A stretch of DNA of 64,000 nucleotides from SAR92 clade bacterium H231 (lineage in GTDB: Bacteria > Pseudomonadota > Gammaproteobacteria > Pseudomonadales > Porticoccaceae), in contig JAOALC010000004.1 of NCBI GenBank assembly GCA_025153775.1, forward strand, positions 186,001 through 250,000. Direction: 5' to 3'. Below the pieces are notes generated by a model. It was not told where the DNA came from, made no database searches, and saw nothing but the letters and a program-made list of their open reading frames with translations. Below, piece by piece: positions 1-64,000 of the stretch. The translations under genes and the position numbers were made by a program. The number at the start of each line of letters is the position of its first letter. The stretch's first letter is position 1.

Positions 1-596
1 CTACGCATGCCTTCATTTAGCGTTGTGACGTGCATTTCAAATTCTTTCAACATCGCGGTTGGCTGCCGGATGATATTCCTTCTACCCCCTTTTTTATTCT
101 CGATAAATTCAATATCGTCCCAGTTGACGAAAACTGACTCAATCTCCGTCTGCGAAGGTGGAGGCTCGATAGTATCAGTCTGTCGAGTAACCCATTTTAG
201 AAGATAAAAAGTGCTTGTTATTTTTTCATTATTAGAGATAGTAACTGTGTCTTTAGGCATGATCAGAGACACGCTTCCGGCACTCATCTCTTTAAGATTT
301 TCCCGATATTTTTGCGTAGTGGTACCTGACTTTATGATTATCAGTGATTCGACATTGGAATCTGTACTGTCTAAAAAAAAGCTATCTCCAGGAGCAATAT
401 TCACTAATGAAATTTCTAGAGTCTTGAATCCATCACTTGAGGCTTTGACTATTTTTTTAATTTCGGTCCGATTCTGCTGGTCAACATTTATACTGCGCCA
501 GTCAAAACTTTGGGAAACAAGTAAAGGATCTGCATTAATTATTCCGCTTGTTAGTGTGAGAATTAGTATAGCTAAACGACAAGTAAATTTTTTCAT
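1..596 (-). CDS. Secreted cupin-domain protein, partial (runs off left edge)
   Basis: The frame is open from an ATG at 596 to the window edge, giving about 198 residues and no stop, so the C-terminus is missing. It starts with a signal peptide (MKKFTCRLAILILTLTSG, then a likely cleavage near INA-DP). Residues 60-130 have the alternating hydrophobic pattern and the late SAGSVSLIMPKD stretch of a cupin barrel. The last residues seen (KKGGRRNIIRQPT, then a Met-rich stretch ending in LNEGM) look like the start of a second cupin domain. Secreted cupins of this kind are common near sugar-acid catabolic genes, but no substrate can be assigned. It lies on the same strand as the TonB receptor upstream, 402 bases away. 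Confidence 0.7.
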   Translation of the reverse strand, partial: MKKFTCRLAILILTLTSGIINADPLLVSQSFDWRSINVDQQNRTEIKKIVKASSDGFKTLEISLVNIAPGDSFFLDSTDSNVESLIIIKSGTTTQKYRENLKEMSAGSVSLIMPKDTVTISNNEKITSTFYLLKWVTRQTDTIEPPPSQTEIESVFVNWDDIEFIENKKGGRRNIIRQPTAMLKEFEMHVTTLNEGMR

Positions 597-998
597 AGTG
601 CTACCCAGTCTTGTGATGTGCTTTTAAATGGCGTATTAACATAGAAATAAATGAACATGCTGTTACTCTGGTCTAGTTGATGCGCCTATTTGAATAAGAA
701 ATTTTCTATCTCAAGTTAAGTCACTAAAGAGCGAATAACTCCTAGACTTGAAGTATCTCTCGAGAGTTTTTGGCTTGTAAAGTCACACTGCTATTTTAAT
801 CGTGAAGAAAAGCATAACAAGATAGTCTCGATAGTTAGTTTTTTCCCAGTAGTAGTGAAGAGTATATAGCCCGCATCGATGATATTCCCTGAGATCTGGT
901 ATTTTTTAATAACTTGAATTTTACGCCGAAGATTTGCTCCAGAAGCGTCTAATATACCTAAAACTGAAAGATATATTAGACGCTAAAGAACAATCAGC
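597..998. other. Intergenic gap without a gene
   Basis: About 400 bases between the cupin gene and the TonB receptor. It is AT-rich, I find no convincing reading frame on either strand, and its only clear structure is the inverted repeat at 944-984. Confidence 0.6.
944..984. terminator. Perfect 13-bp inverted repeat downstream of TonB receptor
   Basis: AGCGTCTAATATA at 944-956 is exactly complementary to 972-984, with a 15-base loop. It begins 15 bases past the receptor stop. No T-run follows on either strand, so it may be an mRNA 3'-end hairpin instead of a classical intrinsic terminator. Confidence 0.5.
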
Positions 999-3770
999 CT
1001 AGAAGGAGTAGTTTGCAGTTAATGCGTAAGTTTTACCTACCTCACGATACTCTCTAGCTCGGCTATTATTACCTTGATATGCATAGAATTGTTCATCTGT
1101 CATATTAAAGCCCTCTAACGTTAGTGTTAGATTGTCGAGCTGCGGTGGCCTATACGAAATAGATATATCTAAACGATTTTGCGGCTCTATAAATCGATTA
1201 TCACCGGAGACGGTAGCCCAGGTTTCATCGAAGTAATCACTTCTGCTGGTATAAGCTGCGCGGACACCCAGTAAGTCAGTCTCATAAAATAGAATTACGT
1301 TATATGTATCCTCTGACACTCCAGAAAGTGGAAGCCTATTGCCAGATGAATCGAAATTAGAACTTTCGTCTGCATCTATATAGGTCCAATTTGCTTGGAT
1401 TCCCATGTCGCGAACTATCGGCATATCCGCATAATCGAAGTTTTGCAGAAGGCCAATTTCCCAGCCGGAAATATCAAAGCTCCCTGACGTATTGATGCTA
1501 TCGGTGATACTCACTTCTACGCCGTTAGAGTCAACACAGACGCCGCTTGAGTTTAAGGACAATGAGCCTGTGGTTGCACCTCCTAAATCAATATCGCTTA
1601 GTGCAGAAATACTAGTAAGGCTTGAGGGACAAAGTGATCTATTGTCAATTCCATTCGAAATGGTTTTAGTAAAGTAGGCTGCGCTTACTGAACTGCCCGC
1701 TCTATTATACCATTCAAGGGATAGATCGAAGGACTCTCCTTCAAATGGCTCGAGCTCCGGATTACCTAAGGATATTGAAACTGAATCATCCTCAATATCA
1801 ATAGATTGACCCACTTGATAGCTATCATCACCTTGGTGAGGGCGTGCAATTGTTTCTGCATATGATAAACGAAGTAACAAATCATCAGACAGATCCCACA
1901 CGAGATTCAATGAAGGAAGAACATGATTGAAGTCATGGTCCGCAGTGTAATAAATCGGATCGCCAAGGCCTTTTCTATAAGCACCAACTGTACGGCTAGT
2001 GTCTACATAGCGTACACCAACGTTGCCTCTTATGGGCAGTGGCGATGCTAAATTACTACCATCAAATCTCGCCATTAGATAAGTCGCAAAAATGTCCCGC
2101 TCTGAGTCACTGTAACGTTTAGTGAGAGATTCACCCTCAAAAGCTGGCAGCCCTCCAAATGTATCTCCAGTGACCGGATTACCATTTAAGAGCGTAGTTT
2201 CAAAACAATCAGGGTCCGGAAAATACCAGTTATCCACTTGGCCATTCAATGATCCCATGAAATAACCTCCACCAGGCGAGGTATTCCCGTTGACACTTGA
2301 TTGCATACATGCGGTATTGTCGATGCTGTCGTAGTCGTATACTGAACTATCCAGCTTCCATTCAGGACGCATCTTAGTTTGCTCAAGCTCCCTGCGCTTT
2401 ACGCCGGCTTGTAGGCTAGTCACAAATCCTTCAAATTCTCGTTTCACATCAACCTGAAAAGCAGTTTCCGATTGATCCGTATCGTATTCGTGTCCTGAAG
2501 CATATGTGCTCGTCCAGCTGTCACCATCATAAGTGGCTAAATTAGCAAGATCGCCATCAACCTCTTGAAAGACGAAATCATTAATATTGCCACTGCCTGT
2601 ATTAACAAGAAACTTCATGCCATTCGCGGCATTAGCACTTAATATTCGACGAGACATAAATCCTACAGAGTCATAGGTGGCGGAGGTGTCATGTATAGCA
2701 CCACTAACGGTCCATTGGTCAGCTGTCCATTCAAAGTTTGCCGTCATACCCTCGACCTCTTGTTGCACGGGTATTTTCCTTTTTTGGGCTCTAACTTCGC
2801 CTCCGATAGCATAAAATTCTGAAACAGTCTCTCCAAATGCTCCACCATTTGTGGAAGTAGTGATGGCTTCAGTACTTTTGAATTTACGAGTTCTTAGCAT
2901 TTGCCAGTCATGGGTGTAGTCATCAGAAACGAAAATACCATTCAGGCCTAGTTTCAACTCTTCGGTTGCTTGAAACTCTACTCCTAAAGTTGCAGAAATC
3001 CGTTCTCCAACGGTTTGACGTGATAAAAGACGAAGCTCTGACGGGGTATAAACGTCTGCGAGCCCATCACCGTCTGGATCTGACGTTGAATATGTATTAA
3101 TCCGCGCAGTATCTCCTCTGAAATTGGTATCGGAAGACGAAACTGAGCCTACAATCCCCCATTTTCCATCATCAAAGACTTTGCCTCCACTGAGTGTAAA
3201 TCCTGGATCAAAGTCTTTTACATTCGTTTCATAGGTAGACTTCATGCTGAGCACAAGAAAATCATCTTGCAGATCTAATGCTTTTTTGGTGATCACATCG
3301 ACGGTACCACTGATACCACCTGCGTCCATATCTGCCGTGGGAGATTTAATTACGTTGACCGCTGAGATCACCTCAGAAGCAATTGTTCCGAATGAGAATC
3401 CTTTGTCAGCCTCTGGGGCAGCTAAAAGCTGACCATTAACCGTAGTCAGAGCATACTGTGGCGGCAGGCCGCGCAATGCAACAAGCCCAGATCTTCTTTC
3501 ACCTTCATCGCCTGAGTAGTCCATTTGAACGCCAGTGATGCGTTGCAATGATTCAGAGAGGTTCAAGTCAGGAAATCTGCCCATAGAATCGGCTGATATT
3601 CCATCTACTATGGTGTCATAGTCACGCTTTGTCTGTAGCGCATTTTCTAAAGCTGCACGTGTTCCAACAACAACAACCTCCTCAACTAGGTCATTAGATT
3701 CACCCTGAGCAAAAGCACTGGAATAAGCGCAGGCCACAGCAATTGCAAGGATACTTTTCTGAAGTTTCAT
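999..3770 (-). CDS. TonB-dependent outer-membrane receptor (uronate locus)
   Basis: A 923-residue TonB-dependent receptor. It has a signal peptide (MKLQKSILAIAVACAYSSAFA), a TonB-box-like segment (EEVVVVGTR, about residues 30-38), and a plug domain with the IRGLPP-type motif near residues 90-110 (VALRGLPPQYALTTVNG). A long beta-barrel follows, ending in an aromatic residue (NYSF). The opening resembles the carbohydrate-type receptors of Xanthomonas and Caulobacter (ISADSMGRFPDLN). It is divergent from the esterase-tct operon, with two operator-like palindromes between them, which suggests import of a uronate-containing oligosaccharide or ester. The exact ligand is not visible in the sequence. 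Confidence 0.93.
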   Translation of the reverse strand: MKLQKSILAIAVACAYSSAFAQGESNDLVEEVVVVGTRAALENALQTKRDYDTIVDGISADSMGRFPDLNLSESLQRITGVQMDYSGDEGERRSGLVALRGLPPQYALTTVNGQLLAAPEADKGFSFGTIASEVISAVNVIKSPTADMDAGGISGTVDVITKKALDLQDDFLVLSMKSTYETNVKDFDPGFTLSGGKVFDDGKWGIVGSVSSSDTNFRGDTARINTYSTSDPDGDGLADVYTPSELRLLSRQTVGERISATLGVEFQATEELKLGLNGIFVSDDYTHDWQMLRTRKFKSTEAITTSTNGGAFGETVSEFYAIGGEVRAQKRKIPVQQEVEGMTANFEWTADQWTVSGAIHDTSATYDSVGFMSRRILSANAANGMKFLVNTGSGNINDFVFQEVDGDLANLATYDGDSWTSTYASGHEYDTDQSETAFQVDVKREFEGFVTSLQAGVKRRELEQTKMRPEWKLDSSVYDYDSIDNTACMQSSVNGNTSPGGGYFMGSLNGQVDNWYFPDPDCFETTLLNGNPVTGDTFGGLPAFEGESLTKRYSDSERDIFATYLMARFDGSNLASPLPIRGNVGVRYVDTSRTVGAYRKGLGDPIYYTADHDFNHVLPSLNLVWDLSDDLLLRLSYAETIARPHQGDDSYQVGQSIDIEDDSVSISLGNPELEPFEGESFDLSLEWYNRAGSSVSAAYFTKTISNGIDNRSLCPSSLTSISALSDIDLGGATTGSLSLNSSGVCVDSNGVEVSITDSINTSGSFDISGWEIGLLQNFDYADMPIVRDMGIQANWTYIDADESSNFDSSGNRLPLSGVSEDTYNVILFYETDLLGVRAAYTSRSDYFDETWATVSGDNRFIEPQNRLDISISYRPPQLDNLTLTLEGFNMTDEQFYAYQGNNSRAREYREVGKTYALTANYSF

Positions 3771-3820
3771 ATTGTTTCCCCTAAATTTTTATTGTAATCG
3801 GCAGCAGATGCAGCCTAAAA

Positions 3821-3834
3821 TGACACCGGTAACA
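3821..3834. promoter_or_regulatory. Operator-like palindrome 1 (TGACACCGGTAACA)
   Basis: TGACACCGGTAACA is a near-palindrome with a central CG step, as is usual for LacI-type operators. It lies 50 bases upstream of the TonB receptor start. It is exactly 30 bp (about three helical turns) from a second copy and matches a third copy upstream of dctP. Confidence 0.65.
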
Positions 3835-3850
3835 ATTTTTTTATTTAGAA

Positions 3851-3864
3851 TGACACCGGTGACA
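3851..3864. promoter_or_regulatory. Operator-like palindrome 2 (TGACACCGGTGACA)
   Basis: Second copy of the TGACACCGGT motif in the divergent region between the TonB receptor (minus) and the carboxylesterase operon (plus). The 30-bp centre-to-centre spacing from copy 1 places both on the same DNA face, compatible with cooperative binding or control of both promoters. Confidence 0.68.
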
Positions 3865-3974
3865 TGAAAACTATAAAACAAATTTTGTTGAGTTACAACA
3901 TAGCTCTCTGAATTGATTTTTAAACAACGGATTTTTTTGTAGGCATTCTTACTAAGACGGGCGACGAGGGTACA

Positions 3975-5519
3975 ATGCAGTATCGCAAAATCATTTCATT
4001 AATCTTTCTTTTTCTTTCGTTGGTGTCATGCGCAATAGCCGCGGGTCAAAATCATGAAATCCCGTTAGTGACACTTGATGGCGGCCCTATTATTGGGGTC
4101 ATTAAGGGCGAATCTGCAATGTTCCTCGGTATTCCCTACGCAAGCCCTCCCATAGGGGATCTGCGCTGGCGTCCACCTGAGATTATGCCGCCTTGGGAGA
4201 AACCCCTCGATGCAACTCAGCCCGGGGCTCACTGCCCGCAATCTCGGCATCAAGAGAAGTCCAGTGAAGACTGCCTGACAATTAATGTGTATAGACCAGC
4301 CTTAAAATCCGAAGAGCCACTGCCTGTATTATTTTGGATACATGGCGGCGGCTATAGGACCGGGACAGGCGCTTACTATAGCTCCAGAAACATAAATAAC
4401 CCTGCTGAGCTGGTCGACGCAAAATTATGGAACCGTCAGGGGGTCATTTTGGTCACTCTAAACTATCGCTTAGGTGCTCTGGGCTTCTTTGCTCATGATG
4501 CATTGGACGGTAGCCAAGGTGTTAATTATGGATTGTTGGATATTATTGCTGGCTTGAGATGGGTTAACCGGAATATTGATACATTCGGGGGCGATAAGAG
4601 TCGGCTGACTATAATGGGCTCATCGGCCGGCGGGAATGCCGTACAGACATTGATGGTCATGCCTCAAGCAGAGGGCCTTTTCAGTGCTGCCGTATCTCAA
4701 AGTGGCTATGGTACAACCGTTTTGCCGCGGACAAGGCATGTCGAGTCGCTCACCGGATCACCCAGTGCGGAGAAGATTTCAGAAGCAATTCTAGAGCGCG
4801 CAGTTAAAGCATCGAGTGATCCGCTACTAGCAGAGGATCTGCGCGCACTGACGGCAAACCAGCTGGTCAACGCAAATGATGGGCTTCATTACCCTATTGT
4901 AGATGGCATTACCTTGCCGGAAGAGCCTGGCATCTTATTTCAGCAAGGCAAACAGCACTCAGTACCCTATATGAGTGGAGGCAGTACATATGATGGCAGC
5001 AGCTACAAAGCGGAACTGGGCCTCTCCCCTGACACTTTATTAGCGAGCACTGAACCCTATGCCGGTGCAGTGCGAGCGCTGTATGAAATTGAAACAGTGA
5101 CATATTCGCCTGAAGTAAAGCAGCTTTTTGGTGACCTACGCTATGTCTTACCCTCTCGGTACACAACTCAACAAATGAATCGAGTCAATCAGCCGGGCTA
5201 CCTTTATATGCTAAGTTATATCCCTCAATCCGAACGTGAGCATTGGCGGGGCGCACCGCATTCGTGGCAAAAACGTCCACTCTTCCGCGATAAAGGTATT
5301 CCGATCATTAATGATATGCGTCAGTACATAGTCAACCTCGTAAAAACCGGTAATCCCAATAGTATCGGCTTACCAGCTTGGCCGTCGGTAGCTGCCGGTA
5401 AAGTACCTTGGATGATGTTCGGTGATGAGCCGAAGGTCAAACTCGATGTGTGGCAAGAAAAACTCGATTTACTACAGTCTGTCTATGAACATCGTATACA
5501 CCCATTGGTGCCGCAATGA
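3975..5519 (+). CDS. Type-B carboxylesterase, lipoprotein
   Basis: A 514-residue carboxylesterase of the cholinesterase-like alpha/beta hydrolase family. A lipobox (LVSC, Cys19) after a hydrophobic leader indicates an exported lipoprotein. The oxyanion-hole motif HGGGY is at residues 123-127 and the nucleophile elbow GSSAGG at 215-220, with Ser217 as nucleophile. The usual family motif is GESAGG, so the Glu-to-Ser change beside the nucleophile is a small oddity. It is the first gene of an operon with tctC, tctB and tctA and overlaps tctC by ATGA. An inferred role is hydrolysis of an ester of the imported uronate before transport. Confidence 0.88.
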   Translation: MQYRKIISLIFLFLSLVSCAIAAGQNHEIPLVTLDGGPIIGVIKGESAMFLGIPYASPPIGDLRWRPPEIMPPWEKPLDATQPGAHCPQSRHQEKSSEDCLTINVYRPALKSEEPLPVLFWIHGGGYRTGTGAYYSSRNINNPAELVDAKLWNRQGVILVTLNYRLGALGFFAHDALDGSQGVNYGLLDIIAGLRWVNRNIDTFGGDKSRLTIMGSSAGGNAVQTLMVMPQAEGLFSAAVSQSGYGTTVLPRTRHVESLTGSPSAEKISEAILERAVKASSDPLLAEDLRALTANQLVNANDGLHYPIVDGITLPEEPGILFQQGKQHSVPYMSGGSTYDGSSYKAELGLSPDTLLASTEPYAGAVRALYEIETVTYSPEVKQLFGDLRYVLPSRYTTQQMNRVNQPGYLYMLSYIPQSEREHWRGAPHSWQKRPLFRDKGIPIINDMRQYIVNLVKTGNPNSIGLPAWPSVAAGKVPWMMFGDEPKVKLDVWQEKLDLLQSVYEHRIHPLVPQ

Positions 5520-6487
5520 TCAGAGTCAAACGTTCACATTTAGTATGCATTGCACTGTTAAGCCTAAGCGTCTGTGGTATCGCTTATGGCAAAGATCGAG
5601 TTCACTTTTTAATTCCTGGCGGTGCCGGAGGCGGCTGGGACATGACTGCGCGGGCGGTCGGCGAGTCGTTGTCCCGTTCGGGTATTATTGAAACCGCCTC
5701 TTATGAGAACCTATCTGGCGGCGGTGGCAGTCGTGCGATTGCACACCTGATTGAGACTGCGCCGAGACAGACCAATACTCTGATGGTTAATTCATCATCG
5801 TTCATTCTTCGTTCACTGCTTAATAAATTCCCCTATAGCCATCGTGACTTGACGCCAATAGCCAGTGTGATCGCTGACTATGGTGCCTTTGTTGTTCGTA
5901 TCGATTCACCCTATGTCGTATGGCAGGATGTTATTGATGATTATCTTAAAGATTATCGTCGAGTCAATATTGCTGGCGGCTCATCACGAGGTAGCACGGA
6001 TCATGTTGTTGCTGCCCTAGCCTTTTCTAAATCGAATCTAGATATTAGCCGTCTCAAATATATTCCCTACAATGCTGGTGGGCAGGCCATGGTGGGTTTA
6101 TTGTCCGGCGAATGCCAACTACTCTCTACAGGCCTCAGTGAAGCGGTCGCATTAGCTGAGCAGGGGGAAGTTCGTATTCTCGCTATTACTGCTCCTAAAA
6201 GATTACCGCTATTTCCAAATGTACCCACGTTAAAAGAGCAAAATGTCGATGCAGTGTTTGCCAATTGGCGAGGCTTTTTTGCGCCACCTGGTGTTAGTCA
6301 AAAAAATGTAAAGGATTATGGGCAGTTAATCGAAGAATTATTAGCGCTCGAAAGATGGCAGCAACTGCGCGCTGATCGTGGTTGGTCTCACTTATATTTG
6401 AGCGGTAATAACTTCAATGATTTTCTTAGCGAACAAGAGGTGGAGCTTTCAATACTTTTGGATGAATTAGGATTACTCAATAAATGA
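5516..6487 (+). CDS. tctC: Tripartite tricarboxylate transporter substrate-binding protein
   Basis: A 323-residue periplasmic solute-binding protein of the TctC/BugT family. The N-terminus is a signal peptide ending near GIAYG-KD. The family pattern is visible as IPGGAGGGWD (about residues 32-41), ENLSGGGGS, and the late FPNVPTLKEQ motif typical of Bug proteins. The start codon overlaps the esterase stop (ATGA), indicating translational coupling. TctC proteins deliver carboxylated solutes to the TctAB membrane complex. Given the operator shared with uxu genes, the solute here may be a sugar acid, which is inference. Confidence 0.92.
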   Translation: MIRVKRSHLVCIALLSLSVCGIAYGKDRVHFLIPGGAGGGWDMTARAVGESLSRSGIIETASYENLSGGGGSRAIAHLIETAPRQTNTLMVNSSSFILRSLLNKFPYSHRDLTPIASVIADYGAFVVRIDSPYVVWQDVIDDYLKDYRRVNIAGGSSRGSTDHVVAALAFSKSNLDISRLKYIPYNAGGQAMVGLLSGECQLLSTGLSEAVALAEQGEVRILAITAPKRLPLFPNVPTLKEQNVDAVFANWRGFFAPPGVSQKNVKDYGQLIEELLALERWQQLRADRGWSHLYLSGNNFNDFLSEQEVELSILLDELGLLNK

Positions 6488-6972
6488 CAAATTTCTTTGA
6501 TAACAAAGACCGCGTAGGCGCCTTCCTTATCTTGGCTTTCTCACTTTTTTATCTGCGCAGTTCACTGTCTATTCCAGTGGATTCATTCGATGCTGAGATT
6601 GGGTTCACTTCAAAAACATTGCCCATCTTCTTGGGTTCATGTGCGCTTGTCATTTCATTATTGCTATTGTTTATTTCCTTTTTCCAGTCTGAAGGGCAGT
6701 CTATTTCGAAGGGCGCACGTGACTATGACTGGAAACCAGTACTGGCTTTAATCCTACTGATGGCTGCTTATGTCATGCTATTTAATTATCTGGGCTTTGT
6801 GCTGGCAAGTGCACTGTTCTTGCAGTCAGCATTCGTTCTCTTGGGAGAGCGTAGGCTTCTAGTCAGTATTTCAGTGTCACTGGGCCTAGTATTGTTCTTG
6901 TGGCTACTATTGACTCACGTTTTTGGTTTATACCTTGATGGAGGCACTCTTTATCGAGTGTTTGTGAGCTAG
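6484..6972 (+). CDS. tctB: Tripartite tricarboxylate transporter small membrane subunit
   Basis: A 162-residue membrane protein with four predicted hydrophobic segments, the size and topology of TctB. It overlaps tctC by ATGA and is followed after one base by tctA. TctB partners TctA in the sodium-driven secondary importer. Sequence conservation in this subunit is low, so the call rests on topology, size and position between tctC and tctA. Confidence 0.88.
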   Translation: MTNFFDNKDRVGAFLILAFSLFYLRSSLSIPVDSFDAEIGFTSKTLPIFLGSCALVISLLLLFISFFQSEGQSISKGARDYDWKPVLALILLMAAYVMLFNYLGFVLASALFLQSAFVLLGERRLLVSISVSLGLVLFLWLLLTHVFGLYLDGGTLYRVFVS

Positions 6973-6973
6973 C

Positions 6974-8488
6974 ATGATAGATGGGATTTTAATTGGATTA
7001 CAAACAGCCTTTACCCCCATCAATTTGTTGATGGTTCTCGCCGGTTGTTTTGCCGGAACATTTATTGGTATGTTACCTGGACTGGGCCCTGTATCTGCTA
7101 TCGCACTGATGATTCCAGTCACCTACGGCTTAGATCCGGCCTCAGGTTTAATACTGATATCTGGCGTCTACTATGGCGCCGTATTTGGCGGCTCTACCTC
7201 TGCGATTCTCATTAATGCTCCGGGTGTTTCGGGAGCCGTCGCAACGGCATTTGATGGATACCCCATGGCGCAGAGTGGTAATGCCGGCAAGGCCCTCGCC
7301 ATAGCAGCCTATAGTTCGTTTGCTGGCGGCACTATCGGCGCCATACTCTTATTGCTATGCGTTCCTTTTCTTGCCAGCGTTAGCCTCAGCTTTCAATCGT
7401 CAGAATACTTTGCTTTGATGGTCTTTGGCTGCACTGCAGTTGCAGCCTTTTCTGGAAAAGGTCAGGTATTAAAGGCCGTTTTAATGACATTGGTGGGATT
7501 AATGCTTGCAACCGTGGGAGAAGATCCGTCGGGCGCTCAACGACTCACCTTTGGTAATCCCGAGTTATCAGATGGCATCAGTTTCCTCTTGTTGTCGATG
7601 GCCACATTTGCGCTTGCCGAAGCCCTGTCTATGGTTTTAAAGGGGAGGTCTAAATCAAACGATAGTGAATCTGAGGAAATGGCTAACGTTAACTTTAAAT
7701 CGCTTAAGCTAAGTCGAGACGAGATAAAAGAAATTGCAATGCCCGTTGGACGATCGTCTGTGTTAGGTTTTTTAGTTGGGGTGTTACCGGGTGCCGGCGC
7801 GACAATTGCGTCATTTTTAGGCTACGGAATGGAGCGTAACCTCGCATCGCAAGAGCAAAAGAAACGATTTGGCAAAGGTAGCCCTATCGGATTGGCCGCA
7901 CCTGAAACCGCAAATAATGCTGCATCGACCGGCTCATTTGTACCACTTTTAACGTTAGGGATTCCTGGGTCTGCCACTACTGCAATCATGCTTGGTGCAC
8001 TATTATCTTATGGCGTCCAACCGGGACCAAGACTTTTTATTGATAATCCGGCAGTCTTTTGGTCGGTTATTGTTTCAATGTATCTTGGCAATATTGTGCT
8101 ACTGATACTCAACCTGCCTTTGATTCCCTATATAGCCAAAATATTGCAAGTACCTCGTCAGTTTTTAACACCTATTATTTTGTTCCTTTCCCTAATGGGT
8201 GTGTATTTGGTTTCATTTAACTCCGCTGAGCTATCAATCATGTTGGTGATAGGCGTCATTGCGTTGGTTTTTCGGATCTTAGACTATCCCCTTGCACCCA
8301 TGCTTCTGGGTTTTATCCTTGGGGGTATGCTTGAAGATAATTTACGCAGAGCACTACTAATATGGGACGGTAGTTACGATTTTCTTTGGCAGCGCCCGAT
8401 CACAGCCACCATAGTGATGGTGACGGTGATCGTGCTCCTAACACCTGTGTTTAGTGAAATATTCAAACGTGCATCAGGAAAGCGATAA
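6974..8488 (+). CDS. tctA: Tripartite tricarboxylate transporter large membrane subunit
   Basis: A 504-residue polytopic membrane protein of the TctA family. It carries the repeated GMLPGLGP (about residue 32) and GVLPGAGAT (about residue 270) motifs, the GGSTSAILINAPG signature, and LTLGIPGSATTA later on. It has about 12 hydrophobic segments and the normal family length. It is the last gene of the esterase-tctCBA operon and converges on uxuA. Confidence 0.94.
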   Translation: MIDGILIGLQTAFTPINLLMVLAGCFAGTFIGMLPGLGPVSAIALMIPVTYGLDPASGLILISGVYYGAVFGGSTSAILINAPGVSGAVATAFDGYPMAQSGNAGKALAIAAYSSFAGGTIGAILLLLCVPFLASVSLSFQSSEYFALMVFGCTAVAAFSGKGQVLKAVLMTLVGLMLATVGEDPSGAQRLTFGNPELSDGISFLLLSMATFALAEALSMVLKGRSKSNDSESEEMANVNFKSLKLSRDEIKEIAMPVGRSSVLGFLVGVLPGAGATIASFLGYGMERNLASQEQKKRFGKGSPIGLAAPETANNAASTGSFVPLLTLGIPGSATTAIMLGALLSYGVQPGPRLFIDNPAVFWSVIVSMYLGNIVLLILNLPLIPYIAKILQVPRQFLTPIILFLSLMGVYLVSFNSAELSIMLVIGVIALVFRILDYPLAPMLLGFILGGMLEDNLRRALLIWDGSYDFLWQRPITATIVMVTVIVLLTPVFSEIFKRASGKR

Positions 8489-8496
8489 ACTAACCC

Positions 8497-8522
8497 CAGG
8501 TATCAAGCTATCTAGCTACCTG
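8497..8522. terminator. Hairpin between convergent tctA and uxuA
   Basis: CAGGT and ACCTG arms enclose an inner AGCTA-TC-TAGCT pairing in the 23-base gap between the two convergent stops, overlapping the uxuA stop. It has no long T-run, so it is a plausible but weak bidirectional terminator. Confidence 0.4.
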
Positions 8523-9726
8523 ATTGAATATGGGTAGATAGTGCTCGGATAACACCACGCACTTCGGCAAGCCCCTTGAGTCGACCAATACCCGAATAGC
8601 CGGGATTCACAGTTTTTCCTATGTCATCCATCATCTGATGACCATGGTCAGGCCGGATAAAGATCTCGTTTCGCGCATTTTGCCCGCGCCCTTCGCGCTT
8701 ATGCTCTTCCGTTAGTAGCTCACGAATTACGCTAACCATATCAATATCGCTGTCTAAATGATTGGCTTCATAAAAAGAGCGTTGCTCATTTTTATCGCGG
8801 CTTACTCCACGTAAGTGTGCGAAATTGATTCGAGATCCAAATCGTCGCGCCATAGCAGGCAGATCATTATCTGGCCGACTTCCATAGGTACCGACGCAGA
8901 GTGTAATCCCGTTGGAGGAACTAGGTTGCTGAGCGAATAGTCTATCCAGATCATCCGCTGTACAGATAATCCTCGGCAGACCAAACATATCTCTTGGAGG
9001 ATCGTCCGGATGAATCGCGAGTTTCACACCCAGTTTCTCGGCCTTTGGTAATACATGAGTGAGAAATCTATCGAGGTTATCCCTGAGTTCTGCATGGCCA
9101 ATATGGCGATATTGCGCCAGCGCTTTTTTGAAATCGTCAAGGCTATAGCTATCAGTCATTTTTCCCGGTAGTCCTGCGATAATATTGTGCGTTAAACGCT
9201 CAGACTCCTCTGGCGACATCTGTTGATAGACCTCTCGAGCCTCGTTGATTTCGGCCTCTGTGTAGTCGGCGTCAGCGTCAGCTCTCTGCAAAATATAGAG
9301 ATCGAATGCTGCAAATTTTGTTTGATCGAAGCGCAGTGCATAGGCGCCTGTATTTAATTTATAAGCAAGGTCAGTGCGGGTCCAGTCAATGACTGGCATA
9401 AAGTTGTAACAGATAGTTTTGATTCCACATGCAGCGAGATTTTCCATCGACTTTGACCAATTATCAATGCTGGCCTGACATCCATCTCGCCCTAACTTAA
9501 TATCTTCATGTACCGGAATACTTTCAACGACAGACCAAGTTAGAGGACTTTGTTTTTTATTTCCCGATTCAATTAGATTTTGATGTTTACGTATCTCATC
9601 AATTGTCCAGATCTCCCCGATTGGCACATGGTGCAGTGCGCTAACAATATCAGTTGCGCCTGTCTGCCTTATATCAGAAATAGTAACGGGATCATTTGGG
9701 CCAAACCATCTCCATGATTCACGCAT
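8512..9726 (-). CDS. uxuA: Mannonate dehydratase
   Basis: Converts D-mannonate to 2-keto-3-deoxygluconate in the glucuronate branch of hexuronate catabolism. The start is placed at 9726 (MRESWRWFGPNDPVT), 14 codons inside the longest open frame, because this opening is conserved in UxuA and the start overlaps the uxuB stop by 8 bases (ATGCGTGA), with an AAGGA sequence upstream. That gives 404 residues, close to the E. coli enzyme. Visible family segments are ALHHVPIGEIW, CYNFMPVIDWTRT and the metal-site region LAIHPDDPP, with a late RPDHGHQM motif. It is the last gene of the dctPQM-uxuBA operon. Confidence 0.95.
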   Translation of the reverse strand: MRESWRWFGPNDPVTISDIRQTGATDIVSALHHVPIGEIWTIDEIRKHQNLIESGNKKQSPLTWSVVESIPVHEDIKLGRDGCQASIDNWSKSMENLAACGIKTICYNFMPVIDWTRTDLAYKLNTGAYALRFDQTKFAAFDLYILQRADADADYTEAEINEAREVYQQMSPEESERLTHNIIAGLPGKMTDSYSLDDFKKALAQYRHIGHAELRDNLDRFLTHVLPKAEKLGVKLAIHPDDPPRDMFGLPRIICTADDLDRLFAQQPSSSNGITLCVGTYGSRPDNDLPAMARRFGSRINFAHLRGVSRDKNEQRSFYEANHLDSDIDMVSVIRELLTEEHKREGRGQNARNEIFIRPDHGHQMMDDIGKTVNPGYSGIGRLKGLAEVRGVIRALSTHIQSGS

Positions 9727-11230
9727 AGTACAAATCCTTACTAGACTTACTAGGTAAGTCAGTTTCATTTAATACGTCAGTTATTGCGATACTAACATCG
9801 TTATCTGACAATGTTTCATAGGCTCGAGTGACAGCTGCCATAAAGCTAGAGGAGTCCATAAAACTGAATTTATCAGCGCCAATAGCCTTTAAAAATTGTT
9901 CAATATTGCTGCTTCCATTTTGGTGTATCTTGAAAAGTTCAGCGTGCAATGGATCATTAAGTGTGTAATCTTCTAACGCCTTTTCAATATAAACAATCCA
10001 AGCAGCAATCATAAAACTCATTAACGTCGTGTCATTACTCTTCATCAAAGCATCTTCAATAGTTGGAAACCAACGAAGATTGATCTTTTGGGAGCTATCG
10101 GTATTAACTTGCTGTGCAGAATAGGGCAAGGCACTATTTTGAAAACGTTGAATGATATCGATAATATATTGGCTGCCTTCAAAACCCTCAGGAACATCGG
10201 TTACCGGCAAGATAGCTTCCCTTAGCACCCTCCCTACAAATCTAAAAATTGGCGGATGCTCCAGAGCGTCATGAATATTCTTATGACCGGTTAAATGGGC
10301 TAATACAGCTATGATGGAATGTGAAGCATTAAGAAACCGTAGCTTCATTTGTTGATGCTTAATAATATCGCCGCTAAATATCACACCTACTTCATCCAAG
10401 GGAGGCCTGGGGCCGGCAAATTTGTCTTCAATTATCCACTGGCTAAAGGGTTCTGCAGACACCGGCCATGCGTCCTTTATATTGAGCGTTGAGTCAACTA
10501 AGGCCCTCAATGAGTCATCAGTAGTCGGGGCTACTTTATCCACCATTGAAGAGGCAAAGCTTATATTCTTATCAGCCCAATCCTCAAGGTGTGGAGAATG
10601 TATTTTTAACAGCGCAAATACACCAGCGCGCATCTTCTGCCCACCCGCATCGATATTGTCACAGCAAACAATACTTAAAGGCCCAGCATCGCTGACACTG
10701 CGCAGTATTATACCCGCCGCCAAATAGCCATAAATCGTCTGAGGTCTTTCCAGGCTAGCTTCGTCTGCAGACATATCAGTGTGACTATAATCGATGTTCC
10801 CTGAAGATAAGTAATATCCTTTCTCAGTGATCGTTGTGGTCACTAATTTTGTAGTTTGTTTAGCGACGAGCTTTACTACAGCATCTGGATCTTCTGGTGC
10901 TACTAGGATGTCTAAAATTGACCCTATGATTCTAAAGCTTGCTTGACCACCCAGCGTAACCTCTGTGTAAAGAAAATCCTGTGATTCAAGTACATCCCTT
11001 GTCTTGGTAGAGCGCATTGAAATACCAATGATGCCCCAGCTATCAAAACCTTGCCGGAGTAGCCTATCCATGTACACCGCCTGATGGCAGCGATGAAAAT
11101 TGCCTACGCCAAAATGGACAACACTAGGTTGAATAGCGTTTCTATCATAGGGCACGCCATCTATAGATGGGCTGCGATTTTCCGGGTCATCAAGCAGTTG
11201 TTTAAGATTTGCTGCAGTAAGTTGTTGCAT
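9719..11230 (-). CDS. uxuB: D-fructuronate reductase (mannitol dehydrogenase family)
   Basis: A 503-residue polyol/mannitol dehydrogenase-family protein. The N-terminal HFGVGNFHRCHQA motif (about residues 39-51) is the NAD-binding signature, and the C-terminal half carries the catalytic-lysine region MKLRFLNASHS. Family members include mannitol dehydrogenase, tagaturonate reductase and fructuronate reductase. The overlap with uxuA makes fructuronate-to-mannonate reduction the best reading. It follows dctM by 21 bases on the same strand. Confidence 0.9.
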   Translation of the reverse strand: MQQLTAANLKQLLDDPENRSPSIDGVPYDRNAIQPSVVHFGVGNFHRCHQAVYMDRLLRQGFDSWGIIGISMRSTKTRDVLESQDFLYTEVTLGGQASFRIIGSILDILVAPEDPDAVVKLVAKQTTKLVTTTITEKGYYLSSGNIDYSHTDMSADEASLERPQTIYGYLAAGIILRSVSDAGPLSIVCCDNIDAGGQKMRAGVFALLKIHSPHLEDWADKNISFASSMVDKVAPTTDDSLRALVDSTLNIKDAWPVSAEPFSQWIIEDKFAGPRPPLDEVGVIFSGDIIKHQQMKLRFLNASHSIIAVLAHLTGHKNIHDALEHPPIFRFVGRVLREAILPVTDVPEGFEGSQYIIDIIQRFQNSALPYSAQQVNTDSSQKINLRWFPTIEDALMKSNDTTLMSFMIAAWIVYIEKALEDYTLNDPLHAELFKIHQNGSSNIEQFLKAIGADKFSFMDSSSFMAAVTRAYETLSDNDVSIAITDVLNETDLPSKSSKDLYYA

Positions 11231-11251
11231 GAATATTTATCTCAATAGCGA

Positions 11252-12532
11252 CTAATTGAACAAACTAGGTAAAAATAATGTCGTACTTGGCAGGTAAGTT
11301 ACCAGCGCTAGAACGGCAATAAATACAAGATAGAATGGCCAGATCGAACGCAGAGTATCTTCGATACGAATGCCCCCCACCGCACAGGTTACAAAGAGGA
11401 CGGTACCCACTGGTGGAGTGACCAAGCCCAGACCCAGGTTAAGAATAAGCATAATGCCGAATTGAACGGGATCCATGCCAATCCCCACCATAACAGGAAG
11501 AAAAATAGGCGTGGTAATCACTATAAGAGGGGACATATCCATAAAGGTGCCCAACATCAGAAGTATTAAATTAACGATCAGTAAAATAATTAGTGGGTTT
11601 TCTGATATTGTCAGTAATACTGTAGATAGCTGAACCGGCACTTCCATCACAGCTAGCAACCAACCAAAAGATCCCGCCGCTCCGATAATTAAAAGTATCA
11701 TAGCCGTTGTTTTGACCGCATTAATACTTGCAGTAACGAAGCCATTCCAGTTGAGAGAGCGGTAAACAAAGACTGCCACAATTACTGTATAGATAACCGC
11801 GATAGCTGAAGATTCGGTAGCAGTGAAAACCCCGGATAAAATCCCGCCTAGAATAATAAATACCGTAAATAGCCCGGGGAAGGCGCCAATAAAATGCCGG
11901 AGTACCTGGCTCCAACCGGGGAATGCACCCCTGGGATAACCTCTTTTCACTGCAACTAGGTAAGTGACTAGCATCAGCCCTAGCCCCAAGAGGATCCCGG
12001 GTACTATACCCGCTAAAAATAGTGAACCTATTGATAGGCCACCGCCGGCTGAAATAGCATAGATAATCATATTGTGGGACGGAGGAATCAAAAGGCCCGT
12101 CGTGGCTGCTGTAGCGGTTACATTAACCGCATAATCTGCGTCATATCCCTGTTTTTTCATCATAGGTATTAATGTTGAGCCCATAGCTGAAGCGCTGGCC
12201 ACCGCAGAACCGGATATAGCGCCAAACATCATGCTAGAGCTGACATTAACTAGGCCCAACCCGCCTCTAACCCTTGCTAAAAGTGAGTGCGCAAATTTAA
12301 CCAGACGTTCAGCAATGCCGGATTGATTCATAAGCTCGCCGGCATAGATAAAAAACGGAATCGCCATTAAAGCAAATACATTCATTCCTGCGGCCATCCG
12401 TTGAAAGGCAACCACTAAGGGGATATCGAGATATGCCATAGTGGCTAAGGACGCTAAGCCAAGAGAAAAAGCAACCGGAACACCGATCACAAGAAGGATT
12501 ATTAGAGCCCCAAAGAGTATTAGTAGATCCAT
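11252..12532 (-). CDS. dctM: TRAP transporter large permease
   Basis: A 426-residue DctM-type permease with about 12 hydrophobic segments. Family motifs include GVPVAFSLG near the N-terminus, AIPFFIYAGELMNQSGI, GAISGSAVASASAMG, the LIPPSHNMI motif and LVTPPVGTVLFV near the C-terminus. Length and motif order are normal. With DctP and DctQ it imports carboxylates with a sodium gradient. Its position upstream of uxuBA points to a hexuronate or aldonate substrate. A C-terminal fragment of a second DctM lies about 1.8 kb away at 14344-14610. Confidence 0.95.
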   Translation of the reverse strand: MDLLILFGALIILLVIGVPVAFSLGLASLATMAYLDIPLVVAFQRMAAGMNVFALMAIPFFIYAGELMNQSGIAERLVKFAHSLLARVRGGLGLVNVSSSMMFGAISGSAVASASAMGSTLIPMMKKQGYDADYAVNVTATAATTGLLIPPSHNMIIYAISAGGGLSIGSLFLAGIVPGILLGLGLMLVTYLVAVKRGYPRGAFPGWSQVLRHFIGAFPGLFTVFIILGGILSGVFTATESSAIAVIYTVIVAVFVYRSLNWNGFVTASINAVKTTAMILLIIGAAGSFGWLLAVMEVPVQLSTVLLTISENPLIILLIVNLILLMLGTFMDMSPLIVITTPIFLPVMVGIGMDPVQFGIMLILNLGLGLVTPPVGTVLFVTCAVGGIRIEDTLRSIWPFYLVFIAVLALVTYLPSTTLFLPSLFN

Positions 12533-12535
12533 AGT

Positions 12536-13054
12536 TTACCTCTTATCGGCTTCAGCATTTTTCGGTGGATTAATTGAATTATCAGAAGTAATAGCAAGCA
12601 TGAGTCTTTCTAGCGCAAAAATACTGATGAATAAACCAGCGGCCGCAAAAGGCCAATAAGCAAAGGACCGAGAAATGTTCAACGCAGGCATAATATGATC
12701 GTCAGTAAATGCAGCGAGGCGACTGCCATTGACCAGCATCGCAATGCCAAAAATTATTATCAGTGAATTATTGATTACTTCTAGCAGAGTCCTAATATGA
12801 GATGGAACAGCGTCCAGAAGAAATTTTAAACCTAGATGAAAGTTTTCATAAACCCCCACCGCTGCTGCAAGCATGATGTAATACAGCATCAATAGTAGCG
12901 CCGCAGATTCTGACCAAGCAGGACTGGCATTAAGTACATAACGCGCAAATACTTGCCAGCCAATAATTAGAGTCATTAAAACCAGCCCAGCTGTTGAAAT
13001 AACAATAGCTATACGGGCAAGCTTTTGCGTGAGCCGAGCGAATATTGCCCTCAT
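12536..13054 (-). CDS. dctQ: TRAP transporter small permease
   Basis: A 172-residue membrane protein with four hydrophobic segments and the DctQ pattern (GWQVFARYVLNASPAWSES, about residues 29-47). The start overlaps the dctP stop by ATGA and the stop is 3 bases before dctM, so the three genes are translationally coupled. It forms the small membrane subunit linking DctP to DctM. Confidence 0.92.
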   Translation of the reverse strand: MRAIFARLTQKLARIAIVISTAGLVLMTLIIGWQVFARYVLNASPAWSESAALLLMLYYIMLAAAVGVYENFHLGLKFLLDAVPSHIRTLLEVINNSLIIIFGIAMLVNGSRLAAFTDDHIMPALNISRSFAYWPFAAAGLFISIFALERLMLAITSDNSINPPKNAEADKR

Positions 13055-14061
13055 AAGACCGAAGCATCCTGGGTTGCCTGAATCCGCTTTAGTAGGTCAT
13101 GCATTTTTTCCGAAGTAACAAATTTTTTGTAGACAGGTGCCATCGCATCAATAAAAAGCGATAGATCTGGATTTTCAATGACCTTTACTCCAGCGCTAAG
13201 TACTTTACCTTGTGATAAAGCAACACGCTTATCCCACTCCTTACGCATATAGGGGACTGATGCTTTTGCTGCTCGACGAATTAAATTTTTCTGCTGTAAC
13301 GATAATTTCTGCCAGCGATGCTTAGACATCACCAACACCTCAGGCATCATAGTGTGTCTTGTTAATGTGTAATGTGCGGCCGCCTCGTAATGTCCCGTAG
13401 ACTCGTAAGAGGGCCAATTATTTTCACTACCATCAATCGTGCCTAATAAAAGGGACTCATAGACCTGCCCAAATCCCATCGGTGTTGGATTTGCCCCAAG
13501 CGCTTCGACCATAGCCACGGACAGCGCAGAATTTTGAACGCGAATTTTTAATCCTTCTAAGTCTCTGGGGCTCCGAATTGCACGTTGATTATTATAAAAA
13601 CTACGTGCTCCCGAATCGTAGTAAGCTAATCCGATAAGGCCATAGGGCTCAAGGGAGGCTAAAATCTCTTCACCAATCGGTCCATCCACTACTGCACGCA
13701 TATGAGAGGTTGATCGGAATAAGAAGGGTAATCCCAGCAAGCTGGTTTCTGGGGCGACAGAATTGAGTGGTGCCATGTTGATGCGGTTTAAATCAATGCC
13801 TCCAAAGATAGTTATTTCTAGGGTGTCTTTCTCCTCTCCCAATTGACCACCCGTGTAGAGCTTAATCGCTAGATCACCGCTTGACCATTCCTCAAGCAGT
13901 GTTCCCATATACTTAAGAGCCAATGCCGTCGGGTAGTCACTAGGATGGGTCTCCGCTGCCCTGAGGACTAAATTATCGGCTCCAAGAGCAGTTTCACAGG
14001 CACCCAACATGCAAAGAAATGCAAGAAATTGTCGGACAACTATTTTGAAATACCTGATCAT
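13051..14061 (-). CDS. dctP: TRAP transporter substrate-binding protein
   Basis: A 336-residue periplasmic DctP-family protein with a signal peptide ending near CETALG. Family motifs are AETHPSDYPTA (about residue 35), the GLKIRVQNS segment with the conserved arginine that binds the substrate carboxylate, and DGSENNWPSYES. It is the first gene of the operon. The operator-like palindrome at 14120-14133 lies 59 bases upstream of its start. The TRAP/uxu context suggests glucuronate, galacturonate or a related sugar acid as ligand. Confidence 0.94.
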   Translation of the reverse strand: MIRYFKIVVRQFLAFLCMLGACETALGADNLVLRAAETHPSDYPTALALKYMGTLLEEWSSGDLAIKLYTGGQLGEEKDTLEITIFGGIDLNRINMAPLNSVAPETSLLGLPFLFRSTSHMRAVVDGPIGEEILASLEPYGLIGLAYYDSGARSFYNNQRAIRSPRDLEGLKIRVQNSALSVAMVEALGANPTPMGFGQVYESLLLGTIDGSENNWPSYESTGHYEAAAHYTLTRHTMMPEVLVMSKHRWQKLSLQQKNLIRRAAKASVPYMRKEWDKRVALSQGKVLSAGVKVIENPDLSLFIDAMAPVYKKFVTSEKMHDLLKRIQATQDASVL

Positions 14062-14119
14062 TAATCTACGATTCTCTAAGTTTACTGCGCCACAGAGATA
14101 AATCTAAAGTGACGGATTA

Positions 14120-14133
14120 TGATACCGGTGTCA
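14120..14133. promoter_or_regulatory. Operator-like palindrome 3 (TGATACCGGTGTCA) upstream of dctP
   Basis: TGATACCGGTGTCA differs at one position from a perfect 14-bp palindrome and matches the two copies at 3821-3864. It is the sole ACCGGT-centred site in the dctP promoter region, at a position expected for a repressor or activator of the dctPQM-uxuBA operon. Confidence 0.65.
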
Positions 14134-14343
14134 TTACTTTCTGTCAATGAGTTTGGATATATCCCTCAAGCCAATATTTCTCATAGCTTAAACATTAAAC
14201 CGAGCCTGCCCTGCACCTGCTCGCCAAAGCATTTTACATTGCTAGCATCATTTCACTCAATGCTCAAATCTTGACCAAGCCATAATGACCTCCTGTGCTT
14301 TGGTATTGTAACCATTAGGAGTGTCTGGTGGAGTGGGTGCGAT

Positions 14344-14610
14344 TCACCAATTCTAATGCAAGTCATGGACAGCACAGGTATCTCACCATTGCAATTTGGC
14401 ATTATGATGATCCTGAATCTATCTGTTGGACTATGTACCCCACCAGTCGGCAGCGTGTTATTTGTTGGTTGTAGCATCGGAAAACCACGGATTACAGATG
14501 TTATAAAGCCATCGATTCCAATGTATTTTGCAATGCTTGGCGTACTCGCACTAGTGATGTATTTCCCTTCATTAAGCGAAGCGCGTCCCAAAGCATTAGG
14601 CCTATACTGA
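14344..14610 (+). pseudogene. C-terminal fragment of a DctM-type TRAP permease
   Basis: About 88 codons ending in a stop match the last 80 residues of DctM (QFGIMMILNLSVGLCTPPVG, then SVLFVGC, then a final hydrophobic helix). An ATG exists at 14356, but the preceding 340 residues of the permease are absent and the frame upstream of about 14344 shows no similarity. It is on the opposite strand to the intact dctM and differs from it at many positions. It is therefore the relic of a different TRAP transporter, not a recent duplication. Confidence 0.75.
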
Positions 14611-14704
14611 GCACCCCAAAGAATCCCGGTAACTTTGCAAAACAGCTAAAGAAAACTGTTTATGGTTATATTTACCCAACAACGAAATTATATGAGATCA
14701 AACC

Positions 14705-15233
14705 GTGAAACATTATGAATACAGCCTGAGTTTTTCTCTGGCCAAAGCCATCAAAACCTCTGAGGAGTGCACTGACCTTTTGTTTTAGGCCGGTTGCGAT
14801 GACGCGGTTGTTGGCGTTGATGCAGCGAACTCTATTGCCCTGACCCCTGATCGACTCAGCGACACAGCAGGGTCCGCGATACGGCAGTCAATTGCGCAGG
14901 TCACCATGGCTATTGCAGGGGCAGAATTATTGGAGGTCAAGCCAAACCTTGAAGGGCTCTCTGATATTGCCGAGCTGGTGGGCTGTTCACGCCAGAATAT
15001 TCGCCAGCTCGCCGCCGACACAAAAACGCCTTTTCCCCCAGCCTAGTGCCACTGGCAGCGCACCACTCTCACACTTCTATTAAGTGGGCCTGTGGCTGAT
15101 GGAAAACAAGCGAGTGAAGTCCAAGCCAACCCTCGAGTCTTTAGAGGTCTCCAAGGCTGCATTCAAGTTAAATATGGACGTTCAGCACCAGCGTTTTGAA
15201 CGATTCGTTGCTGAGAACAAGCCAACCTATTAA
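14705..15233 (+). pseudogene. Decayed helix-turn-helix protein
   Basis: A GTG at 14705 opens a frame (KHYEYSLSFSLAKAIKT) interrupted by TAG at 14786-14788. It continues in the same frame through a helix-turn-helix-like segment (LSDIAELVGCSRQNIRQLA) to TAG at 15044. Coherent coding then resumes in the next frame (a TAA at about 15080, then VGLWLMENKRVKSKPTL and on to NKPTY) and stops at 15231-15233. The shift falls near a C-run at about 15036-15040. At least two nonsense changes and one frameshift mean a dead gene of about 170 codons. It resembles small DNA-binding proteins with an excisionase-like HTH; I cannot name the family. Confidence 0.65.
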
Positions 15234-15762
15234 GTCGATTATCTTTCTAAAAACCAAGCCCTTGTTTTGGGCTGGTGTTGAACCGTTAGGAAGGACTGGG
15301 GCGGTGTAGCGCATTTACTGCGCTGTGTTTGCGGTGCTGTGTTATCTACTACTAAAGTCACGTGTGTGTCTACTCTCATAGCACTCTCTTCTAGTTAATG
15401 TACTAGAACAGAATAAGCCCCATTTATCGCGTATCAGCGTGATTTAACGCTGCTATTATTAAATGCTACTTATGATTTGCAGTAATCGCAACCGTTTCTA
15501 ACTTTCTTTGTAAAACCCCCTGTTTTAGGGGTGGTTTGTAACAAGCTTGTAACTATCAACTCTATATAAATCAATGGGTTATACCTGATCGACTACTCAC
15601 ACGGGATAACTAGGATCAAGCCGCAACGCGGCGCAGCCCCAAAGGGGTAAAAACAGGCTAAGGCCTCAGATAATAAAATCACTAGTCGCTCTAACACTTA
15701 TAGCCTACGCTGTTATCTGGACTAGCAATTCGCTATCCTAGAGGCCTTGAGAGGGCGTCAAT
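15234..15762. other. Gene-free stretch with several hairpins
   Basis: About 530 bases without a supported gene. It contains short inverted repeats: AGCCC/GGGCT near 15257-15272, CCCC/GGGG near 15518-15533, TCTAGT/ACTAGA near 15391-15408, and the larger nested structure at 15610-15748. No promoter is confidently assigned. Confidence 0.5.
15610..15748. repeat. Nested inverted repeats upstream of TPR gene
   Basis: CTAGGAT (15610-15616) pairs with ATCCTAG (15735-15741). AAGGCCTC (15660-15667) pairs with GAGGCCTT (15741-15748). CAGATAA (15667-15673) pairs with TTATCTG (15713-15719). Two small GC hairpins lie between the outer arms. The last arm ends 3 bases before the likely ribosome-binding site (GAGGG, 15751-15755) of the TPR gene, so the RNA could fold into a leader structure. 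Confidence 0.45.
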
Positions 15763-17557
15763 TTGTCATTCAAAAAAATTACTCAGGCGGTGACAGCACT
15801 GCAACAGGGGTCAGCTCGAAACGGCAGTCAGCCTATTCGACAAGTATATAAAAGAGCTCAGGCAACCACAGCATTTGCACGCCTGTGTTATTGCCTACTA
15901 CAGAGCTAATCGCTTTGCCGATGCCGAGACTGTGCTTAAAAAGCTTATAGCCCGAGTGCCAATGACACCGCAACTCGCGTCCTTATCGGCAGATATCAAA
16001 AAGGCAGCAGGAGATTTAAAAGGCGCGATAGTCTACTACCGCCGTGCCTTAGAGAAGGACGCTCAGGTACCTGAGCTGAATTATAACTTGGCTTTAGCTC
16101 TGTTTGAGCTATCTCAAGTAACAGAGGCTGCCAGTCTGCTTACCAAGGCCATTGCTGCGCGCCCAAACTATCTCAAAGCCAAAATTCTCCTGGCCCGATG
16201 TCATGCAGGTCATGAACAGTATGAGGATGCCAGGAGGGAGCTCACCCGGGTATCTGAACTAGAACCACAGAACTATGCCGCTCATTATCGAAGGGGAAGA
16301 TTGCACCTGCATCTGGGACAGAGTGCTGATGCAGCAGTCGCACTAAAGAAAGCCTTGCAGCTTAACCCCTCACTAACAGCTGCCGAGGAACTGCTGATTC
16401 TTAATAGTATTCGCGCCGGCGACCGGCCCGAGGCCAAATCTTTAATAGAAACCGCAGTTGCTCGTCTCCCCGACAATGACAACCTGATTGCCCTAGCCAC
16501 TGACTGGGGAATAGAGACCGGGGTGGACCAGCCGTTTCAACATATCCAAAGCTCTTGGGATAACCAACCCAGACCAACGATTTTTACTGTCTATATGCAA
16601 AGACTTTTATCTTTCGGCAATTTGGATGGCGCTGAAACTTTACTGAACAACTATGAACGTCAATTTGGTCTAGATTTGCGCTGGGAATCGGGAAAGCTTC
16701 AGCTAATGCTCAAGCGCGAAAACTACAGCGACATGCTAAGCTTGATTGAGAAGTCATCGGATAAAAAAGCCCATCTGGAGCTGCGATGCATGGCTCATTT
16801 CGCGCTGGGAAATTATGGCGATTGTTTTGACTGTGCAAAGCAGCTACATCTGGATCAACCCAGTGATCAGTATTATTTAGCTCTCTTAACCACTTCCCTT
16901 CGCTGTCTGGGTGATAAGCGTTACACAGAGCTGGTTGACTACAACAGCCTAGTACTGGAAGCTCAGTTACAAACACAGCAGCCCTCTACCGAGGCCAACA
17001 GGGAACTGATCGACCATTTAAGCAGCCTGCATATAACTACCACAGCACCATTGGAGCAGTCCATTAAATTGGGGACCCAAACACCGGGTAATCTTTTCAG
17101 TCAAGATCGGCACCCAAGTGTGACAGCTCTGATAGCTGAGTTGCGAGGCCTGTCTCAACCATTTTTTGACAGTTTGAAATCTGCCGGTTTGGATAAGCTA
17201 CATCCAGTGAGAGCCAATGCTCCTGGAAAACCTTTTTTCAATGCCAGCTGGTCGATCAAATCTAGGAGCGGCAGTTATCACAGCTCTCATGTTCACTCTA
17301 AAGGTTGGTATAGCAGTGCCTGCTATATTGATGTGCCTGAGGTGATTAATGACACATCTGATGCTGGTTATCTATTATTTGGAGAGCCACCATTCAAAAC
17401 CAGAGACAGATTGGAACCGGACTACAGAGTAAAACCAGCAACCGGAAAACTAGTACTTTTCCCAAGCTACTTCTGGCACTCAACCAAACCCTATACTGGT
17501 GAGGGAGATCGCTTGGTGGTGGCCTTTGATACGAGTGGTCCCAACCTTTTTGTCTAA
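15763..17557 (+). CDS. TPR protein with C-terminal 2OG-Fe(II) oxygenase domain, N-terminally frameshifted
   Basis: The N-terminal half is a run of tetratricopeptide repeats (for example ALEKDAQVPELNYNLALALF and ELEPQNYAAHYRRGRLHLHL). The last 100 residues match the putative 2OG-Fe(II) oxygenase family of the PF13759 type: SSHVHSKGW with candidate metal histidines, LVLFPSYFWHS with the distal histidine, and GDRLVVAFD with the 2-oxoglutarate arginine. The long uninterrupted frame begins at a TTG at 15875, inside a TPR. TPR-like sequence (GQLETAVSLFDKYIKE) continues upstream to about 15812. There it must shift frame to join the segment SFKKITQAVTALQQG, which starts at TTG 15763 behind GAGGG. One extra base at about 15811 explains the break. 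It could be a real mutation or a sequencing error. The gene precedes the flagellin on the same strand. Confidence 0.75.
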
Positions 17558-17570
17558 ACCAAGCATGACC

Positions 17571-17612
17571 TAGGCTCCCCCGCCCCCTGTAAATGAGCCG
17601 CCTTTTTTAAAC
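17571..17612 (+). terminator. Possible terminator after TPR-oxygenase gene
   Basis: GGCTC and GAGCC arms with a loop of about 16 bases are followed by GCC and a run of six T. The stem is short, so this is weak. Confidence 0.35.
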
Positions 17613-17704
17613 CCGAGAGAACAAATTCCAGGCTGTTAAAAGCGGCAAGCTTTTGCCAAAAGACATTTTGTTCGGCCATTGTCCGCCACCTGTTGCCACT
17701 TACC

Positions 17705-17731
17705 TAAAGAACCGATTTTCACTGTCGATCT
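17705..17731 (+). promoter_or_regulatory. Sigma-28 (FliA)-type promoter of the flagellin gene
   Basis: TAAAGAAC (17705-17712), an 11-base spacer and GTCGATCT (17724-17731) fit the flagellar sigma-28 consensus TAAAGTTT-N11-GCCGATAA at the most conserved positions and exactly in spacing. It lies about 70 bases before the flagellin start, as expected for a late flagellar gene. Confidence 0.65.
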
Positions 17732-17746
17732 CGCCTAGCGAGATCG
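17726..17746. repeat. 8-bp perfect palindrome overlapping the flagellin -10 element
   Basis: CGATCTCG (17726-17733), loop CCTAG, CGAGATCG (17739-17746). It covers the -10 box and the likely transcription start. It could be an operator or form a hairpin at the 5' end of the flagellin mRNA. Confidence 0.55.
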
Positions 17747-17800
17747 CGGAAATAAGTCCGCCTCTCTGATAACCATTTTTTTGGGATATTGGATTAAGAC

Positions 17801-20179
17801 TTGAAGATAGGCACCAACATAACGGCAAGCATTGCCGCCAACAGCCTCGCTAAGAACGAGCGAGCCATGGCGCAATCTATGCAGCGACTGTCCACAGGGC
17901 TGAGAATCAACTCAGCTGCTGATGATGCCGCTGGGCTGGCTATCGCCTCAAGAATGACAAGTCAGGCCAGAGGACTAGATCAGGCTGTCCAGAATGCCAA
18001 TGATGCGATAGGTATGATTCAGACAGCAGACGGTGCAGTTGCCAGCGTGACAGCTATGTTGCAGAGAATGCGAGAGCTGTCTGTTCAGGCTGCGAATGAC
18101 ACTAATACCAGCAAGGATAGATCATCACTGGATTTAGAGTATCAGGCACTTAAAGCAGAGATAGAAAGAGTCTTTAACAACACCCAGTGGAATGGTGAAA
18201 ATCTCCTAGACGGCTCCCATTTTGGTAGTACCACATCATTCCAAGTGGGTGCCAATGCCTCACAGACTATTGATTTAACCTTGGGCAGCGCCTCTATCAG
18301 TAGCCTGGGGGGCACCGCCAACTACGGAACTCACCCTTCTGCTGCACCAGCACTGACTCAGGTAAGTGCGCCAGTGACTGATGTCTCGCTGAATGCAACG
18401 GGAACCTGGACTCAACGCGGTACGGACTTAGACGGCGAAAGCGCCGGTGATCACCATGGATTTTCAGTTTCTCTAAGCCACGATGGCAATATTTTAGCCG
18501 TTGGTGCTCTAAACAATGACGACAATGGCACAGACTCAGGTCAAGCCAGAGTCTATTCATGGAACGGATCAGCTTGGCAGCAAATGGGTTCGGATATAGA
18601 TGGCCTGTCCAGCTATAACTACGACGGCCATTCGGTGAATCTGAGTGATGATGGCCTGACTCTGGCTGTGGGTGCGATACAACCGGGGGGTGCAGCGGGT
18701 AGCACGCGGGTGTTCACATGGGATGCATCTAACTCTCAGTGGATCGCAAAGGGCGCAACCATAAGTGGGGAAGGAATTGGGGATAGAAGTGGCAACAATG
18801 TAATCCTTAGCGCCGATGGCAATATACTTGCAATCGCAGCCAACCTTGGTGAGGGTACCGCGGGCGCAGACAGTGGCTACGTCAGAATATTTAGCTGGGA
18901 TGGTACGGCCTGGGTTCAACTAGGGCTTAATATAAATGGAGAGGCTACTAATGATCGCAGCGGGTCTAGCATTAGTCTGAGCGAGGATGGCAGCATTGTG
19001 GCCATAGGAGCTGCATATAATGATGGCAATGGCTCTGACTCTGGTCATGTCCGAGTTTATAAATGGAATGGCACCTCATGGAACAAGCTTGGCAATGATA
19101 TAGATGGCGAATCAGCTTACGATTATTCATATTTTGTTAGTCTTAGTCTCGATGGAGAAACCTTGGCTATAGGTGCACCATTAGCCAAAGATGGAAGTGG
19201 TACTGCTACTGGGCACACTAGAGTCGTTAAATGGGATGGATCGGATTGGGTGCAGCTGGGCTCTGATATCGATGGAGATGCCGCCAATGACTCCAGCGGC
19301 TGGCAGGTAAGCTTAAATGATGACGGCACCATTGTTACTGCCGTAGCTCCCTCACATGATAACAGCACCGGTCATGCCAAAGTCTATAAGTGGGACGGAA
19401 CAAATTGGGTGCAGCTGGGTAATGACATAGATGGTGAGGCTGTCGGCGATTCAACCAGATCTGTCAGCACCAATGCCTATGGCAATACCATTGCACTTGG
19501 CAGCCGCTACAATGATGGTAGCGCTGATGACGCTGGACATGTGAGGGTCTACGATTGGCCTTCTACCACTACCTATACCGCTGGAGTGAGCCAGCTAGAC
19601 TTTAATGATTTGGATCTGGTCTTAGGCGACCGGGTTATTATCAATATCACTGGTGGCTCTCAGGTAGAGGCATTTATGGAATCTAGCGGCTTGGATGGGC
19701 TGCTATCCAATATCAGCGCTCAAATTGCAGCGCAGACCAATCTGTATAGCGGAGCAAGTGCGACCGCTGGGGTGATCAGCATTACAGGGCTTGCGGATGG
19801 CAATGCTGTATCGGGCTTAAGTGTCAGCCTTGAGCGAAGTGGTTACAGCACCAGTGACGCTATAGAATCGACTGAGCTCAGTTCTGTTGCATCAGCCTCA
19901 ACTTCTCTGGCCACAATAGACCGGGCTATTACTCAGATCAGCGGGCAAAGAGCAGGCTTCGGTGCAATTATGAATCGCATTGAATATGCCATTGATAGTC
20001 TCTCGACCATGTCTACCCAATCCAAAGCATCTCTCAGTAGAATTCAAGATGCCGATTATGCAAGAGAGACCACTGAATTGGCACGCACTCAGATTATCCA
20101 GCAGGCGGCGACTGCTATGCTGGCACAGGCCAACCAGCAGTCTAAAGTTGTTATGGATATTCTTAACTGGGATAACTAA
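17801..20179 (+). CDS. fliC: Flagellin carrying a seven-bladed beta-propeller in its variable region
   Basis: A 792-residue flagellin. The N-terminal D0/D1 region is canonical (MQRLSTGLRINSAADDAAGL, residues 27-46, and MIQTADGA, 72-79), as is the C-terminal D1/D0 region (RIEYAIDSL, then IQDADYARETTELA, ending QSKVVMDILNWDN). The middle, about residues 201-588 (18401-19564), is not a normal D2/D3 insert. It is seven consecutive repeats of 53-57 residues. Each opens with W-x-x-x-G-x-x-I-x-G-E, contains SLSxDGxxLAIGA, and ends G-H-V-R-V-Y-x-W-x-G. They resemble the FG-GAP/integrin-like propeller repeats of cell-surface proteins. Residues 589-690 form a second linker domain. Start is a TTG with a weak GGA upstream, chosen because the flagellin N-terminus begins there. 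No other flagellar gene is in the window. Inferred role is filament subunit with a surface-displayed binding domain. Confidence 0.9.
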   Translation: MKIGTNITASIAANSLAKNERAMAQSMQRLSTGLRINSAADDAAGLAIASRMTSQARGLDQAVQNANDAIGMIQTADGAVASVTAMLQRMRELSVQAANDTNTSKDRSSLDLEYQALKAEIERVFNNTQWNGENLLDGSHFGSTTSFQVGANASQTIDLTLGSASISSLGGTANYGTHPSAAPALTQVSAPVTDVSLNATGTWTQRGTDLDGESAGDHHGFSVSLSHDGNILAVGALNNDDNGTDSGQARVYSWNGSAWQQMGSDIDGLSSYNYDGHSVNLSDDGLTLAVGAIQPGGAAGSTRVFTWDASNSQWIAKGATISGEGIGDRSGNNVILSADGNILAIAANLGEGTAGADSGYVRIFSWDGTAWVQLGLNINGEATNDRSGSSISLSEDGSIVAIGAAYNDGNGSDSGHVRVYKWNGTSWNKLGNDIDGESAYDYSYFVSLSLDGETLAIGAPLAKDGSGTATGHTRVVKWDGSDWVQLGSDIDGDAANDSSGWQVSLNDDGTIVTAVAPSHDNSTGHAKVYKWDGTNWVQLGNDIDGEAVGDSTRSVSTNAYGNTIALGSRYNDGSADDAGHVRVYDWPSTTTYTAGVSQLDFNDLDLVLGDRVIINITGGSQVEAFMESSGLDGLLSNISAQIAAQTNLYSGASATAGVISITGLADGNAVSGLSVSLERSGYSTSDAIESTELSSVASASTSLATIDRAITQISGQRAGFGAIMNRIEYAIDSLSTMSTQSKASLSRIQDADYARETTELARTQIIQQAATAMLAQANQQSKVVMDILNWDN

Positions 20180-20392
20180 ATAACCCTCACAGCTTGCAGA
20201 AAAGCAGCTGTCCCATCAGGGCCGACATGGAGAAACCAGAGTGCCCAGCTAATGTATGTGCAGCCTAAGGCGCGTCCATCCACCGCAGACTAATAAATGA
20301 TCCAATCAAAATCAGCTGCCGTACGGACTATTAAGACACACCAATAAAAAATAGATTGAATTAACTCAACAGAACAAAAAAAGGGTGATCAA

Positions 20393-20695
20393 ATGAAAAC
20401 TAAACTAGCATTTTTATGGTTTTACGACTGTTACAACGCCGTTATGGACCACAACAAAAATCCCCTGCGCAATATTCCCGATCCCGTGTCACGCATGTGG
20501 ATAATGACTGTGCTTGCCTGGATGTGGTCGGTGGTATTTGGTGCCTACCTGGGAAGCGTTATCTATATGGGCATTAGCATTGCGTCCCACTTTATACTGA
20601 TATTTATGGTCGCTTTCACCGCCGCTGTCTTCTACGACGCTGAAAAGCGCCATGATAGCTGGCTTCTGCAGTTGCGCGCCGCCCAACAGGGGTAA
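20393..20695 (+). CDS. Small membrane protein of unknown function
   Basis: One hundred residues with two hydrophobic segments (about residues 36-56 and 58-80) and a charged C-terminal tail (YDAEKRHDSW). A GGGTGATC sequence precedes the ATG. The stop is directly followed by the ATG of the DUF1244 gene, so the two are probably co-transcribed. I do not recognise a family. Confidence 0.6.
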   Translation: MKTKLAFLWFYDCYNAVMDHNKNPLRNIPDPVSRMWIMTVLAWMWSVVFGAYLGSVIYMGISIASHFILIFMVAFTAAVFYDAEKRHDSWLLQLRAAQQG

Positions 20696-21004
20696 ATGCT
20701 CCATATTATGCCGCAACCCCATGAGCGCACTGAGCTCGAAGCCGCAACATTTCGGCGGCTTCTCCAGCATCTTGATGAACACAAAGAGGTGCAAAATATC
20801 GACCTGATGATTCTCGCCGACTTTTGCCGCAACTGCCTGGGCAAATGGTATGGAAAGGCTGCTGAGGATTTGGGGATAGAGATAGGCGCTGAGGAGGCGC
20901 GGGAGGCTATCTACGGCATGCCCTACAGTGAATGGAAGCAAAAACACCAACTTCCAGCCACTGCAGACCAGTTGCAGGCCCTAGCCAATCGGCAGAAAAG
21001 TTAA
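20696..21004 (+). CDS. DUF1244 family protein
   Basis: 102 residues matching the conserved small proteobacterial DUF1244 family: TFRRLLQHLDEH, VQNIDLMILADFCRNCLGKW, and AREAIYGMPYSEWK. The cysteine pair in FCRNC is invariant in the family, whose function is not established. An internal ATG five codons in (MPQPHERT) is an alternative start. The last 4 bases overlap the end of the convergent cysK gene. Confidence 0.85.
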   Translation: MLHIMPQPHERTELEAATFRRLLQHLDEHKEVQNIDLMILADFCRNCLGKWYGKAAEDLGIEIGAEEAREAIYGMPYSEWKQKHQLPATADQLQALANRQKS

Positions 21005-22077
21005 TCGATTAAGTGGAAGCCCGGCGTGGAATGGGAGAGAGCTACCTCCTGTTCATCCATGCCCTCGGCAACATCTTCAAATAGAGGCGAGGATAGGTAG
21101 CGCTCTCCGGTATCTGGCAGCATACAGAGAATTACTGTTCCCGGCTGCGCATTTCTGGCTATATCTAGGGCCACAGCGAAGGTAGAGCCACCGGATATAC
21201 CGGTAAAGATGCCCTCTTTTTGCGCCAACATCTTTGAAGCCTCAATGCCATCCTGACCTCCAATGGGCACCAGTAGATCAAAGCGTTTATTATCTATAGA
21301 TTCCTGAAGTACCGCTGGAATAAAGTCTGGTGTCCAGCCCTGAATCATATGGGGTTCAAAGGCCGGGTGACTGCCCACAGGAGAGCCATTAGTGCTGCGC
21401 TCCTGACTGATGCCACTATCGATTAATTGGGCATTGGCTGGCTCGCTGAGCACAATCTTAGTCTCTGGCCGCCGCTCCCTGAGCACCTTGGCCACACCGG
21501 AAAAGGTGCCTCCCGTGCCGTAGCCTGTCACCCAATAGTCCAGTCGATCGCCCTCAAAGTCGGCGAGAATCTCTTGAGCCGTGGTATTTTGGTGAATTTT
21601 GGCATTGGCATCGGTCTCAAACTGGCGAGCCAGAAACCAGCCATTGGCCTCAGCCAGCTCTACCGCCTTGAGATAACAACCCATAGCCTTATCTTCTTTA
21701 GGGGTTAGAATCACCTTGGCGCCGAGAAAGCGCATCAGCTTGCGACGCTCTATGGACACACTAGTGGGCATGGTGGCCACAAAGGGGTAGCCTTTTGCCG
21801 CACAGACCATAGCCAGACCCACGCCTGTATTGCCGCTGGTTGCTTCAACCACTGTCTGCCCTGGCAGCAACTGACCGCTGCGTTCAGCCTCCTCAATAAT
21901 GCTGATAGCCAGGCGATCCTTGACCGAACCCCCAGGGTTAAAAAATTCTGCTTTGACATAGAGCCGCACAGCCTCTGGCACTGAACTTTTGACCTGTACA
22001 CAGGGTGTATCGCCAATGGTATCCAAAATACTATCGTACAACCTGCCGCGTCCCACTGTGGTTCTTGACTGATCCAT
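21001..22077 (-). CDS. cysK: Cysteine synthase A
   Basis: A 358-residue PLP enzyme that makes L-cysteine from O-acetylserine and sulfide. The PLP lysine is in NPGGSVKDR (about residue 53), the substrate loop is TSGNTG (about 84-89), the phosphate loop GTGGTFSG lies near 187-194, and the C-terminal ISGGST motif is present. It is about 35 residues longer than E. coli CysK, with a short N-terminal extension and extra residues around STNGSPVGSHPAF, as in plant-like or cystathionine-synthase-related members. It stands alone on the minus strand. Confidence 0.92.
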   Translation of the reverse strand: MDQSRTTVGRGRLYDSILDTIGDTPCVQVKSSVPEAVRLYVKAEFFNPGGSVKDRLAISIIEEAERSGQLLPGQTVVEATSGNTGVGLAMVCAAKGYPFVATMPTSVSIERRKLMRFLGAKVILTPKEDKAMGCYLKAVELAEANGWFLARQFETDANAKIHQNTTAQEILADFEGDRLDYWVTGYGTGGTFSGVAKVLRERRPETKIVLSEPANAQLIDSGISQERSTNGSPVGSHPAFEPHMIQGWTPDFIPAVLQESIDNKRFDLLVPIGGQDGIEASKMLAQKEGIFTGISGGSTFAVALDIARNAQPGTVILCMLPDTGERYLSSPLFEDVAEGMDEQEVALSHSTPGFHLID

Positions 22078-22157
22078 AATTGCCTGCCCTTGTTTTATTT
22101 CATATCAGAGAGTTGTCTAACCAACTTACTTTCAGGGGGAATCTTAAAACAAAGGGC

Positions 22158-22715
22158 TCAGTTGTAAAAGCCAATCTCGGCAACATCAATTTCGGCGCTA
22201 TGATCTCTACCATAGGCCAGCACACCTATGCTGCGAATACTGCCGGGCACTAGGGACTTGCGCAGCCAGGAGCCGGAACCCTTGAAATCCGCAAGGGGCA
22301 ACCGGACTATCTGCCAGTCGCCAGAGGTCTCAAAGCCAGCCTGATAGTACTGCCAGGGTAACACCGTGCCCGAGGTGCGCAGGTGAATAAAATATTGCTG
22401 TGAATTGCCGCGAACTTTTAAATAAACACCGGTTGCGGAGCTTACAGAACCCTTGGCTATAGAGCGGCGAATCTGTATAAAACCACCGTTATTGTCAGTG
22501 GATACCTCACCCGTCATATGCGCGTAGCTCTCGCCGTCTCGGTCTATATAGTCCACAGTGCCAACAGAAACACCACCCATCACCTGGTCGCTAAAATAGG
22601 CCCATGCCTGCCGGGATTGTGCATCAAAATTATCAATCATTAGCTTATCTGCGCTCAGTGTGGATACAGGGGCAATTAGTAACAGCGAGAGAATAGACGC
22701 TTTGAATTTGTTCAT
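22158..22715 (-). CDS. CIA30-family secreted protein
   Basis: 185 residues with a signal peptide (about residues 1-22) and a jelly-roll domain of the CIA30 type (complex I intermediate-associated protein 30). Characteristic segments are FSDQVMGGVSVG, GGFIQIRR, YFIHLRTSGT, and a late IRSIGVLAYGRD. In mitochondria CIA30 assists complex I assembly. The role of the exported bacterial versions is unknown; the fold also resembles carbohydrate-binding modules. The following DUF2805 gene is on the same strand. Confidence 0.82.
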   Translation of the reverse strand: MNKFKASILSLLLIAPVSTLSADKLMIDNFDAQSRQAWAYFSDQVMGGVSVGTVDYIDRDGESYAHMTGEVSTDNNGGFIQIRRSIAKGSVSSATGVYLKVRGNSQQYFIHLRTSGTVLPWQYYQAGFETSGDWQIVRLPLADFKGSGSWLRKSLVPGSIRSIGVLAYGRDHSAEIDVAEIGFYN

Positions 22716-22734
22716 AACAGGCTCCGAGGAAGGC

Positions 22735-23016
22735 TTAGCGTTTATATTGAGTAGGACAATAGCCCCTGCTCACATCTGGCGAGCGCAGAGACTGGTGTTT
22801 TGTTTTTCGACTGGTAACCCGCTTGCGCCACAGACGAAAAGAACGGGCTTTCACCTGCTGACGCATCAGACTGATTACCGCAGACTCATTGAGTCCAAAA
22901 TTAAACTCAATGGCCTCAAATGGTGTGCGGTCCTCCCAGGCCATCTCGACGATGCGCGACAGCTCCGAGGGACTAAAATCTCTCACCAGGGGGTTTTTAA
23001 CTGCAGATTCTGGCAT
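22735..23016 (-). CDS. DUF2805 family (TIGR03643) protein
   Basis: A start at 23016 gives 93 residues beginning MPESAV. The longer frame from 23127 would begin inside a terminator hairpin (23094-23117), which argues against it. The conserved core is LSRIVEMAWEDRTPFEAIEF and LMRQQVKARSFRLWRKRV, an HTH-like arrangement found in this small family. Function is unknown. No strong Shine-Dalgarno sequence is seen. Confidence 0.8.
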   Translation of the reverse strand: MPESAVKNPLVRDFSPSELSRIVEMAWEDRTPFEAIEFNFGLNESAVISLMRQQVKARSFRLWRKRVTSRKTKHQSLRSPDVSRGYCPTQYKR

Positions 23017-23087
23017 AACTAGACTGGCCTGAGCTGATATTGTCCCAGTTTTACGCACTGGGGATAGCTTTGTATCAGGCTCTATAT

Positions 23088-23117
23088 AAGAAAGCCCGCC
23101 ATCAGCAGATGACGGGC
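23088..23117 (-). terminator. Intrinsic terminator of the GAF-protein operon
   Basis: On the minus strand GCCCGTCATC pairs with GATGGCGGGC around a TGCT loop, followed by TTTCTT. It lies 26 bases past the stop of the 64-residue gene at 23143. Confidence 0.75.
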
Positions 23118-23142
23118 CATTAACCAATAGGTTTCATGGTGC

Positions 23143-23337
23143 TCAAGAGCTCATAAGGCCAAACTTCTTGAGTAATGAGAGATCGCGCTTTACCCCCTCT
23201 TCTATATGGGATTCGATCAAATTGACACGCTGCTTGGTAAAGCTGTCTGGCACCACTTTTACGGCAACCAGTTTTTTGGGTTTCTCGCTGCTAGCTTTTT
23301 GCTCCTCAGTCCCGCTTTTCTTTTTAGCTAATGACAT
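23143..23337 (-). CDS. Small basic hypothetical protein
   Basis: 64 residues, lysine- and serine-rich at the N-terminus (AKKKSGTEEQKASSEKPKK) and helical at the C-terminus (LIESHIEEGVKRDLSLLKKF). Its start is one base after the stop of the membrane GAF gene and a terminator follows it, so the two form a compact operon. No family recognised. Confidence 0.6.
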   Translation of the reverse strand: MSLAKKKSGTEEQKASSEKPKKLVAVKVVPDSFTKQRVNLIESHIEEGVKRDLSLLKKFGLMSS

Positions 23338-23338
23338 T

Positions 23339-24268
23339 CTAATCTCCTTTCAATAGCCTCAGGCTGTGTTCTAACCCCAGTCGCAAGCCGAATTGATCAT
23401 ACAACCACTTGTAATAATCCTCTCGACCTGCAGTAAAATAATTAACCTTACTTGCCTTGATACACAATACGTAGGGATAACTTCTCGACGGCCTATGGTA
23501 AATAGGATAGCAGAGAACTGAGCCCTTCTCGCTTTCCTCAAACATATGGTAGTGCTGGTCGACAGTTTTTTCTGCTTCTTTTTGAATATCTGGGATCACC
23601 ACCACAGATTTGGTTGCCACGCAGTGCCTCAACGCGCTATCAGGGCAGTCGAGCTCAGAGATATCATGCCTTGGAGGCTCTCCCCCATGGGTATACCAAC
23701 TCAAAAGCTCCCCCTCGGGCCCAATCTCTGCGAGACGCACATCAAAACCGACATTGCCGGAGATTTTCTCCAGAAATTTCCAAATAGTATTCACAGTAAA
23801 ATAGATCTGCTGGTCCGGCTGATTAATTGATTTAAACAGCTGTCCCGGGTCGCTGTTATCACCTTTGCTTAAAAATGTCTCACATTCACCGCCAATACGG
23901 TCAGATTTGATACCCACAATATCTTCGAAAGCCTCTTTTAAAATGAGCGCATCTTCCAATTTTAAAATGCCACTTTTTTTAGCTATGGCATTGGCGATCT
24001 TGGGCAAAAAATTATAGACAGCTAAAAACAGTACCGCGCCTAAAAAAAGTCCTAGGCTGTAACTTGAAAGCCATTGAACAACTGAGACTGAGAGATTCTG
24101 ATTTAAGACGGCAGCAACCGGCTCTCTGGTAAAATATAAGAACAGTAAAATCGGCAGGACATTGAGCACCGCCATTAGGATCACAACCCAGGGGCGATCT
24201 ATGTAATCGACAAAAGAAAGGAAACGCTGGGTCCATCTTCCGTTTATTTTATGACTGATATTGCTCAA
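23339..24268 (-). CDS. Membrane-anchored GAF-like sensor protein
   Basis: 309 residues. Two hydrophobic segments (about 31-48 and 69-90) are followed by a cytoplasmic region. Residues about 160-300 have the look of a GAF domain (FDVRLAEIGPEGELLSWY, SVVVIPDIQKEAE, KGSVLCYPI, YVLCIKASK). No kinase, GGDEF, EAL or HTH output domain is present, so any signal must pass through a partner. The 64-residue gene immediately downstream is the obvious candidate. The domain assignment is by pattern, not by search. Confidence 0.6.
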   Translation of the reverse strand: MSNISHKINGRWTQRFLSFVDYIDRPWVVILMAVLNVLPILLFLYFTREPVAAVLNQNLSVSVVQWLSSYSLGLFLGAVLFLAVYNFLPKIANAIAKKSGILKLEDALILKEAFEDIVGIKSDRIGGECETFLSKGDNSDPGQLFKSINQPDQQIYFTVNTIWKFLEKISGNVGFDVRLAEIGPEGELLSWYTHGGEPPRHDISELDCPDSALRHCVATKSVVVIPDIQKEAEKTVDQHYHMFEESEKGSVLCYPIYHRPSRSYPYVLCIKASKVNYFTAGREDYYKWLYDQFGLRLGLEHSLRLLKGD

Positions 24269-24541
24269 GCAATTTCCCTGTCATCTATAGCGGCGTTTGC
24301 CTAAGTATATTCAAGGAAATGGCAGTCTGCAGATTATTTTTCGCTGCCATACAGTCTAAGGACAAAATGGCCCGCCAGATCCAGGAGCTGAGTCCCAAAA
24401 TCAGCCGCCCTACACCCCCGTAAACCAGAATATTATTTTGCAAAAAAAACCATTATAGTCTCAGTACAAAAATAAAAATCCTTTCCGCCAAGGCCCCAAG
24501 CCATGGGCTCATAAAAATAAGCGGATCAATGGAGGCACAGA

Positions 24542-25720
24542 ATGGCCACTTACTCAATTAAAGATGCCCAGAAAGGGCTTATTAGCTATAACGACAAAAA
24601 ACGCTACCTGTGGCTTATCTCTGTGTTTATGCCGGTCTTTCCGCTAATGGGCGTGTTTATTTTTTATCGGACCGGTGTTGAATGGACGCTCTGCCTGCCA
24701 CTGCTGCTGAATTATACGCTGATGCCACTGCTCGACTGGCTGATTGGCAGTGACAGCAACAACCCTCCTGAGGAGCTGGTGCCCCAGCTGGAAGCCGACA
24801 AATACTACCGCTACCTAACCTACTTAACCGTGCCACTGCACTTTGTAACCCTATGTATCTTCGCCTATGTGGTGGGTACCAATGATCTCAGCTGGTGGTC
24901 AATTTTAGTCACCGCTATCATTGCTGGCGGTTACAGTGGGCTGGGTATTAATACAGCCCATGAACTGGGACACAAGCAAACTGGAATTGAGAAGTTACTG
25001 GCTAAAATTACTCTGGCTGTGCCCGCCTATGGGCATTTTTGCGTGGAGCACAACCGCGGGCATCATGTGCTGGTGGCCACCCCTGATGATCCTGCTAGTT
25101 CGCGCTTGGGTGAGTCAATCTATGCCTTTACCCTGCGCGAGATTCCCGGCACCTTTAAGCGCGGCTGGGAGCTTGAAAAGTCGCGCCTGCAAAAACAGGG
25201 CAAACAGGCCTGGTCGATCGACAATGAAATTCTCCAATCCTACGCTATAAGTGCAGTTCTGCAGGGTGCCCTGGTCTATGCCTTTGGCTGGATCATGGTG
25301 CCGTTTTTAGCCGTGCACAATGTCTGGGCCTGGTATCAGCTGACATCCGCTAACTATATCGAGCACTATGGTCTGCTGCGCGAGAAAAAAGACAATGGCC
25401 GCTATGAGCGCTGTCAGCCCCACCATTCTTGGAACGCCAACTATATTATGAGCAATCTGGCGCTGTTTCATTTAGAGCGGCATTCAGATCATCATGCCAA
25501 CCCTATTCGTCGCTATCAGAGTCTGCGCAACTTTGAAGACATACCAGAACTGCCCAATGGTTACTATGGAATGTACTTACTGGCCTATATTCCCTGGCTT
25601 TGGTTTAAGGTGATGGATCATCGGGTTCTTGAGCTGCCCCATATTCAGGGCGACCTATCCAAGGTGAATATCTGCCCCAGCAAACGGGAGTCCATTTTCG
25701 CCAAATACGGCTCCAATTAA
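24542..25720 (+). CDS. alkB: Alkane 1-monooxygenase
   Basis: A 392-residue integral-membrane di-iron hydroxylase that converts medium-chain n-alkanes to 1-alkanols. The histidine boxes of the AlkB family are all present: HELGH (residues 140-144), EHNRGHH (169-175) and LERHSDHHANP near residue 310, plus the NYIEHYGL signature near residue 272. Six hydrophobic segments are visible, and the length is typical. A GGAGG precedes the ATG closely. Rubredoxin and rubredoxin reductase are not in the window. The TonB receptor directly downstream may help uptake of hydrophobic substrate. Confidence 0.96.
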   Translation: MATYSIKDAQKGLISYNDKKRYLWLISVFMPVFPLMGVFIFYRTGVEWTLCLPLLLNYTLMPLLDWLIGSDSNNPPEELVPQLEADKYYRYLTYLTVPLHFVTLCIFAYVVGTNDLSWWSILVTAIIAGGYSGLGINTAHELGHKQTGIEKLLAKITLAVPAYGHFCVEHNRGHHVLVATPDDPASSRLGESIYAFTLREIPGTFKRGWELEKSRLQKQGKQAWSIDNEILQSYAISAVLQGALVYAFGWIMVPFLAVHNVWAWYQLTSANYIEHYGLLREKKDNGRYERCQPHHSWNANYIMSNLALFHLERHSDHHANPIRRYQSLRNFEDIPELPNGYYGMYLLAYIPWLWFKVMDHRVLELPHIQGDLSKVNICPSKRESIFAKYGSN

Positions 25721-26026
25721 GCCCCTGCCCTCCCAGTTGCCAACCTACCCATTAACTGCCACCTTGGGCAGTTTTGGGCGCTGGGTGGCAATTTTGACCA
25801 TTTCTCTTGATGTCTATATGGCATAGTTCGTCCGAATTTACAGTCTGACAGGTAAAAACCACTCTAATTTTGCTTTATTTTGCACATAGGGGTTGATACT
25901 GATGGCTGTGGTCAATAGAGTGTCGCGCTGTCGCCTGAAACACCGATATCTAGGGGCTTCAAGGCGGCACCCAACTTTAAAAAAATCCGACGCAAATCGG
26001 AATTATCTTCTACTTGAGGGAAAAAT
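25721..26026. other. alkB-TonB receptor intergenic region
   Basis: About 300 bases. AACTGCC (25754-25760) and GGCAGTT (25767-25773) form a small hairpin followed by short T-runs, a possible weak alkB terminator. A run of A residues and GAGGG just before 26027 is the ribosome-binding region of the receptor. Nothing else is recognised. Confidence 0.45.
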
Positions 26027-28540
26027 ATGAACACCAAGCAATATAAATTATTGCGTCTGGCTGCTGTGGTTGCCGGCGTGGTTTCAACCGGATTGGCGCA
26101 AGCTGCAATTGATGAAATTGTGGTTACAGCCAATAAGCGAGAGCAATCTCTGCAGGATGTGCCCGTCAGCGTATCGGTTACCAGCGGTGAAACAATTCAG
26201 CGCGCCGCTATTGTTGATATTATTGATCTACAAACATCAGTGCCATCTCTGCGGGTCAACCAGCTGCAAAGCTCCGCACAAACCAACTTTACGATACGCG
26301 GTTACGGTAATGGTGCTAACAACCCAGGTATTGAGCCTGCGGTAGCTGTCTATATAGATGGTGTACCCAGATCTCGCTCTGCGTCTGCGCTTGCAGATCT
26401 TCCCTCCGTCGAGCGCATTGAGGTACTCAGTGGTCCTCAATCAACTCTTTTCGGTAAAAATGCCTCTGCTGGTGTTATCAGCGTCTCCACGCTGATGCCC
26501 AACGATAGCTTTGGCGGTATGATCGAAGCCACTGGCGGCAACTATGGTGCAGGCATTGTCAAAGGTACAGTCACTGGCCCATTGAGCGATACTCTGTCCT
26601 ACAGGCTCTCTGCAAGCGACAACTCATCTGATGGATACGGCACGAATATCACAACAGGCACAGGCGTCAATGAGCGCAACCGCAGCGCAGTTCGCGGCCA
26701 ACTGCTCTTCGAACCTTCAGATGATTTAGCCATACGTGTGATCGCTGACTATAACGAGATAGATGAAATCTGTTGTGCAGCTAGTGGATTAGTCTATGGA
26801 GGTGCAACTCAGGTGGCCGCAGGAATCGCTCTGCAACAGGGCAATGCCACTGCACCCATAGACCCATGGGCACGAAATTCAAACATGAACATTACCCCGT
26901 CCAATAAGCTAGAGGGCAAAGGTATTTCCATCCAGATTGATAAAGACCTGGATTATGCAACTCTGACGTCTATTACCTCCTCGCGTCGCCAGTCGTTGGA
27001 TTCTGACTTCGATGCAGACTTTTCTCCAGCAGATCTTCTGGGCGAAAATAGAGTGGACTATGACATCAAAACCTTCACCCAAGAGCTTAGGCTGACCTCA
27101 ACTACTGATGGTGACCTGCAATGGATGGTAGGTTTATTCCACACTGATGAAGAAGTTGATAGTGAGCGAACATTGAAATACGGCACTGATATTTTCCCAT
27201 TCGCCGATTTCTTAATTGGCACGGCACTGCCCGGCGGACTCACCACAGTGGGCACATTGCTTACTCTAAGCGGCGCTATTCAGGCCGAGATAGCAGCGAC
27301 CGGCAATACCGCACTTGCGGCTCTACTGGCCCCTACTGCAAACCCTGCTGATCAATTAGCCTATCTCGTTGGAGGAAACGCGATGGGAGTTAACTTGGCT
27401 GCTGGAATTCCTGCCCTGGTTAGCTCTTGGTATGTACCAGGTTCAGGTCTACTAGATGAATCCTTTCTGATGGAAGGGGTTGCCACATCTGTGTTTACTC
27501 AGCTGGACTATAACCTGGGAGATAAAACAACAGTAACCCTGGGCTTAAACTACACAGAAGACAAGAAAACAGTTGTGTCTGCGGTAGTGATTGACGATCC
27601 ATTTGCCGCGCTTCCACTGGCTGGTGGACCTCTAGATGCCCTAACTGGATTGCAACTAGTTCCTCCATTCCCGGCATATGGTGGCGACGCAGACGAAAGT
27701 GGCGTTTTCAAATCAGACGATTTGACCCATACATTGCGCATTGCCTACGACATGAACGACTTTGTAACTGTATATGCCAGTCATTCCACAGGGTTCAAAG
27801 CTTCCTCAGTAAATTTGTCTGTTGATGGCCGCACTCCGGGTAACCGCGCTGCTGACCCAGAAGAAGCGACCAATGTTGAGGCTGGAATAAAGACCTCCTT
27901 CGACAATGGCTATTTAAATATCGCTTATTTTGAGCAGACAATTGAAGGGTTCCAGTCAAATGTCTTTGGCGGAACAGGGTTCAACCTTACCAATGCGGGT
28001 GAAGAAACTCACAAAGGTTTCGAGCTGGATAGTATGTTCGCACTGTCAGAGAATCTTGCGATAGGCGTCTCTGCTATGTATATAGATGCTATTTATGATT
28101 CGTTCTTAAATGGTACCTGTGATACCACGGGCCTAGCCGAGCCAGAGTACGCTTGCCCAGCCGGCCAGAGCACGCTTGACCTCAGTGGTCGCTCTCCCGC
28201 AGGTATTCATCAGCTGAGCTATAACATCAATGCAACTTACAACTTTGCAGTTTCGGCTGGAGTAGATGGTTTCGTTCGTGTTGAATATCTCCACGAAAAA
28301 GATGTCCGATTAGCCGACCTGATTCCATTCAGTATCGCTAACCGCGGCTCTGACAACCTCAATGCTAGCCTGGGCTTTAGCAGCGATAATGGCGGCTGGG
28401 ATGCCATGCTATGGGGTCGCAACCTCACCGACCACAAGAGCCTGATCTCTGCCTTTCCAACGCCGGCACAGCCTGGTAGCTTCAGTGGTTATCCCAATGC
28501 ACCACGCACCTATGGTTTGACTCTGCGCAAGAATTTCTAA
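26027..28540 (+). CDS. TonB-dependent outer-membrane receptor next to alkB
   Basis: 837 residues with a signal peptide ending GLAQA-AI, a TonB box (DEIVVTANKR), and a plug domain (SLQDVPVSVSVTSG, FTIRGYGNGANNPGIEP, VERIEVLSGPQSTLFGKNAS). The beta-barrel ends in the aromatic signature GLTLRKNF. Insertions with many Ala, Leu and Thr residues (around 400-470) are unusual for siderophore receptors and would suit an extracellular loop region. The position directly after alkB in the same direction suggests a hydrocarbon-related ligand, but this is inference. Confidence 0.92.
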   Translation: MNTKQYKLLRLAAVVAGVVSTGLAQAAIDEIVVTANKREQSLQDVPVSVSVTSGETIQRAAIVDIIDLQTSVPSLRVNQLQSSAQTNFTIRGYGNGANNPGIEPAVAVYIDGVPRSRSASALADLPSVERIEVLSGPQSTLFGKNASAGVISVSTLMPNDSFGGMIEATGGNYGAGIVKGTVTGPLSDTLSYRLSASDNSSDGYGTNITTGTGVNERNRSAVRGQLLFEPSDDLAIRVIADYNEIDEICCAASGLVYGGATQVAAGIALQQGNATAPIDPWARNSNMNITPSNKLEGKGISIQIDKDLDYATLTSITSSRRQSLDSDFDADFSPADLLGENRVDYDIKTFTQELRLTSTTDGDLQWMVGLFHTDEEVDSERTLKYGTDIFPFADFLIGTALPGGLTTVGTLLTLSGAIQAEIAATGNTALAALLAPTANPADQLAYLVGGNAMGVNLAAGIPALVSSWYVPGSGLLDESFLMEGVATSVFTQLDYNLGDKTTVTLGLNYTEDKKTVVSAVVIDDPFAALPLAGGPLDALTGLQLVPPFPAYGGDADESGVFKSDDLTHTLRIAYDMNDFVTVYASHSTGFKASSVNLSVDGRTPGNRAADPEEATNVEAGIKTSFDNGYLNIAYFEQTIEGFQSNVFGGTGFNLTNAGEETHKGFELDSMFALSENLAIGVSAMYIDAIYDSFLNGTCDTTGLAEPEYACPAGQSTLDLSGRSPAGIHQLSYNINATYNFAVSAGVDGFVRVEYLHEKDVRLADLIPFSIANRGSDNLNASLGFSSDNGGWDAMLWGRNLTDHKSLISAFPTPAQPGSFSGYPNAPRTYGLTLRKNF

Positions 28541-28563
28541 GCAGCGCTACCAGAGGCAAAACT

Positions 28564-28597
28564 AAAAGGGGCGGCTCAAACGAGCCGCCCCTTTTTT
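28564..28597. terminator. Strong bidirectional terminator
   Basis: GGGGCGGCTC (28568-28577), loop AAAC, GAGCCGCCCC (28582-28591), followed by six T on the plus strand and preceded by AAAA for the minus strand. It separates the convergent TonB receptor and kbl. Confidence 0.92.
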
Positions 28598-28631
28598 ATT
28601 TAGATTGTCTATCTGCCCTATTAACCGGGCT

Positions 28632-29822
28632 TTAAACCGCCAGCAGTTTTTTAACTCGGGCAAATCCCTCCAGGGCGAACTCTAGATCCTCTCGGCTAAG
28701 AGCCGCCGACATCTGGGTGCGAATCCTGGCTTTACCCTGGGCAACCACAGGGTAAGAAAAGGCCACAACATAGACACCCTGATTCAGCATTTCTGCGGCA
28801 AACCTTGTGGCCAGAGCTGCATCGCCGAGCATAATCGGCACTATGGGGTGCTCACCAGGCAATAGTGTAAAGCCCAGTTGCTCAAGACCATGTCTGAAGA
28901 ACCTGGTGTTTTCCTGCAGCCGCTCTATTAACTCAGCTGAATTAGCCGCTATCTCCAGCGCCTTAATCGCCCCCGCAACCACTGGCGGTGCCACAGTATT
29001 TGAAAATAGGTAGGGCCGCGAGCGCTGACGCAATAGCGCCACTATGTCGCTGCTGGCGCAAGTAAAGCCACCGCTGCCTCCACCCAGTGCCTTGCCCAAT
29101 GTACCTGTAATAATATCTACCCTGTCCATGCAGTTGCGATATTCATGGGTGCCGCGACCCTTGGCGCCAATAAATCCCGTGGCATGACAGTCATCAAAAT
29201 GCACCAGCCCACCATACTTTTCAGCTAGATCACAGATCTTATCCAGATGGGCAATGCTGCCGTCCATAGAGAATACGCCGTCGGTAGTGATCAGTTTAAA
29301 TCTGGCGCCTGCAGCCTCTGCCGCCTGGAGCTGAGTCTCAAGATCAGCCATATCATTGTTGCGATAGCGATAGCGGCTGGCCTTGCAAAGACGCACACCG
29401 TCAATAATGCTGGCATGGTTCAGCTCATCGCTGATTACTGCATCCTCCGGTCCCAGGAGGGTTTCAAACAGACCACCATTGGCATCAAAACAGGAGGGAT
29501 AGAGTATGGTATCAGGCATAGCTAAAAACTGGCTTAGCTGTTGCTCTAGCTGTTTATGCAGGGTCTGAGTACCACAGATAAAGCGCACTGAGGCCATACC
29601 ATAGCCCCATTCCTCCAGACCTGCTGCCGCCGCGGCATTAACCTGCGGGTGCTGAGCCAGGCCCAGGTAGTTATTAGCACAGAGATTTAGCAGCTGTTCC
29701 CCAGAGCCAACTCGCACATGGGACCCCTGGGGACTGGTGATCAATCGCTCCGATTTATATAAACCAGCCTCTTCAATGTCTCTCAACTGGTCACTGATAT
29801 GCTGCTGAAATTCGTTATACAT
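28632..29822 (-). CDS. kbl: 2-amino-3-ketobutyrate CoA ligase (glycine C-acetyltransferase)
   Basis: 396 residues, PLP-dependent alpha-oxoamine synthase family. It cleaves 2-amino-3-ketobutyrate with CoA into glycine and acetyl-CoA. The opening ([20 protein letters not shown]), [10 protein letters not shown] with the PLP aspartate and histidine, and the lysine in [13 protein letters not shown] are all present. Length equals the E. coli enzyme. It is transcribed after tdh with a 15-base gap, forming the threonine degradation operon. Confidence 0.96.
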
Positions 29823-29837
29823 CCCCTGCCCTCCGAG

Positions 29838-30863
29838 TTACTGCCAATTTAAAATCACCTTACTTGCCTCGCCAGAGTTCATTGCATCGAAGCCAACTTG
29901 AAAGTCCTCAAACCCGAGACGATGGGTAATCACCGCGGAGATATCCAACCCTGACTCTACCATTACTGACATCTTGTACCAGGTCTCATACATTTCACGG
30001 CCATAGATGCCTTTGATCGTCAGCATATTAAAAATCACCTGACTCCAGTCAATGGCTATTTCCTCACTGGGAATACCCAGCATGGCCACTTTGCCGCCGT
30101 GACACATATTGGCCAGCAGGTCTTTAAAGCCTGAGGGGTTGCCCGACATTTCCAGGCCTATATCGAAGCCCTCAGACATGCCCAGTTGATGCTGTACATC
30201 TGCCAGATTCTCAGTGCGCACATCCACCGTATGAGTAGCTCCCAACGATTTTGCCAGGGCTAGTCGCTGAGGGTTTATATCTGTAATTACCACATGCCTG
30301 GCACCGGCATGTCTGCATACAGCAGCAGCCATGGCCCCTATGGGCCCGGCCCCGGTAATCAGCACATCTTCGCCGAGCAGGTCGTACTGCAGAGCTGTGT
30401 GAACCGCATTGCCAAGTGGATCAAATAATGCGGCTACATCCAGATCTATGCCAGGCCGGTGCTCCCATACATTAGACATGGGCAGAGCTAGGTATTCAGC
30501 AAATGCGCCCGATCTATCCACTCCCACACCACTGGTGAAAGCGCAGAGATGGCGCCGCCCAGCTAGGCAGTTTCGGCAGCGGCCACAGACCAGGTGGCCC
30601 TCTCCAGAGACAATCTGTCCCGCTCTAAAGTCATTGACATTAGAGCCCACATCCACAATCTCGCCAACAAACTCATGTCCTACTACCATAGGCACAGGAA
30701 TGGTGGCTTGAGCCCAGCTATCCCAGTTATAAATATGCATATCTGTGCCACAGATAGCAGTGCGATTAATCTTAACCAGCACATCATTGATACCGACTTC
30801 CGGCTCAGCAACATCCTCAAGCCAAAGTCCCTTCTCGGATTCTCTTTTTACTAGCGCTTTCAT
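29838..30863 (-). CDS. tdh: L-threonine 3-dehydrogenase
   Basis: 341 residues, zinc-dependent medium-chain dehydrogenase that oxidises threonine to 2-amino-3-ketobutyrate with NAD+. The catalytic zinc ligands are in [12 protein letters not shown] and [11 protein letters not shown], the structural zinc is held by [15 protein letters not shown], and the Rossmann motif is [10 protein letters not shown]. Length is that of E. coli Tdh. First gene of the tdh-kbl operon, divergent from an XRE-cupin regulator 122 bases away that is the natural candidate for its control. Confidence 0.96.
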
Positions 30864-30985
30864 CTTGGCATCAGCCCTGACATTGTTTAATATAAAGGAA
30901 ATTATCTATTATCGTAGACAGTTGCTTTCCTCTATGCAAGATTAATTTCCCTTATAAAAGATATTTGGCACAGGTAAATTTAACC

Positions 30986-31546
30986 ATGACCGATAACAGC
31001 ACAGGACAGGCTCTGGGCAGCAAAGTGATAGAGCTGCGCAAAAAGCATAAGCTGACACTGGATCAGCTGGCCGCCACCTCTGGCGTCAGCCGCTCAATGC
31101 TCAGTCAAATCGAGCGAGGACAGGCCAATCCAACACTGACTGTAACCTTTCGCATTGCCCAGGCTTTTCATATGAGTATCGGCGAGCTGGTTGATCAGCC
31201 CTGGGCATCCTCGACCATTGAGGTGGTCCACGGCGAAGATAAGAGCAATCTCTTCCGATCAGACAAAGAGTGCCAAATCCGCACCCTGTCTCCGCTGCAT
31301 ATTGAGAAGAATATTGAGTTCTATGAGCTGACGATTGCACCAAACTCAAGCCTAACTAGCGCCCCCCACTACGAGGGCACTAAGGAGCTGTTAACCATTG
31401 CCAGTGGCCGCGCAACCCTAGTCTCTGGAGATAACAGTACTGAGCTGTCTGAGGGTGATTCGGCCCATTACCGGGGTGACCTTAAACACAGTATTATCAA
31501 TGCCGGCGATACAGAGCTGGTATGCTATTTAGTGGTCACAGGATAA
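30986..31546 (+). CDS. XRE-family regulator with cupin sensor domain
   Basis: The ATG at 30986 is preferred over an upstream TTG at 30965 because the family starts shortly before the helix-turn-helix. That gives 186 residues. The XRE helix-turn-helix is at about residues 10-64 (LDQLAATSGVSRSMLSQIER). A cupin_2 barrel lies at about 110-180 (PHYEGTKELLTIASGRATLV). Such two-domain regulators usually sense small amino-acid or sugar metabolites. It is divergent from tdh-kbl. Confidence 0.88.
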   Translation: MTDNSTGQALGSKVIELRKKHKLTLDQLAATSGVSRSMLSQIERGQANPTLTVTFRIAQAFHMSIGELVDQPWASSTIEVVHGEDKSNLFRSDKECQIRTLSPLHIEKNIEFYELTIAPNSSLTSAPHYEGTKELLTIASGRATLVSGDNSTELSEGDSAHYRGDLKHSIINAGDTELVCYLVVTG

Positions 31547-31592
31547 AAACAGAGACTATTGCTCTAATAACAACAATAAAGGGAGTATAGAA

Positions 31593-32540
31593 ATGGAGCC
31601 TAAAAGCATCGCCTTCAACTCTGGGCCAGCGGGCAGCCACCATTATCATCAGTGGTCAGCGCAAAAACCCAAAGCCTGGCTGCATATCATGCACGGTATG
31701 GCTGAACACAGCGCGCGCTACGCTGATATAGCAGCCTTTTTAAACCAGCAGGGTATTGTGGTGACCGCCGGCGACCATCGCGGTCATGGGCGCACAGGAG
31801 ATGGCATGGACAGCCTCTATCATATGGGTGACAGCAATAGCTGGAACCAGATGGTAGAGGATCAATGGCAACTTATTAACCATATTGCCGCAGAACATGA
31901 ACTGCCATTAATTATTATGGGCCACAGTATGGGGTCCTTTATGGCGACTCGATTCTGTCAGCAACAGGGACACAGGCTTCAACAACAGCTTAATAATAGA
32001 CTGATAGGTCTAGTTCTTTCTGGCTCAAACTATGACGCCCCTGCTGCTTTTAAGTTAGCTGCAGCTGTGGCCTGGGTCGAGCGCCTTAGATGCGGCAAGC
32101 GGAATAGCAGTAATCTTCTAGAGCAACTTTCCTTTGGCTCATTCAACAGATCATTTGCGCCAACTCGCACAGAGAAGGACTGGCTGTCCTCTGACCAAAA
32201 GGTGGTGGATGCCTATATCGCCGACCCCTGGTGCGGCGGTGCCATAAGTAGCCAATCCTGGTATGACTTTCTCAAAGGCTTGGCACAGCTATCTCAGCCG
32301 GAGGCCATGGCCCAGCTAGATTCAGCACTGCCGACCTATCTTTTTGCCGGAGATCTGGATCCGGTAGGCGGCAACGGCAAAGGCGTAGAAAAATTGCGCC
32401 AGGCCCTTATAACCGCGGGCGTTGCTCAGGTAGATATGAAGCTTTATAAACAGGGTCGCCATGAAATGCTCAACGAACATAATAAACAGCAGGTATACGA
32501 GGATTTGCTGCACTGGGTCAAAGACAGATTGCAGCCATAG
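31593..32540 (+). CDS. Alpha/beta hydrolase, monoacylglycerol lipase/lysophospholipase type
   Basis: 315 residues of the serine-aminopeptidase S33-type hydrolase_4 family. Visible motifs are the HGMAEHSARY segment after the first strand, DHRGHGRTG, the nucleophile elbow GHSMGS (Ser near 111), FAGDLDPVG with the acid residue and GRHEMLNE with the catalytic histidine. No signal peptide is seen, so it is likely cytoplasmic. It follows the XRE-cupin regulator on the same strand by 46 bases with a GGGAG ribosome-binding site. Confidence 0.88.
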   Translation: MEPKSIAFNSGPAGSHHYHQWSAQKPKAWLHIMHGMAEHSARYADIAAFLNQQGIVVTAGDHRGHGRTGDGMDSLYHMGDSNSWNQMVEDQWQLINHIAAEHELPLIIMGHSMGSFMATRFCQQQGHRLQQQLNNRLIGLVLSGSNYDAPAAFKLAAAVAWVERLRCGKRNSSNLLEQLSFGSFNRSFAPTRTEKDWLSSDQKVVDAYIADPWCGGAISSQSWYDFLKGLAQLSQPEAMAQLDSALPTYLFAGDLDPVGGNGKGVEKLRQALITAGVAQVDMKLYKQGRHEMLNEHNKQQVYEDLLHWVKDRLQP

Positions 32541-33080
32541 CTACTTGGTAATGGTAAAGCGCTCCATGGCCCCGGACTTATCCCCCAGGCGCTCTCTCTT
32601 AACCGTGATTTTGTCACCATAGTAGGCGGCGCAGCCCTGGATCAGCCCCTCGGCTACATCGCCCAGGCAGCGGGGCGACTGATAAAGCAGCTCGAGAACA
32701 TTGTCACTCACTTTGGTGCATTCAAATTTCGGCGGACGGGCGCCCGGATAGAGGGTTTTCACTTCTTGATGGATAAAGCTATCCACTTTTTCTAGCAGGG
32801 CAAAGGAGGAATCTAAGCCTTTAAACAGCTGGGGATAAGCGGCGATAAACTCGGCAAAATGGTACATGCCAAAACTTTTGGTTAAATTGGTCAGGGAAGC
32901 GCCGCTGTGTTTACTCAATGCCATTACCAGCGCAACCAACTCGGTATGGTCGTAGTCCCCAGCCGATGTATAGATGCCACCATTCTCAGGGGCCACTTCA
33001 GCCAGAATAGCGTCCAGGGTGTCCTGATCGTATTGGCTCTCCACCAGATCCAAGAACGAAATAAACAGCATGCCTTTCAT
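32541..33080 (-). CDS. H-NOX heme-NO-binding protein
   Basis: The ATG at 33080 (MKGMLFISFLDLVE) is chosen over 33104 because it matches the family start and has GGAG seven bases upstream; 179 residues. Family hallmarks are GGIYTSAGDYDHTELVALV, the proximal heme histidine region SFIHQEVKTLYPGARPP, and the YxSxR heme-propionate motif as YQSPR. H-NOX proteins bind NO (or O2) at a b-type heme and usually regulate a neighbouring histidine kinase or diguanylate cyclase. Neither is adjacent here. Its stop abuts that of the convergent hydrolase. Confidence 0.9.
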   Translation of the reverse strand: MKGMLFISFLDLVESQYDQDTLDAILAEVAPENGGIYTSAGDYDHTELVALVMALSKHSGASLTNLTKSFGMYHFAEFIAAYPQLFKGLDSSFALLEKVDSFIHQEVKTLYPGARPPKFECTKVSDNVLELLYQSPRCLGDVAEGLIQGCAAYYGDKITVKRERLGDKSGAMERFTITK

Positions 33081-33206
33081 ATACCACTCCAATGCAAAAC
33101 CCACTGGGCCTGCTATTTAACTTAGTCTACAAACATTGAGCAGTCTGCCTATAACAGCAGAATATTCACTATTGAATCAGCAGGAGTTTATTGAATATCA
33201 GGGGGC

Positions 33207-33569
33207 TTATAAAGAACTAACCTCTTTCCATACGCTGTCTGCAGTGAATTCCAAGGAAACCACAAATTCATGGGCAGACCAGTCTTCGATCATACTGAGT
33301 AGATACTTACCATCTGCCTTTCTGTACAGCTGATATCTCTGGCCTACCCGAGGAACAAAGTTATATGACGCACTGTAGGCGAGCTCATTGAGTTCAGCGA
33401 GCCTGCGTATAGCATCATATTCCCGGTTTAACAGATCAACGGCATTTTCAAAATAATTCTTGGTGAGAGACCCACGCTCAGAGAGAAATAGCGCCGTGTC
33501 CGGTAAAACTATGGCCGGAGCACTGGAGCTGGTGCCGAAGGGTAACAGGGCTTTGTTCGAGATGGACAT
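33207..33569 (-). CDS. DUF2452 family protein
   Basis: 120 residues matching the small DUF2452 family: a VLPDTALFLSERG-like opening, a helical middle (LNREYDAIRRLAELNELAY) and a C-terminal segment FVPRVGQRYQLYRKADGKY. Function unknown. It lies 126 bases upstream of the H-NOX gene on the same strand; whether they share a transcript is unclear. Confidence 0.72.
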   Translation of the reverse strand: MSISNKALLPFGTSSSAPAIVLPDTALFLSERGSLTKNYFENAVDLLNREYDAIRRLAELNELAYSASYNFVPRVGQRYQLYRKADGKYLLSMIEDWSAHEFVVSLEFTADSVWKEVSSL

Positions 33570-33667
33570 TGTTCTGGCCTTGGGAATCAGTGATATATTG
33601 GCTTTTACGCAGAAATGCGGGGGGTTAGACCAGTTTTAAGCAGCTTTTCTTCCCACTCAGTGTCACT

Positions 33668-33784
33668 TCAGCGCTTCAGCTCAAACATGAGAAAACCCTG
33701 AAATACAGACAGAGGATCCGCATAGATCAGCGGCTGAGACACTAGCCCTAGCCACTGATCCTGCAAATCATACAGGCGATTAAT
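33668..33784 (-). pseudogene. Possible 3' remnant of a gene
   Basis: A 38-codon open stretch ending in TGA translates with convincing composition (RLYDLQDQWLGLVSQP, then FQGFLMFELKR), but it has no start codon and a stop just upstream. It may be the tail of a deleted gene. Family unknown. Confidence 0.25.
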
Positions 33785-33837
33785 TTAAGGCCAACTGCAA
33801 TTGTTCTGCCGCTTAGCCTGCTATATTGCGTCCAACT

Positions 33838-35805
33838 TTAGGGCGTCAATTGGAACACTCGCACATAATCAACCAGCATACCGCGAGGGAACTGTGTCGA
33901 AGAAACTGGCGCGCCCGGCCAATTGCCACCTACGGCAACGTTCAGGATCAAGAAAAAGTCGTTTCTAAATGCCTCTGCACGATCAGAACCGTCGGCAATG
34001 GATACCGAGTGAGTCTGAACATCATCCACATACCAAACAATCTCGTCTGCCGACCACTCAATACTAAACACGTGGAAGCTATCAGAGTAAGTTTGACCAC
34101 TCGAAAGTTGATGATTTGTCCCTGCAGACACTGGATTGTAGCTGGCGCTCAAACCGCCCCCATTCCAGTAGACATTGTGCACTGCAGTGTCTTCATTGCC
34201 CGGACCACCGATGGTATCTACAATATCTATCTCTCCGCTGTACGGCCAGCTAATGTCAGCGAAACTCTGCCCCAGCATCCAGACTGCAGACCACAGGCCT
34301 TTACCCTCTGCAACCACAGCACGAACATCTACCCTACCGTAGGTAAACGCAAAGTTGTCCTCGGTTTTAATACGAGAGGACGTATAGGCTCTGCCACCAA
34401 AAGTTTCCTTGCGGGCTTCGATGACCAGCAAACCATTTTCAACTGAGGTATTTTCTTCCCGATAGTACTCCAGCTCATTGTTGCCCCAGCCATTACTGCC
34501 AGTGCCAATATCAAAGCGCCACACATCAGTATTTAGCTCAGTGCCATCAAACTCATCAGAGAATACTTTGGTATAGCCGGCATAGGATTCTGCTGACTGG
34601 TAACCAATACTAGGGTCGGTCTTAACCCATTCAGAGAGAGTACCGCCAGTATTGCCTGAACTTGCACTTGGACCGCTAGGATTGGCGATCCAGCGTACAT
34701 TATCTACCTGAAACACTGTAGAGTCATGGTCTGTGGCCCAGATTGCAAAGCCAATATCTACGGCTGATAGATTAAGTCCCTGATCAACAAGCTCATTTAC
34801 ATCGACCGATAATGCAACCCAATCTGAGCCGTCCACAGCGCCAAGGCCAAAGTCGCCCGATCCGCAGGGGTAAGTACATTCCGATTTCATGGTTAGCTTG
34901 TTATCACCACTTATAATCTTGACGTCAAACTCTATGGTTCCGCCAGCATAAGTAGACAGGTCGTAGGGGGTTGATGTCTGGACAATAACAAAGCCGAGCT
35001 GTGCGTCAGCCCCATGATTAATTTGCAACACATCGCCGCGCTCAGAGTCGCTTACCACTGACCAGCTAGTGCTTGGGCAGGTTTCATCAACACCGGTCTC
35101 ACATCGGCCCCAACTTTTGGCCTCATCAACAATAATCAGCCCAGTATCCCATTCTGCTGAGGCTGCGCCTTCTTGAATAACAGGCAGATCATCGGCAACA
35201 ACAGCGCTCGAGGTGGCATCTTCGACAGTGACTGTTCTAATTTCACTGGCTGTATTGCCAGCTGCGTCAGTTGCTGTATAGGTGAGCGTATAAACGCCCG
35301 CAGTGCCGTTGTCGACCACACCCGCACGGGTTACAGCGACTTCGCCATCAACGGTATCCACGGCTGTAGCACCGGCGTCAGACCAGGCATCACCTACGTT
35401 AATAGAAACTGCCTGGTCACCAGCCAAAGTAATAGCCGGTAAACTGGTATCAGCGACGGTGACTGTTCTGGTTTCGGATGCAATATTGCCCGCACTGTCG
35501 GTGGCGGAATAGGTCAAAGTATAGGTACCAGCTTCCGCAGAATTCACCTCCCCTGTTACGCTAATGCTCAGATTTGAATCTACATTATCGGTAACAGAGG
35601 CTCCGGGATCTATAAATTCTGTGCCCTGCTCATGGGACATTGATGATGACCCACTCAGAGTAATCACCGGTGCCCGGGTGTCAGCCACTGGGGAGCTAGC
35701 TGGAGATTCACTGCCACCTCCACCGCCACATGCCGTAAGTACAGCGGCGGTAATGCCAACGATAAGAGTTTTACTGGCGTGGTGTAACAGGTAATCTGAA
35801 AACAT
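33838..35805 (-). CDS. Multidomain GH16 beta-glucanase, lipoprotein
   Basis: The ATG at 35805 is chosen because it has GAGGG upstream and opens directly into a lipoprotein signal (lipobox LTAC, Cys26); 655 residues. In order: two Ig-like repeats of the DUF5011/HYR type (DxxxPxITLxG ... TYTLTYxATDxAGN, about 45-195), a galactose-binding-like carbohydrate-binding domain (about 205-365) and a GH16 catalytic domain (about 400-655; FSDEFDGTELN, GRVDVRAVV, WSAVWML). The catalytic motif reads GEIDIVDT, so the nucleophile Glu is kept but the second catalytic Glu of the E-x-D-x-x-E motif is Asp. Likely an outer-membrane laminarinase-type enzyme. Confidence 0.88.
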   Translation of the reverse strand: MFSDYLLHHASKTLIVGITAAVLTACGGGGGSESPASSPVADTRAPVITLSGSSSMSHEQGTEFIDPGASVTDNVDSNLSISVTGEVNSAEAGTYTLTYSATDSAGNIASETRTVTVADTSLPAITLAGDQAVSINVGDAWSDAGATAVDTVDGEVAVTRAGVVDNGTAGVYTLTYTATDAAGNTASEIRTVTVEDATSSAVVADDLPVIQEGAASAEWDTGLIIVDEAKSWGRCETGVDETCPSTSWSVVSDSERGDVLQINHGADAQLGFVIVQTSTPYDLSTYAGGTIEFDVKIISGDNKLTMKSECTYPCGSGDFGLGAVDGSDWVALSVDVNELVDQGLNLSAVDIGFAIWATDHDSTVFQVDNVRWIANPSGPSASSGNTGGTLSEWVKTDPSIGYQSAESYAGYTKVFSDEFDGTELNTDVWRFDIGTGSNGWGNNELEYYREENTSVENGLLVIEARKETFGGRAYTSSRIKTEDNFAFTYGRVDVRAVVAEGKGLWSAVWMLGQSFADISWPYSGEIDIVDTIGGPGNEDTAVHNVYWNGGGLSASYNPVSAGTNHQLSSGQTYSDSFHVFSIEWSADEIVWYVDDVQTHSVSIADGSDRAEAFRNDFFLILNVAVGGNWPGAPVSSTQFPRGMLVDYVRVFQLTP

Positions 35806-35932
35806 GAGACCCTCTAAAGTTATTATTTTGTTAATCAGTGCTAGCAAGGTAATTTTTTGTGGTCGCCATTGTGCAAGCTCGCGAAGTTGCCCTCCACAAA
35901 AATAAGACAAACAGGGATAGAGCTGAGATAAG

Positions 35933-36061
35933 AGGCTATTAATGCCCCGGCGGGGCTGCGTCGCTTTGCGACTTGTCCAGATTGCGCCGTAGGCGCAATC
36001 TGTGAACCTGGCGCTTTACGCTCGAATCCGCCGTTCCGGCGGTTAAATAAAAAAGGCCACC
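35933..36061. repeat. Direct repeat copy 1 with several hairpins
   Basis: About 129 bp that is nearly identical to 36127-36255, offset 194 bp. Within it are the palindromes CCCCGGCGGGG, GTCGC-TTT-GCGAC, a perfect 10-bp stem AGATTGCGCC/GGCGCAATCT, and CCGCCG-TTC-CGGCGG. It ends with GGCCACC, the 5' half of the tRNA terminator seen intact in copy 2. A degenerate tRNA-3'-end-like stretch follows near 36096-36112. Confidence 0.8.
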
Positions 36062-36126
36062 TTTTGCGGACGATTTGGAAGATCGAGGTACCGTTGGTGG
36101 GGCAGGATTTGATAGTAATAGCCTTT

Positions 36127-36255
36127 AGGCTATTACTACCCCGGCGGGGCTGCGTCGCTTCGCGACTTGTCCAAATTCCGCCGTAGGCGCAATTTGTGAA
36201 CCTGGCGCTTTACGCTCGAATCCGCCGTTCCGGCAGTTAAATAAAAAAGGCCACC
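36127..36255. repeat. Direct repeat copy 2 leading into the tRNA-Pro terminator
   Basis: Second copy of the 129-bp element with compensated or partly decayed palindromes (for example CAAATTCCGCC against GGCGCAATTTG). It runs directly into the terminator at 36243-36273 and the partial tRNA at 36280. Confidence 0.8.
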
Positions 36256-36273
36256 TAAAAGGTGGCCTTTTTT
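36243..36273. terminator. Original tRNA-Pro terminator, now at the island's left end
   Basis: AAAAAAGGCCACC, loop TAAAA, GGTGGCCTTTTTT. On the minus strand it directly follows the CCA end of the partial tRNA-Pro copy, the position expected for a tRNA terminator before the island inserted. Confidence 0.85.
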
Positions 36274-36279
36274 ATTTAA

Positions 36280-36329
36280 TTGGTCGGGACGGCAGGATTT
36301 GAACCTGCGACCACTACACCCCCAGTGTA
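36280..36329 (-). repeat. Left attachment site: 3' fragment of tRNA-Pro
   Basis: Fifty bases identical to 53368-53417. On the minus strand they read from the anticodon loop (GGG) through the T arm to CCA. Beyond 36329 a 5-base insertion (TTGGA) is followed by GTGCGCT-CC, which still resembles the tRNA D-stem side, so the copy is a decayed tRNA. Confidence 0.85.
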
Positions 36330-36421
36330 TTGGAGTGCGCTTCCTTATAAATCAATGACTTACGAGCGCCTATGACACAGAAGGCTCTTAAGGCGGGACA
36401 CTACACTAGGCGGTATTTTGT

Positions 36422-36553
36422 ATGAAAAACAGCTTAAAAGACATGGTTTATGAAGGTTCTCGTAAGGCGCTTAATTGGCAAATGCAGATCACAGTAGATG
36501 CTTTCGAGATGTTAATTTTAGCAGTGATTGTTGAGGTAATTTTTATCCTGTAA
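36422..36553 (+). CDS. Possible 43-residue membrane peptide at island edge
   Basis: ATG to TAA, opening MKNSLKDMVYEGSRKALNW and ending in a hydrophobic segment (FEMLILAVIVEVIFIL). No ribosome-binding site is evident. It may be a real small protein or a remnant; low confidence. Confidence 0.25.
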   Translation: MKNSLKDMVYEGSRKALNWQMQITVDAFEMLILAVIVEVIFIL

Positions 36554-36634
36554 TTCATCTAATTCCCCTTAAATCTCAACTACTCCAAGTTGTGAGGCAT
36601 TACATTACCACACAGATCTGCCGTAAATGTATAT

Positions 36635-36661
36635 CTAATACTCTCTATTCTCGAGTATTAG
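36635..36661. promoter_or_regulatory. 9-bp inverted repeat upstream of the island LacI gene
   Basis: CTAATACTC (36635-36643) and GAGTATTAG (36653-36661) with a 9-base centre. It lies about 125 bases before the LacI start and may be an autoregulatory site or a hairpin. It differs from the AATGAATAcGTATG motif found at the other island promoters. Confidence 0.4.
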
Positions 36662-36785
36662 TCGGCCTGAATAACAACCAATAGATTGATTGCGCGCGCA
36701 TGCATTTAGGTGTAATCTTTGCCGAATATTTTGTGGACTAGTCGCTTTAGACGCTAGCCCCAAACTTAAAAATGAGGTCGATATA

Positions 36786-37820
36786 TTGAACAAAGAAGGC
36801 CCACATACATCGTTCGATATTGCCTATCTAGCAGGTGTCTCCCAACCGACCGTATCGAGAGCTTTACGGAACAGTCCGCTTGTCAGTGAGGGGACACGCA
36901 AAAAAGTCCAGGAAATAGCCAAACAGGTCAACTACAAAGTCGATCGCAACGCAGCCAATTTACGCACGAAAACCACCAAGACCATAGCTCTGCTAATATT
37001 TGAGGACCCTACTCTCGACGACTCGCAGATCAATCCGTTTTTTCTCTCTTTGCTCGGCAGCATCACACGTTCCTCAGCACTTGAAGGTTATGATTTACTG
37101 GTATCATTTCAGCAGCTATCAGAAGACTGGCATAGTGAGTATGAACTCTCACATCGCGCTGACGGAATCATTCTGCTGGGCTATGGCGATTATGTTAGAT
37201 ATCAAGAAAAACTACAGAAATTGGCAGATTCGGAAGCTCATTTTATTATCTGGGGGCCAATTGTCGATGGGCAAGCAGGTCATTCATTGGGTTGCGACAA
37301 TTTCTACGGAGGCTATCTCGCGACCAAACATCTACTGAATATGGGTCATCGATCGATTGCTTTTATTGGTGAAGCAAATCATCACTGCCCAGAATATTTA
37401 CTGCGCTATCAAGGCCATGAAAAAGCACTACTAGAACAGGATCTCAAACTGGACGCTTCTCTACTTCAGTTCTCCAGTAATCTTGAGTCCTCAGGTTATA
37501 CCGCGACTATGACGCTACTGGACAAAAAGACTGAATTTAGTGCTATTTTCGCCGCCAGTGATTTGATGGCGATTGGCGCGATCAAGGCGCTTAATGAGTC
37601 AGGCAAACGAGTTCCCCAAGACATTGCAGTGGTCGGCTTTGATGATATTATCACCGCGTCTTACATTAATCCCCCGTTGACGACTATTCACCAAGATACT
37701 GGCAAATCAGGCGAGTTACTAGTCAAAAACCTTGTTTCTTTGATTAATGGAGAGAAGCTCAAATCAAGTCTAGTTGAGCCCTCATTGATTATCCGCCAAT
37801 CCTGCGGTGCCTCTGAATAG
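36786..37820 (+). CDS. LacI-family transcriptional regulator of the island
   Basis: A TTG start at 36786 has GAGG eight bases upstream and gives 344 residues, the usual LacI length. The longest frame opens at a TTG at 36690 but adds a cysteine-rich stretch unlike the family. The helix-turn-helix is at the N-terminus (FDIAYLAGVSQPTVSRALRN), followed by the hinge helix (RNAANLRTKTT) and a periplasmic-binding-protein-like sensor (GCDNFYGGYLATKHLL, IFAASDLMAIGAI, VVGFDDI). Its HTH suits the three palindromic motifs at 46188, 50673 and 50809. It is divergent in orientation from the rest of the minus-strand island genes. Confidence 0.92.
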   Translation: MNKEGPHTSFDIAYLAGVSQPTVSRALRNSPLVSEGTRKKVQEIAKQVNYKVDRNAANLRTKTTKTIALLIFEDPTLDDSQINPFFLSLLGSITRSSALEGYDLLVSFQQLSEDWHSEYELSHRADGIILLGYGDYVRYQEKLQKLADSEAHFIIWGPIVDGQAGHSLGCDNFYGGYLATKHLLNMGHRSIAFIGEANHHCPEYLLRYQGHEKALLEQDLKLDASLLQFSSNLESSGYTATMTLLDKKTEFSAIFAASDLMAIGAIKALNESGKRVPQDIAVVGFDDIITASYINPPLTTIHQDTGKSGELLVKNLVSLINGEKLKSSLVEPSLIIRQSCGASE

Positions 37821-37828
37821 GATTATGA

Positions 37829-39343
37829 TTATTCCGCTGTGACCGGCTGATCTACCCGCAATGTAAACAGACCTGCCACGAGCATACTGCATCCACCTAT
37901 CACCAAGGCATAGATTGGCTGACCATCAAAAAATCGACTAATCAGGAATCCGAGGATGCTCGCTGCCAATATCTGCGGAAGCACAATAAAAAAGTTGAAA
38001 ATTCCCATATACAGGCCCATTTTCTTGAATGGCAGCACATTGGACAGCAGAGCATAGGGTACAGAGAGAATCGACGCCCAGGCAAAACCCACACCAACCA
38101 TTGGTAACAATAGCCATTGTGGATCTTGAATCAGCACAAATGAGATAAAGCCAATACCACCTAGCCATAGGTTAATCAGATGCACCGCTCTTAGACTCAA
38201 AAATCGTGTCATGATCGGAATACTAATAGCGGCGACCACTGCGGTCAGATTGTAAGTCGAGAATAACACTCCCACCCAGTCTGCGCCAATATTGTAGGCC
38301 TCGGAGCTGGCATCAGCTGTGGCATAGTGAAAAGAGGTAACTGCGGCGGTGGTCGAACTCCACATTGCAAAAAAAGGAAACCAACTAAAGAACTGCACCA
38401 CGGCGAGTTTTTGCATGGGCCGCGGCATATTAAATAGGTCGATCATCACATAAGAAAAGCCATTTTGATTACGACCTGCCGCTGCTAGAATTCCGGCTAG
38501 CAGTTGCAACAGACCAAACAGCGCCAGTCCGGCGGTGAGGATAAAGAGATTGCGATCAAGGCTGTTGATATTGTGATAGATCAGCACAGTGAGCAATAGG
38601 CCGGCGATCAGCCAGATACCCCCTCCCCGATAAAATTGCTGCGCAGAGCGCTGTGATTCAAGCACTACAGTCCGACCGGAAGCCTTATCTTCGGCGCGCT
38701 GAAATTCAGCTAATTGCTCCGGCGAATACTCTTCAGTGGAATAGACTGTCCACAGCACCGCCAGTAGAAAAATGGCGCCGCCAGCATAAAAGGCATATTT
38801 AACCGACAAAGGAATCTCACCTGCTACTGCAGTATTACTGATATCGAACCAATTGCTCATCATCCAGGGCAATGCCGAGGCAACGACCGCGCCGACCCCA
38901 ATAAAAAAGCTTTGCATAGCATAGCCAAGCGAACGCTGTTTTGGCGGTAACATATCACCGACAAACGCTCTAAAGGGCTCCATGGAAATATTGATAGAGG
39001 CATCTAGAACCCAGAGCATACCGGCGGCAATCCAAAGGGTTGGAGAGTTAGGCAAAATCAGCAGCGACAAGCTGGCGAGAATAGCGCCGACTAGAAAATA
39101 GGGGCGACGACGACCTAGCCGGCCCCAAGTATTGTCACTCATATAGCCAATAATCGGCTGTACAACTAAACCGGTGATCGGCGCGGCCACCCAGAGTAGC
39201 GTCATATTATTGTAGTCTGCACCCAGAGTCTGAAATATCCGACTCACATTGGCATTTTGCAAGGCAAAACCAAACTGAATACCCATAAATCCAAAGCACA
39301 TATTCCAGATTTGCCAAAACCCCAACTTTGCTTGTCCACTCAT
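37829..39343 (-). CDS. MFS sugar transporter, MalT/GPH-SUT type
   Basis: 504 residues with about 12 hydrophobic segments. The opening (FWQIWNMCFGFMGIQFGFAL) and the RLGRRRPYFL loop after TM2-3 are typical of the maltose/sucrose-type transporters found in alpha-glucan loci of Xanthomonas, Shewanella and Caulobacter. In the island it would carry maltose or malto-oligosaccharides across the inner membrane. It ends 8 bases from the convergent LacI stop. Confidence 0.88.
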   Translation of the reverse strand: MSGQAKLGFWQIWNMCFGFMGIQFGFALQNANVSRIFQTLGADYNNMTLLWVAAPITGLVVQPIIGYMSDNTWGRLGRRRPYFLVGAILASLSLLILPNSPTLWIAAGMLWVLDASINISMEPFRAFVGDMLPPKQRSLGYAMQSFFIGVGAVVASALPWMMSNWFDISNTAVAGEIPLSVKYAFYAGGAIFLLAVLWTVYSTEEYSPEQLAEFQRAEDKASGRTVVLESQRSAQQFYRGGGIWLIAGLLLTVLIYHNINSLDRNLFILTAGLALFGLLQLLAGILAAAGRNQNGFSYVMIDLFNMPRPMQKLAVVQFFSWFPFFAMWSSTTAAVTSFHYATADASSEAYNIGADWVGVLFSTYNLTAVVAAISIPIMTRFLSLRAVHLINLWLGGIGFISFVLIQDPQWLLLPMVGVGFAWASILSVPYALLSNVLPFKKMGLYMGIFNFFIVLPQILAASILGFLISRFFDGQPIYALVIGGCSMLVAGLFTLRVDQPVTAE

Positions 39344-39401
39344 AAGATCATTCCTATTGTTTTTCTTGCAGACTGAATTATTTTACCACTCGACTCGCTG
39401 C

Positions 39402-40364
39402 TCACGGTGAGCCCAACAGAAACAGCAACGGCATATGCAATCGCTTCTGCCACGCATTTTCCGAATGGTTTTCACCCTCAGCAATAAAGGTTTGCCAATT
39501 CTCTTCGCTATAGCCTTTTGACTGCATCAATTTATCAACTTCGGCCTGCAACGGCGGATACAGTGCATCTAGGTCCTCTGTACCGTGATCAAAGTAGAAT
39601 CTGTGGCGACCGGGCAATGGTACGGACTGATCGATATAGCGATAAAATGTATTGGGGATTGGGTTATTCTGCATATCAAAAATGCCCGGCCAATGAGATG
39701 ACAGGCAGGCAGCACCGGCAAAAATCTCAGGATATTCCGCCAATGCATACATTGAAATCAACCCGCCCATACTTGAACCCATAATAAAGGTGCTCTCTCT
39801 ACCTGATTTGGTCGCATAAGTGCTGTCGATAAAGGGTTTTAGCTCGTCGACCAAAAACTTTAAGTAGCTGTCTGAATATGGCGGCACAACAAATACACCA
39901 CTACCACCATCGCGAGTTGCCTTAATAATGGTTGCTCGCTGGGTATCAGTCAGACTCAACCAGGGCTTTTCGGGAAAGTACTCGCTATGACGCAGACCAT
40001 TGGTAGCGCTAGGAATAGCAACCACCATAAACGACCGCACCGAGCCTGCTGCAATTAGTTCAGCAGCGGTTTCATCAACACCCCACTCCTGCTGATTCCA
40101 CGCTACACTAGCGTCGAATAGCCCCTGGCCATCATGCATATAGAGCACATCATAGCGCTTCTCGCTACTGTAGTTATCGGGCAACCAGACGTAGATATTT
40201 CTCGATGGAATATACGCTGATGAGAAGTTTAAATGAGTGATAAGCTTTCCACTGGAGACTCTCGGCATCCGTTCCACGGACAGAACGCCCGCCAAACAGG
40301 TCTCAGTCAGTAGCAATAACACCGCAAATAGAGTGACTTTTAGTCGCGTATTGATGCTAATCAC
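39402..40364 (-). CDS. Secreted esterase (esterase D/enterochelin esterase fold)
   Basis: A GTG at 40364 overlaps the GH43 stop by GTGA and has AAGGG upstream, so it is preferred over the ATG at 40391; 320 residues. A signal peptide (about residues 1-25) is followed by an esterase-family alpha/beta hydrolase: RYDVLYMHDGQGLFD, the nucleophile elbow GSSMGG and a late GENHSENAW with the catalytic histidine. Related enzymes remove acetyl or feruloyl groups from polysaccharides. Translational coupling with GH43 suggests de-esterification of the same substrate. Confidence 0.85.
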   Translation of the reverse strand: MISINTRLKVTLFAVLLLLTETCLAGVLSVERMPRVSSGKLITHLNFSSAYIPSRNIYVWLPDNYSSEKRYDVLYMHDGQGLFDASVAWNQQEWGVDETAAELIAAGSVRSFMVVAIPSATNGLRHSEYFPEKPWLSLTDTQRATIIKATRDGGSGVFVVPPYSDSYLKFLVDELKPFIDSTYATKSGRESTFIMGSSMGGLISMYALAEYPEIFAGAACLSSHWPGIFDMQNNPIPNTFYRYIDQSVPLPGRHRFYFDHGTEDLDALYPPLQAEVDKLMQSKGYSEENWQTFIAEGENHSENAWQKRLHMPLLFLLGSP

Positions 40365-42046
40365 CTTTCGATCCCTTTGTAGCGAACCCAATCGAAATCG
40401 ACAAAATCTGTGGTCGACTCGCCGTTGCTAGTGGTGTACAGCCCCATATAGGCGCCGGTATAACCGCGACTCAGCAGTAGGTCAGCCCTAGTCTCGACAA
40501 ACGGCATCCAGCTCTGGCCTTGATCTAAGGAGTAACCAAAGTAATAGCTCTGGCCGGTGGCTTTGACACGCAAGCGGATCTCGCCCTGATAGTTTGCCAT
40601 TGGTGTCTGCGCCAAAACCTCGAGTGACTTCTTGGGTAATGCGGCCATAAGTTGCAAGCTGTAGCTGTCATCTCGTCGGACGATGGTATAACTCAGATAG
40701 TTGTTGTCCTTTTGAAACAAATTAACACCCGCCTCAACATTATTGGTCGAGGAGGTAAATTCCATAGCGACCTGATATTCAAAATCGCTCTCTGTTTGGC
40801 GAATTCCCATTAGGCTAGCGCGACCGCTGTTAGTCGGCACGGCGGGGCTGGTAGTCAGTCGTAAATAGCCTGGACGCTCGGTTGTGGAGTATAGGCCTGA
40901 CGCAGGCATGCGTCGAAAGTTCCACTGCAAATCTAATTCGGCTGTATCGAACTGATCGATAAATACAGTTTTTGGGTGCTGCTGACGATCACTAAATGGC
41001 AATGGATTAATGCGCTCGACCTTGCCAGTCAGTGGTGCAACTACCGGCCACTCATGACGCACCTGCTTCCACTTATAGGGTTCTCGTTCCCAAATGACTG
41101 GCATCAGATGCGTCTCTCTACCCATATTGGAACCCCGTTGCTCATCGCCACGTACGCCCAGAGCAACCATATACCATCGACCATCCGCTAGCTCAACCAG
41201 ATCACCGTGACCAGTGCTGTGTACCCAATTGTCATAGGACAGATGTCGAGACGTAAGAATTGGATTTCTTGCATTGCCTATGTAGGGGCCAGTAATTTTA
41301 TCACTAACGGCAATGGTGACTGCATGATCAAAACTAGTACCACCCTCTGCGACCATAAGATAATAACGTCCACTGCGCTTATAAATATGCGGCCCCTCAG
41401 CCCAGATCGCACCGTACAAGGCACCACGCCAAAGGAAATGACGAGGCCCCTTGAGCTGCCAACTCTGTGAGTCGAGCTCTTGTAGCCAGATCTCGCCCTC
41501 GCCTGGGTAGTTTGGCTTATTCGGCGCATGGGTGCCCACGTACCACACGCGGCCATCATCATCAAAAAATAGATCCGGATCTATACCTGGTGCACCATCG
41601 ATAATGTAGGGGTCGGACCAAGGGCCACTGATATTGTCCGCTGTCACAACAAAATTAATCATTTGTGCAGGCTGTGTGCTGCCAACCGGTTGATAGACAT
41701 TAGTGGTAATAATGTAGAACTTATCACCTCGACACCGCAACGTTGGCGCATGAATACCGCCATTTGACTGCACATCGAGCAGATTAATGCCGGCGTAGAC
41801 CTGCTCCGAGCGATGCAGGCCATACCCCACTAACGTCCAATTAACTAGATCATTACTCTGGTGGATTGGCAGTCCTGGAAAGTACTCAAACGAGGAATTA
41901 ACCATGTAAAAGGTATTATTTACTCGGCAGATACTGGGATCCGGATAGCCACCAGGCAAGATCGGATTAGTAAAACTGACTTCATTAGCATCGCTGTAGT
42001 AGGTCGACACTAGTAACGCCGCGATTAGCATCAGCCTTATGAGCAT
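40361..42046 (-). CDS. GH43-family beta-xylosidase/arabinofuranosidase-type hydrolase
   Basis: 561 residues with a signal peptide (cleavage near SDA-NE). The five-bladed propeller domain (about 22-330) carries the three catalytic acids in GGYPDPSI (base), GIDPDLFF (pKa modulator) and WAEGPHIY (acid). A C-terminal beta-sandwich (about 360-555), as in GH43 beta-xylosidases, follows. Substrates of this group are xylo- and arabino-oligosaccharides, unexpected inside a locus otherwise devoted to alpha-glucans. The exact specificity cannot be read from sequence alone. Confidence 0.9.
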   Translation of the reverse strand: MLIRLMLIAALLVSTYYSDANEVSFTNPILPGGYPDPSICRVNNTFYMVNSSFEYFPGLPIHQSNDLVNWTLVGYGLHRSEQVYAGINLLDVQSNGGIHAPTLRCRGDKFYIITTNVYQPVGSTQPAQMINFVVTADNISGPWSDPYIIDGAPGIDPDLFFDDDGRVWYVGTHAPNKPNYPGEGEIWLQELDSQSWQLKGPRHFLWRGALYGAIWAEGPHIYKRSGRYYLMVAEGGTSFDHAVTIAVSDKITGPYIGNARNPILTSRHLSYDNWVHSTGHGDLVELADGRWYMVALGVRGDEQRGSNMGRETHLMPVIWEREPYKWKQVRHEWPVVAPLTGKVERINPLPFSDRQQHPKTVFIDQFDTAELDLQWNFRRMPASGLYSTTERPGYLRLTTSPAVPTNSGRASLMGIRQTESDFEYQVAMEFTSSTNNVEAGVNLFQKDNNYLSYTIVRRDDSYSLQLMAALPKKSLEVLAQTPMANYQGEIRLRVKATGQSYYFGYSLDQGQSWMPFVETRADLLLSRGYTGAYMGLYTTSNGESTTDFVDFDWVRYKGIER

Positions 42047-42162
42047 TTTTTTGTAGCATTTGAAAAATAATTCTTTATAGGACAGTTCTTTTTCATAGCT
42101 CCCTCAATGATCATTCGCGCCCAAACATTCATGCCAAGCCAAGCGACATGCCTAAATTGCGC

Positions 42163-44010
42163 TTACCGCAACTCAAGAATAACAGCCGATTTTTCTGGCA
42201 CCACAAGGGGTTTTTCTATATTGACTACTGCACCGTTTATCACCTCAATGCCCGTAACTGCGTCACCAATAGTATCTGCATATTGTGCTGTGTCGACGCG
42301 ACGCATTTCATTGCTGTTATTCATAATCACCATCACCTTCTGCCTATCTGACACTCGAAAGTAGGTATACAACCCATTAAATGGCGCGTAATGTATCAAT
42401 TTACCGTTATGAATTGCATCCGCACCTTTACGCCAGTTCAACAGCTTGGTTATAAATTGCTGTGCCCCTTTTTCAACCGCAGTTAACCCCTCGCCGGTAA
42501 AAGCATTGATCTTGTCACCCCGCCATCCACCAGGGAAGTCACTACGGATAATGCCGTGTTCACCGGTGCCAGGATTGGCCATCAGTATCTCGGTACCATA
42601 CAGAAACTGCGGGATACCTCTGGTGGTCATCAGGAATGTCATCACCATTTCAAAACGATCCAAGTGCTCATCTAACTGAGTAAAGATGCGGCTCTGATCA
42701 TGATTGTCAGCCAGTATCACCAAATTGTCTGGGTCAGGATAGATAAAGTCACTGGACAGAGATTGATAGATTCGCACCAGACCCGAGTTCCAGTTCTCCT
42801 CCTCAGTCACAGCCTGAACTAATGCATGGCGTAGCGGAAAGTCCATCAAACTGGGCAATCCGGAGTCAAAACCATCCTGATTGATTTTGCCTCGTTGCCA
42901 GTAGGATACGTTGACAGGATTTTCTGCAGTTTCCTCGCCGACTAGATTAAAATTAGGGTATTCACGTAACACAGCATCGGTAAATGGACGCATAAATGCC
43001 TTTTGGATATAAGGCCAGGTGTCAATGCGATAGCCAGAAAGGCCAGCCGTTTCAATCCACCAAATACTGTTTTGAATCTGATATGTGGTAACAAAGGGGT
43101 TATCAAAATTCATATCAGGCATGGTTTCGACAAACCACCCATTGGACATTCGTTTACGGTCAGATGGTGCCGCATGAATATCTTGGATCGCTTCGCGACG
43201 ACTATTGGTGCTAACATATTTGCCACCGTAGTTTATCCAGTTTGCGAACGGCAGATCGCTCATCCAAGGATGCTCAGAACCAATATGATTAGGTACTAGG
43301 TCATGAATAATACCGATGCCGTGCCCTGCGGCTCGTCGCGATAATTCTGCGTAAAGCTCGTTACTGCCAAAACGCGGATCGATGCGATAGAGATCTGTTG
43401 CGGAGTAACCGTGATAGGTCATCTGGGTCATATTGTTTTCCACCATTGGGGTTATCCACAACTGAGTGATACCCAGATCCTGCAGATAATCAAGGTGATT
43501 AATAATGCCCTGAATATCGCCCCCGTGCCGACCGATATGATGGTTTCTATCGAGACCCTCTTTCATCGACAACAGCTGGTCATTGCCTTCATCCCCATTG
43601 GCAAAACGATCCGGCACAATCAAATAAATAACATCTTTTGGAGAAAAACTTTGACGCTGTGCAGAGCCCGACTCGCGCTTCTGTAATGGATATTGCCATG
43701 TGGCAATAACCTCACCCTGATATTCAAAAGTCAGCGGAATAGTGCCGGCACTAATGTTTTTGTCCATTTCGAGGTCGACAAACAGATAATTGCTGCTATC
43801 GCCCGGCGTGGTGTCAACTATCTTAACATCGGGATGATCAGTCACAACCTTGGCCTCAGAAATATCCTCGCCGTAGACCATCAACTGAAGATCGGGACTG
43901 GCCATTCCTGCGAACCAGTTAGGCGGGTCGATACGATCAACTGCGGTGTGACCAACGCTACTAAATAGCGTTAATCCAATGATCAAGATAGCTTTGATTT
44001 GACTCACCAT
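42163..44010 (-). CDS. Secreted GH13 alpha-amylase/cyclomaltodextrinase-like enzyme
   Basis: The ATG at 44010 follows GGAGG and opens directly into a signal peptide (MVSQIKAILIIGLTLFSSVG); the frame is open to 44067 but the extra residues are charged and not signal-like. 615 residues. An N-terminal beta-sandwich (about 25-110) precedes the GH13 barrel. Catalytic motifs are GYRIDTWPY (nucleophile Asp), LVGEETAENP (acid Glu) and LADNHDQSR (Asp). DLVPNHIGSEHPW is conserved region I. It resembles SusA-type periplasmic neopullulanases that cut starch oligosaccharides. Confidence 0.92.
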   Translation of the reverse strand: MVSQIKAILIIGLTLFSSVGHTAVDRIDPPNWFAGMASPDLQLMVYGEDISEAKVVTDHPDVKIVDTTPGDSSNYLFVDLEMDKNISAGTIPLTFEYQGEVIATWQYPLQKRESGSAQRQSFSPKDVIYLIVPDRFANGDEGNDQLLSMKEGLDRNHHIGRHGGDIQGIINHLDYLQDLGITQLWITPMVENNMTQMTYHGYSATDLYRIDPRFGSNELYAELSRRAAGHGIGIIHDLVPNHIGSEHPWMSDLPFANWINYGGKYVSTNSRREAIQDIHAAPSDRKRMSNGWFVETMPDMNFDNPFVTTYQIQNSIWWIETAGLSGYRIDTWPYIQKAFMRPFTDAVLREYPNFNLVGEETAENPVNVSYWQRGKINQDGFDSGLPSLMDFPLRHALVQAVTEEENWNSGLVRIYQSLSSDFIYPDPDNLVILADNHDQSRIFTQLDEHLDRFEMVMTFLMTTRGIPQFLYGTEILMANPGTGEHGIIRSDFPGGWRGDKINAFTGEGLTAVEKGAQQFITKLLNWRKGADAIHNGKLIHYAPFNGLYTYFRVSDRQKVMVIMNNSNEMRRVDTAQYADTIGDAVTGIEVINGAVVNIEKPLVVPEKSAVILELR

Positions 44011-44089
44011 TCCCTCCAATGATTTTGTTTGATTACTCCGAATGACACCGCGTTTCAATAACGTCATGCCTGCTTTTTAATTGTAACTC

Positions 44090-46129
44090 TTAGCGCTTGA
44101 TTACACTGATAGCAAAACCGCCACCGGGCGCCATATCAATGCCCAACGTCGACTGATTATTGACTTCTAGCGACTCGATCACCGTGCTGTAAGGGTTACT
44201 CTGCCAGTCCGCGTCAGCGCCATCGCGGTAGAGTGTCGCCAGGTAATCCCCCTCATCGAGAAAATCAAAATTAAGCTCGAAACTACGCGCCTGTTCGTTA
44301 GTAATGCCACCGACAAACCAGTTATCAGAATCGCGCTGCTGCCGAGCGTAAACGACAAACTCGCCGACATCCCCATCCAGCGGCAGACTCTTCTGCCAGT
44401 CAGCGGGCACATCTTTTATGAACTGAAATAACTCGAGCTTTTCATCGTAATTGCGTGGCAGATCAGCCGCCATTTGCAGTGGACTGTAGAGCACCACCAT
44501 AAGAGCAAGCTGCTTGGCGATGGTTGTTCTGATACGACTCGGATCCTCCTCACCTTTGAATAACAGATCGAAGACTCCAGGCGTAAAATCAACAGGACCC
44601 GCCATCATACGAGTAAACGGTAGAATAGTGGTATGCGCAGGCTGATTGCCATCGGACCATGCATTGTATTCTTGGCCACGAACGCCTTCTCGCGTCATAA
44701 AGTTAGGGTATGTTCTGCGCAAGCCAGTAGGCTTGATCGGCTCATGCATATTGATTGCAATCTCACGCTTGGCTGCCTCTACAATCGATTTTTGATAATG
44801 ATTGACCATAAACTGACCGTGATTCCACTCGTATACGACACGTCCATCAGACATCATCTTGTCACTCAGTTCACGCGGATAACCGTTAAAGAAACCGACA
44901 TAACCAGTCTTCAAATAATGCACACCCAGCTCTTGATAGAGATCATAAGCCTGCTCCATCTGACGCTCATAATTACCAACTCCGCCGGATGTTTCATTAT
45001 GCAAAATCAGTTCAACATTCTTAGCCTCGGCATAACGAGCAATCTCTAACAAATCAAAAAACGGATTGGCATGGGTGAAGTCGAATGCATTGGCATTGGC
45101 AATCCAATCCCCATCCCAGCCATGATTCCAGCCTTCTACAAGGAACCCATCGAGACCGTGCTCCGATATAAAATCGATATACCGCTTAGCTTCAGAGGTG
45201 GTAGCACCAAGTTTAGGCCCCGTAGCCCAACTATTCTCACCGATGTGCATACCCCACCAAATGCCCATATAGATACCTGGTTTGATCCATGACACATCAC
45301 CCAACTTATTGGGCTCATTTAAATTTAAAACCATATTGGATGACAGTAGTTGTGTGGCACTGTCGCCCAACTGTAGGGTTCTCCAGGGCGTATTAAAGGC
45401 ACCGGTGCGTCGAACCTTTATACCATCGTATGCAGCGACCAACTCGGCATTCAAGCCACCATTGGCGGAGCCACGCAACACCATACTCGAATAGTCAATC
45501 AGCGCAGCCTCATGAATAGTAATATATCGATCAGAGGTTGTTTTTAGAGTTAACGGAGTATGTGAAACCGACACAGCATCAAGATCTGAGCGAGTATATT
45601 CATACTCATAACGATCCTTCTGCAGTGCCTTCAACCAATGCACTTGACTGTTTCGATCGGCAATATTGAACTGAGTCAATTCGTCACTGATCAAAAGCTC
45701 AGAATCATGAAATTGCTCATCGAATTCATAGCGAAAGCCAATACCGTCATCAAAAACGCGTATGCGTAAATCCAACGTTCTGATACCGTCACTAAGCTCA
45801 ACCAGTTGCTCGCTATAATGGTTTCTGACAAATTGTCGTTCTCCCCATGGCTGCTCCCATGTTTCATCAACCGTTCTCTCCTCTATCAGACGCACTGAAA
45901 GCCCATTGGCGAAAGACTCAGCATTGGCAAAACGAAAACCTAACTGTGATTGGTTAATTATCTGCTCACCAGACTTGCTTACCGAGTAATGCACCCCGCC
46001 CTGCTGATTTACCTGAAGAACGAAACTAACCTGCTCGTCAGGTGAACTAACGGACAGCGTAGATGATTGATCAGCACAGCCCGCCAACAACGCGATAACT
46101 GCAATAAAGAAAAATTTATTCAGGGTCAT
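44090..46129 (-). CDS. GH97 alpha-glucosidase (SusB-like), lipoprotein
   Basis: The ATG at 46129 has GGAG six bases upstream and opens into a lipoprotein signal (ALLAGC); it is preferred over 46147. 679 residues. The N-terminal super-sandwich, the central barrel with GWNHGWDGDW and a C-terminal beta domain are in GH97 order. Glutamates of the inverting SusB type are visible in LILHNETSGG, INMHEPIKP and REGVRGQEYN, so the enzyme is probably an inverting alpha-glucosidase and not the retaining alpha-galactosidase subgroup. It would release glucose from malto-oligosaccharides in the periplasm. Confidence 0.93.
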   Translation of the reverse strand: MTLNKFFFIAVIALLAGCADQSSTLSVSSPDEQVSFVLQVNQQGGVHYSVSKSGEQIINQSQLGFRFANAESFANGLSVRLIEERTVDETWEQPWGERQFVRNHYSEQLVELSDGIRTLDLRIRVFDDGIGFRYEFDEQFHDSELLISDELTQFNIADRNSQVHWLKALQKDRYEYEYTRSDLDAVSVSHTPLTLKTTSDRYITIHEAALIDYSSMVLRGSANGGLNAELVAAYDGIKVRRTGAFNTPWRTLQLGDSATQLLSSNMVLNLNEPNKLGDVSWIKPGIYMGIWWGMHIGENSWATGPKLGATTSEAKRYIDFISEHGLDGFLVEGWNHGWDGDWIANANAFDFTHANPFFDLLEIARYAEAKNVELILHNETSGGVGNYERQMEQAYDLYQELGVHYLKTGYVGFFNGYPRELSDKMMSDGRVVYEWNHGQFMVNHYQKSIVEAAKREIAINMHEPIKPTGLRRTYPNFMTREGVRGQEYNAWSDGNQPAHTTILPFTRMMAGPVDFTPGVFDLLFKGEEDPSRIRTTIAKQLALMVVLYSPLQMAADLPRNYDEKLELFQFIKDVPADWQKSLPLDGDVGEFVVYARQQRDSDNWFVGGITNEQARSFELNFDFLDEGDYLATLYRDGADADWQSNPYSTVIESLEVNNQSTLGIDMAPGGGFAISVIKR

Positions 46130-46187
46130 ACTTAACTCCAAGGGCATATCTTAATGGCAAGGATATCGCAACCGAAGAGATTATTTG

Positions 46188-46201
46188 AATGAATACGTAT
46201 G
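46188..46201. promoter_or_regulatory. Island regulatory motif 1 (AATGAATACGTATG)
   Basis: Upstream of GH97 and just past the halogenase stop. It is identical over 14 bases to the complement of 50673-50686. The centre ACGT with flanking ATGAATA gives a near-palindrome with a central CG, as in LacI-type operators. Confidence 0.6.
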
Positions 46202-46218
46202 CTTTTTTATGATTATAA

Positions 46219-47730
46219 TCAACGCCTAAATGATGCTCGAGAAGAGCTTGCAAGAAACTCGCTGTGACTAGGAAAACCATCAACTGTAGAACCGATTAAG
46301 GTTTTCAAATCCATCAGCATTCCCTCTAGCTGATCATCACTAATACTATCCGCTGTCGGATGATAATCTCGTGGCATAACGCCCTGCCCCATCATAACCT
46401 GCTGCCAAGCGACTTCGGCAAATAGTTGCTCATGCTCTTTAAAAACCTTACCCGCCGACTGAAATAAATCAATTCTGTGTCTCAATGAATCTGGGATCGA
46501 CATGGTCTGACGATCTATCCAGAATTGGCTGTCAGTTCGGGAATTTAGTCTGTAGTGCAGAATAATAAAATCGCGGATATGCTCAAATTCATTTTTCGAC
46601 TGACGGTTGTATTCATCAATTTCCGATTGAGCGATACCATTGTGCGGAAAGTGTTTGATTAGTCGCAACAACCCCGACTGAAGCAAATGAATACTGGTTG
46701 ACTCCAATGGCTCAAGGAAACCACTAGCAAGACCAAAGGCAATGCAATTTCGATTCCATTGCAGCTTGCGGCGTCCAGTCTGGAACGGAATCACTCTTGG
46801 CTGAGCGAGAATTTCACCGTCAAGATGATCCAGCAGAGTCTGTTCTGCCTCATCATCAGCAATATAGCTACTGCAATAGACATGACCATTGCCCGTGCGA
46901 TGCTGCAACGGAATGCGCCACTGCCAGCCAGCTTTATGAGCAATCGATCTAGTGTACGGGGTAATTTCACCCGTTGAGGTTGTCGGCACCGCTATCGCTC
47001 GATCACATGGCAACCAATGGGTCCAATCTTCGTAACCGGTGTGCAGTGCCTGTTCGATAAGAAGACCGCGGAATCCTGAGCAGTCAATAAACAGGTCGCC
47101 ACTGACGATCTCACCATTTTCCATTACTACAGACTGAATAAAACCAGTTTCTGAATCCAGATTAGTATGAGAGATAATGCCCTCAAGTCTCTGGACACCG
47201 TTTTTCTCACTGTACTTGCGTAAATACGCAGCATAAAGGCTAGCATCAAAATGGTAAGCATAAGATGTTCCCGCCAAACTAGTACCAGGGATCATATCCA
47301 GCTTAGCAAACTTGTTTTTAATCGCCGTCTGATAGTTAAGACAAAAATCCCAGAAGTTAGAATTTATGCCCAACTGCTGACTCTTAACCCAAAAATGATG
47401 AAAACTACAAAACGGGAAGTCTTTACCAATATTCCCGAAGGCATGCATATAACTGTCACCAATGCGATTCCAGTTCTCAAACTGAATACCCAGTTTAATG
47501 CTGCCATTGGTCTCTCGAATAAAATCCGCCTCATCAAAACCAAGCGCGTTATTGAAATTGATTATCGGCGGAATCGTTGCTTCACCTACGCCGACAATAC
47601 CAATAACATCGGATTCAATCAGTTTGATATTAATTGTTTTGCCGAGTGTTTTCGCCAACAGCGAGGCCGCATTCCAACCGGCGGTACCACCACCAACAAT
47701 AATCACATTTTGTATTTTTTTAGTTTTCAC
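46219..47730 (-). CDS. Tryptophan-halogenase-family flavoprotein
   Basis: A GTG at 47730 behind GGGGAG gives 503 residues. The longer frame from an ATG at 47763 would start inside a terminator hairpin. The FAD-binding VGGGTAGW is at residues 12-19. The catalytic lysine is exactly Lys79 (SIKLGIQFENW), the diagnostic WxWxIP motif appears as GWQWRIP, and the Glu-Ser pair of flavin halogenases is in EPLESTSIHL. Key residues for halogenation are therefore intact. Genes of this family often accompany TonB receptors in carbohydrate loci, where their substrate is not known. Confidence 0.9.
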   Translation of the reverse strand: MKTKKIQNVIIVGGGTAGWNAASLLAKTLGKTINIKLIESDVIGIVGVGEATIPPIINFNNALGFDEADFIRETNGSIKLGIQFENWNRIGDSYMHAFGNIGKDFPFCSFHHFWVKSQQLGINSNFWDFCLNYQTAIKNKFAKLDMIPGTSLAGTSYAYHFDASLYAAYLRKYSEKNGVQRLEGIISHTNLDSETGFIQSVVMENGEIVSGDLFIDCSGFRGLLIEQALHTGYEDWTHWLPCDRAIAVPTTSTGEITPYTRSIAHKAGWQWRIPLQHRTGNGHVYCSSYIADDEAEQTLLDHLDGEILAQPRVIPFQTGRRKLQWNRNCIAFGLASGFLEPLESTSIHLLQSGLLRLIKHFPHNGIAQSEIDEYNRQSKNEFEHIRDFIILHYRLNSRTDSQFWIDRQTMSIPDSLRHRIDLFQSAGKVFKEHEQLFAEVAWQQVMMGQGVMPRDYHPTADSISDDQLEGMLMDLKTLIGSTVDGFPSHSEFLASSSRASFRR

Positions 47731-47741
47731 TTCATCTCCCC

Positions 47742-47778
47742 AAAAAAAAGCCCCTGCGATCATGCCTTGCAGGGGCTT
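47742..47778 (-). terminator. Intrinsic terminator between TonB receptor and halogenase
   Basis: On the minus strand AAGCCCCTGC, an 11-base loop, GCAGGGGCTT and a run of T. It ends 12 bases before the halogenase GTG, so it would stop most transcripts coming from the TonB receptor while allowing limited read-through. Confidence 0.88.
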
Positions 47779-47825
47779 CAGTTTACTACCGTTTAAGTTT
47801 CAGAGCAGATCGCCCCAAAACAGAC

Positions 47826-50585
47826 TTAGAACATATAGCTAAAGCCCAGACGATAGTTCTTACCATATTCCTGGTAGTCTCTGGTTTTCAGCGCCGAGCC
47901 CTGAGTCGAGATAAAGGGCTCATCGGTCAAGTTAGAACCCTGCAGATAAACACTCAACCCCTCCAGACCTGAAATACCCGCATCGCCAAAGTCGTAAGCA
48001 ATCTGCGCATCGACGATAGTCTCACCGAGAATATCCACCTGATTGGTGCTGAAGCCAAGGCCGTATACTTCGCCTTTAAAGTCATCTCGCTTGCGCATAC
48101 TCGCTCGCAACTGCAGACCATTCTTCTCATAGTATACCGTTGCATTCTGAATGCTGTCTGATAAACCCGGCAATTGGTATTCGTTACCATCAGGGGTGTT
48201 TATATCAGACGAAACCCCAGTATGACTGGCAATCAAGCCCCAGCCGTCAAGGCCCTCACTGAGCATGCTCAGCGGTAGCGACAAAGAAACCTCATAACCT
48301 TTGAGGGTGCCGTCACCGCCATTGACCTTACCGTAGACAGTAGCAGAGGTGCTACCATTAGCTGTCACGGCATTGGCCGCAGCGAGGTAATCTGAAACAT
48401 CAATCTGGCTGTTACCATCAAAGATCCACTGATCGAGATCCTTCCAGAACAACGCGACAGAAAAGTAGCCTTCTTCACTAAAGTAGTTCTCATAGGTCAA
48501 ATCAACACCCAGAGCCTCCTTCGGCTCTAGAGAAGTATTACCACCGTTGGCGGAGATATAGTTTCCATTCTCATCTGGCGTTGGGCTCGCGGTGACGCTA
48601 AATGATGCATTCATTTCGTCCATACGTGGGCGAGACATTGTCTTGGCAGCACCAAAGCGTAGCGACTGAGTATCGTCAAGCTCCAGCTTCAGATTCAAAC
48701 TAGGCAAAATATTGTTGTAGTCATGACTGACGTTCTGTACAACAATACCATCAGGCTCAACCGCATTTCCGCGCGAAGACTGCTCAGTTCGCACGTAACG
48801 AATACCAACATTACCTGACAGCGGCATGCCTGCGAACTCAGCATCAATATTAGCCATGGCAAACAGCGAAACCACCTCTTCGCTAACCTCCCAAGAGTTA
48901 GTCGCATGATTTGCAGTCTCTTGAGTCAGAGAGTAGCGCCCATCACGAATCATCGCCATTGGGTTGTAAGCGATCATGTCGCCCATACCAATGAAGTCTA
49001 GAGATACAGAACCTAGATCGTATTCGGCAGGCACCGGCAACATACTAGGAAATGCAGTTAGAGTCATAAAATAACCGTCAGACAGCTTACTCTTAGTTCG
49101 ATCACGATAAGATACACCATACTCGATATCGCTGATTGCTCCAGCATCGACTACCTGCTTGGCTGCAAACTTCAATGCGGTGAGTTCATCATCAATCTCA
49201 GGTGCGTTAAGAAAGCCATCTTGTGCGGCGTTTTCATAGTCCGTCCCAGTCGCCCCAAACTTCTCATTAAGAGAACTCTGCCAACCCCAGGTCAATGGAC
49301 CACCTAGTAAGATAAGGCTGTTGTCGCTGTAATCTAGGCCCGGATCAAAAATCGCACCGGCACCGCCTGGGTTCAGGGTATATCCGATGGTATCAGGAGC
49401 GCCTTCCGCATTACCACGTCCAGTACCTGCGTAGCTTTCTAGGCTATAGATCTGACGATCAACCTGCGAGTGGCTGACATCAAATTCAAAGGTCAAAGAG
49501 TCGCTGTAATCGAGCTCAGCATTAAAACCGAAAGACTTGAGCTTAGCATTACGCTCCTCATAGTCATTGCGTACAACAACGCGCTGACCTTTGGTAACAG
49601 CCGATGTAATCAGACCACTTGCAGAATCAATAACGAAGGAATCTGGATCTTGACTGCCCTGACCCCAGGCAAAAGGAACTTCAATTCCACGAAGGATCTT
49701 TTGATCTGAGAAGTCGACATAGAGCGCATCAGTAACAATGCGTAACGTATCACTGGGCTCTATTTCGACCACCAACATAGCCGAATCACGATCAAGCGTT
49801 GAAGAGCGGACGAAAGGCTTAGCGCCACCGAGGATCGCATAGTTAGTGCCGTCGACATCCTTATCTGGGAAACCCCATGAATTCCAACGATTTTCTTGAT
49901 TGGGCGAGCTCATCGCAGAGTAAGCAAAAGCAACACCAATAGTTTCATCAGCAAAATGCTCGACCCATGAGAAAGTACCACTTACACCATTGTCATCACC
50001 GTCAGGGTTAAGTTTGCCAAGACCATTATGTTCCAGCTCAGCCTTCAACTGCAGACGACGCTCTGCTTCCAGAGGACGAATAGAGCGCATGTTGACAACA
50101 CCCGCAATACCTTCGGCTTCAAGGCTGGCATCGGGCGTTTTGTAGACATCGGCACCGGCCATGATTTCCGATGGATAGAGATCGAACTCAACACCTCGGT
50201 TATCACTGATAGACACCTGCTCACGACCATTAAAAGTAGTCGCACTCTCATTTTCACCAAAACCACGTATGGTAATTCGGCTAGCGCGGCCATCTAGGCG
50301 CTGCGCAGCTAAACCAGGCAGACGAGCCAATGACTCAGCAATACTTGAATCAGGCAATTTTCCAATATCTTCTGCTGAGATAGATTCGATTACCGAGCTA
50401 CTGTTACGTTTAGCCTCGACTGAATCAATAATGCTTTTGCGGAAGCCCGACGTAACAATGACTTCTTCAATCAGCGCTTCTTCCTGAGCGCTAGACTGTG
50501 TTGCTAAAAGGCCTCCAGACATAACCAGCGCCACAGAGATTCCTGTGGCTAGCTTGGAACGCTGAAAAGTTTTCTTATGTATCAT
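47826..50585 (-). CDS. TonB-dependent outer-membrane receptor of the island
   Basis: The ATG at 50585 behind GGGGGA opens into a signal peptide (about residues 1-34); the upstream ATG at 50636 is less likely. 919 residues. The TonB box is EEVIVTSGFR, the plug contains KLPDSSIAESLARLPGL and SRITIRGFGEN, and the barrel ends LGFSYMF. It belongs to the same Xanthomonas/Caulobacter carbohydrate-receptor type as the first receptor. In the island it probably binds and imports malto-oligosaccharides. Confidence 0.93.
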   Translation of the reverse strand: MIHKKTFQRSKLATGISVALVMSGGLLATQSSAQEEALIEEVIVTSGFRKSIIDSVEAKRNSSSVIESISAEDIGKLPDSSIAESLARLPGLAAQRLDGRASRITIRGFGENESATTFNGREQVSISDNRGVEFDLYPSEIMAGADVYKTPDASLEAEGIAGVVNMRSIRPLEAERRLQLKAELEHNGLGKLNPDGDDNGVSGTFSWVEHFADETIGVAFAYSAMSSPNQENRWNSWGFPDKDVDGTNYAILGGAKPFVRSSTLDRDSAMLVVEIEPSDTLRIVTDALYVDFSDQKILRGIEVPFAWGQGSQDPDSFVIDSASGLITSAVTKGQRVVVRNDYEERNAKLKSFGFNAELDYSDSLTFEFDVSHSQVDRQIYSLESYAGTGRGNAEGAPDTIGYTLNPGGAGAIFDPGLDYSDNSLILLGGPLTWGWQSSLNEKFGATGTDYENAAQDGFLNAPEIDDELTALKFAAKQVVDAGAISDIEYGVSYRDRTKSKLSDGYFMTLTAFPSMLPVPAEYDLGSVSLDFIGMGDMIAYNPMAMIRDGRYSLTQETANHATNSWEVSEEVVSLFAMANIDAEFAGMPLSGNVGIRYVRTEQSSRGNAVEPDGIVVQNVSHDYNNILPSLNLKLELDDTQSLRFGAAKTMSRPRMDEMNASFSVTASPTPDENGNYISANGGNTSLEPKEALGVDLTYENYFSEEGYFSVALFWKDLDQWIFDGNSQIDVSDYLAAANAVTANGSTSATVYGKVNGGDGTLKGYEVSLSLPLSMLSEGLDGWGLIASHTGVSSDINTPDGNEYQLPGLSDSIQNATVYYEKNGLQLRASMRKRDDFKGEVYGLGFSTNQVDILGETIVDAQIAYDFGDAGISGLEGLSVYLQGSNLTDEPFISTQGSALKTRDYQEYGKNYRLGFSYMF

Positions 50586-50672
50586 AAATCCCCCGATCAT
50601 CAGAGTTAATGTATTTTTGTTTTTTAACGCAATCAAGAATACCGTCAGCGATTAAAACTCCACAAGCAATTA

Positions 50673-50686
50673 CATACGTATTCATT
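50673..50686. promoter_or_regulatory. Island regulatory motif 2 (CATACGTATTCATT)
   Basis: Reverse complement of motif 1 without mismatch, 88 bases upstream of the TonB receptor start on the minus strand. Confidence 0.62.
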
Positions 50687-50808
50687 TACCAGTCAATACA
50701 ACGGCCAAATTTATTACCCACATCAGAAAGACATTTAACCCATTGTTTTCTATATCACTTTTTTTATTTAATTTGCCATAGTTTAAAAAATTTCAGTCAA
50801 TTTCCAGC

Positions 50809-50822
50809 AATGAATAGGTATG
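50809..50822. promoter_or_regulatory. Island regulatory motif 3 (AATGAATAGGTATG)
   Basis: One mismatch to motif 1, in the same divergent region but nearer the plus-strand GH13 gene at 50942. Together with motif 2 it could control both directions. Confidence 0.55.
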
Positions 50823-50941
50823 CATAGGGTTGCCTCAAAGGTTCGAGATAGCGTTTCATACCGTGACACAACCGGCATCGTTTCGCTTTAATACGTTCAC
50901 GAGGCTACTAACATCTGACTTTTGACACGCGATAGATCATT

Positions 50942-52594
50942 ATGGGTAACATACAAAATCCTCAACTCTCCCATGAATGGTGGCGTGGCTCAGTCATTTA
51001 TCAGGTGTATCCGCGTAGCTTAAAAGATAGTAACGGCGATGGTATTGGTGACATTCCCGGTATCACTGAAAAGCTTGAGTACATCGCCAATCTCGGTGTA
51101 GAAGCAATCTGGATCTCTCCCTTTTTTGAATCACCAATGAAAGATTTTGGTTATGACGTCAGTGACTATCGCAATGTGGATCCTATTTTTGGCTGCAACC
51201 AAGACTTTGAAGCATTAATCCGCCGCGCCCATGAACTAAATCTTAAAGTCATTATTGATCAAGTTCTCAGCCACACCTCAGATCAACATCAATGGTTTAA
51301 AGAGAGCCGCCTGAACAAAACCAACTCGAAAGCAGATTGGTATGTGTGGGCTGATGCAACAGAAGATGGTCAGCCACCAAATAACTGGCTGTCTATTTTT
51401 GGTGGGTCTGCATGGCAATGGGATGAAGTACGAGGGCAATATTATCTACACAATTTCCTTGTCAGCCAACCAGATCTGAATTATCACTGTTCCGAGGTCC
51501 GTAAGCAGATGCTTGCCGAGGTGGAGTATTGGTTGCAACGCGATGTCGATGGCGTGCGTCTAGATGCAATCAATTTCTGTTTTCATGATAGCCAACTGCG
51601 CAGTAATCCTCCCAAACCCGTAGCTGAGCGAACCGGCCGAGGTTTTTCTGCGAATAACCCCTACGCAGCGCAATATCATTATTTCGATAATACGCGACCA
51701 GAAAATATAGCGTTTATCGAGAGCTTGCGTTGCCTCCTAGATCGCTACCCAGGAACAATGTCTCTGGGAGAGATAAACTCCGAAGACTCTTTGAAGACAA
51801 TGGCCGAATACACCGACGGTAGCAGACGTTTGCACATGGGTTATAACTTTGAATTGTTAGCCGATGATTTTTCCGCTGAATATATCCGCTCAACAGTGGC
51901 GAGTGTGGAACAACAATGTAGTAATAGCTGGCCCTGTTGGGCGGTAAGCAACCACGATGTTGCGCGTGTGGTATCACGATGGGGCAATACGTTTAATCCA
52001 CTACAGAACCAAGAAAAAGTGGCTAAATTATTAATTGCCCTACTCGGCTGCCTCCGTGGAACCATCTGCACCTACCAAGGTGAAGAGCTTGGTCTGACTG
52101 AGGCGAGCATCGAATTTGAGCAACTACAGGATCCCTTCGGCCTTGAGTTTTGGCCGGACTTTAAAGGTCGTGACGGTTGTCGGACACCGATACCATGGAA
52201 CCCAACAATGCCCAATATGGGCTTTTCCGATGCCTCGCCTTGGCTACCAATTCCTTCTGAGCATAAAACACGCAGTGTTTTTGATCAGGAAAATGATCCA
52301 CATTCGGTGCTCAACTTTTATCGCAACTTTTTGCACTGGCGCGGCACACACGACTGTATGAAGTGGGGAACTATTAAATTTCTCGATCACGGTCATAATA
52401 TCCTTGCCTTTGAAAGGGAGTACAAAGAAGCCCAGATGCAAATGTATTTCAACTTGGGATCCTCTACCGAGACAGTTTCACCAGTGGGGACCACAGTGAG
52501 TTTATGTAGTGAGGCGGTCCATATTGAAAATTTCTCTGCCAGCACAACAACTGAGGTTACCCTTGAACCTTGCAGTTTTATCTGCACTCGCTAA
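50942..52594 (+). CDS. Cytoplasmic GH13 alpha-glucosidase (oligo-1,6-glucosidase type)
   Basis: 550 residues, no signal peptide. The GH13 regions are all present: VIDQVLSHTSDQH, GVRLDAIN (nucleophile Asp), LGEINSED (acid Glu) and AVSNHDVAR (Asp). The QPDLN motif (SQPDLNYH) places it in the oligo-1,6-glucosidase/alpha-glucosidase group. It would split imported malto- or isomalto-oligosaccharides to glucose. It is the only catabolic gene of the island on the plus strand, divergent from the TonB receptor. Confidence 0.93.
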   Translation: MGNIQNPQLSHEWWRGSVIYQVYPRSLKDSNGDGIGDIPGITEKLEYIANLGVEAIWISPFFESPMKDFGYDVSDYRNVDPIFGCNQDFEALIRRAHELNLKVIIDQVLSHTSDQHQWFKESRLNKTNSKADWYVWADATEDGQPPNNWLSIFGGSAWQWDEVRGQYYLHNFLVSQPDLNYHCSEVRKQMLAEVEYWLQRDVDGVRLDAINFCFHDSQLRSNPPKPVAERTGRGFSANNPYAAQYHYFDNTRPENIAFIESLRCLLDRYPGTMSLGEINSEDSLKTMAEYTDGSRRLHMGYNFELLADDFSAEYIRSTVASVEQQCSNSWPCWAVSNHDVARVVSRWGNTFNPLQNQEKVAKLLIALLGCLRGTICTYQGEELGLTEASIEFEQLQDPFGLEFWPDFKGRDGCRTPIPWNPTMPNMGFSDASPWLPIPSEHKTRSVFDQENDPHSVLNFYRNFLHWRGTHDCMKWGTIKFLDHGHNILAFEREYKEAQMQMYFNLGSSTETVSPVGTTVSLCSEAVHIENFSASTTTEVTLEPCSFICTR

Positions 52595-53065
52595 TGACGG
52601 ATATACATGCAGTTCCTTACCTATAAAAATCCGAGCCACACATACTCAATTGGGTGCGCTTATTTAAAATTTGGAAATATTCTAGCCACCACTCAATAGC
52701 TTGTTTTGTCCAAGTTCCTTGCACTTTATAGCACTTTTTATAATCAGTTACTCTCATAACACTGAAAGCGGAATAGTTTTAAACGAACCACCCGTTGAAT
52801 TTTTATAAAACCCACACATTAAAGGTCCGACTTCATCACATGGAGCCAACCAAGTGACGCAAGGATCATAGTGGGCTGGCTTAAAAACATCCGCAACTAT
52901 CATCTGAGTAAGCCTTTTTCCATACTGATACATAGCACCTTGATAAGCCGATTAGCTTTGCATCTTTGTGAAAAGATATTTGTACGCGGGATATCAAGTT
53001 TTATGCTGGGAGTGCAAGGTTTAGAGGTAAGAAGAATGATGCGGAATTTGATAAAGATTTTCTGA
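52595..53065. other. Island right-arm stretch without a clear gene
   Basis: About 470 bases after the GH13 gene, with low coding potential. A 64-codon frame at 52871-53065 (ending MRNLIKIF) has no ribosome-binding site and no recognisable similarity. The stretch probably contains more decayed recombinase sequence. Confidence 0.45.
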
Positions 53066-53254
53066 GATCTGGATAGCGCGCCCTATCACACGCTACCACA
53101 CATCTCTGCAACACGGCTGAATAAGGCCGAAGCAGACCTCGATGATATTGCAATGGTTGGTGGTTGGAAAAGCCTTGATGCGTGTAGACGCGATGTGAAA
53201 AATAGTCAGCATAGAGCGCGTGAAGTGGGCGCTAGAATAGATAATTTCTTCTAG
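53066..53254 (+). pseudogene. C-terminal remnant of a tyrosine recombinase (integrase)
   Basis: Open from a stop at 53063 to TAG at 53252. The segment YHTLPHISATRL aligns by eye with the integrase box II pattern HTLRHTSATRL, with the catalytic Arg changed to Pro. It is followed by a helix (DLDDIAMVGGWKSL) like the usual xLxxIxxLLGHxSL, and the residue where the catalytic Tyr is expected (RRDVKN) is Asp. Both catalytic positions are lost and the N-terminal parts are missing. It is next to the intact tRNA, where the integrase of such islands normally lies. Confidence 0.6.
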
Positions 53255-53368
53255 GCCACTACACTAGTTTATCTGCACAAATCAGACCCAAGAAGCACTG
53301 GGTAAATAACACTAGAGGTGTTGTGCTTTGGGGGTCTATAACCCATTGATTTATAACGGGAAAAAAGT

Positions 53369-53445
53369 TGGTCGGGACGGCAGGATTTGAACCTGCGACC
53401 ACTACACCCCCAGTGTAGTGCGCTACCAGGCTGCGCTACGCCCCG
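53369..53445 (-). tRNA. tRNA-Pro (anticodon GGG)
   Basis: 77 bases on the minus strand, from CGGGGCG to encoded CCA. The acceptor stem pairs (one G-T), the D arm is GCGC-AGCCTGGTA-GCGC, the anticodon arm is CTACA-CTGGGGG-TGTAG with anticodon GGG, and the T arm is GCAGG-TTCAAAT-CCTGC. It lies downstream of ihfA and the MerR gene as in Pseudomonas, and is the integration site of the island. Confidence 0.95.
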
Positions 53446-53517
53446 ATTCGTGAGGCGCAATCATACAGATCGGGCCTTTTAATGCAACAGTTTTGGGTGA
53501 AGTTAGCTACTTCTGAA

Positions 53518-53877
53518 TCAGTCTTGACCCAGAGCCTCTAGCAGGTCTTCCAGTTCAGAGATAGTCTGGTCGAGTAGCTGTTTGTAGGGGGTTTGCTCTT
53601 GTTTGCTGGACTCGCCTTCGAGTTTCTGTCTGGCACCGCCTATGGTAAACCCGTGCTCATAGAGCAAAGAGCGAATTTGGCGTATCAGTACAACATCTTG
53701 GCGCTGGTAGTAACGGCGATTGCCGCGGCGTTTAACCGGGCTCAGGCTGGGAAACTCCTGTTCCCAGTAACGCAATACATGGGGCTTAACTGCACAGAGC
53801 TCGCTGACCTCGCCGATGGTGAAGTAGCGCTTGCCGGGGATAGTTGGCAGTTCGTTGTTGTTACTTGGTTCCAGCAT
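53518..53877 (-). CDS. MerR-family regulator downstream of ihfA
   Basis: 119 residues. The N-terminal MerR helix-turn-helix is clear ([20 protein letters not shown], then [20 protein letters not shown]), followed by the wing and a coiled-coil ([16 protein letters not shown]) with no C-terminal sensor domain. It overlaps the ihfA 3' end by 17 bases. The pheST-ihfA-merR-tRNA-Pro order is conserved in Pseudomonas-like gammaproteobacteria; its targets are unknown. Confidence 0.92.
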
Positions 53878-54160
53878 AGGTCTCTACTCTTGCCTTGAGC
53901 TTCTGCCCAGGCTTGAAGGTCACCACTCGTCGTGCGGAAATAGGAATATCTTCACCTGTCTTCGGGTTGCGACCTGGCCGGCTACTTTTATCGCGCAATT
54001 CAAAGTTACCAAAACCGGATAACTTAACCTGGTCATTGCTCTCCAGAGCAGCACAGATTTCGCTATAAAACATCTCTACGATTTCCTTGGCTTCTCGTTT
54101 ATTGAGGCCAAGCTCGTCAAATAGCATTTCTGCCAAATCAGCTTTGGTCAACGCACCCAT
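53861..54160 (-). CDS. ihfA: Integration host factor alpha subunit
   Basis: 99 residues. Family segments are [34 protein letters not shown] and the DNA-intercalating arm [20 protein letters not shown] with the conserved proline. With IhfB it bends DNA at IHF sites and assists tyrosine-recombinase reactions. Last core gene of the pheST-ihfA operon, 45 bases after pheT. Confidence 0.96.
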
Positions 54161-54205
54161 TTCCTAGCACCTAAATTCAGACTCTAAGTTCGACCAAAAT
54201 TTTGG

Positions 54206-56602
54206 TCAGCCCCTGAGTTCAGCCTTAAATTTACTTCCGAGTTCTTTGATCACCCGATCTATCGCAAGATTAATTTCTTCGTCGGTAAGAGTGCGTGAAC
54301 TGTGCTGAAACGTCAAGCCTAGCGCAACACTTTTTCCTTTGTTTTCAACATCTTTGCTGTGATACACGTCAAACAACTTTAAATTTGTCAGCTGATCGCC
54401 AGCCACAGCTTCAGCAGCAGTTAACAGCTCCCCCGCCTGCACAACATTGTCGACAAAAAACGCTAAATCACGCTTAACTTCGGGGAACTTGCTTACTTCT
54501 TTAAATTTAGGCAGCTTGCTTGGCGCAATTTGATCTACATTAACTTGAAATAGATAAACCGCCGAGGATATACCCAGCTCTGCCTGAATTTTCGGATGCA
54601 GCTGACCCACCCAGCCCACCAGCTCGCCATGACGCGTCAGCGCTGCTGACTGTCCAGGGTGCAGAGCTACATGCTGTCGGGCCTCAAATTTGAAGTCGGC
54701 TCCCAGACCTGTGCACTCCAATAGCGCCTCAAGGTCTCCCTTTATATCGTAGAAATCGACTTTTTCTTTAGTGCCTGTCCAACCTGTGGGAGTACGCGAG
54801 CCACAAATTAAACTAGCCAGCGACATATTTTGCTCCAGGCCCAACACAGATTTCTTGTCTTTATTACCTGCGGGTACAAAGCACTGTCCTGCTTCAAAGA
54901 TGCGCACACGACTCTGCTGACGATTGAGGTTGTGTACTGCAGTGCTTAACAGTCCAGCCCAGAGGCTGGTGCGCATAACCGACATATCTGCCGAGATTGG
55001 GTTAGCCAGAGCAACTGGGGTTATCTGCGGGTCAATCAGCTTTTGAATGCTGGGCTCCACAAAACTGTAGGTCACAGTCTCCTGGTAGCCTCGAGCAACC
55101 AGATGATGCCTGAACGCTGGCAATCCCAGCAGGGTTTCGGGGTCTGCCTGTAACTCCAGAGCCATAGAGGGTGTAGAGGTAGGCAGGTTGTTGTAGCCAT
55201 AAATACGCGCCACCTCTTCAACCAGGTCCTGCTCTATTTGTAGGTCAAAACGCCAGCTGGGGGCTACCCAGGTGGAACCTGAGGCGTCGCGCTCTACAAG
55301 GCTGAGACCCAGACGCACCAACATATCATCGACCTGAGCAGGCTCGATAGCGACGCCCAGCTGCTGAGCTAGGCGGGCGTCGCGCAGGCAGATGGTTGCG
55401 GGCACAGGCAAATGGGCCTCGGACTCAGTCACAGATACAGGCCCGGGGTTTCCGCCGCAGATCTCCAGCATCAGCGCTGTGGCCCTCTCTATGGCCGCTA
55501 CCTGCAGCTGTGCGTCCACACCGCGCTCAAAGCGATGAGAAGAATCCGTATGCTTGCCGTAGCTGCGCGCCTTGCCAGCAATGGCCAGAGGATTAAACCA
55601 GGCGCTCTCAAACAGGATATCGCTGGTGTTATCGCCAACTGCCGACTCATCGCCACCCATAATACCGGCCATGGCCAGAGCTTTGCTCTGATCAGCAATA
55701 ACCAGAGTCTCTGTATCCACTGAGACTTCCGACTCATCCAGCAGCTTTAAATTTTCGTTCCGGCCCATGCGCACCACAATGGCCCCGTCGATCTTGGACA
55801 GATCGAAGGCATGCATAGGCTGACCCAGCTCGAGCAGCACATAGTTAGTCACATCAACAGCTGGCCCAAGAGAGCGCACACCGCTGCGACGCAGCCTCTC
55901 CTGCATCCACTGGGGAGTTGACTGAGATAGATCCAACCCCCGTATAACTCGACCTACATAGCGAGCACAGCCATCGGGCGCATCAAGACTGACAGATACC
56001 CTATCGTCAATTGTAGGCGCCACAGGAGCACAGCTCTGCTGGGTTACCTGAGCCTGATTAAGTACCCCAACCTCTCGAGCCAATCCACGAATGCTCAGGC
56101 AGTCTCCGCGGTTAGGGGTCAGATCGACCTCAATAATATTGTCATTGAGATCGAGATATTCAATAAGGTCTGCGCCCACCGAAGCCTCTGCAGGAAGCTC
56201 CCACAGGCCAGCTGCGTCATCACCCAGGTCTAATTCCGTCTGGGCACAGAGCATGCCGAAGGATTCAACACCTCGAAGTTTGGCTTTTTTAATTTTAAAG
56301 TCGCCGGGCAGCTTGGCTCCCAGGGTAGCAAATGGCACCTTAATACCGGCGCGCGCATTGGGCGCACCGCAGACTACCTGCGCAATTTCACCGCCACCTG
56401 CAACCTGACAAACTCGCAGCTTGTCTGCATCTGGGTGCTGCTCAACCGAGAGTATCTCGCCCACAACCACACCAGACATCTGCGGCGCTGCTGGATCGAC
56501 TGCATCCACTTCCAGGCCGGCCATGGTGACCTGAGCCACTAAATCCTCTGTGCTGATCGAGGGATTAACTGATTGTCGCAACCAGGATTCACTAAATTTC
56601 AT
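54206..56602 (-). CDS. pheT: Phenylalanyl-tRNA synthetase beta subunit
   Basis: 798 residues, normal length. The N-terminal tRNA-binding (EMAP-like) domain (about 40-150), B3/B4 domains with the editing site, B5 domain (RIYGYNNLPT near 470), the catalytic-like core (NPISADMSVMRTSL) and the C-terminal anticodon-binding domain (FPEVKRDLAFFVD) appear in order. It works as the beta half of the alpha2-beta2 enzyme and follows pheS by 13 bases. Confidence 0.97.
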   Translation of the reverse strand: MKFSESWLRQSVNPSISTEDLVAQVTMAGLEVDAVDPAAPQMSGVVVGEILSVEQHPDADKLRVCQVAGGGEIAQVVCGAPNARAGIKVPFATLGAKLPGDFKIKKAKLRGVESFGMLCAQTELDLGDDAAGLWELPAEASVGADLIEYLDLNDNIIEVDLTPNRGDCLSIRGLAREVGVLNQAQVTQQSCAPVAPTIDDRVSVSLDAPDGCARYVGRVIRGLDLSQSTPQWMQERLRRSGVRSLGPAVDVTNYVLLELGQPMHAFDLSKIDGAIVVRMGRNENLKLLDESEVSVDTETLVIADQSKALAMAGIMGGDESAVGDNTSDILFESAWFNPLAIAGKARSYGKHTDSSHRFERGVDAQLQVAAIERATALMLEICGGNPGPVSVTESEAHLPVPATICLRDARLAQQLGVAIEPAQVDDMLVRLGLSLVERDASGSTWVAPSWRFDLQIEQDLVEEVARIYGYNNLPTSTPSMALELQADPETLLGLPAFRHHLVARGYQETVTYSFVEPSIQKLIDPQITPVALANPISADMSVMRTSLWAGLLSTAVHNLNRQQSRVRIFEAGQCFVPAGNKDKKSVLGLEQNMSLASLICGSRTPTGWTGTKEKVDFYDIKGDLEALLECTGLGADFKFEARQHVALHPGQSAALTRHGELVGWVGQLHPKIQAELGISSAVYLFQVNVDQIAPSKLPKFKEVSKFPEVKRDLAFFVDNVVQAGELLTAAEAVAGDQLTNLKLFDVYHSKDVENKGKSVALGLTFQHSSRTLTDEEINLAIDRVIKELGSKFKAELRG

Positions 56603-56615
56603 AAGTCACCCCAGC

Positions 56616-57635
<1,020 letters not shown>

Positions 57636-57671
57636 TCACCACACAACTCAATTGTGTATCTTATTACCGAT

Positions 57672-57708
57672 AAAAAAATAGGGAAAGAGCGGCAGCCCCT
57701 TCCCTATT
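57672..57708 (-). terminator. Terminator or attenuator upstream of pheS
   Basis: On the minus strand AATAGGGAA pairs with TTCCCTATT around a 14-base loop, then a T-run of seven. It lies 43 bases before the pheS start and follows a second hairpin at 57723-57748, the layout of a leader attenuator in pheST operons. Confidence 0.75.
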
Positions 57709-57722
57709 CGATTCGCTTGAAT

Positions 57723-57748
57723 GACCTGCTGTTAAAAAACAGCGGGTC
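57723..57748 (-). promoter_or_regulatory. Leader hairpin 5' of the pheS terminator
   Basis: GACCTGCTGTT and AACAGCGGGTC form an 11-bp stem with one mismatch around an A-rich loop. It could act as an antiterminator or pause hairpin. Just here the minus strand reads ...CTGTTTTTTAAC..., encoding Phe-Phe in one frame, but no good start codon precedes it. Confidence 0.45.
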
Positions 57749-57770
57749 CAGGCGATTTTACTTGTCTCTA

Positions 57771-58127
57771 TTAAGCTAGGGCGGCTTTGGCTTGGCTTAC
57801 AACCGCACCAAAAGCAGCTTTATCATGCACAGCCAGATCAGCCAGTACTCGGCGATCCAGTGCAATACCGGCTTTACTTAGACCATTGATCAGACGGCTG
57901 TAGGATAAACCTTCAACACGTGACTGAGCATTGATACGGGCAATCCACAGTCTGCGGAAAGTACGCTTCTTTACGCGACGGTCACGGTACGCATATTGGC
58001 CCGCTTTAGTCACTGCCTGAACAGCTACACGATAGACGCGGCTGCGCGCTCCGTAATAACCTTTGGCTTGCTTTAAAATTTTCTTGTGTCGACGACCAGC
58101 TTCAACACCACGTTTTACTCTAGGCAT
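57771..58127 (-). CDS. rplT: 50S ribosomal protein L20
   Basis: 118 residues. The conserved basic opening ([20 protein letters not shown]) and the [18 protein letters not shown] core are diagnostic. It binds 23S rRNA early in assembly. In E. coli it represses its own operon. It follows rpmI by 31 bases. Confidence 0.97.
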
Positions 58128-58158
58128 ATTATTCTCCTACCAAAAATTAGTTAGTGAC

Positions 58159-58353
58159 TTAAACGTTGCGCAACATACGATCGACGCGAGGCTTATCAGC
58201 AGCATTAAGAAGGCTGGTGCCACGCAGCTGACGCTTGCGCTTAGTAGTCATTTTGGTGAGGATATGGCTCTTGTGCTGATGCTTGTGCTTATAGCCCGAG
58301 GCCGTCTTTTTGAAGCGTTTTGCAGCTCCACTATGTACTTTAGCTTTTGGCAT
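58159..58353 (-). CDS. rpmI: 50S ribosomal protein L35
   Basis: 64 residues, very basic: [20 protein letters not shown], ending in a helix with [10 protein letters not shown]. Normal family length. It sits between infC and rplT as in nearly all proteobacteria. Confidence 0.97.
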
Positions 58354-58484
58354 TTCTGTTCTCCAATAATGAGAGGTTTATAAAATCAACAGGAGACGCC
58401 CGGACAGCCTGCCAAAAACAATGGCTGAGCGCGGGTCGCGCTGAATACATCCTGTTGCTACTTCTAGATACTACTTTTTTGCTA

Positions 58485-59012
58485 TTACTTCTTTTTGCTT
58501 CGGGGCGCCAATACCATAATCATTTGACGACCTTCCATCTTTGGAAACTGCTCAACCTGAGCCAGTTCTTCCAGATCTGCTTCAACTCGTTTCATCATAT
58601 CCATGCCGAGCTGCTGGTGAGCCATTTCACGACCGCGAAAACGCAGAGTTATCTTGGTCTTGTCACCGTTCTCCAGGAATCGAGTCAGATTGCGCAACTT
58701 AATTTGATAGTCGCCCTCATCGGTTCCCGGTCGAAACTTCATTTCTTTTACTTGCGTCTGCTTCTGCTTTTTCTTCTGCAGCGCTACTTTCTTCTTAATA
58801 TCAAAGACATGCTTGCCGTAATCCATGATTTTACAGACTGGAGGCTGGGCATCCGGCGAAATCTCTACCAGATCCAGTGTCTCTTTCTGTGCCGCTTCCA
58901 GGGCTTCCGTCAGGGGCACTACGCCTACCTGAGAGCCATCAGATGCAACCAATCTAACTTCGGGGGACGTTATATCGTCGTTAAGCCGCGCCCGCTTGCT
59001 GTCTTTTTTAAT
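58485..59012 (-). CDS. infC: Translation initiation factor IF-3 (ATT start)
   Basis: The start is placed at an ATT codon at 59010-59012, with GGAG eight bases upstream, giving 175 residues beginning [19 protein letters not shown]. Standard gene callers would start later at a TTG (58952) and lose 20 residues. A non-AUG ATT start is the known autoregulatory feature of infC, because IF-3 itself discriminates against it. Family motifs are [34 protein letters not shown] and FRGREMAH. It follows thrS by 19 bases. Confidence 0.96.
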
Positions 59013-59031
59013 AAACTTTACTCCGCTTTAT

Positions 59032-60948
59032 TTACTCAGTACGCCCGCGTCGATCTGACTCTGATGAAAACAGGGCGCAAACCTCGTCTAGAGGTAGGCT
59101 GCCTAGGTCGTTTCCATCTCTGGTTCGAACCGCCACAGTGCGTGATTCTTTCTCTTTATCACCCACAACGAGAAGGTAAGGTACCCGTTGCATAGAATGA
59201 CCGCGGATTTTAAAGCCGATCTTCTCGTTTCTCAAGTCACAAATGACCCTAAATCCCTTATTTTGCAATGATTTAGCCACTTCTTGGGCATAATCGGCCT
59301 GAGAATCGGTAATATTCATCACAGCGGCCTGTTCCGGAGCCAACCAGAAGGGAAATGCTCCCTCATACTGTTCGATCAAAATACCTATAAAACGCTCAAA
59401 AGAACCCAGCAGTGCACGGTGCAACATCACCGGCACTTTGCGCGAACCATCCTCGGCCACGTATTGGGCATCCAGACGACCAGGCATGGAGAAATCCACC
59501 TGCATGGTGCCGCACTGCCAGACTCGGCCAATGCAATCTTTCAAGGAAAACTCAATCTTGGGGCCGTAAAAGGCACCCTCACCTGGCAGTTCCTGCCAGG
59601 GCAATCCTTTGGCATCCAAAGCTTGACCCAATGCCTCTTCGGCACGATCCCAATCTTCATCAGAACCCACGCGCTGTTCTGGGCGCGTAGACAGCCGATA
59701 GATAATTTCAGTAAAGCCAAAGTCTTCGTAGACCTCATGGAGGAAGTCGATAAACTCCGACACCTCAGACTGAATCTGATCCTCTGTACAGAAAATATGA
59801 CCGTCGTCCTGGGTAAATGAGCGCACCCTCATAATGCCATGCAGTGAACCTGAGGGCTCATTTCTATGGCAGGAACCAAACTCAGCTAGCCTCAGGGGCA
59901 AGTCTCTGTAGCTTTTTAAACCCTGATTAAACACCTGCACATGGCAGGGGCAGTTCATCGGCTTAATGGCATAGTTACGGTCTTCGGTGGTGACCGTAAA
60001 CATATCGTCGCCAAACTTATCCGCATGGCCAGACTTTTCCCACAGACTAAAATCCACTACCTGAGGGGTTTTAATTTCCTGATAGCCGCGCTCGATCTGC
60101 TTATCGCGCATAAAGCCTTCAACGGCCTTGTACACAGACCAGCCCTTGGGGTGCCAGAACACGGAGCCAGGGGCCTCTTCCTGCATATGGTAGAGATCCA
60201 GTTTTTTGCCAATCTTGCGATGGTCGCGTTTTTCAGCTTCCGCCAGGCGATTGATATAGGCTTTTAACTCTTTCTTATTGGTCCAGGCGGTGCCATAGAT
60301 GCGCTGCAACATTTCGTTATTGCTATCGCCACGCCAGTAGGCGCCTGCTACCTTGGTTAGTTTAAAGGCAGGTAATTTTGCGGTGGAAGGCACATGGGGG
60401 CCGCGGCAGAGATCAATAAAATCTCCCTGACGGTAAAGGCCGATGGGTTCGCCGGCGGGAATGCTGGCAATAATTTCGGCTTTGTACTCCTCGCCCATCT
60501 CTCTAAAAAATGACACAGCCTCGTCCCGGTCCCATTCTTCGCGAGCAATGCTGTGATCAGCCTGGACCAGTTCAGTCATGCGCGCCTCTATGGCCTCCAG
60601 GTCTTCCGGGGTAAAGGTGCGCTCAAAGGCAAAATCATAATAGAAGCCATCTTCAATTACAGGACCAATGGTTACCTGGGCCGAGGGGAACAGCTGCTTC
60701 ACCGCCATAGCCAGCAAGTGGGCCGAAGAGTGACGAATAATATCCAGCGCCTCATCGGATCGATCGGTCACGATCGCCAGGCTGGCATCTTCGCTCATTA
60801 AATAAGAGGCATCCACAACCTCTCCATTGACCACGCCAGCAAGAGTAGCCTTGGCCAGGCCGGCGCCAATATCAGCAGCCACATCGGCTACGGAGATAGG
60901 GTTATCGAAAACGCGTTGGGAACCATCAGGCAGGGTAATTGCAGGCAT
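59032..60948 (-). CDS. thrS: Threonyl-tRNA synthetase
   Basis: The ATG at 60948 ([12 protein letters not shown]) is the family start, with AAGGAAAG upstream; 638 residues. The TGS domain (about 1-60), the editing domain with [11 protein letters not shown] (zinc-binding HxxxH), and the class II core with the zinc cysteine (PMNCPCHV) and motif 2 ([16 protein letters not shown]) are followed by the anticodon-binding domain. It is the first gene of the translation cluster. Confidence 0.97.
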
Positions 60949-61103
60949 AGTGCTTTCCTTTTCAGTGGTGACCCATACCAGAGGCCACATGAGTTAAAAT
61001 ATTTAGCTCCCATTTTACCCTGTATCGCCCTAGATACAAGCCTATTCCCGAGATGAGTTGGGTTATAATGAAGCTCTTTCTTGCACTGAAGTTTAGTTAT
61101 CTT

Positions 61104-61553
61104 ATGAAAATCTATGTAGACGCCGATGCCTGCCCCACAGTCATTAAAGATATCCTCTATCGCGTATCGCAGCGCACAGGTATAGAGGTGATTCTGGTGG
61201 CCAATCAAGCCCTATCTACACCCCGAATCCCCACTGTCCGCAGTATTCAGGTCAGTCAGGGCTTTGATGTGGCAGACGACCATATAGTTGAGCTAGTAGA
61301 GGCAGATGACCTAGTAATTACCGCAGATATTCCGCTGGCCGCCGAAGTAATTGATAAGGGTGGCAAGGCACTTAACCCGAGAGGTGAGCTCTATTCCAAG
61401 GCGAATATTAAAGCGCGGCTAAATATGCGGGATTTTATGGACAGTATGCGCAACAGCGGTGTGCAGGTGGGTGGCGGGCCCCCTCCCCTATCTCAGCGAG
61501 ATCGAATGGAGTTTGCCAATGCGCTAGATAAGTATTTGGCACAGTTTGGTTAA
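61104..61553 (+). CDS. YaiI/YqxD family protein (DUF188)
   Basis: The start at 61104 ([18 protein letters not shown]) matches the family; the frame is open to 61053 but that stretch is not conserved. 149 residues. Conserved features are [27 protein letters not shown], and GELYSKANI. This PIN-like nuclease-fold family has no defined role. Divergent from thrS. Confidence 0.9.
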
Positions 61554-61714
61554 AAAGCCTAGAGTGGGGCTTGATCCATTTCAAATCCCATTGCCTGACA
61601 AAACCAATGAGCGTCTCCATAGTTGTTTCTAGGCATACAAACTTTCGTCTTAACCGGGTCGGACCTGCACAAGTAATTGGAAAATAGGCAAAAGCATCTT
61701 GTAAATGCACTTTT

Positions 61715-62104
61715 TTAGCGCCTTCGTGGCCGACTATCTTCCATCAAATCATCCAATTTAGATTGCGCCTTATCAAAGTCCTCTAAATCTATAACCTCAA
61801 TCATCTCGCATTCATCGCGAATCATCTCCGCAATATGGCCTGGGTAGTGCCTGCAGTCTTCAGGTCTGCTTAGGTAGATAGCGCAAGTATATTTCTCTTT
61901 GCCCTGCCCAGGCTCAACCTCAAGAAAAGGGCAGCGAGTCAACTGCACGCCGGTATCCGGATCAAACCAGATATCATTGCCTTTTACATATTGGTAAATA
62001 TGCGGCTCAAACAGCTCCCACATATCGATTTCGGCCGCTGTTGCAGACAGCGCGCCGTCACCGTATTTGAGGCAGCACTTGCCACATTGGTTACAGTCTT
62101 TCAT
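61715..62104 (-). CDS. YkgJ-family cysteine-cluster protein
   Basis: The start at 62104 (MKDCNQCGKCCLKYGDG) is preferred over 62149 because the family begins with the cysteine motif. 129 residues. CNQCGKCC, RCPFLE, CAIYLSRPEDCRHYP are the Cys ligands of a zinc or iron site typical of the family. Function unknown. Confidence 0.88.
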   Translation of the reverse strand: MKDCNQCGKCCLKYGDGALSATAAEIDMWELFEPHIYQYVKGNDIWFDPDTGVQLTRCPFLEVEPGQGKEKYTCAIYLSRPEDCRHYPGHIAEMIRDECEMIEVIDLEDFDKAQSKLDDLMEDSRPRRR

Positions 62105-62221
62105 ATGTTGAATGGCTTCACTGTAGGTGGTAAGGAGAAAGTGTATCACCGACAGTCCACCCAGGTGGTGGGTTTAGCCTATGTAAGGGGGCGAGTCTAT
62201 GTATGGCCTATCGCCGAAGAA

Positions 62222-62278
62222 ATATAACGCCGAAAGCAGCGGGAGGCGAAGCCGTTCGACTGCCTTGACTTGTTATGG
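62222..62278 (-). repeat. attC-like site 1 (integron cassette recombination site)
   Basis: 57 bases. On the minus strand CCATAAC at one end and GTTATAT at the other form the R-box pair, with CAAGGCAG and CTGC arms and a GGCTTCGCC stem-loop between. It is oriented on the minus strand. It is the last site seen, at the boundary with the chromosomal YkgJ gene. Confidence 0.75.
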
Positions 62279-62325
62279 GCTTTATACCAGTATTTGGTAT
62301 TTATTGGTATAAAAGAGGTGGCCCC

Positions 62326-62565
62326 ATGCCTAAAAATACAAGTATTTCCCTTGGAGAGCACTTTGATAGCTTTATCGCCCAGCAAATTACAGAGGGTAGG
62401 TACGCCTCTACTAGCGAGGTAGTACGTGCCGCCCTGAGGTTGCTTGAAGATAACGAGCAAAAAATAACCACACTTCGTAAGTTGCTTGAGGAAGGTGAAA
62501 ATAGCGGTACAGCCGAATATAGCTATGAAGCGCTGATGAATGAAATTGACGATGAACTTGGTTAA
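62326..62565 (+). CDS. parD: ParD-type antitoxin (cassette, inverted)
   Basis: The ATG at 62326 behind GAGGTG starts an 79-residue protein (MPKNTSISLGEHFDSFIAQQ) with the ribbon-helix-helix segment TSEVVRAALRLLE of the ParD/CopG family and an acidic C-terminal tail. Its TAA overlaps the toxin ATG by one base (TTAATG). It lies on the plus strand inside a cassette whose attC sites point to the minus strand, so it must use its own promoter. Confidence 0.92.
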   Translation: MPKNTSISLGEHFDSFIAQQITEGRYASTSEVVRAALRLLEDNEQKITTLRKLLEEGENSGTAEYSYEALMNEIDDELG

Positions 62566-62867
62566 TGGGCACATTTACTTTAACCAATAAAGCCAAGGCT
62601 GATTTGAAATCTGTAGCCACTTACACTCAGCGTAAGTGGGGTAAAAACCAGCGCGGGATTTACTTGAAGCAATTTGATGATGCTTTCCATTTGCTTGCTG
62701 ATACTCCTGATGTCGGGATCAACTGTGATTTTATTAAATTAGGCTATCGTAAATTTCCAAATATCAGTCATGTGATTTTTTACCAAACGATAAATGATAC
62801 TCAAATCGAAATTATCCGGATTTTACACAAGCGCATGGATGTAGAGAAAAACTTGAAGAACCCATAA
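62565..62867 (+). CDS. parE: ParE-type toxin (cassette, inverted)
   Basis: 100 residues of the RelE/ParE fold: LTNKAKADLKSVATYTQRKW, the central GINCDFIKLGYRKF and the C-terminal IEIIRILHKRMDVEKNL strand. The stop codon lies inside the attC site at 62862. ParE proteins poison DNA gyrase; here the pair would stabilise the cassette array by addiction. Confidence 0.92.
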   Translation: MGTFTLTNKAKADLKSVATYTQRKWGKNQRGIYLKQFDDAFHLLADTPDVGINCDFIKLGYRKFPNISHVIFYQTINDTQIEIIRILHKRMDVEKNLKNP

Positions 62868-62919
62868 CGCTCCGGCTCACAAGAGAGCGAAGCGATTCCT
62901 GTGCAGCCGATTGTTAGGC
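62862..62919 (-). repeat. attC-like site 2
   Basis: 58 bases. On the minus strand GCCTAAC ... GTTATGG, with AATCGGCTGCACAGG and the TCGCTTCGCT central loop. It overlaps the stop codons of both flanking genes (parE on plus, oxidoreductase on minus), as is usual for compact cassettes. Confidence 0.82.
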
Positions 62920-63489
62920 TATTGAGCCAAGGTCTTTTGCTATAGCAATCCATTTTTCTCTTTGCTGTTGGTTCGAACCTTTTATTGGACCAAATTCTGA
63001 TATTTTCACGACTTTAATGCCACAAAACTCAAGAATTGTTTTTTTCATTTCATTATGTCCAGGTCTGTGAAATATCCAACGATAATACCAGGGCGGAGTA
63101 TCCATAGTAACCATCAGGTGCGCTGTGCGTCCTGAAAGTAATTTATCCGGTAGAGAAACCCCTCGATACTTAAACGCAAAACCTGGCAGGAAAACCCGAT
63201 CAAAAAAACCTTTCATTAAAGCAGGCATGGTCCCCCACCAATTAGGATAAATAAAAACTATATGATTTGCCCATTGAATAAGTTCCTGGGCTTTTGTTAA
63301 GTCAGGCTCAAGCTCCTGAATTTTATTGTAGCCATTCCAGAGTATTGGATCGAACTTTAATTCACCAAGTTGAAGTTCGCGAACTTCTGAACCGCTTACC
63401 TTTGCTCTGTCGATGTACGCCCTGGTTAATGAACCACAGAAACTATTTGAGTCGGGGTGCCCAAGAATGACGAGTATATTCTTTTTCAT
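62914..63489 (-). CDS. NAD(P)H-dependent oxidoreductase (flavodoxin-like fold), cassette gene
   Basis: 191 residues of the NQO2/KefF/MdaB-type FMN quinone reductase family. Visible are ILVILGHPDSNSFCGSL (FMN phosphate region), IVFIYPNWWGTMPALMKGFF, and a late GPIKGSNQQQREKWI. It reduces quinones or similar electrophiles with NAD(P)H. It is a single-gene cassette on the minus strand, matching the orientation of the attC sites. Confidence 0.9.
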   Translation of the reverse strand: MKKNILVILGHPDSNSFCGSLTRAYIDRAKVSGSEVRELQLGELKFDPILWNGYNKIQELEPDLTKAQELIQWANHIVFIYPNWWGTMPALMKGFFDRVFLPGFAFKYRGVSLPDKLLSGRTAHLMVTMDTPPWYYRWIFHRPGHNEMKKTILEFCGIKVVKISEFGPIKGSNQQQREKWIAIAKDLGSIA

Positions 63490-63502
63490 GGGTAACTTGG
63501 TA

Positions 63503-63586
63503 ACCTAACGCCGCGGTTTGGGGCTGACATGAAGCGCCAGCGGAATGGCAGTCCCAGCCAAAGGCGACAACACCGCCTTGTTAAAT
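63503..63586 (-). repeat. attC-like site 3
   Basis: 84 bases. On the minus strand ATTTAAC ... GTTAGGT with long complementary arms (GGCGGTGTT / AACCGC region and GGCTGGGACTGCC against GGCAGTCCCAGCC-type pairing). It separates the oxidoreductase cassette from the hypothetical gene to its right. Confidence 0.8.
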
Positions 63587-63589
63587 TTT

Positions 63590-64000
63590 TTAGTGTCTAA
63601 GCTGTAAATACTTAGAGAATACTTTCTCTGAATTTGACAGCTCATACAGAATCTCCTTCATGATAGCTGCTCGCTGTTTGGCAACTCCCTGCTCAATTTT
63701 GCCGGAGTCTTCTAGTTCTTGATTGTATAGAGTGAGGTTTACCGCCAGACCCCAAACCTTTTTGTCAACGTACTCGGCTATTTGCTTAGAATAAGTGAAT
63801 CTCATGCCTTTTGTAGCTTGAAGAAATGCCACCTCAGCTTCTGGTGTCATTTTCCCAAGCGAGCCGATGTTACCAAGAAAATCTTTAACAGTTTCGTATT
63901 GCTTATACCTTCTGTCGAAGAGTTCATGTCTAAGCCGATTTCTGTTTGTATGCCACTGTAGAGCTGCAAACACCAATGCCATAAATGCAATAGATGGCGT
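63590..64000 (-). CDS. Membrane-anchored hypothetical cassette protein, partial
   Basis: The frame is open to the window edge. An ATG at 63982 lies inside a hydrophobic segment (IAFMALVFAALQW), so the true start is probably beyond 64000. After the membrane helix comes HTNRNRLRHELFDRRYKQYE and a helical cytoplasmic domain of about 115 residues. Similar one-helix proteins are frequent in integron cassettes; function unknown. Its stop lies four bases from attC site 3. Confidence 0.7.
   Translation of the reverse strand, partial: TPSIAFMALVFAALQWHTNRNRLRHELFDRRYKQYETVKDFLGNIGSLGKMTPEAEVAFLQATKGMRFTYSKQIAEYVDKKVWGLAVNLTLYNQELEDSGKIEQGVAKQRAAIMKEILYELSNSEKVFSKYLQLRH

Follow-up and report, generated by a model that had tools for sequence, protein, structure and literature searches.

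The window, the whole stretch of 64,000 nucleotides analysed here, contains a gene for a flagellin in which a predicted seven-bladed beta-propeller of the integrin-alpha type is placed between two flagellin ends. We lean towards reading the product as a filament-type flagellin whose closed propeller is displayed in many copies, as multivalent binding heads.

Architecture of the flagellin and its propeller

The coordinates of the open reading frame given in the original prediction were exact. The parts of the gene are as follows.

17801..20179, + strand: propeller-bearing flagellin gene (TTG start, 792 aa, stop included)
17801..18310, + strand: flagellin D0/D1 N-terminal part, residues 1-170 (Pfam PF00669; model helices 4-99 and 104-127)
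18398..19570, + strand: predicted seven-bladed beta-propeller, residues 200-590 (model pLDDT 93, integrin structure matches, seven repeats)
18407..18574, + strand: repeat 1, W203-258 (blade HMM and model; first strand predicted as outer strand of blade 7)
18575..18739, + strand: repeat 2, W259-313 (blade HMM)
18740..18910, + strand: repeat 3, W314-370 (blade HMM)
18911..19078, + strand: repeat 4, W371-426 (blade HMM)
19079..19246, + strand: repeat 5, W427-482 (blade HMM)
19247..19405, + strand: repeat 6, W483-535 (blade HMM)
19406..19570, + strand: repeat 7, W536-590 (blade HMM and model; no own outer strand follows the repeat)
19577..19870, + strand: D2-like beta/alpha domain 3' of the propeller, residues 593-690 (full-length model; likeness by reading)
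19871..20176, + strand: flagellin D1/D0 C-terminal helix, residues 691-792 (Pfam PF00700; model helix 696-790)

Ordinary flagellin ends had been proposed, and Pfam found both in one protein: Flagellin_N at residues 3-139 (1e-43; 149.1 bits against a gathering score of 26.6) and Flagellin_C at residues 704-788 (1.9e-22; 79.8 bits against 23). In NCBIfam, flagellin models ranked first, with 0 of the 25 matches listed passing their own full-length cut-off, and the solved relatives found by sequence were flagellins among the best 60 of 82. The middle of the protein matched FG-GAP_2 (PF14312) in four stretches (56.9 bits against a cut-off of 23; 2.4e-15 for the whole protein). Neither a peptidase family nor a sialidase/BNR match was found in Pfam at E<=1, and the protein has no HExxH motif. 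The full-length model predicted a FliC-type helical D0/D1 rod formed by both ends, with low confidence at the extreme ends (residues 1-8 had a pLDDT <50). In the D2-like domain, strands were placed at 611-616 and 622-625, a helix at 630-643 and strands at 651-680. Judged from module starts and by reading, similar modules recur in giant relatives.

Seven tandem repeats with a tryptophan at each blade start had been described from the letters. A one-blade HMM detected exactly seven, with successive starts (W203, W259, W314, W371, W427, W483 and W536) 53-57 aa apart and the tryptophan in 7/7 repeats. This HMM was built from four of the 19 family flagellins scored, and it is not an independent test because it derives partly from these same repeats. 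The proposed motifs stood as consensus forms; read literally, SLSxDG occurred in 3/7 and GHVRVYxW in 2/7 repeats, the others being variants. Seven repeats were also counted in 15 of the 19 family flagellins, which include near-copies of each other, and in 2 more with one blade split by an insert. The remaining 2/19 were degenerate copies scoring five and six repeats. In reading frames of loci L052-L129, seven repeats were found in 79 of 96 arrays and fourteen in two. A repeat number that is constant over different carriers fits a closed ring, and by these counts the number seven is not due to chance.

The closed fold that had been expected was obtained in the structure prediction. Modelled alone, the propeller gave a pLDDT of 93 and a pTM of 0.93 with seven blades, and its first strand was the outer strand of the last blade. 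The full-length model repeated the same propeller strands; its pTM was only 0.55, and how the propeller sits on the rod is therefore uncertain. Closure of the predicted fold was judged from strand order and from the match to closed propellers. Integrin entries made up 50/50 of the structure matches listed for the propeller, and Foldseek placed WD40 propellers high too. The model showed seven closed four-stranded blades as in integrin-type propellers, and the domain is thus predicted to be a complete and closed integrin-alpha-type (FG-GAP_2) propeller.

A calcium-binding integrin head was considered and rejected, since the canonical loop DxDxDGxxD does not occur in the window protein or in any of the 42 aligned rows; in the model, strands A and B of blade 1 are joined by a loop of 5 residues. 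We therefore speak of an integrin-like fold and do not class it as a calcium-binding integrin head. An acidic loop of the type DIDGExxxD (1-3-5-9 spacing) occurs five times in the window protein against a shuffled mean of 0.28. It is found three times in a 1009-aa paralogue, once in each giant relative and not at all in six relatives. With so uneven an occurrence it cannot be a general binding site, and metal binding is not claimed.

Known systems and distribution in Porticoccaceae

Sialidases are six-bladed propellers, and a propeller in a flagellin therefore has a listed precedent. Eckhard 2017 (PMC5595980) reported 61 domains in the variable regions of 26,587 flagellins, and 'Sialidase' stands tenth in its table of such domains with 10 cases. 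The original statement that no propeller flagellin is known thus has to be qualified. Among the matches listed in the open-licence literature, mostly judged by title and start of the abstract, no paper dealt with a propeller flagellin, so that the refuting case of many described flagellins sharing this insert did not arise. The words 'fg-gap' and 'propeller' are absent from the main text of PMC5595980; its supplementary list of 61 domains may include FG-GAP. The Sialidase flagellins, given there as a domain count, differ in being six-bladed enzymes, whereas the window protein has no sialidase match. Flagellinolysins resemble the window protein in having a whole foreign domain set between two intact flagellin ends and in their patchy distribution, but theirs is a gluzincin peptidase with HExxH that was shown on filaments (PMC5595980), not a predicted propeller. 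Compared with the integrin alpha head and bacterial integrin-type propellers (Chouhan 2011, PMC3192720), the window propeller has 14-18% identity, lacks DxDxDG loops and is borne by a flagellin. No word beginning with 'flagell' occurs in the main texts of PMC3192720, PMC8023676 and PMC3123361. The giant flagellins of Oceanospirillales share large outer parts, repeated domains and an origin in marine gammaproteobacteria; the portion of PMC6248924 at hand gives their inserts as DE/DX regions and does not call them propellers. At 792 aa, the window protein is below the >1000 aa used for giant flagellins, which a 1009-aa paralogue and relatives of 1600-1603 aa exceed. One candidate for a described propeller flagellin was discarded, as the five-bladed propeller of PMC12153261 sits, in the part of that paper at hand, in a separate adhesin.

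The propeller was used to scan contigs, and the best 80 of 190 relatives yielded 79 loci. Propeller and flagellin ends were found in one frame at 9/79 loci (L060 being cut at its 5' end); by title, eight of the carriers are Porticoccaceae and one, L065, Flavobacteriaceae, and 8 of these 9 are metagenome bins. L065 is a contig of a MAG titled Flavobacteriaceae TMED48. Its propeller flagellin is identical over 684 residues to a protein of G124, a genome of the family of the window, so the title or binning is probably wrong. Flagellin ends were not seen at the other 70/79 loci, 59 of which are Bacteroidota by title.

Within the family, whose name is taken from record titles, 14 of 112 genomes had a propeller match and 11 of 112 carried propeller flagellin genes, 20 in all: three each in G000 and G124, two each in G013, G065, G066, G113 and G117, and one each in G112, G116, G120 and G122. 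For the giants of G113, G116, G117 and G122 the fetched locus stops short of the C-terminus, and they were linked by equal length and N-end to L100, L102, L108 and L092, loci that show both ends. Two genes are cut by contig ends: in G066 a 524-aa gene with only its C-end visible, and in G065 one of 732 aa with part of its N-end. In G112, G120 and G124, the genes of 632-637 aa match weakly at their ends (C-end 36-45 bits). By reading, such propeller proteins at L141 685-2580 (-), L142 47-1957 (+) and L159 628-2538 (-) are without much of the N-terminal D0 helix; judging from the sequence, they may be exportable yet unable to polymerise. In G064, G073 and G110, propellers were found without flagellin ends in the parts fetched. 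At L138, L147 and L157 (contig 40 of G064) an open frame of 1874 aa was read with several propellers and Asp-rich DxDxDG-like spacers, again with no flagellin ends in the parts fetched. No propeller flagellin was found in 101/112 family genomes, and the propeller flagellin is therefore an accessory trait. The insert, which had been regarded as possibly novel, has undescribed members in 11/112 family genomes.

Wider samples gave no flagellin at the propeller loci fetched: 0 of 28 new loci in the order sample (390 genomes), 0 of 29 in the class sample (369 genomes) and 0 of 16 new loci outside the own genome in the phylum sample (398 genomes). In these samples few candidates were scored per genome and only fetched loci were checked. 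Propeller flagellins elsewhere may therefore have been missed, as also by keeping the best 80 of 190 relatives. At least 56 loci on viral contigs (L234-L289) contain propeller relatives with 24-63% identity in the best segment; a propeller reading frame was present in 53, none with flagellin ends. Propeller matches were also obtained in 1 phage record and 10 plasmid records (26-34% identity).

Paralogues, giant relatives and selection

The source assembly has 2.93 Mb in 7 contigs and is 97.8% complete; the window is positions 186001-250000 of its contig C4. Seven Flagellin_N matches were found in this genome: three propeller flagellins (792, 797 and 1009 aa), three flagellins without propeller (412, 633 and 630 aa) and a seventh match resembling FlgL by place and length. 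All ten FG-GAP_2 matches fall within the three propeller flagellins. The window gene is on C4, the other flagellin genes on C3. The 792- and 797-aa genes have 3 differences in the first 375 bases and encode identical first 125 residues. Their N-ends are 94% identical and their propellers 50%, which suggests that either the ends were homogenised or the middles swapped. The 1009-aa gene is further off, with 67-85% of bases shared in windows over most of the N-end. Its blade 2 is split by an insert of ~210 residues (~residues 291-497; L009 6628-9657), which had no Pfam match and weak matches only in the PDB (best E 0.008 over 32 residues of a designed repeat protein).

The giant flagellins encoded at L092, L100, L102 and L108 have 1600-1603 residues. 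Their first propeller lies at ~245-632 and is followed at ~755-1143 by a different repeat array (EFQVNT...DGGFVVTW...). By pattern count this second array has seven repeats in 3/4 giants and five in L100, where 62 residues are ambiguous. L092 and L100 are 98.4% identical in the second array and 82-95% elsewhere. For L100 and L108 the corresponding values are 52.7% and 95-100%, and the second arrays of L102 and L108 are 91.9% identical. On these identities, the whole second array is exchanged as a block between giant flagellins. Assembly chimerism might account for one of the pairs, though hardly for both, because the L092 record has no 'MAG' title and the other three are bins. From the repeat number we infer that the second array may be a propeller too. 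Alignment of the second with the first array by hhalign gave no relation (probability 0.1, with only 3 rows), and no solved relative was found by sequence; the second array was therefore dropped as a proven propeller.

Propellers of presumed orthologues look constrained in codon comparisons. The dN/dS values were 0.05 for P797-c4_732, 0.09 for P1009-UBA_1011 (insert included), 0.12 for L092-L102 and 0.10 for L102-L108; L100 and L108, which are very close to each other (dS 0.05), gave 0.24. For the two paralogues of 792 and 797 aa, dS was saturated; the window propeller differs from its nearest relative by 2 synonymous changes and 0 others, too few for an informative dN/dS. A single origin of the trait was not retained, as the D0/D1 tree forces at least two changes. 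This tree had 23 rows, 15 propeller flagellins and 8 ordinary ones (limited to 8 by a sequence filter), and G120_632, G112_637, G124_637 and c4b13_732 were left out for cut or degenerate ends. In it, G066_671 groups with an ordinary flagellin (100/100). The tree of the propellers, with 53 rows, several long branches and a bootstrap that had not settled, showed little resolution, and flagellin propellers were not grouped in it.

Possible function and the region upstream

The flagellin ends, the seven-blade fold, the integrin-like architecture, the Porticoccaceae family, the constraint and the shared upstream region were computed; export, (co-)assembly, display and ligand binding are what we infer. 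The chain would exit via the flagellar export gate, and its D0/D1 ends would polymerise with the three ordinary flagellins of the genome into a mixed filament. On the model, the propeller ends should meet at blade 7, and the propeller would fold as a single block on the filament surface. In a polymer such as the filament, a subunit present in small amounts would still show many identical heads. These heads are putative multivalent binders of a protein or glycan ligand, which would let the filament capture surfaces, particles or cells, and three paralogues with propellers about half identical could give mixed specificities. The multivalent adhesin originally suggested is plausible, whereas algal glycans as its ligand are speculative. 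PilY1, a type IV pilus factor, is not known as a filament-forming subunit. It resembles the window protein as a seven-bladed propeller tied to a motility appendage and differs in its Dx[DN]xDG calcium site (PMC3123361). Together with the integrin-like fungal lectin PVL it provides the nearest functional hints, as far as the parts of PMC3123361 and PMC8023676 at hand go.

The bulk of the propeller might instead thicken or stiffen the filament or contact the outer domains next to it, and in this way tune swimming without binding anything outside. Outer-domain dimerization of flagellin modulates motility in some bacteria (PMC8931119), thick filaments are formed by giant flagellins (PMC6248924), and the propeller constraint could stem from structure alone. 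However, a purely structural lattice contact is not expected to tolerate propellers that are 50% identical over N-ends that are 94% identical, nor the swap of one whole array between giants, and we regard this role as unlikely. Flagellin variable regions are classic antigens. The propellers could accordingly be an exchangeable coat against flagella-binding phages or grazers, in which diversity is selected and not a ligand; block exchange of the second array and the diverged propellers of two paralogues with shared N-ends would agree with it. Against this quite unlikely explanation, each propeller is conserved between presumed orthologues (dN/dS 0.05-0.12 in four pairs, 0.24 in the fifth) with no excess of amino-acid change, and the seven repeats are retained. 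A protein that uses the flagellar export gate and stays out of the filament is very improbable for the window gene, which encodes both full helical ends with strong Pfam scores and the same first 125 residues as the 797-aa paralogue, even though three family members (632, 637 and 637 aa) that by reading lack much of the N-terminal helix may behave in this way and the window gene on C4 stands apart from the other flagellin genes on C3.

If the reading as displayed binding heads is true, the range of flagella would grow beyond motors and the occasional protease to include polymers of integrin-type heads, whose fold is familiar from animal adhesion. Free-living marine bacteria might then capture particles or algae while swimming, which is a testable case, and the flagellin would serve as a natural scaffold for the export and high-copy display of 390-residue propellers. 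The giants would represent natural head exchange on a fixed polymer core. More tentatively, flagella of some marine SAR92-type bacteria may carry a modular recognition system, with integrin-alpha-like heads, a second seven-repeat array in giants and several genes per genome in some. Recombination between lineages would swap whole heads and leave the polymerising ends unchanged, making the rotating filament a swappable multivalent receptor for surfaces or cells.

Upstream of the window gene, two features were noted.

17705..17731, + strand: sigma-28-like promoter TAAAGAAC-N11-GTCGATCT, 96 nt upstream of the start (core pattern)
17727..17745, + strand: inverted repeat GATCTCGC-CTA-GCGAGATC, overlapping the -10 box; arms kept in six aligned copies

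The promoter call uses what we take to be the sigma-28 consensus. Its core, TAAAG-N14-GTCGAT at 17705-17729, is the sole match in the window (0.12 expected), and it also precedes the two paralogues and the 412-aa flagellin by 95-100 nt. The whole genome has 21 sites against 8 in the reversed control, and FliA is present in the genome. Against the full consensus, the window site had 6/16 mismatches, no better than shuffles, and the 1009-aa gene likewise. The best match lay elsewhere in the 797-aa gene, UBA793, UBA1011 and c4_804 (in the last at -138, 4 mismatches, 0/200 shuffles as good), and the 412-aa flagellin site had 3 mismatches (0/200 shuffles as good). The call is moderate evidence at best, because three of the upstream regions are homologous as well. 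Before the giant genes and L065, sigma-54-like sites were found at -76 and -88 (3 and 1 mismatches of 13; shuffles as good 0-7%). A second short inverted repeat follows the first, the region reaching to 17761, and is kept before six aligned propeller flagellins. From the sequence, the inverted repeat could be an operator for a regulator or a 5' hairpin. The 5' alignment, in which no pair changed on both sides, does not favour an RNA hairpin above a DNA operator; no Rfam match was found upstream of the window flagellin.

Directly upstream, 15875-17557 (+) encodes TPR repeats and a 2OG-Fe(II) oxygenase (PF13759, 9e-20), possibly a flagellin-modifying enzyme. It was discarded as an operon partner, since tblastn over loci L008-L050 and L051 matched own-genome copies only. 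By reading, TPR-/oxygenase-looking frames also follow FliD at L010 7125-8779, which this tblastn missed at 1e-5. Further upstream, at 8512-14061, mannonate dehydratase- and fructuronate reductase-like frames were read beside a TRAP-transporter-like set; they point to uronate use, which fits a polysaccharide-eating lifestyle.
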